Shown in pieces: positions 1 through 64,000 of a DNA stretch of 64,000 nt (the stretch's first letter is position 1; each line of letters begins with the position of its first letter). The notes beneath the pieces were generated by a model, which had not been told where the DNA came from, ran no database searches, and saw nothing but the letters and a program-made list of their open reading frames with translations. This DNA is from an uncultured Cycloclasticus sp. GTDB taxonomy: Bacteria; Pseudomonadota; Gammaproteobacteria; Methylococcales; Cycloclasticaceae. The translations under genes and the position numbers were made by a program. The stretch covers positions 62,001 to 126,000 of the forward strand of contig CAJXTU010000003.1 in NCBI GenBank assembly GCA_913060865.1, in the 5' to 3' direction.

Positions 1-785
1 AAACCTGAACCGTCAAACAACACCATAGCGGACCCCCTTTGCCAAGGTGAGTACAACATACCCCACGCTGCTTTTGCCCAACCGGTATCAGATAAGGTCC
101 AATGGATATCATTTTCTTGCTGATCCATCCAGTATTTGCCCGTAATAGTATGCGCATAAGCATACGCATTATCACGCGGCACCATTTTTGGCATGCCCGT
201 TGTGCCAGAGGTAAAGTAAATCATCATCAAGTCTGATGCTTTACTTGGTTCTAACTGAGATTTATCTAAATCTACACTGAACGTCTTCGTCAAATCGTCA
301 AATGTGTTCCATCCTTCTCGTTGTTCACCAATAACAATCAACGTTTTGAGACTAGGGCAGTTACGTTTTATTTCATCTACCTTATCAGCATTATTAGCTG
401 TCAGAATGGCCATGCTTGCTTTTGAGCGATTAATTCGGTATTCGATATCTTTAGAGGTCAGTAAATTTGTTCCTGGCATCGTAACAACACCTAATTTACA
501 ACAACCGATCATTACTGAGTACCACTCACCAATACGTGGAATCATCACAAAGGCTAAATCGCCTTTTTTTACACCCAAACTCAGTAACCCATTAGCAAAT
601 TGATTAGAACTATTAGCCAAGTCACTAAATTGATAATGCGTTATTTTTTCGCCCGTGCTATCTACTTCGATATACGCAAGTTTATCCGCCTCATTAGCTC
701 TTTTATCAATGACATCAAATCCAAAGTTATAAAATTCTGGCACATCTAGTTTGAACGATGATTTAGTCTCATCGTAATTTGTCAT
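1..785 (-). CDS. Acyl-CoA synthetase (AMP-binding family), C-terminus beyond the window
   Basis: N-terminal 261 residues of an adenylate-forming ligase that would activate a fatty or aromatic acid to its acyl-CoA through an acyl-AMP. The reading frame begins MTNYDETKSS and runs off the window. The family's phosphate-binding loop is visible at about residues 187-198 (YFTSGTTGMPKM). The opening (PEFYNFGFDVIDKRA) and the segment FVMIPRIGEWY resemble medium-chain acyl-CoA synthetases rather than acetyl-CoA synthetase, but the specificity region lies outside the window. A purine-rich stretch (GAGGGGGGG) lies upstream of the ATG at 785. It is separated from purA by a terminator and is not part of that operon. 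The family is certain; the substrate is not. Confidence 0.85.
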   Translation of the reverse strand, partial: MTNYDETKSSFKLDVPEFYNFGFDVIDKRANEADKLAYIEVDSTGEKITHYQFSDLANSSNQFANGLLSLGVKKGDLAFVMIPRIGEWYSVMIGCCKLGVVTMPGTNLLTSKDIEYRINRSKASMAILTANNADKVDEIKRNCPSLKTLIVIGEQREGWNTFDDLTKTFSVDLDKSQLEPSKASDLMMIYFTSGTTGMPKMVPRDNAYAYAHTITGKYWMDQQENDIHWTLSDTGWAKAAWGMLYSPWQRGSAMVLFDGSG

Positions 786-918
786 ATTAACCACGGACCC
801 CCCCTCTTATTTATCTTATTATCTGTAGTAGCTTATCATTTTCTAATCGAGAGTCAAAAAAACACACCTTAACTTTCTTACCATAAAATTCGATATCAAT
901 TTATTTTCTTAATAACAT

Positions 919-953
919 AAAAAAGCCCCCATATATCTCTATGGAGGCTTTTT
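919..953 (-). terminator. Rho-independent terminator after purA
   Basis: Read on the minus strand, AAAAAGCCTCCAT pairs with ATGGGGGCTTTTT (one mismatch) and ends in a T run. It lies 24 nt past the purA stop and closes the long hfq-to-purA gene block. The A-rich flank means it may also work from the other side. Confidence 0.8.
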
Positions 954-976
954 CACTAATTAGTAAATGTCTGACG

Positions 977-2272
<1,296 letters not shown>

Positions 2273-2317
2273 CTATCTCTATTTATATTTTAAAATTTGA
2301 ATTTTAAGTCAATACCG

Positions 2318-3496
2318 CTACTGGTTGACTTGCCATTGACCGTTTACCTTTGTAATGGTCGATGAGTGCTCTGGTTGCTGCTGGTCACCAGGCAGTTCTT
2401 GAATAACTGTTTTACCCGATGCTCTTAACTGCCGGACAACATCATGCAAACTCACATCATTTACATCTGGCGCTAAAATGACATCATCCGCTTGCTCGTC
2501 ACTTAACGTACTTAACCGTGACAACACTTTAATGTCAGCACTAAAACCCGTCGCTGGTAATGGCTGGCCGTCTAATTCACCCGTTAAATTATCGTAACGA
2601 CCTCCACGGGCAACCTCCGAGCCAAAGCCTGGGACAAACGCCGCAAATACAATGCCCGTTTGATATTGATAGCAGCGTAGCTCACCAAGGTCAAAATACA
2701 AGGGTAATGCTGGGTATATACTTTGTAACAATTCAGCAACATGCTGGAGCTCTTCGATAGCATTAATAACACCAACACCGCCAACTGCTAGACTTGATTT
2801 GGCCTCTTCAAGCACCGATACATCACCATTTAAATTCAATAGTTGATAAAAGGCGTTATGCCAAGCCGTATCCAGTTGATAGGCGGTTAACAGCTCTTCT
2901 AGTTCATCGGTAGCTTTACGCTGTAGTATTTCAAATAACTCAGCTTCTTGCTCAACCCCTAGGCCCGCATTTTTAGCAAGGTCTCTAAAAATTGCGACAT
3001 GCCCTAAATCTAAGTGAACTTCTTGCAAGCCAGCTACTGCTAATGTTTCAAGCATTAAACGAATAATTTCTACGTCACTTTTAACATGCTGACTACCATA
3101 TAACTCGACACCGACCTGTATTGGGCTACGGGATTTTTCAATTTTAGCACCACGAGCCTGTAACACAGACCCTAAATAGCAAACCCTTGTTGGCGCCTTC
3201 CCAATATGAATATGGTGTGAAGCCATACGCGCTACTTGCGGTGTCATATCCGCTCTAATGCCTAATGCTTTACCGCTAATTTGATCCGTCAAATTGAAGG
3301 TTTGAAGTGCTAATTCACCCCCGGTCCCTGTTAACAAGGTATCGCGAAATTCGACCATTGGTGGAATAACATATTGGTAGCCCCATGTTTGAAACAAATC
3401 CAATAATTCACGACGCATTTTTTCCAGACGAGCTGCATCCTTCGGGAGTAATGCTTCAATACCCTCTGGCAACATCCAATTTCTTTTCTTAACCAT
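2318..3496 (-). CDS. hisZ: ATP phosphoribosyltransferase regulatory subunit
   Basis: HisZ is a histidyl-tRNA-synthetase-like protein without tRNA-charging activity. It joins short-form HisG and is needed for the first step of histidine synthesis and its feedback control by histidine. The 392 residues start MVKKRNWMLPEGIEALLP; the class II synthetase-like core is seen as IRADMTPQVARM (about residue 80) and GFGSEVARGGRYDNL in the last third. The C-terminal anticodon-binding domain of true HisRS is reduced. Its presence predicts a short HisG encoded elsewhere. It lies 15 nt downstream of the DUF2065 gene, an insertion relative to the enterobacterial order. Confidence 0.93.
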   Translation of the reverse strand: MVKKRNWMLPEGIEALLPKDAARLEKMRRELLDLFQTWGYQYVIPPMVEFRDTLLTGTGGELALQTFNLTDQISGKALGIRADMTPQVARMASHHIHIGKAPTRVCYLGSVLQARGAKIEKSRSPIQVGVELYGSQHVKSDVEIIRLMLETLAVAGLQEVHLDLGHVAIFRDLAKNAGLGVEQEAELFEILQRKATDELEELLTAYQLDTAWHNAFYQLLNLNGDVSVLEEAKSSLAVGGVGVINAIEELQHVAELLQSIYPALPLYFDLGELRCYQYQTGIVFAAFVPGFGSEVARGGRYDNLTGELDGQPLPATGFSADIKVLSRLSTLSDEQADDVILAPDVNDVSLHDVVRQLRASGKTVIQELPGDQQQPEHSSTITKVNGQWQVNQ

Positions 3497-3511
3497 TTAT
3501 TTGTTTAAACC

Positions 3512-3700
3512 CTAACGAACGAGCGTTAATAATATGACACCCGCAATCATACTGACGAGCCCTGACATACGGATAGTTTTATCATCCATTTCCATTAAGC
3601 GTTGATAGGTTTTACGTAATGCGTCGGGGCTTATAAATGGGACTATCCCTTCTAAAACCAGCACCAACGCAATTGCTGCAAATAATTCTTCCCACGCCAT
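3512..3700 (-). CDS. DUF2065 inner-membrane small protein (YjeT-like)
   Basis: A 62-residue protein with two predicted membrane helices (about residues 5-23 and 44-60) around a short loop containing LRKTYQRLMEMDD. Length, topology and position immediately after hflC identify the YjeT/DUF2065 family, which keeps this place in many gammaproteobacteria. No biochemical function is established; conserved linkage to HflKC suggests a membrane role. Confidence 0.88.
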   Translation of the reverse strand: MAWEELFAAIALVLVLEGIVPFISPDALRKTYQRLMEMDDKTIRMSGLVSMIAGVILLTLVR

Positions 3701-3738
3701 TACGTAAACCTCTTCAGCAATATGCTTTTAAAACAAGC

Positions 3739-4596
3739 CTACTGTGTCTTAAAGTATTTAAAGAAATCCGATGTTGGTTCAAGAACAATAAGGTCATTTC
3801 CTGACCCCATACTCTTACGATAGGCATCTAAACTACGATAAAAGGCAAAGAACTCTTTATTCTTATTGTAGGCACTCGCATATGTCTTAGCCGCTTGTGC
3901 ATCGCCTTTACCACGTAATTCTTGAGATTCTTTATAGGCTGTCGCTAAAATAATTTCGCCTTGCTTGTCCGCATCAGCTTTAATTCTTTCAGCCGCTTCT
4001 TTACCTCTTGATCTAAAGTCACGTGCTACTCGTTCACGTTCTGACTCCATTCTTTTGTATACAGACGCACTCACCTCTTCTGGTAAATCAATACGTTTAA
4101 TACGGACATCAATGATATCAATACCTAAACCTTTACCTAACAAGTTAATATCTTCAACAAGTCCCAAACGGATTTTATCTCTACCAACAGAAATTGTTTC
4201 TTTAATTGTTTGTTTACTAAAAGCAGCTCTCAGACCTTCTTTTACAAACTGATTCAAGCGAGTATCAACTTGACGAGGGTCACCGCCAACAGCCCGGTAG
4301 AAGTTATCAACATTAGAAATTTTCCATTTAACAAACGTATCGACAATCACGTTTTTCTTTTCTGACGTTAAAAAACGCTCAGGTCTTGAGTCAAGCGTCT
4401 GAATACGTCCATCATATTTCTTCACGTTGTTAATAAATGGAAATTTAAAGTGTAATCCAGGCTCAAGGTCGGTTCGAACAATTTCACCTAACCTAAATAC
4501 GATAACTTTTTCACGTTGATCCACGGTAAAGATACTTCCTGCACCGATAAAAATGGCAACCGCTATAACAATCAACATCATTGGGTTCATTTTCAT
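3739..4596 (-). CDS. hflC: HflC, SPFH-family regulator of FtsH
   Basis: With HflK it forms a large periplasmic-facing complex around the membrane protease FtsH and modulates its access to substrates. The 285 residues contain one N-terminal membrane anchor (about residues 6-23), then the SPFH/band-7 domain (DQREKVIVFRLGEI onward) and a long Ala/Glu/Arg-rich coiled coil (ESERERVARDFRSRG). The start codon overlaps the hflK stop by one base, so the two are translationally coupled, as expected for a 1:1 complex. Confidence 0.96.
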   Translation of the reverse strand: MKMNPMMLIVIAVAIFIGAGSIFTVDQREKVIVFRLGEIVRTDLEPGLHFKFPFINNVKKYDGRIQTLDSRPERFLTSEKKNVIVDTFVKWKISNVDNFYRAVGGDPRQVDTRLNQFVKEGLRAAFSKQTIKETISVGRDKIRLGLVEDINLLGKGLGIDIIDVRIKRIDLPEEVSASVYKRMESERERVARDFRSRGKEAAERIKADADKQGEIILATAYKESQELRGKGDAQAAKTYASAYNKNKEFFAFYRSLDAYRKSMGSGNDLIVLEPTSDFFKYFKTQ

Positions 4597-5798
4597 TATC
4601 TTTCCCTCCCTCTATCTCTGTAACTGGTATCTCGACCTGTATTAACAGGTGCGGTTTTTTCTGGTGGCGTAATAAAACGATTTGGAGCTGCTGCTTTCGT
4701 TGCTGAGGACTCCATTAGTTTATCAATAGGTAAATACATGACGTTATTACCTCCTTTCACATCCATAATAACCTTCTTAGAGTTACCTAGTACGTCTTCC
4801 ATTGTTTCTAGATGAAGTCGTTTCCGGGTCACTTCTGGCGCTGCTTCGTACTGCACCAGTAGCTGGTTAAAACGAGACGCATCACCTAATGCTTCAGCCC
4901 TTACACGTTCTTCATACCCTTCTGCTTCTTGTACAATTCTTGATGCCGCACCGCGAGCTTTGGGTATTATTTCGTTAGAATATGCTTGAGACTCATTGAT
5001 AAAACGCTGTTCATCTTCACGTGCTCGAATCGCATCAGAAAAAGCGCCCTGTACTTCCTCAGGTGGTTGAGCTTCAACCAGGTTCACTGACGAAATAACA
5101 AGCCCTGTTTGATAGTCATCTAACATCGTTTGAAGGTTAGTTTCAACCTTAGCCACCACTTCACTTCGACCTTCAGTTAATACAAAGTCCATTTTATTTT
5201 TACCAATCACCGCCCGTAAGGCACTTTCTGCTGATTGCTTCAGTGTCACATCGGGCGCTCTGACGTTAAAGATATAATCTTGTGCACTTTTAACTTTGTA
5301 CTGAACCGCTAAACGTACATCAATGATATTCTCATCTTCAGTTAGCATTAACGCTTCTTTCCGAACACCGCTAGACGCCTGTTGATTAGCTCCAGAACGG
5401 TAGCCAATTTCGATAAATCGTTGTTGATCGACATTAATAATCATTGCGCTATCAATTGGACGAGGGAAACGCCAATGTGGACCAGGTAAGGTTGTTTCAT
5501 GATACTTACCAAAGCGCAGGATCACACCTCTATTCCCTTCATCAACAATGTATATGCCAGTTGCCATCCAAATTAAAGCAGCCAACCCAATTAACATACC
5601 AATATTGGCTCCAGACGGCCCACTCGGTGATTTTTTGTTAGCTGTTCCTTTGGAGCCACCGCCGCCAAATAACCCACCAAACTTTTCTTGCAAGGTACGT
5701 ACTAGCTCATCCAAATCGGGAGGAGATTGCTGTTCTTTTTTACGCCCACTCCACGGATCTTTCTTATTTTTATCGTTATCTGAGTCATCCCAAGACAT
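4596..5798 (-). CDS. hflK: HflK, SPFH-family partner of HflC
   Basis: Membrane-bound partner of HflC in the FtsH-HflKC complex. The 400 residues open with the typical polar, Gly-rich cytoplasmic tail (MSWDDSDNDKNKKDPWSG, FGGLFGGGG), then one membrane helix near residues 63-82, the band-7 domain (DEGNRGVILRFGKY) and a charged coiled coil. The C-terminus is low-complexity and Arg-rich. It lies 102 nt downstream of hflX and overlaps hflC by one base. Confidence 0.96.
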   Translation of the reverse strand: MSWDDSDNDKNKKDPWSGRKKEQQSPPDLDELVRTLQEKFGGLFGGGGSKGTANKKSPSGPSGANIGMLIGLAALIWMATGIYIVDEGNRGVILRFGKYHETTLPGPHWRFPRPIDSAMIINVDQQRFIEIGYRSGANQQASSGVRKEALMLTEDENIIDVRLAVQYKVKSAQDYIFNVRAPDVTLKQSAESALRAVIGKNKMDFVLTEGRSEVVAKVETNLQTMLDDYQTGLVISSVNLVEAQPPEEVQGAFSDAIRAREDEQRFINESQAYSNEIIPKARGAASRIVQEAEGYEERVRAEALGDASRFNQLLVQYEAAPEVTRKRLHLETMEDVLGNSKKVIMDVKGGNNVMYLPIDKLMESSATKAAAPNRFITPPEKTAPVNTGRDTSYRDRGRER

Positions 5799-5900
5799 AG
5801 TTAAAACCTCAACATTAAAAATTATTTATTCCAGCGCTCAATTTTAGGGTGGTATGTCATGCTAAGCAAGAATTTAAACCATTAATTCAGCCAAGCAAGA

Positions 5901-7160
5901 CTATATTGCACCCAGCAGATATTTATATTTATTCGGTATATTTAATTCTATAACCCAACAACCATCATCTCTATTTTCTTCATTAATTATTTGCGCTACT
6001 TGAAATAACTGCGCACGTAATTTTGCTTCTTCAGGCTTCAAGACGATTGTCGCTCGTGTACTTTCATCATGACAATGAGTGGACAGCGTTTCTAACAAAA
6101 AATTCATTCCATCATTCTTGATCGCTGAGAGCCAGACAGCTTTCACATGACCCATATCATCTTTATCTACGTGCGCATCCACCGCAGAAAGACGGTCTAC
6201 TTTGTTATAAACCATCAGTTGCGGGATCTTATCTGCACCTATATCTTTTAGTACAGAATTAACCTCGACAATATGTTCATGGCGATTTGGACTACTCGCA
6301 TCCACCACATGCAGTAATAAATCTGCCTCAATGGTCTCTTGTAACGTGGAACGAAAGGCTGCCACCAATTCATGTGGCAAGTCTTGGATAAAACCCACCG
6401 TATCGGCCAGTACTAGCTCGCCATAATCAGGAAGCTTTACTTGTCGCAACGTGGGATCCAATGTAGCAAAAAGTTGATCGGCCACATAGATAGAGGAATT
6501 TGTTAATGCGTTAAATAGGGTAGACTTCCCAGCATTCGTATAGCCGACAAGGGATACCGTAGGCACATCGGCACGCTGCCTGCCTCGTCGCCCTTGGTTA
6601 CGTTGTTTATTGACTTTGGTTAAACGCGTTTTAATTTGGCGGATACGTTGACCAATTAATCGACGGTCTGTTTCTAGTTGCGTTTCACCCGGCCCACGCA
6701 AACCAATACCGCCTTTTTGCCTTTCAAGGTGAGTCCAGCCTCTGATTAAGCGTGTCGACAAATGCTGCAATTGCGCTAGCTCTACCTGAAGCTTACCTTC
6801 AAAAGATTGTGCTCGTTGAGCAAAGATATCAAGGATCAAGTTCGTACGATCTAACACGCGAACCTCTAATTCTTTCTCTAAATTTCGCTGCTGACTGGGG
6901 CTCAGGCTATGATTGAATAAAACAATATCTGCGCAAGTTTCATGCAGTACTTGCCGCACTTCTTCTAACTTGCCTTTTCCAACAAAAAACCTAGCATCAG
7001 GTGCACGTCTAGAACCGGTAATCGTAGCCACGGGTTCAACATTTGCGGATATGACTAACTGTACAAATTCGCTCAGATCGTCTTCTGAAAAACTTTCATT
7101 AATAGATAAATGAATGATGAGCGCCTTTTCACCCGTACCTGGGCGATCAAACAACTCCAT
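5901..7160 (-). CDS. hflX: GTPase HflX (ribosome-associated), canonical copy
   Basis: HflX is a GTPase that binds the 50S subunit and splits stalled or stressed 70S ribosomes. The 419 residues contain the N-terminal HflX domain (FVGKGKLEEVR), the family linker GGIGLRGPGETQLETDRR, and the G domain with G1 GYTNAGKSTLFNAL, G3 DTVGFIQDLP and G4 NKVD. Position between hfq and hflK is the conserved one. A second, divergent HflX is encoded at 56559-57851; this one is the vertical, housekeeping copy. Confidence 0.97.
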   Translation of the reverse strand: MELFDRPGTGEKALIIHLSINESFSEDDLSEFVQLVISANVEPVATITGSRRAPDARFFVGKGKLEEVRQVLHETCADIVLFNHSLSPSQQRNLEKELEVRVLDRTNLILDIFAQRAQSFEGKLQVELAQLQHLSTRLIRGWTHLERQKGGIGLRGPGETQLETDRRLIGQRIRQIKTRLTKVNKQRNQGRRGRQRADVPTVSLVGYTNAGKSTLFNALTNSSIYVADQLFATLDPTLRQVKLPDYGELVLADTVGFIQDLPHELVAAFRSTLQETIEADLLLHVVDASSPNRHEHIVEVNSVLKDIGADKIPQLMVYNKVDRLSAVDAHVDKDDMGHVKAVWLSAIKNDGMNFLLETLSTHCHDESTRATIVLKPEEAKLRAQLFQVAQIINEENRDDGCWVIELNIPNKYKYLLGAI

Positions 7161-7204
7161 TAAATGAACTCTGTTAGAGCCGCTAACCCAAGCAAAATAC
7201 CAGC

Positions 7205-7441
7205 CTAAGCCTCTTCTTCGTCAGCACGTGGCATTGTTACCGCTCTTGCAGGCACCACTGTTGAAATAGCATGCTTGTAAACCATTTGGTTAATCGCATT
7301 CTTTAAGATCACGACATATTGATCAAATGATTCAATTTGCCCTTGTAATTTAATACCATTAACTAAAAAAATAGCGACCGGAATGTGCTCCTTTCTTAGT
7401 GTATTTAAAAATGTATCCTGCAAGTTATGCCCTTTAGACAT
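7205..7441 (-). CDS. hfq: RNA chaperone Hfq
   Basis: Hexameric Sm-like protein that pairs small RNAs with mRNAs. The 78 residues are short for a gammaproteobacterium, with a C-terminal tail of only about 12 residues ending in acidic DEEEA. The Sm1 motif ([15 protein letters not shown]) and Sm2 motif (YKHAIST) are intact. A purine-rich AAGGAG stretch precedes the start. The gene follows miaA after 172 nt, enough space for its own promoter, and is 44 nt before hflX. Confidence 0.97.
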
Positions 7442-7613
7442 TTTGTTTCTCCTTATTATTATTCAATTTCACCCAACTGCTCTAAAATTACCGAGTTTAT
7501 TTTATTTTGCAGTGCAACAAATTGTACCTTAAAACAGTTAAAACAGGTCGATTAATATTCTCTAATATTATAAGTGATGGCAATACCCTATTATTTCAAG
7601 CCTATAGGGTTGT

Positions 7614-8540
7614 TTATTTGTTAAACCTTGTTAAAACTTGATCTAAAACCGTTCTATCACCCATTTGCAACCACATCATTTCAGTTTGTTGACGTAGCCA
7701 TGTGAACTGCCTTTTTGCCAACTGTCGCGTGGCAATAATCGCCTTTTCACGGAAAGTCGCTTCGTCGAGCTCTCCTGATAAATAAGACCAAGCCTGCCGA
7801 TAGCCAACCGCCCTGATAGCAGGCATAGATGCGTCTAAGTCGCCTCTATCAAACAATGCGCGAACTTCATCGACAAATCCATTATCAAGCATATTATCCA
7901 TTCTTAAGGCAATTTTTTCATGTAATTCCGCACGATCATTCGGCGCTATGGCAAATTTAACCATATCGAAGGGCAACGGCTGCTCTGCTTGCTGCGCCAA
8001 CCAGTCCGTTTGGCTTTTACCTGAGGCCAAATAAACTTCAAGCGCTCGCTGAATTCGTTGCGTATCATTTTGGTGAATACGTTTTGCTGCAACTGGGTCT
8101 ATTTCTTTTAGACGATCATGTACAGCATTCCATCCTGCTACATTTGCCAGCTCATTAATTTCCTGCCGAATTTTTTCATTGGCATCTGGCAGTTTAGCCA
8201 TACCATTTATTAACACATGAAAATACAACATCGTGCCACCAACAAGTACCGGCACTTTTCCTCGAGCAGAAATTTCATTAATGAGTGTTAATGCTTGATC
8301 TCTAAATTGCCCTGCGGAAAAGCTTTCAGAAGGATCCAGTATGTCAATTAAATGGTGTTTAATCCCTTCGCGCTCTTTTTTATCTGGCTTTGCTGTTCCA
8401 ATATCCATACCCCGGTAAACCAATGCAGAGTCCACACTAATTATTTCACCATCAAGTTTTTTTGCTATTTCAACACCTAAAGCGGTTTTACCTGATGCGG
8501 TTGGCCCCATCAGCATAATAATACGAGGTCGCGTTGCCAC
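7614..8540 (-). CDS. miaA: tRNA dimethylallyltransferase
   Basis: Transfers a dimethylallyl group to A37 of tRNAs reading UNN codons, the first step of ms2i6A formation. The 308 residues have the P-loop GPTASGKTALGVEIA at about residues 12-26, the substrate-site segment SVDSALVYRGMDIGTAKPD, and the tRNA-binding region with RRAL-like HQNDTQRIQRALEVY. The start lies 3 nt past the mutL stop, so the two are coupled. This is the usual gene order. Confidence 0.97.
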   Translation of the reverse strand: MATRPRIIMLMGPTASGKTALGVEIAKKLDGEIISVDSALVYRGMDIGTAKPDKKEREGIKHHLIDILDPSESFSAGQFRDQALTLINEISARGKVPVLVGGTMLYFHVLINGMAKLPDANEKIRQEINELANVAGWNAVHDRLKEIDPVAAKRIHQNDTQRIQRALEVYLASGKSQTDWLAQQAEQPLPFDMVKFAIAPNDRAELHEKIALRMDNMLDNGFVDEVRALFDRGDLDASMPAIRAVGYRQAWSYLSGELDEATFREKAIIATRQLAKRQFTWLRQQTEMMWLQMGDRTVLDQVLTRFNK

Positions 8541-8543
8541 TTA

Positions 8544-10352
8544 TTATTGCCCTCTTAAAAAGAGTGAATCCAATTGCTTTGCATTAAGCAACACCCAAGT
8601 AGGCCGACCATGATTACACTGCCCACTATTGTCTGTTTGCTCCATATCTCGTAAGAGTGCATTCATTTCCATTTCTGTTAAACGCCGATTAGCTCTAATT
8701 GACCCGTGACAAGCCATATTTCCCAACACCGTATAACAAGCCTCTTGAACACTGTTTGTTTCGCCCGTTTGAACAAGGTCTTCCAACAAATTGCGAACCA
8801 ATACTTCAGCACCATCTAAAGCCAGCAACACAGGGATAGCGCGAACCAGCAGAGTATTCGGCCCCGATACACTTAAATTAAGTCCTAGATCTTCCAGCAT
8901 TAGTTGGTGCTGCTCAAAGACGAGCATTTCTTCATCCGACAACTGAATTTTTTGTGGAATGAGTAAGGGCTGAGATGGCATATCCCCCGCATCATATTGT
9001 TTCTTCATTTTTTCATACACGATACGTTCGTGCGCGGCGTGCGTATCCACCAATACCAGCCCACTTTCAGACTCAGCAAGAATATAAGTATTATGTAAAT
9101 GGGCAATAGCAAACCCCATCGGCGGTGACCCTTCATTCTCTTGAACAACATCAGCATTGAAATTCGAAGGCTTCCTATTCATAGGATGCGATGGGTACGA
9201 GGCACTCCGGCTATAGTTCAAAGCGGGTTCAGAAATGGACATAGGAATATGTCGCTGCTGCATATCCGCATACGGTATGGACGACTCAGCCAAATTTGGC
9301 TCAAGCGTTTTAACTTCGTAGTGATCGCTTGGCCTGAAATCAGTTAATAACTGTTTGATACGTCGGTAGACAAAATCATGAACCGCCTTACTTTCTCGGA
9401 AACGAACTTCTAACTTTGCTGGGTGAGCATTAACATCCACTAGTGTTGGATCAATACTCAAATATAAAACGTAAACGGGGTGACGGCCATGAAACAAAAC
9501 GTCTTTATACGCCAGACGGACTGCATGATTGATCAACTTATCTCGAATCAAGCGACCATTGACGTAAAAAAACTGCATATCCGCTTGAGACCTTGAGTAG
9601 GTTGGCAAACCAACCCACCCTTGTAAGGCTAAATCACCATTTATGACATCAACTTCTACCGACTCATGCACGAAACCATCGCCACAAAGCAGACCAACTC
9701 GACCGTCTTTTTGCTCATTCGTCAAAGCGGGTTTGAGGTCCATCACTTGCCGCTGATTATGCTTCAGACTAAAACCAACATCAAAACGACTGAGCGCCAT
9801 GCGTTTTACAACTGTCTCAATATGACCAAATTCTGTCTTATCTGTTTTGAGGAATTTTCGACGAGCGGGCGTATTATAAAAGAGCTCACGTAATTCCACG
9901 CTTGTACCCACCGGGTGTGCCACTGGAACAGGGTCTAACTCAGCTTCAGTACCATCTGCTTTAACACACCAAGCGGCATTATCATTCGCTTGTCGCGAGG
10001 TTAATGTCAATCGTGACACCGAACTCATGCTAGGCAATGCCTCGCCTCTAAAACCAAAACTTAACACCGATTCTAAATCGTGTAATGAGCCAATCTTACT
10101 GGTTGCATGTCGAGACAACGCTAAATCCAAATCAGACTTATTGATTCCCCCACCATTGTCACTAACTCGTATCAAGCGAGAGCCGCCTTCCTCAATCTCC
10201 ACCAGAACCTCTGTTGCTCCGGCATCTAATGAATTTTCAATTAATTCTTTAACGGCCGATGCTGGGCGCTCAATCACTTCGCCTGCGGCAATTTGATTAA
10301 TCAGTTGTGGAGGCAGTTGTTTAATAGACATGGGCTTCAATACTGGTGACAT
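8544..10352 (-). CDS. mutL: DNA mismatch repair protein MutL, endonuclease type
   Basis: GHKL ATPase that couples MutS mismatch recognition to strand removal. The 602 residues show the N-terminal ATPase motifs IENSLDAGAT, DNGGGI and GFRGEALPSM. The C-terminal domain carries DTHAAHERIVYE, which fits the metal-binding D-x-H-A-x2-E-x4-E endonuclease motif, with ACHGSI, CNHGRPT and terminal FLRG. This suggests a nicking MutL of the kind found where MutH is absent, unlike that of E. coli. Residues about 350-400 form a variable linker. Followed after 3 nt by miaA. Confidence 0.96.
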   Translation of the reverse strand: MSPVLKPMSIKQLPPQLINQIAAGEVIERPASAVKELIENSLDAGATEVLVEIEEGGSRLIRVSDNGGGINKSDLDLALSRHATSKIGSLHDLESVLSFGFRGEALPSMSSVSRLTLTSRQANDNAAWCVKADGTEAELDPVPVAHPVGTSVELRELFYNTPARRKFLKTDKTEFGHIETVVKRMALSRFDVGFSLKHNQRQVMDLKPALTNEQKDGRVGLLCGDGFVHESVEVDVINGDLALQGWVGLPTYSRSQADMQFFYVNGRLIRDKLINHAVRLAYKDVLFHGRHPVYVLYLSIDPTLVDVNAHPAKLEVRFRESKAVHDFVYRRIKQLLTDFRPSDHYEVKTLEPNLAESSIPYADMQQRHIPMSISEPALNYSRSASYPSHPMNRKPSNFNADVVQENEGSPPMGFAIAHLHNTYILAESESGLVLVDTHAAHERIVYEKMKKQYDAGDMPSQPLLIPQKIQLSDEEMLVFEQHQLMLEDLGLNLSVSGPNTLLVRAIPVLLALDGAEVLVRNLLEDLVQTGETNSVQEACYTVLGNMACHGSIRANRRLTEMEMNALLRDMEQTDNSGQCNHGRPTWVLLNAKQLDSLFLRGQ

Positions 10353-10399
10353 TTTATGCGATTAGATGACACGTATTGTATCGAAAAATAACGAACAGA

Positions 10400-11749
10400 C
10401 TAACTTGGTATTTGGATTACTTGACCCACTTTGATTGTACTACTACGCATAGCATTTACTTTTTTTAGCGATGATAACGAGACACGATGACGTTGAGCGA
10501 TAGCCGATAATGTATCGCCTTTTTTAATTTTATATGTAGTATTTGCTAGCCTCAGCGTTGGTGTGGACGGTAACCGTTGGTTCGCAAAATATGCTTTAAC
10601 ACCTTTCAAAATAGCATTCGCTACTTTTGATTGGTGCTTAGGGCTGCGTAATTTAGCTTCTTCATTTTTATTTGAAATAAACGCTGTTTCTACCAAAATT
10701 GATGGTATATCAGGTGATTTCAACACCATAAACCCAGCACGTTGAACTTGTTTTTTATGAACATGCCCAACGCCCTTTAGATTCTTTAACACCTCTCCCG
10801 CTACCGTTGCGCTGGCATCCTCGGTATGGTTTTGTGATAAGTCCAACAGGACTGATGCCAACATATCATCCTTATCATCCAAACTCACCCCACCGACTAA
10901 ATCAGCTGAATTCTCGCTATTGGCAAGCCACCTTGCCGCTTCACTACTGGCACCCCGGTTAGACAATACGTATACCGACGAACCTCTGGCCCGTTGATCC
11001 TTAAACGCATCGGCATGAATAGACACAAATAAATCGGCTTTAGCACGGCGAGCTTTTTCCATCCGCTGACGCAAACCAATATAATAATCGCCTGTTCGGA
11101 CTAAATACGCCTGCATGTTAGGCTGCCTATTTACTAGTGCCGCCAATTTTTTAGCAATCGCCAACACCACCACCTTTTCACGAGTACCTCTATGGCCTCT
11201 TGCACCCGGATCTTCACCACCATGCCCAGCATCGATAGCGACAATCCATTTGTTACTTTTGATTGCGCTCGCTGATTTCTTCAGCGCCAACCCTTGTTTA
11301 GCTGACTTCTTCTGGTCTGGATATAAATCAACCACTAAACGATGACCATAATTGGCATTAGGTGTTAATAAAAAACTTTTCGCGCTCACGGTCGTTTTTA
11401 AATCAATTACTACGCGTAAATCTTTACCATTACGAGAGGCTTGCCGCATTAAGCTAACGACCTTGTGGTTAGATGAAAACTCAGGCAGAGTCGCATCAAA
11501 TTTAACATCATTTAAATCTAACACTAAACGAGGTGGGTTATCGAGTGTAAACACCTTATGTTCCACGGGCGATGTGAGCCCAAGAACTAAACGAGTATGA
11601 TCAGGCGCTGTCCAAAATCGTAGTGATTGAACGTTTTTATTTGAAGCAGCCATCGCTAAGCTGTTAACTAACAGCATAAAAACAACTAGCGTCGGCATCA
11701 AAAAACGCCTACTTAGTTTAAAATTATTCGAGAATAGTTTCATAACCAA
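10400..11749 (-). CDS. amiC: N-acetylmuramoyl-L-alanine amidase with AMIN and LysM domains
   Basis: Periplasmic zinc amidase that cuts septal peptidoglycan during cell separation. The 449 residues begin with a signal peptide (hydrophobic segment about residues 16-34 ending AMAAS), then an AMIN targeting domain (SLRFWTAPDHTRLVLGL), the Amidase_3 catalytic domain (VAIDAGHGGEDPGARG, with zinc ligands in DAGHGGED and SIHAD; VETAFISN) and a C-terminal LysM module (YKIKKGDTLSAIAQRH). It occupies the amiB position between tsaE and mutL; amiB and amiC cannot be separated with certainty from sequence alone. Confidence 0.93.
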   Translation of the reverse strand: MVMKLFSNNFKLSRRFLMPTLVVFMLLVNSLAMAASNKNVQSLRFWTAPDHTRLVLGLTSPVEHKVFTLDNPPRLVLDLNDVKFDATLPEFSSNHKVVSLMRQASRNGKDLRVVIDLKTTVSAKSFLLTPNANYGHRLVVDLYPDQKKSAKQGLALKKSASAIKSNKWIVAIDAGHGGEDPGARGHRGTREKVVVLAIAKKLAALVNRQPNMQAYLVRTGDYYIGLRQRMEKARRAKADLFVSIHADAFKDQRARGSSVYVLSNRGASSEAARWLANSENSADLVGGVSLDDKDDMLASVLLDLSQNHTEDASATVAGEVLKNLKGVGHVHKKQVQRAGFMVLKSPDIPSILVETAFISNKNEEAKLRSPKHQSKVANAILKGVKAYFANQRLPSTPTLRLANTTYKIKKGDTLSAIAQRHRVSLSSLKKVNAMRSSTIKVGQVIQIPS

Positions 11750-11755
11750 CTGTTT

Positions 11756-12172
11756 TTATGAGTCTTTATATTTAGATATTAACAGTTCTCGCTCACTTCC
11801 GTAAATATTTATTTTGATCACTACGTCTGGCTTGGGCAATAACCCATCACCTTTTTCAGGCCACTCAACAAAACAAATCGATTCTTTATTTAGGTAATCA
11901 CGCATACCCATATATTCCAGTTCTTCAGCACCCATTAAACGGTACAAATCAAAGTGAAAAACAGGCAGGTTTTTGATGGTATAGGGCTCAACTAGATTAT
12001 ACGTTGGACTTTTGACTGAGCCTTTATGTCCCAAGCCTTTAAGAATGCCACGAACCAAGGTTGTTTTTCCTGCGCCTAAATCACCAATTAAGAACACTAA
12101 CATTCCCGGCGTTAGCTCTAGTGCCAGTTGCTCACCGGCATCTAACATGTCCTGTTCATTTTTTATGATCAT
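11756..12172 (-). CDS. tsaE: tRNA threonylcarbamoyladenosine biosynthesis protein TsaE
   Basis: P-loop ATPase that works with TsaB and TsaD to make t6A at position 37 of ANN-decoding tRNAs. The 138 residues show Walker A GDLGAGKTTLVRG at about residues 30-42, the family segment FHFDLYRL, and VEWPEKG. The start overlaps the end of nnrD by 17 nt, and the stop is 6 nt from amiC, so it sits inside a tight operon. Confidence 0.95.
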   Translation of the reverse strand: MIIKNEQDMLDAGEQLALELTPGMLVFLIGDLGAGKTTLVRGILKGLGHKGSVKSPTYNLVEPYTIKNLPVFHFDLYRLMGAEELEYMGMRDYLNKESICFVEWPEKGDGLLPKPDVVIKINIYGSERELLISKYKDS

Positions 12173-13004
12173 TAATTAACTCTCGTATCGGTTGCATTAA
12201 ATCGCTAGCCAGCAAGCCAACCTTCCCTTGTTGGGCAGCACGATCACCAGCAGTTGCATGTAGAACAACGCCTAACTTAGCCGCATCGAAGCACGTTAAC
12301 CCTTGCGCTATTAACCCAGCAATCACCCCTGTTAACACGTCCCCCATTCCACCTGATGCCATACCTGAATTCCCCGCATCGCAGATATAAACATCACCTG
12401 TGCCATCGAAAACCAAACTACCCGAGCCCTTTAAAACAACAACTCCACCGTATTCATGCTGGAGTTTTTTTATCGCTGCAGGTCTATCTTTTTGAATTTG
12501 CTCTGTCGAACAGTTCAATAGCCTCGCAGCCTCGCCAACATGTGGCGTTAATACCCAACGGTTACTCTTTCGCGGCGATGTCGATAATAAGTTAAGCGCA
12601 TCGGCATCGACTACCATCGGTAAACTAACATCCAGCGCTTGTTCAAACAATTTAGTTGACCAGCGTGTTTGCCCTAAACCCGGCCCTAGTCCAATTACGT
12701 TACATTTCTGGCTGAGTGATGTTAATGTTTTTTTATCATCAACTCCATGGCACATCAGCTCCGGCCTGGACATTGTCATGTACGCTGCGTGCTCTACCTT
12801 TGTAGCAACGCTTACTAAGCCACTCCCCACTCTTAACGCCGCTTCTGAGGCTAAGCGTATCGCACCGCTAAATCCCGTATTACCGCCCACTAATAAACTA
12901 TGGCCAAAGTCACCTTTATGCGAGTCTTCAGCTCTAGAGGGCATCAATTTTATCATTTCACCGAATGACAATACGCTAACGTTAGATTGTATGATTTCAG
13001 ACAT
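12156..13004 (-). CDS. nnrD: ADP-dependent (S)-NAD(P)H-hydrate dehydratase, stand-alone
   Basis: Repairs damaged NADH/NADPH hydrates, using ADP as phosphate donor. The 282 residues are the ribokinase-like dehydratase domain alone: GDFGHSLLVGG near residue 32, GLGPGLGQTRW near residue 105, and the catalytic GNSGMASGGMGDVLTG near residue 216. In Enterobacteria the gene is a bifunctional fusion with an N-terminal YjeF/NnrE epimerase domain of about 220 residues. Only 72 nt separate this start from queG, so that domain is absent here. First gene of the block. Confidence 0.92.
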   Translation of the reverse strand: MSEIIQSNVSVLSFGEMIKLMPSRAEDSHKGDFGHSLLVGGNTGFSGAIRLASEAALRVGSGLVSVATKVEHAAYMTMSRPELMCHGVDDKKTLTSLSQKCNVIGLGPGLGQTRWSTKLFEQALDVSLPMVVDADALNLLSTSPRKSNRWVLTPHVGEAARLLNCSTEQIQKDRPAAIKKLQHEYGGVVVLKGSGSLVFDGTGDVYICDAGNSGMASGGMGDVLTGVIAGLIAQGLTCFDAAKLGVVLHATAGDRAAQQGKVGLLASDLMQPIRELINDHKK

Positions 13005-13076
13005 AAAAGGCCATTCTGTATAGTGTTAAATATAGATGGGTAAATTCAATTAGCATTTTAATGTATCCTACCGCAG

Positions 13077-14153
13077 ATGGATGCAAACAACATCGACTTC
13101 AAACAACTTGCACAGGAAATAAAGCAACTAGGGCAGTCGCTTGGTTTTCAACAAGTCGGCATTACCGATACTAACTTATCAACGGCTGAAGAGCAGTTGA
13201 ATAGCTGGCTTGATGCTGGTTTTCACGGTGATTTAAATTACATGCAAAAGCATGGCACTAAACGTACTCGTCCTGATGAATTACACACCGGTACAGTTCG
13301 CATTATTTCATGTCGCATGGATTATTTACCAGAACCGATGAAACAAACTGACGCGTTAATGAAAGACCCCGTTCGCGCCTACATTTCACGTTATTCTTTA
13401 GGACGTGACTACCACAAAGTTATTAGAAAAAAACTCCAGAAGCTCGCCGATCTCATCGAACAAAAAACCGGGGCTTTTGGCTATCGCGCATTTGTCGATA
13501 GCGCTCCTGTTATGGAAAAAGCTATTGCTCAAAAAGCCGGCTTAGGCTGGATCGGTAAACACAGTAATGTGCTCAACAAAGAGGCAGGCTCTTGGTTTTT
13601 CTTAGGTGAACTATATGTTGATTTACCGTTGCCTATTGACACCGCGGCTGACGAACATTGCGGACGATGTACAGACTGTATTGATATTTGCCCAACCAAG
13701 GCTATTGTTGCCCCTTATATTGTTGATGCACGACGCTGTATATCGTATTTAACCATCGAGCTTAAAGGCTCCATTCCCGTAGAGTTTCGTCACGCAATAG
13801 GCAACCGTATTTATGGTTGTGACGATTGCCAACAAGTCTGCCCATGGAACAGGTTTGCCAACTTAACGGAAGAGAAAGACTTTATTGCTCGCCATCATTT
13901 AGACACCGTCAACTTAATTGATATTTTTAAGTGGGACGAAGAAACCTTCTTGGCAACCACTGAAGGCTCGGCTATTCGTAGGATTGGCTATGAAAGCTGG
14001 ATTAGGAACATTGCCGTTGCCTTAGGCAATGCCCCGCATAATGAACACATCATCAGCACGCTGAAAGAGAAGTTACACGACGAAAGCCCTATTATTCGCG
14101 AACACGTACAGTGGGCTATTCAACAACAAGAAAGTCACCCTAAAGCCCTTTGA
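13077..14153 (+). CDS. queG: Epoxyqueuosine reductase
   Basis: Cobalamin- and iron-sulfur-dependent enzyme that reduces epoxyqueuosine to queuosine in tRNA, the last step of the pathway. The 358 residues have two 4Fe-4S cysteine sets (CGRCTDCIDICPTKAI at about residues 195-210 and GCDDCQQVCPWNRF about 50 residues later) and a C-terminal HEAT-like segment (IREHVQWAIQQQ). It is divergently transcribed from nnrD across 72 nt, which must hold both promoters. queG next to nnr is the enterobacterial arrangement. Confidence 0.96.
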   Translation: MDANNIDFKQLAQEIKQLGQSLGFQQVGITDTNLSTAEEQLNSWLDAGFHGDLNYMQKHGTKRTRPDELHTGTVRIISCRMDYLPEPMKQTDALMKDPVRAYISRYSLGRDYHKVIRKKLQKLADLIEQKTGAFGYRAFVDSAPVMEKAIAQKAGLGWIGKHSNVLNKEAGSWFFLGELYVDLPLPIDTAADEHCGRCTDCIDICPTKAIVAPYIVDARRCISYLTIELKGSIPVEFRHAIGNRIYGCDDCQQVCPWNRFANLTEEKDFIARHHLDTVNLIDIFKWDEETFLATTEGSAIRRIGYESWIRNIAVALGNAPHNEHIISTLKEKLHDESPIIREHVQWAIQQQESHPKAL

Positions 14154-14209
14154 AATAAACCCAGCATCTAAAAAGGCGTGCCCTCTCAAGTAGCTAATAA
14201 GTATTTAGA

Positions 14210-14758
14210 TTAACCCGCTTTAATAAAGTTTTTTCTGTAATATTTAAGCTCTTCGATTGACTCAATAACGTCATCCAATGCTTGGTGTGTCGCTTGCTTT
14301 TTAAAGCCTTTCATTATTTCAGGCGCCCAACGACTCGCCAGCTCTTTTAACGTGCTGACATCTAAGTTTCGATAATGAAAAAAAGCTTCTAACGTTGGCA
14401 TGTAGTTCGCCATAAAGCGTCGATCCTGACAAATACTATTACCACACATCGGTGAAGCGCCTTTCGGCACCCATTTCTCTAAAAACTCAATCGTTTCTAG
14501 TTCCGCATCATTTTCTGTTAATGGACTGTTCAACACTCGTTCAATTAGCCCTGATTGACCATGATGTGTTTGATTCCAGTCATCCATTGCATCCATGGTT
14601 TCTTTTGTTTGGCGTACTGCCAATACCGGCCCTTGCGCCAGTATATTCAACTCCTTATCCGTAACAACCGTTGCTATTTCAATGATAGAATCTGTAGCCG
14701 GTTCTAAACCTGTCATTTCAAGGTCGATCCATATTAAGTTTTGTTTGTCTTGAGACAT
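14210..14758 (-). CDS. orn: Oligoribonuclease
   Basis: 3'-5' exonuclease of the DEDDh family that degrades 2-5-nt RNAs, including pGpG from c-di-GMP breakdown. The 182 residues have [11 protein letters not shown] (ExoI, residues 10-20), a central [15 protein letters not shown] segment, and [14 protein letters not shown] (ExoIII). It is convergent with queG (56 nt apart) and divergent from the M48 peptidase gene. In Enterobacteria orn, rsgA and queG are also neighbours; here orn is on the strand opposite queG. Confidence 0.96.
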
Positions 14759-14815
14759 TGTATTACCTATTATCTTGATTAAAACCTTACTAACACACCC
14801 TATGTTAATAAAATC

Positions 14816-16069
14816 ATGAATGAATTTAGTTATCTATTTCTTTTTCTTTTATCAGTTTCAACAGTACTAAGCCTATGGCTTAATAGCCGTCAAATGGCTT
14901 ATATCATGCACCATCGTGGCAAAGTACCCAATGACTTTAGTGAAAAAATTGATTTAACTGCCCACCAAAAGGCTGCCGATTACACCGTCGCCAAAACCAA
15001 ATTAGCTAATTTAAGCACCTTAATAGGGAGCGGCATATTAGTTCTATTAACCTTAGGCGGCCTCCTCAACATACTTGTCGATGCATCTCAAACTTATATT
15101 TATAATGACCTTTGGGCTGGTGTAGCGTTAATGATGTTCGTATTTATAGCCACTCATCTAATAGAACTTCCTATCGACGCTTTTCAAACATTTAATATCG
15201 AACAGCAATTTGGCTTCAACCGTTCTACGGTTGGCCAGTTCATTAAAGATCAGTTTTTACAACTCGCCTTATTGCTGGTTATCGGCGCACCCATTTTGTA
15301 TGCCTTACTCTGGGTAATGGGAGAGATGGGGCAATATTGGTGGCTATATGCTTGGCTACTGACCATTAGCTTTACATTTGTAATGACATGGCTAGTCCCC
15401 ACGTTTATTGCACCGTTATTTAATAAGTTCACAGCGCTTGAAGATGAAAAACTAACGTCACGCATCACTCAATTATTTGAACGTTGCGGTTTTAATAGTA
15501 AAGGCATTTATGTCATGGATGGCTCACGTCGCTCTGGACACGGCAATGCGTACTTTACGGGCATTGGCAATAATAAACGAATTGTTTTTTATGACACGTT
15601 AATTGAATCACTTAACACAGACGAAATTGAAGCGGTGCTTGCTCATGAGTTAGGTCACTTTAAATGCAAACACATCACAAAACAGATGATTGTTTCAACG
15701 ATCACTACATTAATGGGCTTTGCCCTTTTAGGTTGGCTTAAACAGCAAAACTGGTTTTTTGATGGATTAGGCGTTGTACAAATTAATAACGCAGCAGCGT
15801 TACTGCTATTTATTTTGGTTTTACCCATTTTTACGACATTCTTGCAGCCCATGGGTAGTTACTTCCAACGAAAGTTTGAATTTGAAGCCGACGCCTTTGC
15901 AAGCACTATAGCTAAACCTGAATATTTAATTCAGGCACTGGTAAAACTGTATCGTGACAATGCGAGCACACTAACACCCGACCCACTCTATTCTAGCTTT
16001 CACCATAGTCACCCACCGGCAGGAATTAGAATTAATCACTTAAAAAAACTAGCCAATTCAACCACCTAA
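14816..16069 (+). CDS. M48-family integral membrane metallopeptidase (Ste24/CAAX-protease-like)
   Basis: A 417-residue membrane zinc peptidase. Hydrophobic helices are seen near residues 3-20, 63-85, 100-120, 150-172, 178-198 and 290-345. The zinc motif HELGH is at about residues 277-281 ([15 protein letters not shown]), and the third ligand is in FEFEADAFA. Length and the region [18 protein letters not shown] match bacterial Ste24-like proteases, which are longer than HtpX (also present at 51819). Likely role is membrane protein quality control; substrates are not known. No clear ribosome-binding site precedes the ATG. Confidence 0.9.
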
Positions 16070-16223
16070 TGTTGAGGCATCTCGTGAAAATACAGTTAAG
16101 CATAGCTGTATTTAAAGCCAATAAAACGCAGATTGATTGCTCCTCAGTGAATTCAATTAGTCATATGGACTTGTTATCATAAATAAACAGTCAAACTCGG
16201 CTAAACAGCAAAGCCAACCACTC

Positions 16224-17102
16224 ATGAAAGGCCGTATCGTTGCACACCTGGGTAAGGCCTTAATTGTTGAAGGCGAAGATGGACTAACCGCCCGTTGTAA
16301 AAAACGTACCCAACTTCAACAACCCGCCGTTGGAGATGATGTCGAATGGATGAAAACTGAAGAAGGCGCTGGGCGTGTCGAAAAAATATTAGAACGAAGA
16401 TCCTTGCTTTCAAGGCCAGCAAAAAATGGACAGACCAGACCTGTTGCCGCTAATTTAGATCAAATCGTGGCTATTCTAGCCGTCAAACCTAACATTGACC
16501 CCCTGCTACTCGATCAATACCTCATCGTTAGTGAGTTTCAAGGAATTAGGCCTCTTATTGTATTAAATAAAGTGGATCTTTTAGATGAAAAATCAAGACA
16601 AAATACGGACGAATTAATCTTGCTCTACAGAAGCCTTGACTACGAAGTCATCGAAGTCAGTGCCGTAGACAAAACGGGTTTGGACACATTAAGGGAACGA
16701 TTAAAAGATCAAACCAGCATCCTAGTCGGTCAATCAGGCGTAGGTAAATCCACTATTACCAATGCCTTACTACCTGATTTAGACATTCAAACAAAAGCAC
16801 TATCTACCGCTTCTGGTTTAGGTAAACATACCACCACCTCATCCACTTTATATAAATTACCAGAAGGAGGTGACATTATTGATAGTCCAGGGGTCAATAT
16901 TTTTGGCCTGGCACATATTACCGAGCACAATTTAGCTTATGGCTACCGTGAAATAAAACAGTTAGCGAACCAATGCAAATATTCTAACTGCTTGCATTTA
17001 AAGGAACCTAAGTGCGCCGTTAAAGACGGGGTTGAAAGTGGCAGCGTGTCAAAACAACGTTATTTAAGATATCTCAAACTGCGAGACAAACTGGCCTACT
17101 AG
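16224..17102 (+). CDS. rsgA: Small ribosomal subunit biogenesis GTPase RsgA
   Basis: Circularly permuted GTPase that checks 30S maturation. The 292 residues contain an OB fold, NKVDLL (G4) before GQSGVGKSTITNALL (G1), DSPGVNIFG (G3) and a C-terminal zinc knuckle with CKYSNCLHLKEPKC. The ATG at 16224 has no convincing ribosome-binding site. The open frame extends 21 codons upstream (through NKQSNSAKQQSQPL), reminiscent of the longer N-terminus of enterobacterial RsgA, but holds no standard start. The stop overlaps the opposing HIT gene by 4 nt. Confidence 0.94.
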   Translation: MKGRIVAHLGKALIVEGEDGLTARCKKRTQLQQPAVGDDVEWMKTEEGAGRVEKILERRSLLSRPAKNGQTRPVAANLDQIVAILAVKPNIDPLLLDQYLIVSEFQGIRPLIVLNKVDLLDEKSRQNTDELILLYRSLDYEVIEVSAVDKTGLDTLRERLKDQTSILVGQSGVGKSTITNALLPDLDIQTKALSTASGLGKHTTTSSTLYKLPEGGDIIDSPGVNIFGLAHITEHNLAYGYREIKQLANQCKYSNCLHLKEPKCAVKDGVESGSVSKQRYLRYLKLRDKLAY

Positions 17103-17443
17103 CCTGGCGGCCACTGCATCGCTCGGCCACCTAATAAATGCAGGTGAATATGATAAACCTCCTGCCCCGCATCTTGCTTGCAATTAAACACCGTTCGGTA
17201 ACCTGAATCGGCTAAGCCTTCTATTTCAGCCACTTTTTTGGCCGCCTGCATAATTTCTCCCATTAACAACGTATCGTCATCGCCCATATCAGCCAAAGTT
17301 GGAATATGTTTTTTAGGGATAATTAATATATGCGTTGGGGCGCGCGGGTTAATGTCTCTAAACGCTAAAACAGAATCTGTCTCATAGACAATATCTGGCG
17401 TTATTTCACCATTAACCATTTTACAAAATAAACAATCACTCAT
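17099..17443 (-). CDS. hinT: HIT-family purine nucleoside phosphoramidase-like protein
   Basis: Small nucleotide hydrolase of the histidine-triad superfamily. The 114 residues start MSDCLFCKMVNGEI, and the active-site triad appears as HIHLHLLGG near residues 98-106. Likely acts on AMP-linked substrates such as aminoacyl or lysyl adenylates. It lies 11 nt after recR and its stop overlaps rsgA tail-to-tail. Confidence 0.93.
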   Translation of the reverse strand: MSDCLFCKMVNGEITPDIVYETDSVLAFRDINPRAPTHILIIPKKHIPTLADMGDDDTLLMGEIMQAAKKVAEIEGLADSGYRTVFNCKQDAGQEVYHIHLHLLGGRAMQWPPG

Positions 17444-17454
17444 TGCTAGCTCCT

Positions 17455-18051
17455 TTAAACTTCGCTACGACCACTAAACGCATGAGATAGCGTTCCGCTA
17501 TCAATATATTCCAGCTCACCGCCAAACGGTACGCCATGCGCTATTCGTGTTGCTTTAACGTTATTCTTCTTTGCCATCTCGCTGATATAGTGCGCAGTCG
17601 CCTCACCTTCAACGGTTGGATTAGTAGCTAAAATAATTTCTCCAATCATGCCTAATTTCAGCCTATCGACAAGCTTATCTAAGCCAATTTCAGACGGCCC
17701 TAAACCGTCTAATGGCGATAAGCGGCCATTCAGTACAAAGTACACGCCCTTAAAAGAAGTCGCACCCTCTATTGCCATCACATCAGCTGGGGTTTCTACT
17801 ATACATAATACGTGTTGCTCCCGGCGTTCATCAGAACACAGGCTACAGACTTCAGACGAAGTTAGTGTTTGACAGGTCGCACAATGCCCAATTTTATCGA
17901 CTGCTTCAGCGAGACTTTGTGCCAATTTGAACGCCCCTTGACGGTCACGTTCTAACAAATGAAATGCCATACGCTGGGCAGACTTTTGGCCGACACCTGG
18001 CAAACAGCGTAACGCTTGCATAAGATCATTAAGAACCGGTTCTGCTGACAT
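17455..18051 (-). CDS. recR: Recombination mediator RecR
   Basis: With RecF and RecO, loads RecA on gapped DNA. The 198 residues have an N-terminal helix-hairpin-helix (LRCLPGVGQKSAQRMAFHLL), a four-cysteine zinc finger (CATCQTLTSSEVCSLC at about residues 57-72) and a TOPRIM domain (CIVETPADVMAIE). The start is 2 nt from the ebfC stop; dnaX-ebfC-recR is a conserved operon. Confidence 0.97.
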   Translation of the reverse strand: MSAEPVLNDLMQALRCLPGVGQKSAQRMAFHLLERDRQGAFKLAQSLAEAVDKIGHCATCQTLTSSEVCSLCSDERREQHVLCIVETPADVMAIEGATSFKGVYFVLNGRLSPLDGLGPSEIGLDKLVDRLKLGMIGEIILATNPTVEGEATAHYISEMAKKNNVKATRIAHGVPFGGELEYIDSGTLSHAFSGRSEV

Positions 18052-18053
18052 GG

Positions 18054-18383
18054 CTAAAAAGGTAATTTAAAGCCCGGTGGCAATGGAATACCCGCCGTCA
18101 TACCTGCCATGCTTTCTTTGTTTTCATTTTCCACCTTACGAACAGCATCATTAATGGCAGATACAATCAGGTCTTCTAGCATTTCTTGGTCATTATCTGC
18201 GATTAAACTGGGGTCAATTGATAACCGTTTAGCTTCGTGCTTACCCGTCAATACGACCTTTACAAGACCCGCACCCGACTCACCGGTTACTTCAAGTTCT
18301 GCTAATTTTTGCTGCGCCTCTTGCATTTTTTCCTGCATTTTTTGCGCTTGCTGCATCAAATCACCTAATTGATTCTTCATCAT
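18054..18383 (-). CDS. ebfC: Nucleoid-associated protein YbaB/EbfC
   Basis: Small DNA-binding dimer. The 109 residues have an N-terminal coiled coil ([19 protein letters not shown]) followed by the conserved core [21 protein letters not shown] and a Gly/Met-rich C-terminus. It sits between dnaX and recR, 20 nt from dnaX. Confidence 0.96.
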
Positions 18384-18403
18384 TTCTCCGTGCTGTACTC
18401 TAG

Positions 18404-20164
18404 TTAATCTATTGGTTTAATTGAGCCTTCAATAATCTTAGCGTCAAACAGCTCGATTATTTGTTTGACTACTGGGCTATCCCTAACTTCTTTTTCTGCT
18501 TCGCGTTGCCTATCGGCTACTTTTTCATTCGCAATACTGTTTGGCGTTTCAATATCTTTCGCGCCTTCTGTTAATCGAAGTTGCAACTTTCGACCATAAT
18601 GGACTGTTAATGCTTGCTCTAAATTCAACTCTGATTTTTTATTGAGTGATATATGTCCATCCATCAGCAATAACTCACACTCATGTTCACCCACTTTTAC
18701 CAAGGTTGCGTTATTAGCTAACTGAAGGGTCATGGGATCAAGGCCTAACGTGGGTACAAGCTCATGCCAAGGAAGGTCTGATTCAGGTATTACTGCGGGC
18801 TGCTCAATAGGGATATCTTTTGTTGGAATATTGACTGCTTCTGCCCGCGGTATATCTTTTGCCGGAATACTGACTGCTTCTGACTGCAGTATTTTTCCTG
18901 CCTCTATATTTTTAAGTGTTTTTTTTTCTGGGATGACCAGTTTCGGCGCTTTTTTAAATGACTCAGTACTCTTGTTGCTCTCAACCGCTGGTTGCACCGC
19001 TACGACTGAAGGCGAAGGCTCACTTATTTTTGCTGCAGTAGTCTGGGCTATTCCCCGCTGCTCAGTGGCCGGCTTATCACTAGCACCATCCAATTGAACG
19101 GGAGCAAACGCTAGCATACGTAACATTAACATTTCGAACCCAACTTTAGGCGTTGGTGCTAACGGCAGGTCTTTTTGCCCTATCAATGCGATTTGATAAT
19201 ACAGCTGAACATCTTCTTTAGTCAGCTCCTGCGCGAGCAAGCTTAAAGACTTATCCTCCGCCTCATTACCCACTATTTGACACACAGCGATTTGATGTAA
19301 GTAGTTTAATAACGACTGTAAAACTTCAGCATAATCAGGCGCAAACTCGTCAAGTTGCTGAATACTGTCTAATACCGCTGCACCTTGTCTCGTTAATAAC
19401 GCATTCAGTAGATCAAGTACTGGCTCTCGTGCCACACTGCCGAGCATATCAATCACATCGCTCTCAAGCAGGCCGCCATTACCATGCACAATAGCTTGAT
19501 CTAACAAACTAAGGCCATCACGCATACTGCCATCAGCCGCGCGTGCTAATAGTTCCGTTGCCTGATGCTGATATTCAATGCCTTCGCTATCTAAAATCAG
19601 CTTAAACTGCCCTTCAATCTGGTCTGGTAATAAACGTTTAAGGTTAAATTGCAAACAGCGTGACAAGACAGTCACTGGCATTTTCTGCGGATCGGTAGTC
19701 GCTAGCAAAAACTTCACATGAGCCGGTGGCTCTTCCAAGGTTTTTAACAGTGCGTTAAAACTGCTTTTGGAAAACATATGAACTTCATCAATCAAATAAA
19801 CTTTGTATTTACCTCGACTAGGTGAGTACTGAACATTTTCTAGTAAGTCTCGTGTGTCATCAACACCTGTTCGAGAGGCTGCATCCACTTCAATTAAATC
19901 CGGGTAGCAGCCTTGATCAACTTCTAAGCAGGTATCACACTTTCCACAGGGTTCAGCTTCCACTACATTAGGGCAATTCAGCGCCTTAGCCAGCACCCTC
20001 GCAATGGTCGTTTTACCAACACCTCGTGTCCCTGTGAACAAATAAGCATGATGCAGTCGATCATGTTCAAGCCCATTGATTAAGGCGCGCACAATATGTT
20101 CCTGCCCAACGACTTGAGCAAAATTTAACGGGCGCCATTTTCTTGCAAAGACTTTATAACTCAT
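18404..20164 (-). CDS. dnaX: DNA polymerase III subunits tau and gamma
   Basis: Clamp-loader ATPase of the replicase. The 586 residues carry the P-loop [15 protein letters not shown] (residues 45-59), a zinc module ([14 protein letters not shown]), DEVHMFS (Walker B), the SRC motif LSRCLQF, and a variable, Pro/Lys-rich linker with a tandem 13-residue repeat ([11 protein letters not shown] / [11 protein letters not shown]), then the tau C-terminal domain. A run of nine A (18919-18927) at codons 413-416 lies where E. coli makes gamma. Both other frames stop within five codons, so a short form of about 417 residues is predicted. Confidence 0.97.
18912..18927 (-). other. Predicted slippage site in dnaX (A9 run and -1 stop)
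   Basis: On the minus strand GAA AAA AAA ACA is a run of nine A. A shift to the -1 frame reads AAC ACT TAA and ends at 18912; a shift to +1 ends four codons later at TAG. The shortened product (residue 415 plus Asn-Thr) would end at the gamma/tau boundary. An AATACTG...CAGTATT hairpin (18866-18893) follows 25 nt later. No Shine-Dalgarno-like stimulator is seen upstream, so polymerase slippage (as known for Thermus dnaX) is as likely as ribosomal frameshifting. Confidence 0.65.
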
Positions 20165-20245
20165 AAGTTTTATAGGGTAACAAAGGCGGTGACTTTGTGC
20201 GAATTTTTAGCCATGTAGATCTACAAAAATGTGACTAAATAATGG

Positions 20246-20361
20246 GTGGTAACTCATGCCAGCCACACCCCGGCACACGATTCCATCGCTGCCGTTGCTC
20301 CCTTCCGGGCCTGGCGGGGTTCACGACTTCACGTTGCGAGGGGACCGACATGAGTCACCAT
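20246..20361 (-). ncRNA. ffs: 4.5S RNA of the signal recognition particle
   Basis: On the minus strand the hallmark domain IV is visible: CCAGGCCCGGAAGGGAGCA, with GGAA tetraloop and the asymmetric internal loop that binds Ffh. The ends pair over about 14 bp (TGGTGACTCATGTC with GGCATGAGTTACCA), closing a hairpin of about 115 nt. It lies 82 nt upstream of dnaX on the same strand, a frequent gammaproteobacterial position. Ends are set from the pairing and may be off by a few bases. Confidence 0.93.
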
Positions 20362-20599
20362 TGTTCGTTGGTGTAATTCAGGATGAGGATTGTCCATCAT
20401 TGCGTTCCATCAATCAAGAAGAGAGAATGAAGTTTTAACTATTTTTTCTTAGTGGACATACTTTATTCATTTCACACTGACTTATTAACTGTCGCCTTGT
20501 ATCGCTCCCCACCTAGGGCTAACAGCCAAATTTCTTCGAGCTATCAACGACTCTTCATGCCAAATAAAAATTTCTGATTCAAAAACCTATAAAAAGCCC

Positions 20600-21139
20600 T
20601 TACTGTCGTACTGGTCGTTTAGCCAGCTTTCTTTGTAACGTCCGTCGGTGCATATTGAGTTGTCTGGCTGCTTCAGAAACATTCCCTCCACACTCCAATA
20701 AGACTTTTTGCATATGCTCCCATTCTAAGCGTTTAACAGATAAAGGTTTATCCGATACTTTGACACCTGAGTCGGCATTTTGTTGTTCAAATGCAGCTAA
20801 AATTTCATCTGCATTTGCTGGTTTAGTAATATATTGTATAGCACCTAACTTGACAGCCTCCACGGCAGTCACAATGCTCGCATAGCCCGTTAACATAACA
20901 ACCTTTGTATTCTCATCCTTTTGCTTAAGACGTTTTATTAAATGTAGGCCAGAGCTTCGCCCTAATCTCAAATCGACAACTGCCATTTCAGGTTCAAAGT
21001 CATCTATTTTTTCAGTCGCTTGCTCTTCAGTGTGTGCTGACTGAACATCAAAGCCTCTACGTATAAACGCATCGCTCAAAACTGAACAATAAACTTCGTC
21101 GTCGTCAATAATTAGCATTCTCACGTTGTCATGATTCAT
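20600..21139 (-). CDS. regA: Response regulator of the RegA/PrrA/ActR family
   Basis: DNA-binding response regulator that controls energy and redox genes together with RegB. The 179 residues have a receiver domain (acidic pocket IIDDDE, phospho-acceptor Asp56 in VVDLRLG, Lys in ITKPAN) and a Fis-type C-terminal helix-turn-helix (GGNVSEAARQLNMHRRTLQ), typical of RegA, with a short Pro-free linker. It lies 15 nt downstream of the regB-like kinase gene. Targets here are unknown. Confidence 0.92.
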   Translation of the reverse strand: MNHDNVRMLIIDDDEVYCSVLSDAFIRRGFDVQSAHTEEQATEKIDDFEPEMAVVDLRLGRSSGLHLIKRLKQKDENTKVVMLTGYASIVTAVEAVKLGAIQYITKPANADEILAAFEQQNADSGVKVSDKPLSVKRLEWEHMQKVLLECGGNVSEAARQLNMHRRTLQRKLAKRPVRQ

Positions 21140-21154
21140 GATATGTTGAGTTTT

Positions 21155-22435
21155 CTATTTAATTAGCGGAAGATGGATAGTCACACGAACACCTTTTGGT
21201 TGCCGGTTTTCCCATTTAATATCGCCACCTAGCCGTTCCAAGGTCGCTTGGGTGATATAAATTCCAATGCCCAATCCATCGTCTTTAGAAGTCATCATAT
21301 GCTTACCCAGCTGAATAAGCTGAACCTCATCCATACCTTTGCCTTCATCCTCAATCATAAGATTGATATTGTCATTATTCCAGTTAATCGTCAGACGAAC
21401 ATAATGAGGTGATACTTGCGCTGCATTATCCAAAATATTGATCAATGCCCGCGTCAGCGCTATATCCGAAATAAGTTTAGGGCCAGCCCCTTTTCCACTA
21501 ACCACTTCAATTAAATTCACATTTAAATTAGAAATTCGCCACTGGGCAATAACTTTTTCAATATAATCAACAACTGGCAACAACTGGCCAGCATCAAACT
21601 TTTCAGTTGTCGCCGTTTCTGTGATACTTGACAACACTTCCTTACACCGTTTTATTTGCCCGTTAATAATAGTCAACATTTGACTCGCCGACTGGTTACC
21701 TTCTTGCTCAAGCTCTAATTTCAACTCATGAGCCACAACACTCATTGTTCCTAATGGAGTCCCTAATTCATGTGCTGCGCCAGTTGCTAAGGTACCCAAA
21801 GCCACTAAACGTTCATCCCTAAACATTCGCTCTTGCATTTGCGACAAAAGCCCGTTCCTTTTTCGCAATGATTCCGCCATCCCCGCCACAAAATAAGCCA
21901 ACAAAAAAGTAGATAATACGAAGCCAATCCACATACCAATAATATGCTCTGCAAAGTGCCCCCCGGCACCCATGTCCATAGGGTGATCGACATAAACTAA
22001 TGGCTGATAATAAAACACCAGCAAGGTATATGATAACGAGGTTAGCAGCGCCATTAACCAAACATGCGCCCGTGACAGCAAAGTAGAAGCTATACTCTGT
22101 GGGACCAATAAAAACCAGGCAAAGGGATTAGTGGCCCCACCTGTGAAATATAAAATAGCGGTTAGTGCGAACACATCAACGATTAACTGAACAAAGAACC
22201 TAGTATCGGTAAGACTTGGTCTCTTTTTTAATAAAAGTAATGACAATAAACTCCATGCCATTAAGCCAATGAAAATGAAGGCCAAGGGTTTAATCGGCAA
22301 ATCCAACCCCAGATAATAAATTGCCGTCAAAATAGCCGTTAATTGCCCACTAATATTCAACGCCCGTAACGATAACAAACGCCTTAGGTTCTCATCAGGT
22401 GCAGAAATGGCTTTATTAGGAGACGTTGTCATCAT
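21155..22435 (-). CDS. regB: Redox-sensing histidine kinase of the RegB/PrrB/ActS family
   Basis: The 426 residues include about six membrane helices (residues 30-190), then an H-box HELGTPLGTMSVVAHEL with phospho-His at about residue 222 and N/G boxes (NILDNAAQVSP, DEGKGMDE, GLGIGIYI). Two features mark the RegB subfamily: GGATNPF at residues 99-105, matching the GGxxNPF ubiquinone-sensing motif, and a cysteine at about residue 264 (IKRCKEVLSSI), the position of the redox-active Cys265 of Rhodobacter RegB. Probably senses quinone-pool or thiol redox state. Transcribed together with the response regulator. Confidence 0.92.
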   Translation of the reverse strand: MMTTSPNKAISAPDENLRRLLSLRALNISGQLTAILTAIYYLGLDLPIKPLAFIFIGLMAWSLLSLLLLKKRPSLTDTRFFVQLIVDVFALTAILYFTGGATNPFAWFLLVPQSIASTLLSRAHVWLMALLTSLSYTLLVFYYQPLVYVDHPMDMGAGGHFAEHIIGMWIGFVLSTFLLAYFVAGMAESLRKRNGLLSQMQERMFRDERLVALGTLATGAAHELGTPLGTMSVVAHELKLELEQEGNQSASQMLTIINGQIKRCKEVLSSITETATTEKFDAGQLLPVVDYIEKVIAQWRISNLNVNLIEVVSGKGAGPKLISDIALTRALINILDNAAQVSPHYVRLTINWNNDNINLMIEDEGKGMDEVQLIQLGKHMMTSKDDGLGIGIYITQATLERLGGDIKWENRQPKGVRVTIHLPLIK

Positions 22436-22616
22436 AAATGTATTAAAAATTAAGCTCTAACTACTCTATCAGAGTCCCATGCTGGCAATAAGTGCCTGTG
22501 TCAATTTATCGTATTTCAAGTACACAATATTTATCATACTTTTTATAGGTCCAATCTAGTAAATTCTAAATAACCTGCCATTATTAATACTTACTGATAG
22601 AAATAAATAAAAGCTA

Positions 22617-23072
22617 ATGAATATTAATCAAAAAGAAAACCTTTGCTCCATTACTGGCCTACCAGACTCAAGCATATTTAAAGAACAAACGAAGGAGCTA
22701 CTAGAGTTTTGCACTCGAACTCACGCAAAGGCCGTCATGTTGTTTATTTCATTTGATCCACATACCAGTGAGATTAATAACCAACAGAATGACCTTGCCC
22801 TCAAAGCTATTGCAGATAGGTTACTTTCTAAGGCACGTGATTCAGATATTTATGCTCACATGGATGGAATGAATTTCGCTAGCCTTACGATTGAAACCAG
22901 TAAGGAGCATGTCCCTATACTCGTTGAAAAACTCAAAAATGAATTAGCCCAACCTATCATATTATTGGACGGGTCAGCCATCAAACTAAACGCTAAAATT
23001 GGTATTGCAGAGTTTCCAGAGCAAGGAAATTGTTATGAACAGCTGCTCGATATATCAAGTAAAGCGCTCTGA
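22617..23072 (+). CDS. Degenerate GGDEF-domain protein
   Basis: A 151-residue single-domain protein resembling a diguanylate cyclase fold. TGLPDSSIFKEQ matches the family's TGLPNR opening, LKAIADRLLSKARDSDIYAHMDGMNFASL matches the segment carrying the GGDEF motif, and AKIGIAEFPEQG matches the SIGIA stretch. The catalytic signature is replaced by MDGMNF, so cyclase activity is not expected; a nucleotide-binding or protein-contact role is possible. It ends where a full domain would continue with ALYxAK, so it is slightly short. Divergent from regB across 181 nt. Confidence 0.7.
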   Translation: MNINQKENLCSITGLPDSSIFKEQTKELLEFCTRTHAKAVMLFISFDPHTSEINNQQNDLALKAIADRLLSKARDSDIYAHMDGMNFASLTIETSKEHVPILVEKLKNELAQPIILLDGSAIKLNAKIGIAEFPEQGNCYEQLLDISSKAL

Positions 23073-23138
23073 AATAACTACGTTAATGGCACCATGCCAA
23101 ATAACAAACCTCCAAAACCATTACCTTATTCATAAAAA

Positions 23139-23170
23139 AAACCTGATGCTTATTAACTAAGCATCAGGTT
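23139..23170 (-). terminator. Rho-independent terminator after icd
   Basis: A perfect 13-bp stem (AACCTGATGCTTA with its complement, 5-nt loop) followed on the minus strand by a run of eight T. It starts 27 nt past the icd stop. Confidence 0.9.
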
Positions 23171-23196
23171 CAACTTCACAGTTTTTCTCGAATAAT

Positions 23197-25428
23197 TTAC
23201 TTAACCGAAGCAAGTGCCTCATTGAACAATGCTGAAGGCCTCATAATTTCTCTGACCTTATCTAGATCTGGTTTGTAATAACCATCAATATCTACTGCAT
23301 GCCATTGATCCGTTGTCAAATCACTAACAATCCCTTCTTCATTATCAGTTAAGGCCTTAGCTAATGGCTTGAAATGAGCCTGTAACTCCTCATTATCTGT
23401 CTGCTCAGCAAGTGCCTGCGCCCAATACAATGCAATATAAAAATGACTGCCACGGTTATCTAACTCACCTGTTTTACGTGAAGGCGATTTTCCAGTATCA
23501 AGTAACTTAGCTGTCGCTTCATCCAACGTTTTTGCCAATACACCGGCCTTAGCGTTATCATTTGTAATAGCCGTATGCTCTAGTGAAGCACACAGCGCTA
23601 AAAACTCACCTAACGAATCCCAACGCAAATGGTTTTCTTCTAATAGTTGCTTAACATGCTTCGGTGCTGAACCACCCGCGCCAGTTTCAAACAGGCCACC
23701 ACCGGCCATTAGAGGCACAATAGATAGCATTTTAGCACTGGTACCTAACTCCAGAATTGGGAATAAGTCGGTTAAGTAGTCACGCAGAATATTGCCCGTC
23801 ACAGAAATAGTATCCTTACCGCGTAAAATTCGTTCTAGTGTATAACGCATGGCTCTGGTTTGAGACATGATACTAATATCAACACCCGTTAGATCATGAT
23901 CACCAAGGTAGGTTTCAACCTTTTTGATCAATTCATTTTCATGTGGACGGTACTCATCTAACCAAAAAACTGCCGGCGTCTTTGAGATGCGCGCACGGCT
24001 CACCGCTAGTTTCACCCAATCTTGAATAGGACCATCTTTTACTTGGCACATTCTCCAGATATCACCTTCTTCAACATCCATTTCAAGCAATACATTCCCT
24101 TCATCATCAACGATTCGCGTACGTCCATCTGCCACCATTTCAAATGTCTTATCATGCGACCCGTACTCTTCTGCTTTTTGAGCCATCAGGCCAACATTAG
24201 GAACCGTGCCCATTGTGGTTGGATCAAAAGCGCCGTGAGTTTTACAAAAATTGATAATTTCTTGATAAATTCTAGCAAAGGTACTTTCCGGCATCACCGC
24301 TTTAGTGTCTTTCAACTTACCATCAGGGCCCCACATTTTACCGCCCGCACGAATCATCGCAGGCATAGACGCATCAACAATCACTTCATTAGGTGTATGT
24401 AAGTTAGATATTCCCTTAGCAGAGTCCACCATAGCCAACTCAGGGCGTGTTTCATAACAAGCGTGCATATCAGCAAGTATTTCTTCTTTGATTGACGCAG
24501 GTAGCTTCTCAATATGCTCATAAACACTGCTTAGCCCATCATTTGGGTTAACGCCTAACTCATCAAACAACTGGCCGTGTTTTTCAAATAAATCTTTGTA
24601 ATATATCTTAACTGCGTGCCCAAAAACGATGGGATGAGATACTTTCATCATGGTCGCTTTCACATGAAATGAAAACATGACTCCCGTTTCTTTTGCATCG
24701 TTCATCTCATCTTCAAGGTATTGGCACAATTCCTTCTTGCTCATAAACATACTGTCTATGATTTCACCTTTTAAAAGAGGTATATTTTTCTTTAAAACGG
24801 TTACTTCGCCATCTTTTGCTACAAATTCAATCTTTACCTTACAGTCGCTATCTAACGTTAAACTTTTCTCACTGGAGTAAAAATCACCTGATTGCATATG
24901 TGATACGTGAGTTCTTGAAGCCTGGCTCCATTTACCCATAGAGTGAGGATTCTTCTGAGCATATTCTTTTACCGCTTTTGGTGCGCGACGATCAGAATTC
25001 CCTTCACGTAACACAGGGTTAACAGCACTACCTAACGCTCTACCAAACTTTACTTGCAGCGCTTTCTCATCATCTGTTTGGGGGTCTTCAGGATAACTGG
25101 GGATATTAAAGCCTTTCTCTTGCAACTCATTAATGACCTCTTTTAATTGAGGTACTGAGGCGCTAACGTTGGGTAATTTAATAATATTTGTATCAGGGTC
25201 TTGTGTTAAAAGCCCTAATTCGGAGAGCGCATCGGTTGTTTGTTGCCCCTCTGGCAGCTGATCAGAAAAAATCGCGAGAACTCTTGCTGCTAAAGAGATA
25301 TCACTCAATTCAATATCTATATTAGCTGAAGCCGCAAACGTCTCAACAATGGGTAAAAATGAAGCGGTCGCTAACATGGGTGCTTCATCAGTTAAAGTAT
25401 ATATAATTTTGGACTTTTTAACGCTCAT
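23197..25428 (-). CDS. icd: Isocitrate dehydrogenase, NADP-dependent, monomeric type
   Basis: Oxidative decarboxylation of isocitrate to 2-oxoglutarate in the TCA cycle. The 743 residues and motifs ([50 protein letters not shown]) identify the monomeric IDH family, unrelated in length to the dimeric 415-residue enzyme. [12 protein letters not shown] in the last quarter is also characteristic. It is a single-gene unit with its own promoter and terminator. Ribosome-binding site GGAGAG lies before the ATG. Confidence 0.97.
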
Positions 25429-25789
25429 CGTCTCTCCGTGCTCCCAGGTAAGGTGAATAAATACGGATGATTATACGACATTTTGAAGCACTTCTTCTTG
25501 ATTACCTTATTAAAAACTATCAAGAATAAAGGTCAGTATTTTGCTAAGTATATTATTTAATTCGGACCATTACCTCGCTACCTTTTTCTTAACTGTTTTA
25601 TAACAATTTAAAAGCTTTCAATCCTTTTATCTTGACAATCGCTACCCTGGGTCTATTTATAGATCAAATATCTCGCATTATTTGCTACTTAGAGAGCGGC
25701 ACTTAAATTGACGACGAAAACAAACAACAGAAAAAGAATTATAAAACAGGACATACATAGATGCCGAAAGTCTGTTTCTATCTTCATTA
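25429..25789. promoter_or_regulatory. Upstream region of icd with candidate promoters
   Basis: A 361-nt gene-free stretch. On the minus strand a TATAAT at 25475-25470 would start icd transcription with a leader of about 35 nt; its -35 is poor. On the plus strand TTGACA (25632-25637) and TTTATA (25656-25661) are 18 nt apart, pointing towards the tRNA antisense strand, with no gene behind. Nothing else was recognised. Confidence 0.35.
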
Positions 25790-25863
25790 TGGAGGCTGAG
25801 AGCGGAATCGAACCGCTGTACACGGCTTTGCAGGCCGCTGCATAACCACTCTGCCACTCAGCC
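25790..25863 (-). tRNA. tRNA-Cys (GCA)
   Basis: A 74-nt cloverleaf: acceptor GGCTGAG pairs with CTCAGCC, anticodon loop CTGCAAA gives GCA, T-loop GGTTCGATTCC, and the CCA end is encoded. It follows tRNA-Gly, as glyW-cysT do in E. coli. Confidence 0.96.
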
Positions 25864-25910
25864 AGAGGGACTTAATACAGAAAAACCGTGGTGGTAACAC
25901 GGTTTAAAAT

Positions 25911-25985
25911 TGGAGCGGGAAACGAGATTCGAACTCGCGACCCCAACCTTGGCAAGGTTGTGCTCTACCACTGAGCTATTCCCGC
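25911..25985 (-). tRNA. tRNA-Gly (GCC)
   Basis: A 75-nt cloverleaf: acceptor GCGGGAA with TTCCCGC, D-arm AGCTCAGTGGTAGAGC, anticodon loop TTGCCAA giving GCC, T-arm GAGTTCGAATCTC, encoded CCA. It lies 54 nt downstream of pgsA on the same strand, the conserved uvrC-pgsA-glyW-cysT order; the tRNA-Leu of E. coli is not seen here. Confidence 0.97.
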
Positions 25986-26039
25986 TTTAAGGCCGTGTAT
26001 TCTATCTTCCGTAGCTAAACTGTCAAGTTAGAATGTCTA

Positions 26040-26594
26040 CTATTTTTTAAATTCTGGCAGTGCAAGCTGAATATAATGCCACATTGACCAAAGCGTCAAA
26101 ATAGCAGCAACATAAATAGCCGCTATGCCAATACCACGTACAGGAATTCCATAGACATCCGCATTGAAAAGCAAGCAGACAATGGAGAACATTTGAAAAC
26201 CTGTTTTATATTTACCTAGCCTAGACACTTTTACGACGGAGCGCTGCCCTATTTCTGCCATCCACTCACGTAATGAGGCAACCGTTACCTCACGCCCAAT
26301 GATAATAGCCACAGGTAAGGCGATATAGATAGCTGGATCAGCCTGAACAATAAGCACTAAAATAATAACAACCATTAGCTTATCAGCAACTGGGTCAAGA
26401 AACGCACCGAACGCTGTTTGTAGATTTAGTTTCCTTGCTAAAAAGCCATCAACCCAGTCGGTAAATGATGCAACAATAAATATCAACGAACACCACAGTC
26501 TCGATTCTTCAATCGGCCAATAGAAAATGACCATAATAATTGGAATCGAAGCGATACGAAGTAGCGTTAGTATAGTTGGAATATTAAGAATCAT
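26040..26594 (-). CDS. pgsA: CDP-diacylglycerol-glycerol-3-phosphate 3-phosphatidyltransferase
   Basis: Makes phosphatidylglycerol phosphate, the committed step of acidic phospholipid synthesis; inner membrane. The 184 residues contain the CDP-alcohol phosphotransferase signature (FTDWVDGFLARKL then AFGAFLDPVADKL) and about five membrane helices. The start MILNIPTILTLLRI is typical of PgsA. 40 nt downstream of uvrC. Confidence 0.96.
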   Translation of the reverse strand: MILNIPTILTLLRIASIPIIMVIFYWPIEESRLWCSLIFIVASFTDWVDGFLARKLNLQTAFGAFLDPVADKLMVVIILVLIVQADPAIYIALPVAIIIGREVTVASLREWMAEIGQRSVVKVSRLGKYKTGFQMFSIVCLLFNADVYGIPVRGIGIAAIYVAAILTLWSMWHYIQLALPEFKK

Positions 26595-26634
26595 TTAACT
26601 AAAAAGTGGGCGTATATGTTCGTATAATAGCATT

Positions 26635-28476
26635 TTATATACCTCCTCCGTCATGAAAGAAGTCATAGACGCGCTGTGCTAACGATTTATTAATACCATC
26701 AACGGTACATAAATCTTCAACACCAGCTGATTGTATTTCACGCAAACCACCAAACTGCTTAAGCAATTGCTGCCTACGTTTAGGACCTAATCCTTCAATT
26801 TTCTCAAGTGTTGATTTCTTCTTTGCCTTGCCCCGTTGCTGTCGATGCCCACTTATTGCAAAACGGTGCGCTTCATCTCGTATTTGTTGAACCACTAACA
26901 AAGCAGGCTCATCTGACGAAAGAATTAGCACCTCTCCATCACTGGCACGGTAAATTTTTTCCATGCCCACCTTTCTATCACTTCCTTTTGATATCCCAAT
27001 AATAAAAATGTCTTCGTAATCAATATTACTTAATGCTTCTTTGACAGCGGTAACCTGCCCTTTGCCACCATCAATAATTAATAAATCAGGCTTCACATGC
27101 TCGTTCTTTTTAGCACGAATAAACCGCCGCGTAACCGCTTGAGATAATGCCGCATAATCATCTCCGGCCGTCACTCCAGTAATGTTAAAACGGCGATAGT
27201 CCGATTTCAATGGCCCTTCTTCATTTAAAACAACACATGATGCAACCGTTTGGTCTCCTTGCAAATGGCTTATATCGAAACATTCCATACGTTTAATATC
27301 ATTACTGACACCTAACAATTCTGACAGCTTTCTAAGGCGCCCACGTGTATTTTCTCTACTTTCTATGTGTTGCGTTAATGCAGTTAGCGCATTATTTTTT
27401 GTCATTTTAAGCCAACGAGCTCTTTCAGCCCTTGGCTTATTGATCAAGCTCACCTTTCTTTCAGCTTTCGCGTTAAAAATTTCTTGCGTCAGCTCACGCT
27501 CGATTAGGTCATGGCTTAAAACAATTGTTTTAGGCAACTCCTTATCTAAATAAAACTGCAAGATAAACGCACTCAGCACCTCTTCTTCGCTTTTACCATG
27601 CGGTACTTTTGGGAAAAAAGTACGGTTCCCAATATGCTGACCATTACGGATAAAGAACACTTGAACGCACGCTATATGTTGGAGTATTTCACACGCAACA
27701 ACATCCAAGTCGCCTTCATTACCACTGACATATTGACGCTCCATTAGTTTTCTTAATTGGGCAATTTGATCACGAAATTGAGCCGCTTTTTCAAAATTCA
27801 AATCTTCTGCTGACGATTCCATTTTTTTTACTAAATCATTAATTAAGCGACTATTTTTACCTTCTAAAAAAAGCACTGTATGGTCTACATCATCTTTATA
27901 GTCATGCTCGCTGATCAGGTTTACACAGGGGGCTGTACATCGTTTAATTTGATACTGCAGGCACGGGCGCGACCTATTTTTGAAATAACTATCGTCGCAT
28001 TGCCTGACTGGAAAAAGCTTTTGTAAAACATGGAGGCTATCTCTTACCGCTCCTGCACTTGGATAGGGACCAAAATACTGTCCTTTTTTTGTTTTAGCCC
28101 CGCGGTGAAACGTCAACCTAGGAAAGGTTTGCTGAGAAGATAAATAAATAAAAGGATAACTTTTATCATCCCTTAAACAAATATTATAACGCGGCTTTAG
28201 TTGCTTAATTAATTGATTCTCAAGCAGCAATGCCTCACCTTCAGTATGTGTAACGACAACATCAATATGACGTACATGAGAAACCATGACTCTCTTTTTT
28301 GCATCTTTATCAGTCTTATTAAAATAACTTGAAACACGTTTTTTAAGATTTTTTGCTTTACCAACGTAGATACACATACCTCGTTGATCAAGCATTTGAT
28401 AAACACCTGGTTTTTGAGTGAGCGTTTTAAGAAAATGCTCACTATCAAATCCTATTGCGTCATTGTCGTTATTCAT
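26635..28476 (-). CDS. uvrC: Excinuclease ABC subunit C
   Basis: Makes both incisions in nucleotide excision repair. The 613 residues have an N-terminal GIY-YIG nuclease domain (PGVYQMLDQRG, CIYVGKAKNLKKR), a Cys-rich segment (CLQYQIKRCTAPC), a UVR motif near residues 205-240, the RNase H-like second nuclease (ECFDISHLQGD, LLIIDGGKGQ) and a C-terminal helix-hairpin-helix pair (IEGLGPKRRQQLLK). First gene of the uvrC-pgsA-tRNA unit. Confidence 0.97.
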   Translation of the reverse strand: MNNDNDAIGFDSEHFLKTLTQKPGVYQMLDQRGMCIYVGKAKNLKKRVSSYFNKTDKDAKKRVMVSHVRHIDVVVTHTEGEALLLENQLIKQLKPRYNICLRDDKSYPFIYLSSQQTFPRLTFHRGAKTKKGQYFGPYPSAGAVRDSLHVLQKLFPVRQCDDSYFKNRSRPCLQYQIKRCTAPCVNLISEHDYKDDVDHTVLFLEGKNSRLINDLVKKMESSAEDLNFEKAAQFRDQIAQLRKLMERQYVSGNEGDLDVVACEILQHIACVQVFFIRNGQHIGNRTFFPKVPHGKSEEEVLSAFILQFYLDKELPKTIVLSHDLIERELTQEIFNAKAERKVSLINKPRAERARWLKMTKNNALTALTQHIESRENTRGRLRKLSELLGVSNDIKRMECFDISHLQGDQTVASCVVLNEEGPLKSDYRRFNITGVTAGDDYAALSQAVTRRFIRAKKNEHVKPDLLIIDGGKGQVTAVKEALSNIDYEDIFIIGISKGSDRKVGMEKIYRASDGEVLILSSDEPALLVVQQIRDEAHRFAISGHRQQRGKAKKKSTLEKIEGLGPKRRQQLLKQFGGLREIQSAGVEDLCTVDGINKSLAQRVYDFFHDGGGI

Positions 28477-28571
28477 ATCATTGATTTTACTAATTTCTCT
28501 GCTATAAAGGCATCACTAATGTATTTGATTTCTTTTCAAACATTATGTAAATAACTTTCTTCTAGGCATAA

Positions 28572-28597
28572 AAAAAGCCTCGATAACGAGGCTTTTT
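28572..28597 (-). terminator. Rho-independent terminator after phaR (probably bidirectional)
   Basis: Perfect 11-bp stem AAAAAGCCTCG / CGAGGCTTTTT with loop of 4 and T runs on both sides. It lies 16 nt past the phaR stop and ends the rimP-to-phaR transcript before uvrC begins. Confidence 0.88.
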
Positions 28598-28612
28598 CTT
28601 CAAACACTTTCT

Positions 28613-29077
28613 TTACTTATCTTTTTTTCTGGATGGCCCAGGCATCACTTTTTTAAATAAACCTTCCTGCATTTCCTTAAAAACTTCCATATTTCGATTG
28701 GCTAATGAGGTCATTAGCGCAAAGGGGTCTGCCGCTTGCTGAAGTTGACTTCTTACCTTAGCTCTTTGTTCAGCAATTAGCTTCACTGAGTTTTCAAGGT
28801 AATTGGCAAAATTATGCTGGAACGGGTCACCATAAAAACGGATCAATTGTTCCAGCATTTGAGCACTCATTATTGGCTCGCCATCTTCTTCTTGCTCAAG
28901 AATAATTTGCAATAACACACTACGGGTTAAATCCTCTTTAGATTTGGCATCAACTACTTTCACTGGCTCACGATCAATAATCAACTGACGCACATCGTTC
29001 AGTGTCACGTATTTACTGATCTCCGTGTCATATAAACGGCGATTAGGGTACTTTTTGATGATGCGTGAATTAACCAT
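28613..29077 (-). CDS. phaR: Polyhydroxyalkanoate synthesis regulator PhaR
   Basis: Repressor that binds DNA and PHA granules and controls phasin genes. The 154 residues match the family: N-terminal DNA-binding domain (RIIKKYPNRRLYDTE, SKYVTLNDVRQLI) and the PHB-accumulation domain (QMLEQLIRFYGDPFQHNFANYLENS). The C-terminus is basic (PSRKKDK). It follows pnp by 25 nt, an unusual partner for a ribosome and RNA-decay operon. Presence implies PHA storage genes elsewhere. Confidence 0.92.
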   Translation of the reverse strand: MVNSRIIKKYPNRRLYDTEISKYVTLNDVRQLIIDREPVKVVDAKSKEDLTRSVLLQIILEQEEDGEPIMSAQMLEQLIRFYGDPFQHNFANYLENSVKLIAEQRAKVRSQLQQAADPFALMTSLANRNMEVFKEMQEGLFKKVMPGPSRKKDK

Positions 29078-29102
29078 TATTCGTTGACCGTCATTTAGAA
29101 AA

Positions 29103-31169
29103 TTAATCTACTTCCTTCATACTTAAGCGAACACGACCTTGGCGATCGACTTCAAGCACCTTAACCTTCACAACATCGCCTTCAGCCAGTTTATCACTCA
29201 CTTTTTCAACGCGATCTTCTGAAATTTGTGAAATATGAACCAATCCATCTTTACCCGGTAAAATTGATACGAATGCACCGAAGTCCATTAATCGTACAAC
29301 TTTACCTTCATAGACTCTTCCTACTTCAACTTCGGCAGTAATATCTTCAATACGTTTAAGTGCTTTCTCACCTGCTTCACGATCTACCGACGCAACCTTA
29401 ACAACACCGTCATCAGTAATATCAATCGCCGCACCTGTTTCTTCAGTAATGGCACGGATAGTCACGCCGCCTTTACCGATAACATCACGAATCTTAGCTG
29501 GATCAATTTTCAACGTTAAAATACGCGGTGCAAAGTCAGACATTTCTGTACGACCAGCTGACAATTCAGCATTCATTTTTTCTAAGATATGCAGTCTGCC
29601 GCCTTTAGCTTGCTCTAACGCTTTAGACATGATTTCAGGTGTAATACCTTGAATTTTGATGTCCATTTGCAGCGCTGTCACACCTGAGTCTGTACCGGAT
29701 ACTTTAAAGTCCATATCACCCAAGTGATCTTCATCGCCTAAAATATCAGACAGTACAGCGTAGTCGTCGCCTTCTTTAATAAGACCCATCGCAATACCCG
29801 CTACTGGCGCTTTTGTTGGCACACCCGCGTCCATTAACGCAAGACTAGTGCCACAAGTACTGGCCATAGAACTTGAACCATTTGACTCAGTAACTTCAGC
29901 TACAACACGAAGCACGTATGAGAAATCTTCTTGGCTTGGCAATACTGCCATCATGCCGCGTTTTGCTAATCGACCATGGCCAATTTCACGCCTTTTTGGA
30001 GAACCAACAAAACCAGTTTCACCGACGCAATATGGAGGGAAGTTATAGTGCAACATAAAGCTATCACGGTATTCACCTTCAACCGCATCAATCATTTGTG
30101 CATCACGGTCTGTTCCAAGTGTTGCGACCACTAATGCTTGAGTTTCACCACGCGTGAATAATGCCGAACCGTGTGCACGAGGTAATACGCCTGTACGAAC
30201 ATAAATAGGACGAACAGTTTCTAAATCACGACCATCGATACGCTGTTTTGTGGAAAGCACTAAACCACGAACGTGTTTCTTTTCAAGAGAGCCAAAAATG
30301 TCTTTCACTTCATCGGCATCTTCGTCTTCTAATTGAGCGACAACCGCCTTACGAACTTCTTTTAGTTTTTCTTGACGGTCTAATTTAACTAATACAGTGT
30401 AAGCATCTGCGATACCTGCATTGGCTAATTCTGCCACTTTATCAACTAAAGGTTGGTTAACCTCTGGTGCAACCCATTCCATACGAGGCTTGCCCGTTTC
30501 AGCAGCTAACTCATTAATCGCTGTAATAGCTGCTTGCATTTGCTCGTGGCCAAATGTCACAGCACCTAACATGACATCTTCAGGTAAACAATCTGCTTCT
30601 GACTCAACCATTAACACAGCGTCAGCTGTACCAGCAACAACTAAATCCAGTTGAGATTTCTCTAATGCTGACTTAGATGGGTTTAGTGCGTATTCACCAT
30701 CAATGTAACCAACACGTGCAGCACCAATAGGACCATCAAATGGCAGTCCAGAAATCGCTAATGCAGCTGATGCACCTAAAAGAGCCGGAATATCTGGATC
30801 AACTTCTGGGTTTAGTGAGATAACAGTCGCGATAATTTGAGTTTCGTTTTTATAACCTTTTGGAAACAGTGGACGAATTGGGCGATCAATAAGTCGTGAA
30901 GTCAGTGTTTCTTTTTCACTCGGACGACCTTCGCGTTTGAAAAAGCCACCTGGGATTTTGCCCGCTGCGTAGGTTTTTTCTTGGTAATTCACGGTTAAGG
31001 GGAAGAAAGAGTTATTTTCTCCGCCTTCACGCTTTCCTACCGCTGTTACTAAAACGATGGTGCCATCTATTTCTACTAATACTGCACCATCTGCTTGACG
31101 TGCGATTTCGCCTGTTTCAAATGAAACCGTCTGATTGCCGAACTGAAACTCTTTTTTTACTGAATTCAC
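29103..31169 (-). CDS. pnp: Polyribonucleotide nucleotidyltransferase (PNPase)
   Basis: Phosphorolytic 3'-5' exoribonuclease and degradosome component. The 688 residues contain two RNase PH-like domains ([38 protein letters not shown]), a KH domain ([18 protein letters not shown], about residue 560) and a C-terminal S1 domain ([15 protein letters not shown]). It follows rpsO, the conserved order in which PNPase controls its own message. Confidence 0.97.
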
Positions 31170-31196
31170 TATTTATGCCTGCCTATTATTTGTCTT

Positions 31197-31466
31197 TTAC
31201 TTTCTTAAACCTAAACGCGCAATCAATGCACGGTAACGTTCTACGTCTTTGCCTTTTAAGTAATCTAGTAACTTACGACGGCGATTAATTATTCTTAATA
31301 ACCCTTGACGTGAGTGATGATCTTTTTTGTTCTCAGAAAAATGCGGTGTCAAATGATTGATTCTCCCCGTTAACAAAGCAACTTGAACCTCTGGAGATCC
31401 TGTATCACCTTCTGATAACGCATATTCTTTAACAATTTCTTGCTTTTGTTCTGTACCGAACGACAT
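31197..31466 (-). CDS. rpsO: 30S ribosomal protein S15
   Basis: Primary 16S rRNA-binding protein. The 89 residues begin [16 protein letters not shown] and include the conserved [17 protein letters not shown] and [21 protein letters not shown]. The start at 31466 is preferred over an upstream in-frame ATG at 31541 because it gives the family length and has GGAG 8 nt before it. It lies between truB and pnp. Confidence 0.97.
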
Positions 31467-31564
31467 ATTCCTTACTCCACTTTCTATTATATTAATCTTG
31501 AAAAAACAGCACATTGTACTCTTGACAATCACGGCTAACAAGCTAAAACCACTTATTGCATCAC

Positions 31565-32473
31565 CTATACAAAAATTCTAACTGGGGCCAGTTGATGATC
31601 ACCGTCCCATTTACCTAAACCAAAAATCGCCCCATTCATATCATTCAATCGAATCAAGGGCTCACAAACTACATCTTCAACCTGAATTTTCCGGCCTAGA
31701 CACAAATAACTCTTATCTTCATCGCTGAAACTCATTGCTGGATAATCTTGTAACGCCATATCTAGACTATGCAACAAGCCATCTAATGCCGCAAAATCAC
31801 CTTGAACTAGCTCTAACTGCTCTAATGTAACGGCTTTAGCTAAAGCAAACGGGCCCGTTTTTATTCTTCTCAAAAAAGTAACATGAGCCCCACATCCCAG
31901 TGCATTCCCTAAATCTTCTGCTAATGTACGAATGTATGTTCCTTTTGTGCAGCAAGCTTCCAACGTTAAACTATCAGACGTTCTAGACAGTAATGTTAAG
32001 GATTTAATCTTGACACTTCGTGCAGGTCTATCAACGACCTGACCTTGTCTGGCCAACGCATATAAACGCTGACCCTTGTGCTTTAGTGCAGAATACATGG
32101 GTGGGATCTGCTGAATATCACCTGTGAACTTATCAAGAAGTTGATTCAACGCATCCAAATCTATCAGAGGATTTTTTTTTTCACAGACCAGTTCACCTTC
32201 AACATCGCCGGTGCTCGTGGTTTGACCCAAGCGCATGGTGAATTGATATGTTTTATCAGATGCTAATAAATATTGCGATACCTTCGTTGCATGACCTAAG
32301 CAAATAGGTAACACACCAGAAGCAAGAGGGTCTAAGCTACCCGTATGACCGACCTTCTTCGCGTCATATAACCGTTTAACTCGTTGAACTGCCTGATTAG
32401 ACGATATATTAAGTGGCTTATCTAAAATGAGAATACCGCTAACATCACGGCCTTTCTTTTTACGATTCGCCAC
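31565..32473 (-). CDS. truB: tRNA pseudouridine-55 synthase
   Basis: Forms pseudouridine 55 in the T-loop of nearly all tRNAs. The 302 residues show the catalytic Asp in [20 protein letters not shown] (about residues 42-61), the YQ motif ([10 protein letters not shown]), and a C-terminal PUA-like region. Located between rbfA (3 nt) and rpsO, as in E. coli. Confidence 0.97.
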
Positions 32474-32476
32474 GCT

Positions 32477-32842
32477 TTACTTCTCTTTATCAGGATCTGT
32501 TGCCTTCAGCAACGCATCCATTTTAATACCCTGTTCGATAGACTCATCTAAAAAAAACCTTAACTCCGGCACCATTCTCATTCGCATCCGCTTTGAAACA
32601 ACGCCATGAATATAGTTTGAAGCGCGATTTAATGCCACGATACTCGATTGCTTATTCTCATCATCTTTCGTGGTTAAAACGCCGATATAGACTTTTGCAA
32701 GCGCCAAGTCTTTAGTGACCTCAACATCATTAACGGTTACAAACCCGACATCAGGGTCACGCAAGTCACGCTGAAGAATCTCGCCTAACTCTCGCTGAAG
32801 TTGGCGTGATACTCGTTGAAAACGTAAAAACTCTCTAGGCAT
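32477..32842 (-). CDS. rbfA: 30S ribosome-binding factor A
   Basis: Cold-shock-related maturation factor of the 16S rRNA 5' end. The 121 residues carry the KH-like fold with FVTVNDVEVTKDLALAKVYIGVL and LRFFLDESIEQG. Lies 10 nt downstream of infB. Confidence 0.96.
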   Translation of the reverse strand: MPREFLRFQRVSRQLQRELGEILQRDLRDPDVGFVTVNDVEVTKDLALAKVYIGVLTTKDDENKQSSIVALNRASNYIHGVVSKRMRMRMVPELRFFLDESIEQGIKMDALLKATDPDKEK

Positions 32843-32852
32843 TAATCGCTAA

Positions 32853-35468
32853 TTACAGCTTACGTTTAACTTCAATACGTTCAAATACTTCGATTTGATC
32901 GCCATCTTGCACATCATTGTAATTTTTAACGCCGATACCACACTCCATGCCAGATTTAACTTCTTGCACATCATCTTTAAATCGCCTTAATGATTCTAAT
33001 TGCCCTTCATAAATCACCACGTTGTCTCGCAACACACGAATCGGTAAGTCTTTTCTAACAAACCCTTCTGTCACCATGCAACCTGCGATCGCACCAAGTT
33101 TAGGGGATTTAAAGACATCACGAACGTTGGCGATACCAACAATTTGCTCTTTAATATCTGGTGCTAACAAGCCTGACAATGCATCACGTACATCATCAAT
33201 CACGTCATAAATGATGCTGTAGTAACGAACTGACACGCCTCGGTTTTCAATCATACGGCGCGCACTCGCATCAGCACGTGTATTAAAACCAACAATCAAC
33301 GCATCCGACGCCGCTGCTAAATTCACATCACTTTCATTGATTCCACCAACACCGCCGGCGATAATCGACACTTTTACTTCATCGGTTGACAAACTGGTTA
33401 ATGAAGACTTTAGTGCCTCCAAGCTACCATGCACATCAGCTTTCAGTAATACATTAAGTGTTGCACTTTCACCTTCTTCCATCTGAGAAAAAGCTTGCTC
33501 TAATTTTGCTGCTTGCTGTTTAGCTTGTCTTGCTTGTTTGGATTTAATTTGACGGAACTCGGCAATTTCACGCGCTTTACGCTCAGTTGGCGCTGCATAT
33601 ACTTCCACACCTGCCTCAGTTGCGCTAGATAGACCTAATACTTCCACTGGCACTGCAGGCGTCGCTGCTTTAACGGCCTTACCATGTTCATCAAACATCG
33701 CTTTAACACGGCCGTGCGCTTCACCGGCAACAATATAATCACCCATTTTCAAGGTGCCTTTTTGAACCAAAATGGTAGCGACCGCGCCGCGCCCTTTATC
33801 AAGACGTGATTCAATCACTACACCAACCGCAGCCACATCAACGGGTGCTTTTAGTTCTAACAATTCCGCTTGCAATGCAATCGATTCTAATAACTCATCA
33901 ACACCATCACCGGTTAATGCGGAAATATTAACAAACTGAGTATCCCCACCCCAATCTTCCGGTGTAACTTCAATTTGTGATAACTCGTTTCGAACACGGT
34001 CAGGTTGCGCACCTTCTTTATCCATTTTATTGACCGCAACAATCATCGGTACGCCCGCCGCTTTCGCATGCTCTACCGCTTCTTTTGTTTGTGGCATCAC
34101 ACCGTCATCTGCGGCAACAACTAAAATAACCAAATCAGTTATTTGTGCGCCACGTGCACGCATCGCTGTAAAGGCCGCGTGCCCTGGAGTATCAATGAAC
34201 GTCACCATGCTATTGCCTTGTTTCACACGATAAGCACCAATATGCTGAGTAATACCTCCAGACTCACCGGCGGCAACTCTACTTTCACGAATATAATCAA
34301 GTAATGATGTTTTACCATGGTCAACATGACCCATAATGGTTACAACTGGGCCGCGTGGTAACTCTTCGCCATCTTGCTCTATAACATCAGCCAATAACTC
34401 AGCCTGAATATCTTCATCACTTCGTAATATAACCTTATGGCCCATTTCCTCAACCACAATAACAGCTGTTTCTTGATCCAACGGTTGGTTAATAGTGGCC
34501 ATTGTCCCTAAACCCATTAGGGTTTTAATAACCTCGCCAGCCTTAACTTTCATACGTTGAGCAAGGTCTGAAACGATAATGCTTTCTGGGATTTCTACAT
34601 TATAGGTAATCGTTTTCGTAGGCACTTCAAAACCATGCTTATCATCTGATGCAAGACGAATATCACGCGTTCTTTGAGGACCCTTTTTTTTGTTCCGTCG
34701 TGGCTTTTTATCCACGTGCAAGACACCTCCACCAAACTTGGAGCCTGCTTTTTTCTTGTCTGGCTTACGCGCAAGTTCTTGCGCTTTCTTAGCATCAGCA
34801 TCTGCTTTAACTCTAGCCATTATTTCAGGGCTTGCCACTTTGGTCTGGACAACTGATTTAGGTTTTTGTTCAGGCTCTGCTTTTGCCGCTTCTTTTGCTT
34901 TAGCAGCTTCTATTTCTGCTTGCTTAGCCGCCTTTTCAGCTTCTTCGGCTGCTTTTGCAGCATCCTCAATAGCTTGTTGCTCATCTAATTTAGCCTGCTT
35001 TTCAGCCTCAACCTTATCTTTTGCTTCTTGGGTTTTACTGACTCTTTCTTGTTCTTTTTCACGAGCAGCGCCTTGCTCTTCCATTAGCAGCTGATGTGCC
35101 TCAGCTGCTTTTTTTGCTTCTTCAAATTCCTCGGCACTTAGGCCGCTCGCAACTTCCTCTGCTGAACGCCCGGCACCTTTCTTTTTTCGCACTTCAATAC
35201 TAACCGAACCTGCTCCACGACTTTTGGACTGCTTCAGCTCTGTAACAACTGGCTTGCGCTTCAGCGTCATTTTCTTAGGCGCACTAATGTCTTTCTTTGC
35301 TTTTCCATGACTCTCTCGAAGGTGAGCCAATAGCTTTACTTTATCGTCTTCACTAAGCGTTGAGGTTATTGTTTTACCTTTTACACCCGCATCTTTTAGT
35401 TGCTCGACTAACTTCTCAGCTGTCGTACCAACTACTTTTGCTAAATGTTGAACTGTAATATCTGCCAT
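32853..35468 (-). CDS. infB: Translation initiation factor IF-2
   Basis: GTPase that brings fMet-tRNA to the 30S subunit. The 871 residues include the IF2_N module (residues 1-55), a long Lys/Glu/Ala-rich charged linker (about 90-250), the G domain ([32 protein letters not shown]) at about residues 375-540, and C-terminal beta-barrels. Part of the rimP-nusA-infB operon. Confidence 0.98.
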
Positions 35469-35494
35469 GCTTCTTTCTCCAGGGAGTTTGTTAC

Positions 35495-36997
35495 TTACTC
35501 AGCGAACCAAGGTTCACGTGCTTTCATAATCAGCGCTGTAGCACGCTCTTCATCAATAGCGACTATTTCGAGCAACTCATCAGTCGCAAGATCCGCCAAA
35601 TCTTCCATTGTAATCACGCCTTTGCTCGCTAACTTATAAGCCAATTCGCGATCCATTTCTTCCATTCCAAGAAGGTCTTCAGCAGGCTCGTGCTCTTCTA
35701 GCACTTCCTCTGAAGCGATCGCTTTAATTAAATAGGCGTCTTTTGCGCGTTGTTGAAGCTCTTCTGCAATATCTTCATCAAACTCTTCAATAGCTGACAA
35801 GTCATCTAAATCCGAAAAATTAATTTCTTCAATCGTCGTGTAACCTTCTTGAACTAAAATAAGCGCTACATCTTCATCAACGTCCAGGTCAACCATTAAC
35901 TGCTTAGCATACCCATCCGCTTCAGATGAACTTTGCTCATCTGCCTGCGTTTCACTCATAACATTTAACGACCACCCCGTTAGCTCACTCGCTAGACGAA
36001 CGTTTTGACCACCACGGCCAATGGCTTGTGACAGACTGTCATCTCTAACTGACACATCCATGCTGTGCCTATCTTCATCAACAACAATCGCTACCACTTC
36101 AGCTGGTGACATTGCGTTAATGACAAATTGCGCTTCGTTTTCATCCCAAAGAATGATATCAACACGCTCGCCCGCCAATTCATTTGAAACTGCTTGAACG
36201 CGAGATCCACGCATTCCTACGCACGCACCCACTGGATCTAATCGCTGATCACGTGTCCGAACGGCAATTTTTGCTCGTGATCCAGGATCACGTGCGGCAC
36301 CTAAAATCTCAATCAAACCATCGCCTACTTCTGGTACTTCTAACTTGAATAAGGCGATCAATAATTCTGATGCGCTACGTGAAACGGTCAGTTGCGGCCC
36401 ACGAGTCACCTCTTCCACTTCTTTTAAATAACCGCGGATTCTATCGCCTGTTCTAACTGGCTCTCTTGGGATCATTTCTTCACGAGGAATTATCGCATCT
36501 GCAGTTCCTTCAAGATCCACAAAAACATTTCCACGTTCGATTCGTTTAATAACACCGGTAACTAACTCACCCACTTTATCTTTATATAGCTCGTAAACCT
36601 TCCTACGTTCTGCTTCTCTTACTTTTTGAACAATAACTTGTTTAGCAGCCTGAGCGCCAATCCGACCAAAATCTGTCGATTCAATCGGCTCTTCTATAAA
36701 GTCGCCTAATTCTAGAGCAGCGTCTTTTTTCTGTGCCTCTTCAAGGAGAATTTGCGCATCAGGGTTTTCTAGACCGCCTTCAAATTCAGCATCAGCTTCA
36801 ACCACTTCCCATTGGCGAAAAGTTTCATAATCCCCTGTCGCTCGGTCAATGGCAACACGAACTGCAATGTCTTCACGATATAGTTTTTTGGTAGCCATTT
36901 CCAACGCAGCCTCAATAGCTCCAAATAGGACGCCACGATCAATCTCTTTTTCGTTAGAAACAACGTCTACAACCATTAAAATTTCTTTATTAGCCAT
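35495..36997 (-). CDS. nusA: Transcription termination/antitermination factor NusA
   Basis: RNA polymerase-binding factor in pausing, termination and rRNA antitermination. The 500 residues have the N-terminal polymerase-binding domain, S1 ([20 protein letters not shown]), two KH domains ([32 protein letters not shown]), and two C-terminal acidic helix-hairpin-helix repeats ([31 protein letters not shown]), as in E. coli. Confidence 0.97.
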
Positions 36998-37018
36998 CTT
37001 TAACCCTAAAATAAATTT

Positions 37019-37477
37019 TTAAAAATTAACCACTAATCTTGCTTTCTTTATAAGAGAAAATGGAATCTCAATTTCTTCGTCGTCAACATGTAAGTGTACT
37101 ACATCATCATTGACCTTTAGTATCTCACCGGTAAAGCGGCGCTGCCCCTCTAGCGTTGCTTGGCGCAACTCTATTTTGACTGTAGAACCTTTAAAGCGCT
37201 CAAAGTGCTCAAGTTCAAACAGCGGGCGCTCTAAACCGGGTGAAGAAACTTCCAGTCGATACTGCCCCGTAATCGGGTCTTCAACATCCATAATGCCACT
37301 GATTTGGTGACTCACTTTAGAACAATCACCTACCAAGATACCTTTTTCTGAATCAATATAAACTAAGAGAACTGATGATTTACCTTGACCGGTAAATTCT
37401 GCACCCACAAATTCGTAACCAAGTCCGGTTACTGCTGGCTTTATCAATTCTAAAATTTTAGTAGGCGCCTGATTCAT
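37019..37477 (-). CDS. rimP: Ribosome maturation factor RimP
   Basis: Binds 30S precursors and helps S12 assembly. The 152 residues include GYEFVGAEF, GILVGDCSKVSHQISGIMDVEDP and SSPGLERPLF, the family signature. First protein gene of the operon, 129 nt downstream of the initiator tRNA gene. Confidence 0.96.
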   Translation of the reverse strand: MNQAPTKILELIKPAVTGLGYEFVGAEFTGQGKSSVLLVYIDSEKGILVGDCSKVSHQISGIMDVEDPITGQYRLEVSSPGLERPLFELEHFERFKGSTVKIELRQATLEGQRRFTGEILKVNDDVVHLHVDDEEIEIPFSLIKKARLVVNF

Positions 37478-37500
37478 CTCTATCCATCACGTATAAAAAA

Positions 37501-37515
37501 AGGGCTCAAAGCCCT
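37501..37515 (-). terminator. Small terminator/attenuator between tRNA-fMet and rimP
   Basis: AGGGCT-TTG-AGCCCT read on the minus strand, followed by seven T. It lies just before rimP, so it may limit read-through from the tRNA promoter into the rimP-nusA operon. Confidence 0.6.
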
Positions 37516-37579
37516 ATTCAATACTTAAATTTTACCTTAAATCTTAATACACATCGATTCGTAAGGTGTCAAACAAAAA

Positions 37580-37595
37580 TACCCCAAATGGGGTA
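37580..37595 (-). terminator. Hairpin with T run directly after tRNA-fMet
   Basis: TACCCC-ATTT-GGGGTA on the minus strand, followed by five T, 12 nt beyond the CCA end. May end the tRNA transcript or mark its 3' trailer. Together with the hairpin at 37501 it gives two tandem barriers before rimP. Confidence 0.55.
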
Positions 37596-37606
37596 CCGTT
37601 AAATAT

Positions 37607-37683
<77 letters not shown>

Positions 37684-37768
37684 TCCATTGAGGTGCAGAA
37701 TAATACTAGATACATTCTCTATTTACAATCTAAATTAAAGATTAATTAACTATTTTGCTAACTACTTT

Positions 37769-38251
37769 TTAAAACAGTATGGTCGTTCCATATAAACAGG
37801 CCGCTGACATCAATCCTGCTAGTAAATCATCCACCATTATTCCAAAGCCGCCTTTCACTTTTTTATCTAACCAATTAATAGGCCACGGCTTTGCAATATC
37901 AAATATTCTAAATAACACAAACCCTATTAATACATTTTGCCAGCTAAACCCAACCCAATACATAGTTAACAAATAACCGGCTATTTCATCCCAAACTATC
38001 CCACCATGATCATGTACACCAATATCCTCTGCTGCCTTGCCACATATCCAGATGCCAGATATTACAACAAGCAATAAGACCGGCAAATAAAAGTCTGCAT
38101 AAAACTGAATTAAACAATAATAAAAGGGTATTGCTAGCAACGTTCCCATTGTACCCGGCGCCTTTTTTGACAAGCCTGAACCAAAGCCAAAGGCTAACAA
38201 CTGCACTGGGTTGATTAATAACTGCTTGAGTGATGGCGTTTTATTCGACAT
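37769..38251 (-). CDS. pgpA: Phosphatidylglycerophosphatase A
   Basis: Removes phosphate from phosphatidylglycerol phosphate; inner membrane. About 160 residues with the family opening GFGSGLSKKAPGTMGTLLAIPFYY and the acidic site VHDHGGIVWDEIAGYLL, plus several membrane helices. The start at 38251 (MSNKTPS) is chosen; an in-frame ATG at 38263 would add four residues but has no spacing for a ribosome-binding site. Overlaps the thiL 3' end. Confidence 0.94.
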   Translation of the reverse strand: MSNKTPSLKQLLINPVQLLAFGFGSGLSKKAPGTMGTLLAIPFYYCLIQFYADFYLPVLLLVVISGIWICGKAAEDIGVHDHGGIVWDEIAGYLLTMYWVGFSWQNVLIGFVLFRIFDIAKPWPINWLDKKVKGGFGIMVDDLLAGLMSAACLYGTTILF

Positions 38252-39197
38252 TAAAATGATCATACCCTTTGTTTAACGTAGCCACTTCACCCGTAGCCAT
38301 TTTGATGCGCAGGCCTTTTTGCCGTTCTATCACACCGATCTTTGAAATTTGATAGGGTGCCAACTTTTCCTGTATGCCCTTATATGCCGCATCAGGCATA
38401 GTGAAGCACAACTCATAATCATCGCCCGTTGAATAAGGCCACAAAACATCACCAACCTCTTCAATATTCTGACGAACTGAGTGAGTTAAGGGTAATTCTT
38501 CATGCCAAACCGTTGCGCCAACACCACTTGCTTTAAGAATATGATTTAAATCGGCAGATAAGCCATCTGAAATATCAATACATGAGCTTGCCACGTTTAA
38601 TAGTGCTTGCCCTAACGTTATTTTAGGATTTGGTTTTAGGTAACTGAGTAAGTCCTTATCGCGCGCATCAAAGCCACCTGCTCTTGCATTTTTTAATCCC
38701 AACCCGGCATTGCCTATGAAACCCGATACATAAATACCATCACCTAGCTGTGCGCCTGCACGGGTTAACCGTTGGTGCTTAGGCAGCAAGCCCATAATAT
38801 TGACCGTGATGGAAAGAGGGCCGCGGGTTGTATCACCCCCTATTAGCTGAAGTGAATGACGCTTAGCCAGGCTAAAAAATCCTTTACTAAATAGCGACAA
38901 CCAAGCCTTATCAATACTGGGCAAGGTAATAGCCAAAGAAGCCCAAGCTGGTGTTGCGCCCATTGCAGCTAAATCACTCAAATTAACCGCAAGAACTTTA
39001 TGCCCTAATAACTCAGGATCACTCTTCGGTAAAAAATGAACCCCTTCAACAAGCGTATCTGTACTCACCGCCAATTGTTTATCTGCCGGCACATCGAGTA
39101 CGGCGCAGTCATCACCAATACCCACAATTGGGCACAGCCCAGCATTAGACTTTGACGTAAAAAACTCTTCAATAATGGAAAATTCAGATAATGACAT
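38241..39197 (-). CDS. thiL: Thiamine-monophosphate kinase
   Basis: Phosphorylates thiamine monophosphate to the active diphosphate. The 318 residues contain GIGDDCAVLD near residue 25, STDTLVEGVHF, AVNLSDLAAMGATP, GGDTTRGPLSI and DISDGLSADL, the ATP- and Mg-binding motifs of the AIRS/ThiL family. Between nusB (9 nt) and pgpA, the standard order. Confidence 0.96.
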   Translation of the reverse strand: MSLSEFSIIEEFFTSKSNAGLCPIVGIGDDCAVLDVPADKQLAVSTDTLVEGVHFLPKSDPELLGHKVLAVNLSDLAAMGATPAWASLAITLPSIDKAWLSLFSKGFFSLAKRHSLQLIGGDTTRGPLSITVNIMGLLPKHQRLTRAGAQLGDGIYVSGFIGNAGLGLKNARAGGFDARDKDLLSYLKPNPKITLGQALLNVASSCIDISDGLSADLNHILKASGVGATVWHEELPLTHSVRQNIEEVGDVLWPYSTGDDYELCFTMPDAAYKGIQEKLAPYQISKIGVIERQKGLRIKMATGEVATLNKGYDHFNVE

Positions 39198-39206
39198 AGC
39201 GTGGAA

Positions 39207-39656
39207 CTAGGTCGTTTTTTTCTTACCTTTTGACTTGGCCTTTATTTCGACCGACCTGCTTTTTTGAGCCAATTTATCCATAATGCTATTAACGTAAGCA
39301 TGGCTTTTCTCAGAACCAAAACTTTTTGCCAAGTTAATAGCTTCGTTAATCGCCACTCGATAAGGCACTTCAGGTTTAAATAATAATTCGTACGCCCCTA
39401 AACGCAATACCGCTTTTTCAATCGGGTCAATTTTCTCAAAGTCGCGGGTTGTAAATTCACTAATCGCTTCGTCTAGTTCACCAAACTTATCTACCACACC
39501 AGTCAACAATAATTCAAAGTATGCTTTTTGGTACTTCGGTGTTTCAGGGTCATTTTCAAATTGCTCACAAATTTCATTTAGGTTTTGACCCGTCATTTGC
39601 CACTGGTAGAGCGCCTGAAGCGCAACTAGCCTTGCATTACTTTTTGGTGAACTCAT
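39207..39656 (-). CDS. nusB: Transcription antitermination factor NusB
   Basis: Helical RNA-binding factor that, with NusE, binds boxA of rRNA operons. The 149 residues show [16 protein letters not shown] and [28 protein letters not shown] basic tail ([11 protein letters not shown]) closes it. Its start overlaps the ribH stop by 4 nt. Confidence 0.96.
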
Positions 39657-40132
39657 TCGGCGTCTATCACCTTAAGCACATTAACCATTTCAATTGCTGC
39701 CAGCGCTGCTTCTGCACCTTTATTGCCCGCTTTAGTACCGGCACGTTCTATAGCTTGCTCTATAGAATCCACTGTTAATACGCCAAAAGTAACGGGGATA
39801 TTCGCTTGCAACGACACCGTTGCCAAGCCTTTAGTGACTTCCGCTGAAACATATTCAAAATGCGGCGTACCACCACGAATGACGGCTCCCAACCCAATGA
39901 TTGCATCGTATTTTTGTTTTGCCGCTAAGCGTTGCGCCGCCAACGGCATTTCAAATGCACCAGGCACTTTTACGATATCAATATTCTTAATATCTCCACC
40001 ATGTCTAATCAACGTGTCAATCGCACCACCTTGCAACTGGTCAACTATAAAACTGTTAAAGCGGCCCACCAATAAGCAGAAACGCGCATCGCGCACCACT
40101 ATATTTCCTTCTATTACTTTTGCATCTGACAT
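39653..40132 (-). CDS. ribH: 6,7-dimethyl-8-ribityllumazine synthase
   Basis: Condenses the ribityl-uracil intermediate with dihydroxybutanone phosphate to lumazine. The 159 residues contain [33 protein letters not shown] and the catalytic segment [13 protein letters not shown]. Coupled to nusB. Confidence 0.96.
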
Positions 40133-40242
40133 ATAAAACCCTTGTTATGTGTACGTATAAACTTTATTTAAAAAGCCGTTATTCTCACTTAAACAGAGCA
40201 CTCTCTTTTAAGCTTAAAGTGCACCATCAGTATATCAACGTC

Positions 40243-41346
40243 TCAATCTAATGGGACGTGCTCAACAATTTCAATATCAAAGCCAGCCAAACCTGAATAC
40301 TTAGTTGGCGTCCCAAGTAACTTTAAATTCTTAATACCCAGCTCTGTTAAAATTTGGCAACCAACACCCACTTCTCGCGAATCGACCATCGGTTGTGGTG
40401 CTAGTTTTGACACGCCTTTTTCTTTCAGCTCTTGCTCGTGAATAAACTCAACAATCGATTGATTGTCCTCTTTATTACGAATCAAAATCAACGCACCACG
40501 CCCTTCATCAGCTATTTTTTGCATTGCGCTTGGCAACGGGTAATGATCATTCTCTTTAGCCTGCAACAAATCAGCCAAAGTACTTTTTGCGTTTATTCGC
40601 ACCATTACTGGCTCATCGGTACTTACATCGCCGTAAGTTAGTGCCAAGTGAAGTTTATTGTCTATTTCATCTTGAAACGCATGGAGCCTAAAGTCACCAT
40701 ATTTAGTAGGGTAATCACAGCTACTGACCAATTCGATGGTTTTTTCATTTTGAATACGGTAGTGAATCAAATCGGCAATCGTGCCAATTTTCAACTCATG
40801 CTTTTCAGCAAACATTCTCAAGTCATCTCGACGCGCCATCGTGCCATCGTCATTTAAAATTTCAACAATGACAGCCGCAGGCTCAAAGCCCGCCAAACGT
40901 GCCAAATCACAACCCGCCTCGGTATGGCCTGTCCGGTTTAACACACCACCTGGTTGCGCCATGAGTGGAAAAATATGCCCTGGCTGAACCACATCCGTTG
41001 GTTTCGCATCAGGCTTAACGGCTGCCAAAACAGTTTTTGCCCGATCAGCCGCTGATATACCGGTGGTCACACCTTCTGCCGCTTCTATTGAAACGGTGAA
41101 ATTAGTTGAATACGCTGCTTGGTTGTCATTCACCATTAACGGTAAGCGTAATTGTTGGCAACGCTCACGCGTCAGTGTTAAACAAATTAAACCACGACCA
41201 TAACTCGCCATAAAATTAATATCTTGTGGCCGAACATGCTCTGCAATCATCAGTAAATCGCCTTCATTCTCGCGATCTTCATCATCCATAATGATGACAA
41301 TTTTACCCTGTTTTAGATCATCAATAATTTCTTGAGTGGTATTCAT
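40243..41346 (-). CDS. ribB: 3,4-dihydroxy-2-butanone 4-phosphate synthase with degenerate GTP cyclohydrolase II-like domain
   Basis: The first 200 residues are an intact RibB domain (DDEDRENEGDLLMIAEHV; GHTEAGCDLARLAG), which makes the four-carbon unit of riboflavin from ribulose 5-phosphate. Residues about 205-367 resemble RibA in fold but lack the zinc-binding cysteines and the GDVFGS-type segment; the equivalent region reads RINAKSTLADLLQAK. So the C-terminal half is probably not a GTP cyclohydrolase, a form often annotated ribBA/RibBX. A separate RibA is expected elsewhere. Located between ribE (61 nt) and ribH. Confidence 0.93.
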   Translation of the reverse strand: MNTTQEIIDDLKQGKIVIIMDDEDRENEGDLLMIAEHVRPQDINFMASYGRGLICLTLTRERCQQLRLPLMVNDNQAAYSTNFTVSIEAAEGVTTGISAADRAKTVLAAVKPDAKPTDVVQPGHIFPLMAQPGGVLNRTGHTEAGCDLARLAGFEPAAVIVEILNDDGTMARRDDLRMFAEKHELKIGTIADLIHYRIQNEKTIELVSSCDYPTKYGDFRLHAFQDEIDNKLHLALTYGDVSTDEPVMVRINAKSTLADLLQAKENDHYPLPSAMQKIADEGRGALILIRNKEDNQSIVEFIHEQELKEKGVSKLAPQPMVDSREVGVGCQILTELGIKNLKLLGTPTKYSGLAGFDIEIVEHVPLD

Positions 41347-41407
41347 AAATGCTTTTAGTTCGTTAATGGCGCGTATTGTAGCCGATTCAACCTAGTTACT
41401 TTTCAGA

Positions 41408-42061
41408 TTATTTAACAAAGCCGCTGTTTTCAAGTAACTTTTTGTAATCTACGGATGGTTGATTTTCTGCGCTCCCCATCATCAACCGCTCTAAATAGCG
41501 CGCGATAACGTCCACCTCAAGGTTCACAGAATCGCCCACTTGTCGCTTACCTAGCGTCGTCATTTCGAGTGTATGCGGCACAATATTAACTGAAAACGAC
41601 ACATCATCCACCGTGTTTACCGTTAAGCTAATGCCATCAATACAAATTGAGCCTTTTTGCGCAACGTAACGTGCCAATTCTTTCGGCATACTAAAGCTAA
41701 AACGAATTGACCGCGCATCACTTTTACGTTCAATCACCTGCCCCACTCCATCGACATGGCCACTAACCATATGGCCGCCTAATCGGGTTTGTGCTTGTAG
41801 GGCACATTCCAAGTTAACCGCTGATCCTGCTTTAACATGACCCATCGTAGTAGCAAACAATGTTTCATTTGAAACATCGGCAACAAACTGCCCCTTTGTT
41901 AATTCAATGGCCGTTAAACAAACTCCATTAACGGCAATACTGTCACCCAATTGTGCATCACTTAAATCTAAATTTGCCGTTGCAACGGTTAAACGAACAT
42001 CACCTTGTTGTTGCTCAACACGCTTAATTTCACCTACCGCCTCGATAATTCCAGTAAACAT
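41408..42061 (-). CDS. ribE: Riboflavin synthase, alpha subunit
   Basis: Dismutates two lumazines to riboflavin. The 217 residues are two repeated lumazine-binding barrels; MFTGIIEAVGEI and the repeat IDGISLTVN are characteristic, with GDSIAVNGVCLTA in the first half. Its start is one base after the ribD stop. Confidence 0.97.
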   Translation of the reverse strand: MFTGIIEAVGEIKRVEQQQGDVRLTVATANLDLSDAQLGDSIAVNGVCLTAIELTKGQFVADVSNETLFATTMGHVKAGSAVNLECALQAQTRLGGHMVSGHVDGVGQVIERKSDARSIRFSFSMPKELARYVAQKGSICIDGISLTVNTVDDVSFSVNIVPHTLEMTTLGKRQVGDSVNLEVDVIARYLERLMMGSAENQPSVDYKKLLENSGFVK

Positions 42062-43174
42062 TTATTTCTCTCTTTTGACGTTGTAAGTCAGTTTAATATC
42101 GTCGCCTAACTCATCCATGTTCACGTAAACTAATTGGACTCTATCAGATAATTTTGACACTTGCGGCATTGAAAATGCCCCTCGAGCATCTGACCCTAAT
42201 GCACTAGGCGCCATGTAAATAACCAACTCATCAACGATACCTGTTTGCAGACAAGCACCATTTAATAGGGCACCTGCTTCAATCATCACGCTGTTTATAT
42301 TCTGCAACACTAACCACTCATGCACAGCATACAAATCAACTTGACCCTTACTATCGGCAGCAATCACCTCCACGATACAACCTATAGCTGTTAACGCCTG
42401 AATGGTTTGCTCATTATCGCTACAGGTTAGGATAGTGGTATTAGCATTTTCACCAAAAACTCGTGCATTCAAAGGGGTTTTTAACTGCGAATCTAACACC
42501 ACGATACGCGGTTGCTGCACTAAAAAACCAGTCAAACCATCTCTAGCTGTTAACTGAGGGTCATCCGCAAGGATCGTTCCCACGCCCGTTAACACGATGT
42601 CACTTTCAGCACGTAAGCGATGAACATCCTCGCGCGCAGCCGAGCCGGTTATCCATTGGCTTTCGCCCGACGCCATCGCCGTTTTGCCATCCAAGCTCAT
42701 TGCCACTTTACTAATAACATAGGGCTTACCCGTGGTCATTTTATGGCAGAAAACTTTATTCATCGCTCTTGCTTGCTCTTCTAATAAACCAACGAACACA
42801 TCAACCCCCGCATCACGCAATCGGGCAACACCTTTTCCCGCCACTAAAGGGTTAGGGTCTTGCATGGCGATAACAACACGCGACACACCCGCCTTAACCA
42901 AGGCATCAGCACAAGGCGGTGTTCTTCCATGATGACTGCATGGTTCCAAGGTAACGTAAGCAGTTGAGCCATTAGCCGCGGCACTTGCTTGTTTTAGCGC
43001 ATGCACTTCGGCGTGTGGCTCACCAGCTTTTTTATGCCAACCTTCACCGACAATGTCACTATCATTAACAATAACGCAGCCTACACAAGGGTTGGGTTTA
43101 GCGCTATATTTGCCTTGAGCTGCCAGTTCTAACGCACGGCTCATATAGCGCTGATCATCAGCTGTAAACGTCAT
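42062..43174 (-). CDS. ribD: Bifunctional riboflavin deaminase/reductase RibD
   Basis: Deaminates and then reduces the pyrimidine intermediate of riboflavin synthesis. The 370 residues combine an N-terminal zinc deaminase (HAEVHALKQA; LEPCSHHGRTPPCADAL) and a C-terminal reductase (SKVAMSLDGKTAMASGESQWITG). It follows nrdR by 9 nt. Confidence 0.97.
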   Translation of the reverse strand: MTFTADDQRYMSRALELAAQGKYSAKPNPCVGCVIVNDSDIVGEGWHKKAGEPHAEVHALKQASAAANGSTAYVTLEPCSHHGRTPPCADALVKAGVSRVVIAMQDPNPLVAGKGVARLRDAGVDVFVGLLEEQARAMNKVFCHKMTTGKPYVISKVAMSLDGKTAMASGESQWITGSAAREDVHRLRAESDIVLTGVGTILADDPQLTARDGLTGFLVQQPRIVVLDSQLKTPLNARVFGENANTTILTCSDNEQTIQALTAIGCIVEVIAADSKGQVDLYAVHEWLVLQNINSVMIEAGALLNGACLQTGIVDELVIYMAPSALGSDARGAFSMPQVSKLSDRVQLVYVNMDELGDDIKLTYNVKREK

Positions 43175-43183
43175 AATTGAGTA

Positions 43184-43678
43184 CTATTTCTTACCAACAG
43201 CAGATAACGTGAGCTGTTCGCTTTTATCCTCTTTCTCAAGCGCATCAATCACTTCTCTAAACGCCTTAATATCTTCAAAGCTTTTATACACAGAAGCAAA
43301 ACGAACATAAGCCACGTGATCCAATCGTTCGAGCTCTTCCATCACTAATTCGCCAATTTTCATCGATGGTATTTCGCGTTCGCCTAGCGACAATAAACGC
43401 TTTTTAATGCGGCTCAATGCAGCGTCTATATCTTCACTGTTTACCGGGCGCTTTTCTAAGGCGCGCAATACACCTGCGCTTAACTTTTCTTCCCAAAAAG
43501 GTTCACGCACACCGTCACTTTTTACCACTCTTGGTAAATTAAGCTCTGCGGTTTCAAACGTTGTAAAGCGCTCTTTACAGGCAACGCATTCACGTCGCCG
43601 ACGAACGCTATCCCCTTCACCCGCAAGACGCGAGTCTATAACTCGTGTATCGTTATCACCGCAAAAAGGACATTGCAT
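43184..43678 (-). CDS. nrdR: Transcriptional repressor NrdR
   Basis: ATP/dATP-sensing repressor of ribonucleotide reductase genes. The 164 residues have the N-terminal zinc ribbon ([15 protein letters not shown] and [17 protein letters not shown]) and an ATP-cone. Position between glyA and ribD is conserved in gammaproteobacteria. Confidence 0.97.
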
Positions 43679-43689
43679 TAAATTTAGTC

Positions 43690-44946
43690 CTAATCAGCGT
43701 AAACAGGTAAGCGTAAACAAATCGCCAAGACCTTTTCTTTAACCGCTTGTTGAACGCTTGTGTTTTCAATATCATCCAAGATATCGCACATCCAGCCTGC
43801 TAGGTCTTTACTGTCTTGCTCATTGAAACCACGTGTTGTTATCGCTGGCGCACCTAAGCGAATGCCACTCGTTACAAACGGTGATTGCGGGTCATTTGGC
43901 ACCGAGTTTTTATTGGTGGTGATATTTGCCACTTCCAACGCCGCTTCTGCCGCTTTACCGGTTAAACCTTTGTCGATTAAATCTACCAAGAACAAATGGT
44001 TATCTGTACCGCCAGAAACAATGTTGTAACCGCGTGCAATAAACGTGTCCGCCATTGCGCTTGCGTTTACTTTTACTTGTTTTTGGTAGGTTGTAAATTC
44101 AGGTGATAGCGCCTCTTTAAACGCCACTGCTTTAGCCGCAATGACGTGCATGAGTGGGCCACCTTGCGTACCGGGAAACACCATTGAATTTAATTTTTTC
44201 TCAATTTCCGGGTTCGCTTTAGCCAAAATCAAACCGCCACGTGGGCCACGTAATGTTTTATGTGTTGTGGATGTCGTTACATCGGCAATACCAACAGGGC
44301 TTGGGTATTCACCCGCCGCCACTAAACCTGCAACGTGCGCCATATCAACAAACAAATACGCACCAACAGAGTCAGCAATATCACGGAACTTTTGCCAATC
44401 CATCACACGCGAGTAGGCAGAGAAGCCTGCCACAATCATTTTTGGTTTATGTTCGTTTGCTAAGGCTTGGATTTCTTCGTAATCCACTTCACCCGTTGCT
44501 TCATTCAAACCGTATTGAACGGCATTAAAAATTTTGCCCGAGAAGTTCACTTTTGCGCCATGGGTTAAATGTCCACCGTGCGCTAAGCTCATGCCTAAAA
44601 TCGTATCGCCTGCTTGTAACAAGGCAAAATAAACCGCTGCATTAGCTTGTGAACCCGCATGTGGTTGCACATTGGCATAATCTGCACCAAACAATTCTTT
44701 AACGCGATCAATGGCCAACTGTTCAGCAATATCCACATATTCACAACCGCCGTAATAGCGTTTGCCGGGATAACCTTCTGCATACTTATTGGTTAGCATG
44801 GAGCCTTGTGCCTGCATAACACGAGGGCTAGCATAGTTTTCAGATGCGATTAACTCAATATGATCTTCTTGGCGTTGCTCTTCTTGCTTAATAGACGCCC
44901 AAAGTTCGTCATCAAATCCTTCAATGGTCATGCTTTTTGTATACAT
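43690..44946 (-). CDS. glyA: Serine hydroxymethyltransferase
   Basis: PLP enzyme making glycine and methylene-tetrahydrofolate from serine. The 418 residues contain the PLP-lysine motif [16 protein letters not shown], the N-terminal [13 protein letters not shown], and [19 protein letters not shown]. First gene of the glyA-nrdR-rib operon; the 432-nt upstream region is occupied by a repeat and the divergent ettA promoter. Confidence 0.98.
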
Positions 44947-45072
44947 TACGTTGCCTCGTGCTTTTATATAGGTGGTGGATTAATTTAAGACTGGCGATTT
45001 TACATCATCTAGTGCCTAACACGCCAGAAAAGCATTCAAAAACACAAGAAGCGACTTTTAACCTTCCCTTTA

Positions 45073-45290
45073 TCGCGCTTTGAATTTATATTTTTTTGGA
45101 ATAGTGTGCGCGTTGTCTGAGCATAGCGAGTTTAGCGCACGCCCAAAAAAATATAAATTCACGCGATTTGGGTGCCTTTTTCTTTGGTTCGTTTTTAGTC
45201 TCGCTTTGCGGTTGGCTCTTGAACCGCTTAGTGAGACTTATGCCTTAGGTGCTTTTGGGCATACAAAAGAAATGAACGCCCTTGCTGCAG
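45073..45290. repeat. Multi-hairpin palindromic element between glyA and ettA
   Basis: Three hairpins stand side by side. Arm 1: TGAATTTATATTTTTTTGG (45081-45099) pairs perfectly over 19 bp with 45143-45161, extended by TCGCG/CGCGA outside and GTGCGC/GCGCAC inside. Arm 2: AGTCTCGCTTTGCGGTT (45197-45213) pairs with 45222-45238 with three mismatches. Arm 3: TATGCC...GGGCATA (45239-45263). An outer GTTCGTTTT / AAATGAAC pair may enclose arms 2 and 3. It resembles interspersed palindromic repeats of marine gammaproteobacteria; a short open frame across it is not a gene. Confidence 0.75.
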
Positions 45291-45378
45291 CAAAAAACAT
45301 ATCTTGTTAATTCAGCTTTAAAAAAGCTTCCCACTCGGTAATACTAAGCAGCTTATTTATAACAATATCAGCACAACA

Positions 45379-47046
45379 ATGGCCCAATACATCTGCACCA
45401 TGAACGGCGTTAGCAAAATCGTTCCCCCAAAGCGAAAAATTCTTACTGACATTTACTTATCTTTTTACCCCGGCGCAAAAATTGGCGTGTTGGGTTTAAA
45501 CGGTTCAGGTAAATCGACCTTACTAAAAATAATGGCCGGATTAGATACCGACATAGATGGCGAAGCACGCCCACAAACGGGTATTAAAATTGGCTACCTA
45601 TCTCAAGAACCCGAGCTAGATGAAAGCAAAGACGTACGCGGCAACATAGAAGAAGCCCTTGGCGATTTAACCGACGCCCAAGCTCAATTAGATGCCGTGT
45701 ATGCCGCTTACGCAGAACCCGATGCAGACTTTGATGCACTCGCTGCAAAACAAGCCGAGCTAGAAAACATACTGCAAGCGGGTGATGGCCACGACACTGA
45801 TCGCACCATGGAAATAGCCGCCGATGCCCTTCGCCTACCCCCTTGGGATGCAGACGTCAGCAAACTATCCGGTGGTGAAAAACGCCGCGTTGCGCTGTGT
45901 AAATTACTGCTCTCAAAACCCGATATGTTGCTGCTAGATGAACCGACCAACCACTTGGATGCAGAATCCGTTGCATGGTTAGAGCGCTTCTTACACGACT
46001 TTACCGGCACCGTGGTTGCCGTAACGCATGATCGGTACTTTTTAGATAACGTCGCCGGTTGGATTTTAGAACTCGATCGCGGACGAGGTATTCCGTGGGA
46101 AGGCAATTATTCATCGTGGTTAGAACAAAAAGACGCGCGTTTAGAGCAAGAACAAAAAGCCGAAGCATCACAGCAACGTTCCATTAAAAAAGAGCTGGAA
46201 TGGGTACGCTCGAACCCCAAAGGCCGCCATGCTAAAAGCAAAGCGCGAATGGCACGGTTCGATGAACTGCAATCCAAAGACTTCCAAAAGCGCAGCGAAA
46301 CCCAAGAAATTTATATTCCACCCGGCCCTCGCTTGGGTGACTCGGTAATAGAAGCCGTTAACGTCAGCAAATCCTTTGGTGACCGCGTGTTGTTCGACAA
46401 CCTAAATTTCAACCTGCCACAAGGCGGCATCGTCGGCATTATTGGAGCCAACGGCGCGGGTAAATCTACCCTATTCAAAATGATGGGCGGCTTAGAAGAA
46501 CCCAGTGGCGGTAACATTAAAATAGGCGAAACAGTAAAGCTCGCCTACGTAGACCAGTCACGCGATGGCCTAGACGATAACAAAACCGTGTTCGAAGAAA
46601 TTTCAGAAGGCAACGATGTAATAACCGTCGGCACCTACGAAACCCCATCGCGCGCTTACGTGGGCCGCTTTAACTTTAAAGGCTCCGACCAACAAAAGCG
46701 CATGGGCGACCTATCCGGTGGTGAACGTAACCGCGTGCATTTAGCCAAAGTGCTTAAAGAAGGCGGCAACGTTTTACTGCTAGATGAACCAACCAATGAC
46801 TTAGACATTGAAACCCTACGCGCATTAGAAGAAGCCCTACTCAGCTTCCCCGGTTGCGCTGTCGTTATCTCGCATGACCGCTGGTTCCTAGACAGAATCG
46901 CCACCCACATGCTCGCCTTTGAAGGCGACAGTAATGTGGTATGGTTTGAAGGTAACTATGAAGACTATGAAGCTGATTTAAAACGCAGACTAGGCGCAGA
47001 AGCAGATCAACCCCGACGGCTTAAGTATAAAAAATTGGCTGGGTAG
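45379..47046 (+). CDS. ettA: Energy-dependent translational throttle protein EttA
   Basis: ABC-F ATPase that binds the ribosomal E site and regulates the first elongation step with energy status. The 555 residues contain two ABC cassettes ([58 protein letters not shown]) joined by the Arg/Lys-rich linker ([23 protein letters not shown]), and the EttA-specific N-terminus [18 protein letters not shown]. The last 28 codons and the following DNA are repeated twice downstream (47482 and 52763). Confidence 0.97.
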
Positions 47047-47090
47047 AAAATTTACTCATGGGGCTACTAAATACCAATCTGACTGGCCCT
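46958..47090 (+). repeat. ettA-tail repeat, copy 1 (resident)
   Basis: The native ettA 3' end, coding [16 protein letters not shown] onward, plus about 45 nt past the stop (ACTCATGGGGCT...). Reference for two downstream copies. Similarity continues beyond the stop codon, so the duplicated unit is DNA, not just a protein motif. Confidence 0.75.
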
Positions 47091-47131
47091 ATGATTTCAC
47101 ATCATAAACGCAACTAAAAAAAGGACCATTA

Positions 47132-47482
47132 ATGCTCAACTCATCCAAAAGCCGTCAAATAATCTATGCTTTATTTGCTTTAGCGGGCGTCACGTTAACA
47201 TCGTACTTTAATATCCAATATATGCTTGAACAGGGTGGGTTTTCACTTACTCATTTTATTCATCAGGCCTATATTAACAATGCCTCAAGCTCTTTAACCA
47301 ATGATGTGCTAGTTATATGGGCCGCTTTTATTGTTTGGTCATTTGTTGAAGCTCGCCGCCTCTCAATGGCTCGGTGGTGGGTTTATATCCTACTTACAGC
47401 TACCGTTGCGGTCGCTTTTGCAGTGCCCGTTTTTCTATTAATGCGAGAGCGACGCTTAGCAGAGATAAATACCGATTCATAA
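47132..47482 (+). CDS. DUF2834 membrane protein
   Basis: A 116-residue protein with three predicted membrane helices (about residues 9-27, 57-72 and 82-103). The segment VIWAAFIVWSFVEARRLSMARWWVY and the ending FLLMRERRLA match the DUF2834 family. No function is known. It lies between ettA and the first displaced ettA tail, and its stop overlaps the ATG of that tail fragment (TAATG). Confidence 0.8.
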   Translation: MLNSSKSRQIIYALFALAGVTLTSYFNIQYMLEQGGFSLTHFIHQAYINNASSSLTNDVLVIWAAFIVWSFVEARRLSMARWWVYILLTATVAVAFAVPVFLLMRERRLAEINTDS

Positions 47483-47574
47483 TGAAAGAAGACTACGAGG
47501 CTGATTTAAAACGCAAACTAGACGCAGAAACAGATCAACCACGACAGCTTAAATATAAAAAGTTGGCAGGATAG
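47482..47574 (+). pseudogene. ettA C-terminal fragment (ettA-tail repeat, copy 2)
   Basis: A 30-codon open frame that repeats the end of EttA (EADLKRKLDAETDQP... KYKKLAG) with a few replacements, and stops at the equivalent codon. Similarity to the ettA downstream DNA continues to about 47617. It begins at an ATG overlapping the DUF2834 stop, so it could be translated, but it is best read as a duplicated gene end. Confidence 0.7.
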
Positions 47575-47700
47575 GAAGGGTTAACGCATGGAGTTGCGCA
47601 ATATCAAGTTGGCGGTGACAAATGAATTATTTGCACCCTTCCCCCTGCCGCTTGCAATTCATTTAGACTAAGTGCCTTTATAATGCGGCACAAAAACACC
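47575..47700. repeat. Small palindromes after the second ettA tail
   Basis: AAATGAATT (47620-47628) pairs with AATTCATTT (47656-47664), and GTGCC (47672) with GGCAC (47687). They lie just before a fragment of a REP-associated transposase and may be remnants of REP-type sequences. No gene is seen. Confidence 0.4.
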
Positions 47701-47707
47701 ACGTTAA

Positions 47708-47819
47708 GATTCATGCTTACGTATTGATGACGAATCATGTTCACTTACTAATGTCTCCAGTGAAATAGATTCAATTAGCTTAGTCATACAGCCTATTGGT
47801 AGCATTATGCTCCGATAAA
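47708..47819 (+). pseudogene. Remnant of a REP-associated tyrosine transposase (Y1/HUH family)
   Basis: Conceptual translation gives IHAYVLMTNHVHLLMSPV, the unmistakable HUH-motif segment of RAYT/Y1 transposases (typical YVLMTNHVHLL), then, after a one-base frameshift near 47767, DSISLVIQPIGS, equivalent to the next conserved block (SxxMQxxGRRY). Both ends are missing and stops interrupt it. Confidence 0.7.
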
Positions 47820-47868
47820 AACCCTATCACCTAATTTAAAGCGTATAGTCTCTAGTTTAAGGGATTCA

Positions 47869-48522
47869 ATGACTGCGCAAAAAGCAGAACCTCAGGCATC
47901 ACAGCCGTCTATTATTTCATTTTTAAAAGATCTTGCTAATTTATGCTCACTGGCAGGATTAGCTTGCACAATATTAGCTATTTATTTCAGTATTATTGGT
48001 GTTTTCTACGCCGCGATGATTGGCATGGTTTGGGCCGTTGCATTCGACTGGGCAGATGGGTTGGTTGCTCGCAGTATGAAGGGAAGAACCAGTCAACAAG
48101 GTTTTTTTGGTGGGCAACTTGATTCATTGATTGATATTGTTAACTATGGTGTTTCACCTGCGATTCTTCTGTTGAGTTATGGGAAGTTCGATCCTATATT
48201 TTTACCGGGTGCCTTTATTATTGTTAGCGCCAGCGCGATTAGATTAAGTTATTTCAATACATATGGCCTTTCAGGTGGCTCAAAATACACAGGCATGGCG
48301 CTTGATAACAATAATCTAATTCTTGTATTTATATTTTTGTTTGAATCTGTTTTTAGCGTAGGTGCGTTTTCAATCATTTTGTATCTTTGCAGTATAGGGC
48401 TTGCGGCTTTGAATGTGTCGCAACTAAAAACACCAAAATTGTCTGGTAATCCAGTACACGTTTATTTTCTTATTTTTTACACTCTTGGTATTAGTGCTAT
48501 CTATAGTTGGAAGCTTTTGTAG
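47869..48522 (+). CDS. CDP-alcohol phosphatidyltransferase family protein
   Basis: Membrane enzyme moving a phospho-alcohol from CDP to another alcohol. The 217 residues carry the full catalytic signature: Asp60-x2-Asp63-Gly64-x2-Ala67-Arg68, then Gly81-x3-Asp85-x3-Asp89 (FDWADGLVARS; GGQLDSLID), and about six membrane helices. The region VNYGVSPAILLL and ASAIRLSYFNTYG resemble phosphatidylserine synthase-type members, but the substrate is open. The cytidylyltransferase gene follows after 52 nt, suggesting that the pair makes and uses a CDP-alcohol. AAGGGA precedes the ATG. Confidence 0.85.
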   Translation: MTAQKAEPQASQPSIISFLKDLANLCSLAGLACTILAIYFSIIGVFYAAMIGMVWAVAFDWADGLVARSMKGRTSQQGFFGGQLDSLIDIVNYGVSPAILLLSYGKFDPIFLPGAFIIVSASAIRLSYFNTYGLSGGSKYTGMALDNNNLILVFIFLFESVFSVGAFSIILYLCSIGLAALNVSQLKTPKLSGNPVHVYFLIFYTLGISAIYSWKLL

Positions 48523-48574
48523 GGATTCTAGTGCGTGTAAAAACAAATTCACTAAAGAAGGTCTAAATTACATA

Positions 48575-49018
48575 ATGATTGTTTATACGGTAGGAACTTT
48601 TGATTTATTACATGTTGGGCACCTCGCATTGCTTGAGTATTGTGCCACGCTGGGTGATACCGTTGCCGTTGGTGTTGCTTCTGATGAGGTTGTCAAATTG
48701 TACAAACCTAATATTCCTGTTATTCCGCTGGAGCAACGTATTGAAATGCTTCAAGCACTTCGCTGTGTGAATATTGTTCTGCCATATTATGAGTTGGATT
48801 ACATTTCCGTTTGTCAGGCAGTTAAGGCAGATATTTTTGTGATTGGCGAAGATTGGGGGAGAAAGCCACATAATGTTGGTGTGGAAAATCATCTTAATGA
48901 TCAAGGTAAGAAAACGATACAAATTAAATATAATCCACGAACGTCGTCCACCCAAATAAAAAAAGATGTCTTCACTCAATTTCAAAGCAGCAAACTTATA
49001 GAGCAAATAGTTGTATAG
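48575..49018 (+). CDS. Cytidylyltransferase-like protein (TagD/glycerol-3-phosphate cytidylyltransferase family)
   Basis: A 147-residue nucleotidyltransferase with GTFDLLHVGH (HxGH at residues 13-16), GVASDEVVKLYK, RIEMLQALRCVN and a C-terminal NPRTSSTQIKKD, equivalent to the family's RTxGxSTT site. Such enzymes couple CTP to glycerol-3-phosphate, phosphoethanolamine or phosphocholine. The ATG at 48575 is chosen over an earlier start at 48485 because the fold begins there and AGAAGG lies upstream. Partner of the preceding phosphotransferase. Confidence 0.85.
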   Translation: MIVYTVGTFDLLHVGHLALLEYCATLGDTVAVGVASDEVVKLYKPNIPVIPLEQRIEMLQALRCVNIVLPYYELDYISVCQAVKADIFVIGEDWGRKPHNVGVENHLNDQGKKTIQIKYNPRTSSTQIKKDVFTQFQSSKLIEQIVV

Positions 49019-49060
49019 GCTTAGATAAAAAACAAGCGTAACCGGGATTGTTAACTCATA

Positions 49061-49717
49061 CTAAAAAGTGCGTACAAAATTCAAAATATAGCCGTTAAAG
49101 TCAGCGTCTAGATAATCTGTATTTTTTGGTTGAGTGAACGAAGATTTGTAACCTAAGGCCAGCAGGCTTTTTGCTAGTTTGTTTTTCCGTCCTCGGCCTG
49201 GGTCTACAATAATCACTTCGCAAGCTGGGTTGGCGTGTTGTTGAATAAACTCGGTCAGTAATTGTATGTGCTCATCTTCATACAATAGATCGCTTCCAAT
49301 TATTAGGTCAAAGCGCCCTAGTGTGTCGTTATTATCTGCCCAGCCTGTTCGTTCAAATGGAATAAGCTTGTCTCCATTTAGTTCGGTATTCCGATTCAAA
49401 AAAACTTCGGCTTCAGGGTGGTAATCTGTTGCAGTGATATCAGCGTCTCGTTTATTGAGTAATAAACTACTTAGGGCAGTTCCACATCCAATTTCTAGAA
49501 CGCGTTTGGATTTCATTTCATAGTTAATTATGTGGTGCGCTAACACCAATCCTGATGGCCAAACTATCCCAAAAATAGGCCATAAAGCAGAAGATATTCC
49601 AAGTTCTTTAGCAATACCTTCGGGGTCGTGGAATTCTTGTTTATTGCGAAGTGTACAGAGATGGATATCTATTTGTCCAAATTCAATGGTTTGGTAGGAT
49701 ATGCGCAGGTTTGTCAT
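49061..49717 (-). CDS. Class I SAM-dependent methyltransferase (METTL21/lysine-methyltransferase-like)
   Basis: About 218 residues with the SAM-binding motif VLEIGCGTALSSLLL, acidic post-II residue in TATDYHP, and GSDLLYEDEHI, plus WPSGLVLAHHI upstream. This pattern (W-x-SGLVLA, D-LLYE) is seen in METTL21/Nnt1-type protein methyltransferases. The start at 49717 (MTNLRIS) has GAGG 8 nt before it; an upstream ATG at 49753 has none. Target unknown. Confidence 0.75.
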   Translation of the reverse strand: MTNLRISYQTIEFGQIDIHLCTLRNKQEFHDPEGIAKELGISSALWPIFGIVWPSGLVLAHHIINYEMKSKRVLEIGCGTALSSLLLNKRDADITATDYHPEAEVFLNRNTELNGDKLIPFERTGWADNNDTLGRFDLIIGSDLLYEDEHIQLLTEFIQQHANPACEVIIVDPGRGRKNKLAKSLLALGYKSSFTQPKNTDYLDADFNGYILNFVRTF

Positions 49718-49828
49718 ATTGGCTGCCTCAAAAAATGAGCGCTCGGCCAACAATTAAAGATACATGACAAAACGAAGGGTTTACTAGTGTATATTGATTC
49801 GCTAGAAAAGCTATTGCATTTAACAAGC

Positions 49829-49890
49829 GAGTCAACTTGAATTCACCTAACCAAGGAAATAATCAAGTGGGCAGCCAGCTTGATTTAGAT
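49829..49890 (+). repeat. Two copies of a short dispersed motif
   Basis: GTCAACTTGAATT (49831) and CAGCCAGCTTGATTT (49872) match the consensus TCAGCCARCTTGATTT that recurs in gaps at 50299, 50347, 53348, 57873 and 59662. The rest of the 49754-49979 gap shows nothing recognisable. Confidence 0.4.
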
Positions 49891-49979
49891 GATTCTGAAA
49901 GTACTGCCCCAACATAAACTCTTAACAAGAAATTGATGAGTTCAATTGGCGGCTATTGGTTAAATTAATAATTTAAAAA

Positions 49980-50255
49980 ATGCAATCAGATCCAAAAAAA
50001 CTAGTCGAAAAACATTCAAGCCTTACTCACTCAGAGTTAATGAAGGTTATGTCACATGTTCAACGAAATCAGGGCGATTGGGTTTTGCATACTGTAATGG
50101 TTGAAGGCTGCACTGTACCTTTTAAATTCAAGCGAAAAAGTAAGTACCAAAGCTTAAAAGGTGCCAGAGTGAATATGACTTATTACCCAACACAAGAAAC
50201 TGTTGCCGGCATTAATTTAGACATTATGAAAGTAGTGCGTATAAAAATAGGCTGA
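49980..50255 (+). CDS. Conserved hypothetical protein, 91 residues
   Basis: Not matched to a named family. The protein is basic, with a C-terminal half (VPFKFKRKSKYQSLKGARVNM, then TYYPTQETVAG and MKVVRIKIG) that looks like a small beta-rich domain, and an N-terminal helix (SLTHSELMKVMSHVQRNQGDW). A second, broken copy of its last two thirds lies at 51440-51633, which argues that this sequence is a real gene. No ribosome-binding site is clear before the ATG. Confidence 0.65.
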   Translation: MQSDPKKLVEKHSSLTHSELMKVMSHVQRNQGDWVLHTVMVEGCTVPFKFKRKSKYQSLKGARVNMTYYPTQETVAGINLDIMKVVRIKIG

Positions 50256-50346
50256 TCAGCCTCAACGGATTAAATACAATGAGTTAAAAACCCAGAAGTC
50301 AGCCAGCTTTATTTTTGAACTGTATATGTAGAAAGAATCAAAGAGG

Positions 50347-50438
50347 TCGGCAACTTGATTTATAGAAAAACAGAGCCAGACTCGAATTAATTTGCATAGC
50401 ATAGAAAATTAGGTGCCCAGGCGCTAAGAACCGCCCCG
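50347..50438 (+). repeat. Degenerate dispersed repeat, copy D
   Basis: Similar along its length to 52851-52945. Shared blocks are ACTCGAATTAATTT/GCTCGACTTAATTT, TAGAAAATTAGGT/TAGAAGAACTAGGT, then CAGGCGCTAAGAACCGCCCC/CAGGCTCTAAAAACCGCCCC. It lies in the 435-nt gap downstream of gpx and of the 91-aa gene; the rest of that gap shows only small hairpins. Confidence 0.6.
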
Positions 50439-50690
50439 TTATATCATTAATTTAGCTAGCTGTTGTGGAACTTGCTATAAAGCAAGCTCAAACAACCCAT
50501 AACTCTAGTTTAAGCTGCTTTTATCGGTTCTTTTAATTGCCTTATATCGACCCTATAAAACATATTTTTTTGGCAGGCCTTTCAATCAATAAATCCCTTG
50601 TTAAACCATTTCAACTTCAACAAAATTGATTTGGTTGCCTGCTTTATTTTGATAAACAGAAGGTTCTTAAGAAACTGGCCCACCTAACCC

Positions 50691-51242
50691 TTAAGTGTTC
50701 AATGCTTCCTCAATCGCGTTAATAAGGCTTGCATCATCAGGCTTTATATCTGGCGCAAACCGGCCCTTAATTGAACCATCACGTGCAACTAGAAATTTTT
50801 CAAAATTCCAGCTGACATCGCTTTCTACCGCTGGTGATAAACCCTTCTCTGCCAATCGGCTCATTAACTGACCACCTTCCAACTGTTGGCTTATCGGCTG
50901 GGCATTAATAAGCCATTCGTATAGCGGGTGCCTTGGGCTGCTATTTATTTTTACTTTACTGTACAGCGGAAAATCGACGGCATAGTTTGTCGAGCAAAAC
51001 GCTTGAATGTCAGCATCACTGCCCGGTTCTTGCCCTGCAAAATCATTACAAGGCAAACCCATTACCACCAAGCCTTTGTCTTGATACGTCTGATAAAGCG
51101 TTTCTAAACCTTCATATTGAGGGGTTAAGCCGCATTTAGAGGCCACATTAACAATTAGCATGACCTTTCCTTGGTAGTCAGAAAGATGCGATTCGCTACC
51201 GTCAATTTTAGTTAGCGCTATATCGTAAATTGAGTTATTCAT
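50691..51242 (-). CDS. Glutathione peroxidase (cysteine type)
   Basis: Thiol peroxidase that removes H2O2 and organic peroxides using glutathione or thioredoxin. The conserved sites are NVASKCGLTPQYEGLE with Cys instead of selenocysteine, LPCNDFAGQEPGS (Gln) and DVSWNFEKFLV (Trp). About 183 residues. Three in-frame ATG codons lie close together (51254, 51245, 51242); the last has GGA at a normal distance and is chosen. Confidence 0.93.
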   Translation of the reverse strand: MNNSIYDIALTKIDGSESHLSDYQGKVMLIVNVASKCGLTPQYEGLETLYQTYQDKGLVVMGLPCNDFAGQEPGSDADIQAFCSTNYAVDFPLYSKVKINSSPRHPLYEWLINAQPISQQLEGGQLMSRLAEKGLSPAVESDVSWNFEKFLVARDGSIKGRFAPDIKPDDASLINAIEEALNT

Positions 51243-51439
51243 CATATTTTCCATGTTCGTTTATTTAACGTATCTTAACCATTATTCTAATGCCTTGTAC
51301 CTTTTAAATTCAGTTATTCCTAGTACCCGAAAAGAACGTGAATATCACAATAAATGGAAAACTTACCCATCTACGTAGCTGAATTAAAAACTCAGCTTTG
51401 TTCTTCGTGATGAATAAAAATACCGTATAACAAAACACG

Positions 51440-51633
51440 AACGAAATCAGAGCGGTTAGGTTTTGCATACTGTAATGGTTGAAGATTGCAATGTACCTTT
51501 TAAATTCAAGCGCAAAAGCAAATATCAAAATTTAAAAGGTGCCAGAGTGAATATGACTTATTACCCAACACAAGAAACTGTTGCTGGCCTTGATTTAGAC
51601 ATTATGAAAGTAGTGCGTATAAAAAGAGGCTGA
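51440..51633 (+). pseudogene. Truncated copy of the 91-aa gene at 49980
   Basis: About 92% identical by eye to 50063-50255. The N-terminal third is missing and Trp is changed to TAG near 51460. From the ATG at 51476 the remaining 52 codons are open (MVEDCNVPFKF to VVRIKRG). Another 17 bases of the same gene (TGTACCTTTTAAATTCA) occur at 51297-51313, suggesting more than one copying event. Confidence 0.8.
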
Positions 51634-51818
51634 TCTAGGATTAAAGGTGACGCTGCCCTTTTTATAACTAATCGGGCACGATATACCACCATTATTTACT
51701 GTGTAACCTCAATCGGCCCAAATTTAGATTGGCAAATTAACATAAAAAAGCACAACTTGAATTTAATAAAATTCACCCCCAAAATACTGTTTATGTATAA
51801 ATTAAGGAAATTACTTTT

Positions 51819-52691
51819 ATGACTCGCATTGCTTTGTTTTTAGCCACTAATGTGGCCATTATGATTGTTATCAGTTTGGTATTTAGTCTATTTGGCTTAT
51901 CAGGCACCTTACAATCAAATGGGGTGGATTTAGACCTGAATGCATTATTGCTCGTTTCCATGATCATCGGTATAACGGGTTCGGTGATTTCCTTGGCCAT
52001 GTCAAAATCCATGGCCAAGCGCTCTATGAACGTCCAAGTGATCGAACAACCTCAAAACTCAACGGAACAGTGGCTTGTTTCTGTGGTATCAAAACAGGCT
52101 GAAAAAGCAGGTATTGGCATGCCCGAGGTCGGTATTTTTAACAACCCTACTCCCAATGCATTCGCGACGGGCATGAATAAGAATAACGCTTTAGTTGCCG
52201 TGAGTACTGGCCTACTTAACGCGATGAGTAAAGATGAAGTAGAGGCCGTGCTTGGACACGAGGTTAGCCATGTCGCTAATGGCGATATGATCACAATGGC
52301 GTTGATGCAAGGTGTTGTGAATACCTTTGTTTATTTCTTTGCTTCTGTCATTGGCCATATCGTTGATAGGGCAATTCTAAAAAATGAGCGAGGACATGGT
52401 ATTGGTTATTTTGTGACCCAAATGTTAGCGCAGGTTGTGTTGTCCTTTTTAGCATCTATGCTCGTTATGTGGTTTTCGCGTTATCGTGAATTTCATGCCG
52501 ATAAAGGTGGCGCTGATTTAGCGGGCAAACAGAATATGATTGCTGCATTGCGCGCCCTGCAAAGAAGCAATGAGCCCAATGATATGCCAGAAGAATTAGC
52601 CGCTTTTGGTATCAATGGAGGACAAGTAAAAAGACTCTTTATGTCTCACCCACCGCTTGAAGAACGTATTGCTGCACTACAAAGTAGCTAA
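51819..52691 (+). CDS. htpX: Membrane protease HtpX
   Basis: Zinc metalloprotease of the M48B family that removes misfolded membrane proteins with FtsH. The 290 residues contain membrane helices near residues 5-24, 36-56, 155-178 and 194-216, the HEVSH zinc motif (EAVLGHEVSHVANGDM), the third ligand in YREFHADKGGADLAG, and the C-terminal MSHPPLEERIAAL. AAGGAAA lies before the ATG. Confidence 0.96.
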   Translation: MTRIALFLATNVAIMIVISLVFSLFGLSGTLQSNGVDLDLNALLLVSMIIGITGSVISLAMSKSMAKRSMNVQVIEQPQNSTEQWLVSVVSKQAEKAGIGMPEVGIFNNPTPNAFATGMNKNNALVAVSTGLLNAMSKDEVEAVLGHEVSHVANGDMITMALMQGVVNTFVYFFASVIGHIVDRAILKNERGHGIGYFVTQMLAQVVLSFLASMLVMWFSRYREFHADKGGADLAGKQNMIAALRALQRSNEPNDMPEELAAFGINGGQVKRLFMSHPPLEERIAALQSS

Positions 52692-52726
52692 TGAGTTTAT
52701 TACGACTACGACATAAACTCATTAGC
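52687..52726. other. Perfect 14-bp hairpin at the htpX stop
   Basis: GCTAATGAGTTTAT (52687-52700) pairs with ATAAACTCATTAGC (52713-52726). It includes the htpX stop codon and has no T run, so it is more likely an mRNA-end stabiliser or a recombination remnant than a standard terminator. Confidence 0.5.
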
Positions 52727-52762
52727 AGGTAACAAATCAAAGGCCCGCCAATTTGAAAAATC

Positions 52763-52862
52763 TATTGGTAGCTGAGACTGATCAACCAAAAAGGCTTAGA
52801 TATAAGAAATTGGCTGAGTGGATTGAATTAACTCATGGGGCTGCCGAATATCAAGCTGGCTT
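52763..52862 (+). repeat. ettA-tail repeat, copy 3
   Basis: Codes AETDQPKRLRYKKLAE in one frame, matching the EttA end, then continues with TTAACTCATGGGGCTGC, matching the DNA downstream of ettA and of copy 2. The stop codon is lost (GGG TAG to GAG TGG). An open frame across it is not a real gene. Confidence 0.7.
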
Positions 52863-52945
52863 GTATCTTAAAAAACAAAGTCGAGCTCGACTTAATTTAA
52901 ATATCGTAGAAGAACTAGGTTCACAGGCTCTAAAAACCGCCCCGC
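52851..52945 (+). repeat. Degenerate dispersed repeat, second copy
   Basis: Matches 50347-50438 (see there) and directly follows the ettA-tail repeat, so both may be parts of a larger repeated unit. The rest of the 52692-53089 gap shows nothing else. Confidence 0.55.
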
Positions 52946-53089
52946 TTCGCTGCGGTAACTATTTCCGCTGAATACCCACTATCGATCCTGCACCATACTT
53001 TTAATTTGGATGCTATGAAGTGCAAAACTGATCGTAAAATGCCGTATTATAACGACCCTAATCCTAAAACCGTGTAGAGGAAAATATCC

Positions 53090-53242
53090 GTGGCCAACCC
53101 CAATTACGCTTTTGAAAAGCGCCAGAAAGAAATCGCCAAAAAGAAAAAGAAGGAAGCAAAGCGCTTACAAAAAGCAGGCGTAGACGATAGTGATCAGCAA
53201 GGCGTTCGGCCTACATCAGAAAATGACGATAAGGCAACATAA
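53090..53242 (+). CDS. Small lysine-rich conserved protein, 50 residues
   Basis: Starts with GTG after AGAGGA at good spacing. The protein reads ANPNYAFEKRQKEIAKKKK and continues with KEAKRLQKAG before an acidic tail (DDSDQQG, ENDDKAT). Similar short proteins with an N-terminal NYxFEKRQKE segment and a Lys run occur in other gammaproteobacteria, to my memory. Function unknown; charge suggests nucleic-acid or ribosome contact. Confidence 0.7.
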   Translation: MANPNYAFEKRQKEIAKKKKKEAKRLQKAGVDDSDQQGVRPTSENDDKAT

Positions 53243-53395
53243 CAACTAACGGAAGCGCTACCCTATTCGTTATATCCACGGTGAAAACTATAGAGCTAGA
53301 CTATTGTTTTTCAAATCCGGACCTATGCCCTGTTAATCATTAAAGGATCAGTCAACTTAGTTTTACTAAACACACCCTTCACTCTACTGCTGCTA

Positions 53396-53425
53396 TTGCG
53401 ACGCTAGGTTTATACTGCTTACAAT
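53396..53425 (+). promoter_or_regulatory. Candidate sigma-70 promoter of the DUF3297 gene
   Basis: TTGCGA (53396-53401) and TACAAT (53420-53425), 18 nt apart; the ATG follows about 30 nt later with AGGT before it. Confidence 0.4.
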
Positions 53426-53457
53426 AGTTCACTTTTTATTTAATTCAGGTCATTTAC

Positions 53458-53706
53458 ATGAACGATACTAAATCGCTACCCGCTTTACCGGATCGCCTTT
53501 CGGGTGATTCCCGTAGCCCACATCACGTGGCTGAAATCTTTGAGCACAATATTGGCATTAAGCTGAACGGCAAAGAACGTACCGATGTTGAGGAATACTG
53601 CATCAGTGAAGGTTGGGTAAAAATCGCTTCTCCTAAAGCGTTGGACCGTAGAGGACAACCGCTTTTGATAAAACTAAAAGGAACTGTTGAAGCCTTTTAT
53701 AGTTAA
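53458..53706 (+). CDS. DUF3297 family protein
   Basis: An 82-residue protein with ALPDRLSGDSRSPHH, GIKLNGKERTDVEEYCISEG and a C-terminal GQPLLIKLKGTVEAFY, which fit DUF3297. No function is assigned to the family. It stands alone, with small hairpins (53716-53740; 53749-53769) downstream. Confidence 0.85.
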   Translation: MNDTKSLPALPDRLSGDSRSPHHVAEIFEHNIGIKLNGKERTDVEEYCISEGWVKIASPKALDRRGQPLLIKLKGTVEAFYS

Positions 53707-53878
53707 AGCTGAGTTAACTGGAAGTGCTTTTTTTCCAGTTCAACGAAACTTATGCCCTTTGGGTATAAGTAGCCTGCCCTTCTTTTTACTTAACAATCGA
53801 GAGACCAGTCAGGTTTCTTTTTAAAAACCCTACACAACAAAATACGCCTGTCTGCTAAAGCTCAGTGGCTTATTTGCC

Positions 53879-54769
53879 TCATGGCAGCGATAAATTATTG
53901 TCACAACTAAAGTGCCTTGGCTGCTGAGTGATTGGGTCAATAAACTGAAGTTCCTTTGCTAATAACTGTAATGGCGCTGAGTAGTTATCTGCCGATTTCG
54001 GCTGTAATTGTGGGTAGTATCTGTCATTCAATATGGGCCAGCCGAGTGTTTGCATGTGAACGCGTAATTGATGGGTTTTACCCGTTATGGGATTTAATTC
54101 AAATAACGCATATTGATTAGATTGTTTCACGCATCGAATCACAGATTGGCTATTGGCTTCGCCCTCGGTTACGCACATGCGAAAGCGTGGTTCGGCCTTC
54201 ACGAGTCGGTTTTTAATGTCCCATTCCTGACCAATAAGGCTTTCACCCTCTCTAATATTGGCAATTGCTTGGTATGTTTTATGTATTTGCCCTGTTTCAA
54301 ATAAATGATGGTAATGATGACGGGTATCGGGGTTCACAGAGAACATGACCAAGCCGGCTGTCACTCTATCCAAGCGATGCAATGCTTGTAAGGCCTTAAT
54401 GCCGGTGCTACGTCGTAAGCGATTCTGCAAGCATTCATTCACATAAATACCGCCGGGAGTTACTGCTAAAAAGTGCGGTTTATAGGCGACTAAAATATGC
54501 TCATCATGAAATAAAATCGTTTCTTTAAAGGGGATGCTGGGCTCGCTTTCGACCTCTCTATAATAGTAAACACGTTGCTGTGGTTTAAATGGTGATTGCG
54601 TCGTTATCAATGAGCCGTCGTGCCAGTGTACTTTGCCATCGACCATGCGCTGCTGCCAAATCTGGGCATCAATATAGGGAAATTTAATGACTAGGTATTC
54701 CAGTACTGTGCCTACACCGGGATTAGTCTGCGGTAAACTAAGCTTTGAGTGTTGTTCGGATATTGTCAT
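53879..54769 (-). CDS. RluA-family pseudouridine synthase
   Basis: Isomerises uridines in rRNA or tRNA. The 296 residues contain the catalytic motif HRLDRVTAGLVMFS (Asp at about residue 133), LVAYKPHFLAVTPGG upstream and PITGKTHQLRVHMQTLGWPI downstream. An S4-like N-terminal region precedes. The GG at the usual start of the RLD motif and the shape of the N-terminus differ from RluA/RluC/RluD, so the target base cannot be named. Confidence 0.88.
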   Translation of the reverse strand: MTISEQHSKLSLPQTNPGVGTVLEYLVIKFPYIDAQIWQQRMVDGKVHWHDGSLITTQSPFKPQQRVYYYREVESEPSIPFKETILFHDEHILVAYKPHFLAVTPGGIYVNECLQNRLRRSTGIKALQALHRLDRVTAGLVMFSVNPDTRHHYHHLFETGQIHKTYQAIANIREGESLIGQEWDIKNRLVKAEPRFRMCVTEGEANSQSVIRCVKQSNQYALFELNPITGKTHQLRVHMQTLGWPILNDRYYPQLQPKSADNYSAPLQLLAKELQFIDPITQQPRHFSCDNNLSLP

Positions 54770-54891
54770 TTACTGGTGTCATTTTTAGGCATTTTACTGA
54801 TCCATTTTAATGGACTTTAAAACAAATAAGTGGGCCGGTTACAAATGGTAAAGTAAACAGCGAAACCAATAGCGGATTACATAATGAACAA

Positions 54892-56358
54892 GTGGAAAGG
54901 GTGAAGGCTGAAAAACATCACTGGACTATTTGTCCGACATGTCAGGGGCGCGGCAAAAAAAGCAGGCGCCTCCGCAAAAAAGTAAAGCTCCGCTACCAAA
55001 GGGCGTTGGCACATTTCGAGAAAACGATGTGCGAAGGGACTCCGCCGATTCGCCCTAAAGGTCACCTAGAATCATGCGTGAACTGTAAAGGCTCAGGGTT
55101 AATTCGTTCTACTGACAACCCTGTGGCGGATAAAGAGAACTACCCTCACCTTGCCATTATTGGTGCTGGAATTGGTGGCGTGGCTCTCGCGGTTGCTTGT
55201 TTACACCGCGGTATTCCATTTACTCTTTATGAACGTGATAGTGGCTTCGATGAACGTTCTCAGGGTTATGGGCTCACCCTGCAGCAAGCCAGTAGAGCTA
55301 TCGAGGGGCTCGGTATTTTCTCGTTAGACGAAGGAATCATCTCAACCCGGCATGTGGTTCACACGACCGAAGGCAAAGTAATTGCTGAATGGGGCATCAG
55401 AAAATGGGAACCGTCAGAAGTAAACACGGCACCAAAACGCACCAATGTGCATATCGCTAGGCAATCATTACGTTTAGCGTTACTTGAGCAACTGGGTGGG
55501 CATGATGCCGTGCAATGGGGGCACCAGTTGGTGGACTTTAAAGAATGCGAGGGTGAAGCAATCGACTTGAGCTTTCTAGTAGACGGTGAGATAAAAAGCG
55601 CCAAAGCGGACCTTGTAGTGGGTGCTGATGGTATTCGTAGTTCAGTGCGGCGGTTGTTGATTGGCGAGGAGGCTTCTCCATTATGTTACTTAGGCTGCAT
55701 TGTGATTTTGGGAATTTGTCCGTTGGAGAACCTCGAAGGTATTGACAGTTCTTTGTTGGACTCGGCCACAGTATTCCAAACCGCCAATGGCAACGAGCGG
55801 ATTTACATGATGCCTTATTCGTCAGACTCGGTGATGTGGCAGCTTAGCTTCCCCATGTCAGAAAAAGCAGCTAAAGCGTTGAGTGCTCAAGGACCTCAAG
55901 CACTCAAGGAAGAAGCGTGTTGGCGATGTCAATGGCACGACCCCATTCCTCAGATTTTAGCGGCGACGCAGGATGCTCAGGTATCGGGATATCCTGTGTA
56001 TGACCGAGCACTACTCGAGCCCGAATTGTTAGAGAAAGGCGCTCAAGTAACCCTGATCGGCGATGCGGCCCACCCAATGAGCCCATTCAAAGGACAAGGC
56101 GCGAATCAAGCTCTGCTAGATGCTTTGGCGCTGGCTCGAGGCATCAATAAAGGATGCAGACCCTTATCTGAATGGAAGAAAGCAGGTGTTAGAGAAAGTG
56201 TGTTAACTGAATTTGAATCAGAGATGCTTGAACGCAGTGCTACAAAAGTGATGGACTCAGCAGAGGCTGCACGGTTCTTACATTCCGACATCGTGCTTTA
56301 TGAGGGCGACGAACCGAGGGGACGGTGTCTAAAGAGAGAAGAAAATAGAAAGAAATAA
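54892..56358 (+). CDS. FAD-dependent monooxygenase with N-terminal DnaJ-like cysteine module
   Basis: Residues 14-22 (CPTCQGRGK) and 62-69 (CVNCKGSG) are two CxxCxGxG-type motifs as in DnaJ zinc modules, separated by a basic helix (KSRRLRKKVKLRYQRALAHFEK). From residue 87 comes a PHBH/UbiH-type flavin monooxygenase: GAGIGGVALAVA, VGADGIRSSVRR (DG motif) and IGDAAHPMSPFKGQGANQAL (GD motif). 488 residues. Substrate unknown. The GTG at 54892 is the earliest start; a GTG at 54901 is an alternative. Its base composition looks GC-richer than the neighbours, and it may be acquired together with the hflX-like gene that follows. Confidence 0.8.
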   Translation: MERVKAEKHHWTICPTCQGRGKKSRRLRKKVKLRYQRALAHFEKTMCEGTPPIRPKGHLESCVNCKGSGLIRSTDNPVADKENYPHLAIIGAGIGGVALAVACLHRGIPFTLYERDSGFDERSQGYGLTLQQASRAIEGLGIFSLDEGIISTRHVVHTTEGKVIAEWGIRKWEPSEVNTAPKRTNVHIARQSLRLALLEQLGGHDAVQWGHQLVDFKECEGEAIDLSFLVDGEIKSAKADLVVGADGIRSSVRRLLIGEEASPLCYLGCIVILGICPLENLEGIDSSLLDSATVFQTANGNERIYMMPYSSDSVMWQLSFPMSEKAAKALSAQGPQALKEEACWRCQWHDPIPQILAATQDAQVSGYPVYDRALLEPELLEKGAQVTLIGDAAHPMSPFKGQGANQALLDALALARGINKGCRPLSEWKKAGVRESVLTEFESEMLERSATKVMDSAEAARFLHSDIVLYEGDEPRGRCLKREENRKK

Positions 56359-56558
56359 ACAAGTGGTTGTACTGAACTTCAATTTTAAGTAAGGCCCATG
56401 TTTGTTAATGGAACGTTGCTTATTGTAGTTTTAACGTAAAGGCTGGAGACTCTCGCCTTTACTCAGATGTTCATCCAAGATTATGTGTACACTCCTATTT
56501 AGCTTACCGCCTTATTTTTAATTGCTTTCGCACCCCACCCCATGAGGAACGCCCTATC

Positions 56559-57851
56559 TTGAATTCCGAAAAAACATCCATTCCGCGAGCACTGATCGTC
56601 GCCGTGCAGTTAGACAGCGTCAGCGATGTTGAATTCGAGTCGTCGTTGGCCGAGTTAGGTGACCTTGCAAAGACATTAGGACTGAACGTGGTCGGCCAGT
56701 TTACTCAAAAACGCTCTTCTTTTGATTCTACGGCGTATATGGGCGTTGGCAAACGAGAGGAAATGCAAACGTTCTTAGAGGCCAAACAAGAAGACCCAAT
56801 AGAGTTTATTCTTGTTGACCATGAAATTTCGCCGTCCCAAGCACTCAATCTAGAAAATGAAGTCGGTTGTGAGGTGATGGACCGAACGGTGGTGATCCTT
56901 GAGATTTTTCATCGTAATGCCAGTTCACACGCTGCACGGGTACAAGTTGAGATTGCGCGTCTTACTTATATGGCGCCACGTTTACGTGAAGCAGCCAAGC
57001 GTGCCGGACCCATGGGTAGGCAGCGTAGTGGCACCGGAGGGCGCGGTACAGGTCAATCACGCAGTCAAGTGGATAGCCAAAAAGTTCGCGATCGTATTGC
57101 TGAGCTGCAAAAAGAAATTGATACCATGGAGGCTAGTCGCGATACCCAACGATCACAACGTCAAGGGCAACCGGCGGTGGCACTGGTGGGTTATACCAAC
57201 GCGGGGAAATCTACCTTGATGCGCGCTTTAACTGGCAAAGACGCCTTAGTGGCCAACAAATTGTTTGCTACGTTAGACACCAAGGTACGCACATTACATC
57301 CAGAAAGTGTACCGCGGATATTGGTCAGTGACACAGTTGGTTTTATCAAAAACTTACCACATGGACTGGTTGCCTCGTTCAAATCAACGTTGGACGAAGC
57401 TCTTAGCGCATCGCTGTTGCTGCACGTTATTGACGCTGGCGACCCTGGGTATGAGATGCAGATTGAGGTAACCGATAAAGTACTAGCTGAGATTGGTGCC
57501 GATAGTCTGCCGCGCATTCGGGTGTTCAATAAAATTGACTATCTGAACGACGAAGATGCACAAACAGAGCGTATCGCAGAGCTGCAAGCAAAGTATCCCG
57601 ACTGTATTGTTCTTAGCGCGCGCCGTAAAGACGATATAAAAACATTACATCAGGCGATTGTGCACGTTTTTCAACAGCAGATGATTGAATCCGAGATTTT
57701 TTTACCTTGGTCGGCGCAAGGATTACGCGGCGAAATTTTTGCCTCCTGTGAAGTACTTGAAGAGCGCGCCGATACCGCGGGTGCATTTTTTCGCTTCCGC
57801 GCGACACCGGATGTAATCGCTAGGCTGAATGAACTTTCAGACAAGTCGTAA
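56559..57851 (+). CDS. Second, divergent HflX-family GTPase
   Basis: 430 residues with HflX layout: N-terminal domain (YMGVGKREEMQTFL, VDHEISPSQALNLENE), long helical arm, and the G domain GYTNAGKSTLMRAL, SDTVGFIKNLPHG, FNKIDYLND. The family linker GGxGxRGPGExxLExDRR is replaced by GTGGRGTGQSRSQVDSQK. The sequence is clearly different from the hflX at 5901. It starts with TTG, with GAGGAA 11 nt before. GC-richer than the chromosome average by eye; probably horizontally acquired or an old paralogue. Confidence 0.88.
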   Translation: MNSEKTSIPRALIVAVQLDSVSDVEFESSLAELGDLAKTLGLNVVGQFTQKRSSFDSTAYMGVGKREEMQTFLEAKQEDPIEFILVDHEISPSQALNLENEVGCEVMDRTVVILEIFHRNASSHAARVQVEIARLTYMAPRLREAAKRAGPMGRQRSGTGGRGTGQSRSQVDSQKVRDRIAELQKEIDTMEASRDTQRSQRQGQPAVALVGYTNAGKSTLMRALTGKDALVANKLFATLDTKVRTLHPESVPRILVSDTVGFIKNLPHGLVASFKSTLDEALSASLLLHVIDAGDPGYEMQIEVTDKVLAEIGADSLPRIRVFNKIDYLNDEDAQTERIAELQAKYPDCIVLSARRKDDIKTLHQAIVHVFQQQMIESEIFLPWSAQGLRGEIFASCEVLEERADTAGAFFRFRATPDVIARLNELSDKS

Positions 57852-57892
57852 TGGAGCAATTAGAGGAAAAAATCAGCCAACTTAATTTTCTT

Positions 57893-58513
57893 TTAAACGA
57901 CCTTAATAGCCATATCTTCTAGTGTATTGGCAGCCACATGTATTCTTTTAGCTATTTCTTTAAGCTGAAGAATCATGTCTTTTTGACGAATGATAGTCTT
58001 GAGGTCATCTGATTTTAGAAGAGTTGAACTGGCGTTGGCACAAGCGGAAACCACTTGGTCGTAGAGTTCAAGTATTTGCTCAACATGATGACTGATTAGG
58101 CGTAAAGGTTGCTTCGGTAATAGGCTAATACCTTCTTCAAGCAGGCTGGACATAGTAAACAGGATGTCCGTAATGGGCCGATAATTCTCAAGCGAGTGGA
58201 TGTCATACGTTTCTATTTCTAAACGGAAATGTTTAACACTTAGCGCTATCCAGTCAAGTTGGGTAATGATTCTATAGATCGATTCTTTGTCATAGGGCGT
58301 AATAAGAACATCCAATAACTGCTGCATGTTTCTCGTTTTTATTTCACGCTCGCGCTTAACATCATGGATGATGTGCCTTAACTCAGAAATGTCATTTTCA
58401 ACACAGGCATTTCGAATGTGTGACATAAGCTTATTGACAATAGTGGCTTGCTGATAAATAGCAGCATTAAAATCCACCTCTTTGGGAAGGATATATTTGC
58501 GTATAAAGCTCAT
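57893..58513 (-). CDS. DUF47/PhoU-like phosphate transport accessory protein
   Basis: A 206-residue all-helical protein of the DUF47 family (start MSFIRKYILPKEVDFNA; regular heptad-like helices). Members are PhoU-related and act with Pit transporters. Its start is 3 nt after the pit stop, so the two are co-transcribed. Confidence 0.88.
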   Translation of the reverse strand: MSFIRKYILPKEVDFNAAIYQQATIVNKLMSHIRNACVENDISELRHIIHDVKREREIKTRNMQQLLDVLITPYDKESIYRIITQLDWIALSVKHFRLEIETYDIHSLENYRPITDILFTMSSLLEEGISLLPKQPLRLISHHVEQILELYDQVVSACANASSTLLKSDDLKTIIRQKDMILQLKEIAKRIHVAANTLEDMAIKVV

Positions 58514-58516
58514 AAA

Positions 58517-59551
58517 TTAACTCCAAATTGCGTTGTAACTAAAGCAAAATAACCAACCTAATATAATAGTAATAGGGATATTAAGCCACCAGCCAGAAAG
58601 AATACCCATCGCTGTTTGCCATTTAACATGTAATGGTTTTCTTGCTGCACCATTACCCAATAAGGTTGCGGTAACAACTTGGGTTGTAGAAGTAGGTGCT
58701 CCTATACTGGTTGCTAGCGTATTGACGAGGGCAGAGCCGATTTGGTTGGCGACAGAATGCACAGGGGTTACTTTAAAAAGTTTGTAGCCGAGCGTTTTTA
58801 TTATTCGCCAACCACCAAATAGCGTACCTAATGTTATGGCAGATGCACACCAAAAGATTGCCCACATCGGTACGTGGAACTGTTGCTCATGACGAAACGC
58901 CAGTAGTGCCATACCGATAATAGCCATGCCTTTTTGCGCATCATTTGCGCCGTGTGAAAAGCCTAGCCATGCAATGCTAACGTACTGGAAGTATTTAAGC
59001 CATTTAGTAGCCTTAACGGTTAGATGACTGAATAATTTTATAAAAACCCTCATCACAAAAAAACCGATTAAAAAACCGAGAAATGGGGAGGCTAATAAGC
59101 CGGCCACTACTTTCATTAAACCCTCTAAATGACCGTTTTCTAGCGCATGAATCCCCCAGTTAATTTCCCCCGCACCGACAGCATATAAGCCTGCACCAAC
59201 AAGTCCTCCTGCTAGCGAATTTGATGATGACGATGGATATCCTAGCCACCAGGTTATAAGGTTGAAAAAAATAGCCGACAATAAGGCGCCAATAACAATG
59301 CTTTCTCCTAGCAGTTGAGAGGCTTCGTTAATATCAATTAGTGTTCCAACGGTATTAGCAACCGTTAGCCCAACAGTAAAAGGTGCAATAAAGGTAAAGA
59401 CACAAACAATAGAAATTGAGATGGCTGGGGACATCAGGTGTGATGCGATAGCCGTTGCCACCATGTCGGCAGCATCGTGAAACCCGTTAGTAAAATCAAA
59501 AATCCCAACGGTGAGTACAATTAAAACAAACGAAAGAGTGACTATATCCAT
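58517..59551 (-). CDS. pit: Pit-family inorganic phosphate transporter
   Basis: Low-affinity phosphate (metal-phosphate:H+) symporter. The 344 residues contain the paired PiT signatures GFHDAADMVATAI (about residues 24-36) and GANDAQKGMAIIGMAL, and about ten membrane helices. The second repeat half (GSALVNTLATSIGAPTSTTQ) is also typical. Upstream partner of the DUF47 gene. Confidence 0.93.
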   Translation of the reverse strand: MDIVTLSFVLIVLTVGIFDFTNGFHDAADMVATAIASHLMSPAISISIVCVFTFIAPFTVGLTVANTVGTLIDINEASQLLGESIVIGALLSAIFFNLITWWLGYPSSSSNSLAGGLVGAGLYAVGAGEINWGIHALENGHLEGLMKVVAGLLASPFLGFLIGFFVMRVFIKLFSHLTVKATKWLKYFQYVSIAWLGFSHGANDAQKGMAIIGMALLAFRHEQQFHVPMWAIFWCASAITLGTLFGGWRIIKTLGYKLFKVTPVHSVANQIGSALVNTLATSIGAPTSTTQVVTATLLGNGAARKPLHVKWQTAMGILSGWWLNIPITIILGWLFCFSYNAIWS

Positions 59552-59921
59552 TTATTCGACCTTAATGCCTAGTTATGAATTTCAAGCAACTCTCCCCCCA
59601 AATTCTTTGGTGAGCCGAGTATTATTACTGCTCATTATACAATCAAGAGAGTTAAGGAAATCAGCCAGCTTGATCCCTTCAGCTAAAGTGGACGTTACCT
59701 TTTAATTATATCCGGTGATGCAAACCATATAGCCAAAATTTATTTGTTTATCACATTCGAACCTATTCCCTATAAAGCACCCCGAATAAAAAATCACTAG
59801 ACAAGTTTCAACCTGATTTATTTGGGCGCCGCACCTACACAAAAGCTTCCTGAGTTGCACTATATTGCATATCCAGTGACAGGTATAATGGTTCCCCTCC
59901 CCCGCTTTGTTAGATATTAGT
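59552..59921. other. 370-nt gap between pit and the VF530-type gene
   Basis: Contains one copy of the dispersed motif (TCAGCCAGCTTGAT at 59662) and a segment (59706-59775: TATATCC... AACCTATTCCCTATAAAG) loosely similar to 53274-53340. A TATAAT at 59884-59889 could be the -10 of the following gene, with a leader of about 30 nt; no good -35 is seen. No gene was recognised. Confidence 0.4.
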
Positions 59922-60416
59922 ATGAACGATGAAATTGATTACACGAATAACCCGCTGCATGGCCTTAGTTTAAAAAACTTGTTGATTGAAATAGTAGACC
60001 ATTACGGTTTTGAAATTCTCTTTGCTTATTTGAATATCAACTGCTTTAAGACCAACCCAAGTATAGCGTCTAGCGTTAAGTTCCTTAAAAAGACGACATG
60101 GGCACGTGAGAAGATTGAGGCGTTCTATTTATATGAATTCAAAAGCTTGCCTAAGGTATCTTCCGAACAATATTCATTACCCCCTCGGGATCGGATTATT
60201 CCTGATGATCAAACGCCCGGCGAACCTGCTGAGTTAAACTTAGAGAGTGCTGAAAAATTACGTATAAAACGTGTAACAAAAGCCGCTGCATACAACAAAG
60301 GCAAACATGCAGACAACCGAGATAATCATCGTTACGAAAAGAATGAACACGAGTCTTTTGATTCTAATGACTCTTCTCCTGAAGAGCATGAAGACCCTTG
60401 GGCGAAATGGAGGTAA
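59922..60416 (+). CDS. VF530-type (DUF2132) protein with extended acidic C-terminus
   Basis: Residues 1-75 match the small VF530 family: [56 protein letters not shown]. The solved members are short helical proteins suggested to bind DNA. Here a further 90 residues follow, low-complexity and charged ([28 protein letters not shown]), ending in W-A-K-W-R. The ATG at 59922 is preferred to a TTG at 59907. Followed by the IS30 insertion. Confidence 0.8.
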
Positions 60417-60500
60417 AACTAATTAAAATTCATCCGGCACTTTTCATCAACGTTGGCCACCCATAATGCCCTAATATCTTTAGACTTCTATCAAAACAAC

Positions 60501-61586
60501 CGCGGATTTCAGTCGCCAGTGCGACACATTGAATTTTGATGGCCAGTGGGCGACACTCACGGTCGACTAAAACCCAATGTGAGATCACTATGCCAAAGAC
60601 ATATACCCGACTGACCGAAGACGAACGATACCAGATTTATGAGGGCGTGACAGAAAGTCGGTCACATCGTGAAATAGCCTTCCTGATCAACAAACACCAT
60701 AGTGCGGTTTCTCGGGAAATAAAACGCAATACAGGCTTGCGGGGCTATAGACCCAAACAAGCACAAGAGAAAACGCAAGAGCGACATCACAATAAGCCTC
60801 GCCATAGGAAGCTAACCGCCGAGGTTCAATCATTAATTGCTGAAAACATTCGGCACGAGTGGAGCCCAGATCAGATACAAGGGCGACTTAGAAGCGAAGG
60901 GTACCCGATGGTCTGTGCGACCACTATTTACAACTATATCCAGCAAGATAAAGCCTCTGGCGGTGAGCTTTACCAACATCTTCGTCACCGTAGGCCTTAC
61001 AAGAAACGCACAGGCTCACCGGATGCTAGAGGCCGAATTATTGGGCGTGTACCCATCGATCAGAGGCCACCTATTGTCGATGAGAAAGTACGCTTAGGTG
61101 ACTGGGAAGCCGACACGGTCATAGGTAAAGGTCATCAAGGGGTTTTGGTGACATTGGCTGAACGGGTCAGTAAAAAAACACTAATTACTGCTGTTCCCAC
61201 CAAGCATGCCGAGGTGGTTAAGGATGCAATTATCAAGCTACTAGAACCAGAGAAGCCATACCTTCACACGATTACGTTTGATAACGGCAAAGAGTTTGCT
61301 TACCACCCTCAAATGAAGGAGGCGCTCGGTGCAGACAACTATTTTGCACACCCTTACAGTTCATGGGAACGAGGGCTGAATGAAAATCATAATGGGCTGA
61401 TACGTCAATATCTACCGAAGAGCATGGCGTTAGATAAAGTAAACGATGAAGATATTAGCTTGATCCAGGATAAACTTAACAACAGGCCCAGAAAGTTACT
61501 CAACTATAAAACACCAAATGAGGTTTACGATGCCTTGTGTTTAGCTGCATAATTATGCGGTGTCGCACTGGCGAATGAAATCCGCG
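60501..61586 (+). mobile_element. IS30-family insertion sequence, complete
   Basis: 1086 bp, bounded by 27-bp inverted repeats (60501-60527 and 61560-61586, one mismatch; outer bases CGCGGATTTCA) and flanked by a 3-bp direct repeat AAC on both sides (60498-60500 and 61587-61589), the target duplication expected for IS30. It contains one intact transposase gene. It has landed between the VF530-type gene and the cupin gene without disrupting either. Confidence 0.93.
60590..61552 (+). CDS. IS30-family transposase
   Basis: DDE transposase of 320 residues. N-terminal helix-turn-helix (LTEDERYQIYEGVTES, SHREIAFLINKHHSAVSREI), then the catalytic domain with GDWEADTVIG, TFDNGKEFAYH and WERGLNENHNGLIRQYLPK (D-D-E). 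The ATG at 60590 is 54 nt later than the first in-frame ATG (60536), which would lie next to the inverted repeat; the later start matches IS30 proteins (MPKTYTRL). Confidence 0.93.
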   Translation: MPKTYTRLTEDERYQIYEGVTESRSHREIAFLINKHHSAVSREIKRNTGLRGYRPKQAQEKTQERHHNKPRHRKLTAEVQSLIAENIRHEWSPDQIQGRLRSEGYPMVCATTIYNYIQQDKASGGELYQHLRHRRPYKKRTGSPDARGRIIGRVPIDQRPPIVDEKVRLGDWEADTVIGKGHQGVLVTLAERVSKKTLITAVPTKHAEVVKDAIIKLLEPEKPYLHTITFDNGKEFAYHPQMKEALGADNYFAHPYSSWERGLNENHNGLIRQYLPKSMALDKVNDEDISLIQDKLNNRPRKLLNYKTPNEVYDALCLAA

Positions 61587-61686
61587 AACGTTAATATTAA
61601 AAATGCCTAACAAAAGATTCATAACAACAAACTAAAAAATGCGTGAATCTTAACTTCACCTTAAAAAAATTCAAAGGATTTACCAA

Positions 61687-61998
61687 TTGGCAAATATATT
61701 TAGCGATATTCCATCGAACTTACCAAATGAAATTTTTGACGATATTATCGTCACAGACAAGCTAAGGGTTGAGCGCATCCTATCAAAAGGGCAAACCTCT
61801 CCAAGTAGTGGCTGGCATCATCAAAGTGAAAGTGAATGGGTTATTGTTTTATCTGGTTACGGTGTCATTGAGTATATAAATGGCGATAGAGTTACTCTTA
61901 AACAAGGTGATTATTTAAAGATTAACGCTAATGAAAAGCACCGAGTGATAGAAACATCGTCTGATGAAACGACCGTTTGGTTAGCGATTTTCTATTAA
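61687..61998 (+). CDS. Cupin-domain protein
   Basis: A 103-residue single cupin barrel: SGWHHQSESEWVIVLSGYGVIEYINGD (motif 1 with His-His and Glu) and LKQGDYLKINANEKHRV (motif 2 with His). Metal binding is likely; the function (isomerase, sensor or other) is unknown. It starts with TTG 8 nt after AAAGGA. A similar opening (NIFSDIPSNLPNEIFDDII) is common in this family. Confidence 0.82.
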   Translation: MANIFSDIPSNLPNEIFDDIIVTDKLRVERILSKGQTSPSSGWHHQSESEWVIVLSGYGVIEYINGDRVTLKQGDYLKINANEKHRVIETSSDETTVWLAIFY

Positions 61999-62023
61999 GT
62001 TTGCTCATTATAAAAATCAGAAT

Positions 62024-62046
62024 TAAAGGGGAGCACCACCCTTTTA
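62024..62046 (+). terminator. Weak terminator after the cupin gene
   Basis: AAAGGG / CCCTTT stem with 8-nt loop and TTTTATT tail, 26 nt past the stop. Confidence 0.4.
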
Positions 62047-62168
62047 TTAGACAGTTACTGAACACAGCTTAGCCTTCTACTTAAAATTCGCTTATTAGTG
62101 GAGGCGTCACAAATCTCTCATCGCCATGCAGAGTTCACCTTATTAGCCATGAGCCTATATTGTGCTTA

Positions 62169-64000
62169 TTAATGGGTTTTCAGCCACTGCTCAAAGTTTG
62201 TCGCTGACATAGGCTTTCCAAAGTAATAACCTTGAAATACCTGACAGCCTTTTTCAGCAAGAAAGCCTATTTGCTCTTCAGTCTCAACACCTTCTGCAAC
62301 CACCGCCAGTTTAAGCTTTTCGCAAACCGTTAAGATAACATCGATAATGGCCCGATCATTCTCATCACTCGCTATATCCATTACAAAGGAGCGATCAATT
62401 TTAAGTTGCTGCAAAGGCAGGCGTTTAAGGTATGACAGTGAGGAATACCCCGTACCAAAATCATCCATTGAAAACCTAACACCCTGCTTTATCAAGGCTG
62501 TCATTTTTTCAATCGCTTCGTCCAGCTTATCCATAACCATACCCTCTGTTATTTCTAGGTAAAGCAACTCTGAAGATAAGCCCGTTTCTTCCATAATACT
62601 CTTTACGGTTGAAACAAAGTCAGTTTGAACAAATTGCTTAGGGCTAATATTAACCGCAAAGTGCTGATTATTTTTTCCAAACAAGCCTTTATCAACCCAT
62701 TTTTTTACTTGCTGGCAACTACTTCGAAGTACCCACTCACCCAACGGAATAATAAGTCCAGACTCTTCGGCAATAGGGATAAATTTAGCCGGTGAAATCA
62801 TGCCTAATTCTGGGTGATTCCAGCGTAACAGCACTTCAGCGCCTACACATTGTCCCTTATGGTCAACTTGTGGTTGATAAAAAGGCTCTAAATGACTATT
62901 TTTTATTGCTCGACGTAAATCTTTTTCAAGCTGCAATCTAGCATCGGCTGTTTTTTGCATCTCGGGTTCATAAAAACATACTTGGTTACGTCCTTGCCCT
63001 TTAGCCCTGTACATGGCCGTATCTGCATGTTTTAAAATATCATCGACATTGCAATCTTCTGCTGAAAACAGGCTAATGCCTAAGCTAACGGAAACATAAT
63101 GCTCGTGCTCATATAAAAAGAAGGGTGCGGATAAGACGTGCTGCACTTTCTCAGCTATCGCCTGGGCTTGGCCAGCGGCTTGACTTGGATTATGGCTCAA
63201 ATCTGTTAAAAGAATAATAAACTCATCACCCCCCAGCCTTGCAACGGTATCTTCTCCTCTTATTTGTCGATTTAACCGTTGCGCCACTTGTTCCAGTAAA
63301 GAGTCGCCTATGTTGTGACCCAATGAGTCATTAAGTGTCTTAAAATGATCTAAATCTAAAAAGAGAATAGCCGAGTAATGTTGATGCCTTTTAACTGATG
63401 CCACTTCAACTTCCAAACGGTCTATTAACAAGCGCCGGTTAGGTATTTTTGTTAAGGGGTCATAAAAGGCCAATCGCTCAATGTCCCTCTCAGCTTTTTT
63501 CCGCTCAGAAATATCTCTAGCCACCCACATCACAGAGCCTTTTGAAGAACCTTTTCGATCTTGATATACAACCACTCTCGCCTCAAGGTAAACTTTTTTA
63601 TTCGGGGTCGCTACTTCATATTCATAAACTTGCATTTTTTTTGTGTCTAATGTTCTTTTTATGGCACTGATAACACCTTCTGCTTCCTTGATAGACAGCA
63701 TTTCAGGCACATATTTTCCAACTATCTCAGACGCACTGACCATGCTTAGGCTATCACACGCCCCATGAAACTCTAAGACCAGCCCACCTTCATCAATCAC
63801 CATAACCATGTCAGGTAACGTATTATTAAGAGCCTCTAGTCGTTGGTTATTTTGCCGTAGTAACTCTTGTGCTTCATAACTTTCTGTCACATCATGAAAA
63901 ACAAGGATAACCCCACTTAAGTCACCTTCTTTACTTAAAATGGGTGCGGCACTGTCCGCAATTTGATATTCCGTTCCATCTTTTGAAATGAGCGAGGTAT
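62169..64000 (-). CDS. PAS-GGDEF-EAL protein, N-terminus beyond the window
   Basis: The frame is open to the window edge, so about 610 C-terminal residues are seen. It begins inside a PAS domain (SKDGTEYQIADSAAPI... VIFVFHDVTES-like), then a second PAS (LPDMVMVIDEGG; PAC segment GSVMWVARDISERKKAE), an intact GGDEF domain (LTKIPNRRLL, ARLGGDEFIILL, SLGISLFSAED) and an EAL domain (QPQVDHKGQCVGAEVLLRW, with EVL for EAL; LEITEGMVM; MDDFGTGYSSL; KIDRSFV; VAEGVET). It may both make and break c-di-GMP; the EVL variant is common among active enzymes. A GTG at 63890 is not the true start. Confidence 0.93.
   Translation of the reverse strand, partial: TSLISKDGTEYQIADSAAPILSKEGDLSGVILVFHDVTESYEAQELLRQNNQRLEALNNTLPDMVMVIDEGGLVLEFHGACDSLSMVSASEIVGKYVPEMLSIKEAEGVISAIKRTLDTKKMQVYEYEVATPNKKVYLEARVVVYQDRKGSSKGSVMWVARDISERKKAERDIERLAFYDPLTKIPNRRLLIDRLEVEVASVKRHQHYSAILFLDLDHFKTLNDSLGHNIGDSLLEQVAQRLNRQIRGEDTVARLGGDEFIILLTDLSHNPSQAAGQAQAIAEKVQHVLSAPFFLYEHEHYVSVSLGISLFSAEDCNVDDILKHADTAMYRAKGQGRNQVCFYEPEMQKTADARLQLEKDLRRAIKNSHLEPFYQPQVDHKGQCVGAEVLLRWNHPELGMISPAKFIPIAEESGLIIPLGEWVLRSSCQQVKKWVDKGLFGKNNQHFAVNISPKQFVQTDFVSTVKSIMEETGLSSELLYLEITEGMVMDKLDEAIEKMTALIKQGVRFSMDDFGTGYSSLSYLKRLPLQQLKIDRSFVMDIASDENDRAIIDVILTVCEKLKLAVVAEGVETEEQIGFLAEKGCQVFQGYYFGKPMSATNFEQWLKTH

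Follow-up and report, generated by a model that had tools for sequence, protein, structure and literature searches.

The dnaX gene is the textbook example of one gene that gives two replication proteins through a frameshift, and the ribosomal route of E. coli is the usual model for its relatives. The dnaX gene of a 2.43 Mb Cycloclasticus genome carries a run of nine A (A9) inside its reading frame. The locus raises the question of whether this run serves to make both tau and gamma and, if so, whether the ribosome or RNA polymerase slips on it. We analysed it in a stretch of 64,000 nucleotides (the window) and in related genomes. Among the papers searched, none named both Cycloclasticus and dnaX.

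The dnaX locus and the anatomy of the A9 site

The identity of the gene is beyond doubt. Its product matched NCBIfam PRK07994 (4.4e-219, above the cutoff) and Pfam PF13177, PF22608, PF12169 and PF12170, and the AAA+ region, domain III and tau domain V expected of the gamma/tau family were all found with Pfam. The gene order dnaX-ybaB-recR is common to the Cycloclasticus window and E. coli. The features of the locus are as follows.

18404..20164, minus strand: dnaX, DNA polymerase III gamma/tau, 586 codons and 586 aa (NCBIfam and Pfam)
DnaX residues 20-230: AAA+ and lid; residues 234-352: domain III
DnaX residues 465-582: tau domain V, alpha-binding
18919..18927, minus strand: A9, the candidate slippage run (GAA AAA AAA ACA, codons 413-416), within the linker that joins domain III to domain V
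18912..18914, minus strand: -1-frame stop TAA, ending 7 nt past the run (-1 frame AAC ACT TAA)
18904..18906, minus strand: +1-frame stop TAG, ending 15 nt past the run (+1 frame CAC TTA AAA ATA TAG)
18054..18383, minus strand: ybaB, the next gene 3' of dnaX
17455..18051, minus strand: recR, 3' of dnaX-ybaB

A gene for the bacterial small SRP RNA (20254-20350, minus strand; from L001:3348-3444) lies directly 5' of dnaX on the same strand, an arrangement conserved across the genus. Within dnaX, a segment of the linker (18780-18900, minus strand) is imperfectly duplicated.

The first-pass annotation of this DNA had described nine A in codons 413-416 of a 586-codon dnaX, with the -1 frame closing after two codons and the +1 frame after four, and the site was found exactly so. 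It had also likened the position of the run to the tau/gamma boundary of E. coli at about codon 430, which agrees with an E. coli heptamer starting at codon 428 of a 643-residue DnaX. Two marks of a Thermus-type site were present: at least nine sense-strand A in the tau linker (in the window and in 15 of 16 genus members) and near stops in both frames other than that of tau (in the window; across the genus in 16/16 for the -1 frame and 14/16 for the +1 frame). Such a site would further be expected to yield mRNAs that differ in the length of the run, and tau and gamma at about 1:1.

Conservation of the run within the genus

We aligned 16 dnaX genes of the genus Cycloclasticus, two of them from single-contig genomes (G008 and G015). 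The encoded proteins were 65-86% identical to that of the window, and the linker was highly divergent. Fourteen of the 16 genes had A9, and of the two others one had A10 and the other A8; these two remained in the tau frame through compensating changes. Codons 413-417 formed the lowest window of synonymous differences in the gene, with 20 observed against 206.6 expected from gene averages, and codons 413, 414, 415 and 417 showed no synonymous difference at all among the 16 genes. In this they differ from the majority of conserved Glu, Lys and Leu columns elsewhere in dnaX, which do vary synonymously. The Glu and both Lys residues of the run were invariant in all 16 genomes, while Thr416 was replaced in some members by Ser (AGT) or Asn (AAC); the first base of the codon was still A, so a length of nine was preserved despite the change of residue.

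The run is thus under selection at the nucleotide level. This is also what the first-pass annotation had expected of the run and its -1 stop among close relatives, and the breaking of the run by synonymous changes, which it had named as counter-evidence, was not seen in codons 413-417. Comparison of the 16 genes gives good support for reading the conserved A9 of Cycloclasticus dnaX as a recoding site. In the sole A8 member (L094), a new A9 lies 14 codons further downstream (codons 395 and 409), followed by a -1 stop that ends 5 nt past it, as if the site were undergoing turnover.

Selection on the stops in both shifted frames

The stop in the -1 frame was either TAA or TGA in every genus gene, and the third base of codon 417 was T in 16/16, whether the codon specified Leu, Pro, Phe or Thr. 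Leu417 was encoded by CTT in 11/11 genes (CTT makes up 12% of Leu codons). The +1 stop, 14-15 nt past the run in the genes that have it, was formed through ATA-G, GTA-G, CTG-A or CTA-A; the two members without a near +1 stop were L087 and L094. Ile420, whose codon supplies this stop, was ATA in 9/9 genes (ATA usage 28%). In simulations on one gene tree with simple codon models, in which P values are to be read as orders of magnitude, CTT at all Leu417 positions arose in 0 of 10,000 runs and P for ATA at Ile420 was about 0.006. When codons were simply resampled within each genome, the +1 stop was weakly supported, since a TTA or CTA codon at position 417 brings in a +1 stop of its own closer to the run; we judged the tree simulation of Ile420 the fairer test.

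A -1 stop within 8 nt together with a +1 stop within 16 nt was found in 14 genes, compared with 1.35 expected from other linker positions. Both stops persist even though the amino acids there differ between genus members. On this comparative evidence, both alternative-frame stops are under selection.

Search for E. coli-type stimulators

None of the elements that stimulate frameshifting in E. coli dnaX was found at the site. The E. coli heptamer A_AAA_AAG was absent; all 16 genes carried A_AAA_AAA, and Lys415 was never AAG. The 30 nt 5' of the run contained no Shine-Dalgarno (SD)-like tetramer in 15 of 16 genes (one GGTG occurred in L096), and the window was among the 15, as the first-pass annotation had said. 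RNAalifold on the 16 sequences returned zero pairs for a conserved downstream hairpin. Rfam RF00382 had no match at E up to 10 in the 16 Cycloclasticus loci or the window, while the E. coli control scored 96.8 bits.

One hairpin lies downstream in the window.

18873..18890, minus strand: weak hairpin with a 5-bp stem, 28 nt past the run

The distance had earlier been given as 25 nt, which our measurement corrects. The hairpin came from a terminator-like scan (opposite strand) whose count equalled that of shuffles, and it is probably irrelevant to the site. Four promoter-like hits were found in a search for an internal promoter over the run; none overlapped it and their count was equal to shuffles. 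The genome has one tRNA-Lys, with anticodon UUU.

Chance and control runs

To place the run in its genomic context we counted A9 matches on both strands of the 2.43 Mb genome. There were 35, whereas shuffles of the window gave 7.84 per 64 kb, or about 300 when extrapolated to the genome, so such runs appear strongly avoided. Statistics of coding runs were drawn from 30 loci of the genome. As controls we used A-runs of nine or more from three further genes of the same genome (A10 in truB, and runs in hemW and a MaoC-like gene), and each was kept in 0 of 16-17 relatives, being present in the window's own genome only. In the MaoC-like gene the Lys-Lys pair is retained in many relatives, but AAA and AAG alternate. 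The truB run (32172-32181, minus strand, codon 98 of 302), found within the genus only in the window's genome, may be a site of unprogrammed slippage.

Proposed mechanism and alternatives

We propose that programmed transcriptional slippage at the A9 of Cycloclasticus dnaX yields the two proteins tau and gamma, and we put the probability of this reading at about 0.77. RNA polymerase would slip on the run and produce mRNAs with 9 (+3n) A or with other numbers of A. The former would be translated through to full-length tau of 586 aa. In the others, whichever the shifted frame, translation would end at a stop within 5 codons, and the product would be gamma of 417-420 aa, which would retain the ATPase and domain III and be without the polymerase-binding C-terminal domain. 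The -1-frame stop would be reached by insertion of 1 nt in the mRNA (or by a -1 ribosomal shift), giving 417 aa ending in PEKKNT, and the +1-frame stop by loss of 1 nt or gain of 2 nt, giving 419 or 420 aa. From the sequence comparisons we infer that slippage happens, that RNA polymerase rather than the ribosome slips, and that gamma is made in useful amounts; the ratio of the two products is likewise inferred.

Gamma could also be made by -1 ribosomal frameshifting on A_AAA_AAA, as in E. coli, but on another heptamer and unaided by stimulators. The in-frame heptamer, the -1 stop in all 16 genes and the single tRNA-Lys(UUU) fit this, and given that tRNA and heptamer some ribosomal slipping could also occur. 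Against it, the heptamer is not A_AAA_AAG, and the SD element, the hairpin and RF00382 are all absent. Moreover, seven A and the -1 stop would suffice for a -1 ribosomal shift, so the eighth and ninth A and the +1 stop, which are nevertheless retained, are not required by it. We regard ribosomal frameshifting as the source of gamma as unlikely. Retention of a run length of nine and of both stops favours slippage by RNA polymerase, of the Thermus type, over the -1 ribosomal shift; polymerase slippage requires both, as PMC1088944 describes for Thermus. The first-pass annotation had preferred the polymerase on the window alone, and its preference gains support from the +1 stop in 14/16 genes, the run of at least nine in 15/16 and the lack of conserved stimulators.

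That the run is conserved merely since the protein requires Glu-Lys-Lys-Thr-Leu agrees with the invariant Glu, Lys and Lys of the 16 genomes but is already contradicted by the conservation of synonymous sites: codons 413-415 and 417 lack synonymous differences where most conserved Glu, Lys and Leu columns have them, the Lys pair of the MaoC-like gene is held with varying codons, and the stops persist in both frames as amino acids change. We consider it very improbable. Proteolysis of tau, known from Caulobacter (PMC5009743), could supply any gamma there is and make the A-run unrelated to it; it would leave unexplained why the run and both stops are conserved at the nucleotide level, and is just as improbable. 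Hardly credible is a contingency (phase-variation) tract at the DNA level, which the A8 and A10 versions might suggest, since those genes stay in the tau frame by compensating changes and the sole DNA-level frame break, an A11 in G003 (L013 4240-4276 / L097), looks like an assembly fault. This A11 was also tried as a two-ORF dnaX and set aside because it adjoins a contig end (22 nt away) and lies inside a short palindrome; it is probably an error of assembly.

A9 runs in other Gammaproteobacteria

We examined 163 distinct gammaproteobacterial dnaX genes from outside the genus, a sample skewed towards genes that resemble the query. A run of at least nine A (A9+) was found in 15, in every case inside codons 351-450 and nowhere else in the gene. 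On a DnaX tree the A9+ genes formed nine clades (Cycloclasticus and eight others) with nine parsimony state changes; the tree was a quick one and clade members are non-independent, which makes the count of origins approximate. The sister sequences from the same order were without A9+. Both stops lay within 30 nt in 13 of the 15 non-genus A9+ genes against 4.7 expected. One of these runs (L175) belongs to a gene with 71% G+C. Its stops lie at 7 and 24 nt, and a pair of stops within 30 nt would be expected at 4% of positions there. The dnaX open frame of L206 (G229) is given as 1035 aa, far longer than the others.

These distributions leave the balance about even on a wider proposal: that Thermus-style dnaX slippage arose repeatedly in Gammaproteobacteria (at least nine clades sampled), replacing or preceding the E. 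coli-type ribosomal element, that evolution can exchange either mechanism for the other within the class, and that joint conservation of both stops identifies truncating slippage sites from sequence. If slippage does operate at these sites, RNA polymerase provides the same products as the E. coli ribosomal route throughout one gammaproteobacterial genus and in several further lineages. Slippage that produces a shorter product has been described as difficult to predict by comparative sequence analysis (PMC1088944); synonymous conservation together with stops in both shifted frames would supply a comparative test for it.

Comparison with known systems

The kind of mechanism proposed here is already known from Thermus, and the Cycloclasticus site belongs to the class whose model, E. 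coli, typifies the other mechanism. In Thermus thermophilus, dnaX undergoes transcriptional slippage on an A9 (PMC1088944, PMC5009743). In both genes a single open frame encodes tau, the sense strand carries an A9, the two other frames close nearby, and gamma is a truncated product, here a predicted one. However, the Cycloclasticus gene is gammaproteobacterial, its slippage is deduced from sequence, and its run lies at about 71% of the ORF, compared with about seven-eighths in Thermus.

The E. coli element (RF00382) shares with the Cycloclasticus site the gene, the location past domain III and ahead of the C-terminal tau domains, the near -1 stop and the same (in Cycloclasticus predicted) products. 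In contrast, Cycloclasticus is without A_AAA_AAG, the SD sequence AGGGAG, the stem-loop and an Rfam match, and its +1 stop is additionally under selection. Two-ORF dnaX genes carry poly-A runs of 7-10 for which slippage has been proposed (PMC3711429), and resemble the present gene in both respects. There, however, gamma is in frame and tau is made by recoding, whereas in Cycloclasticus tau is the in-frame product.
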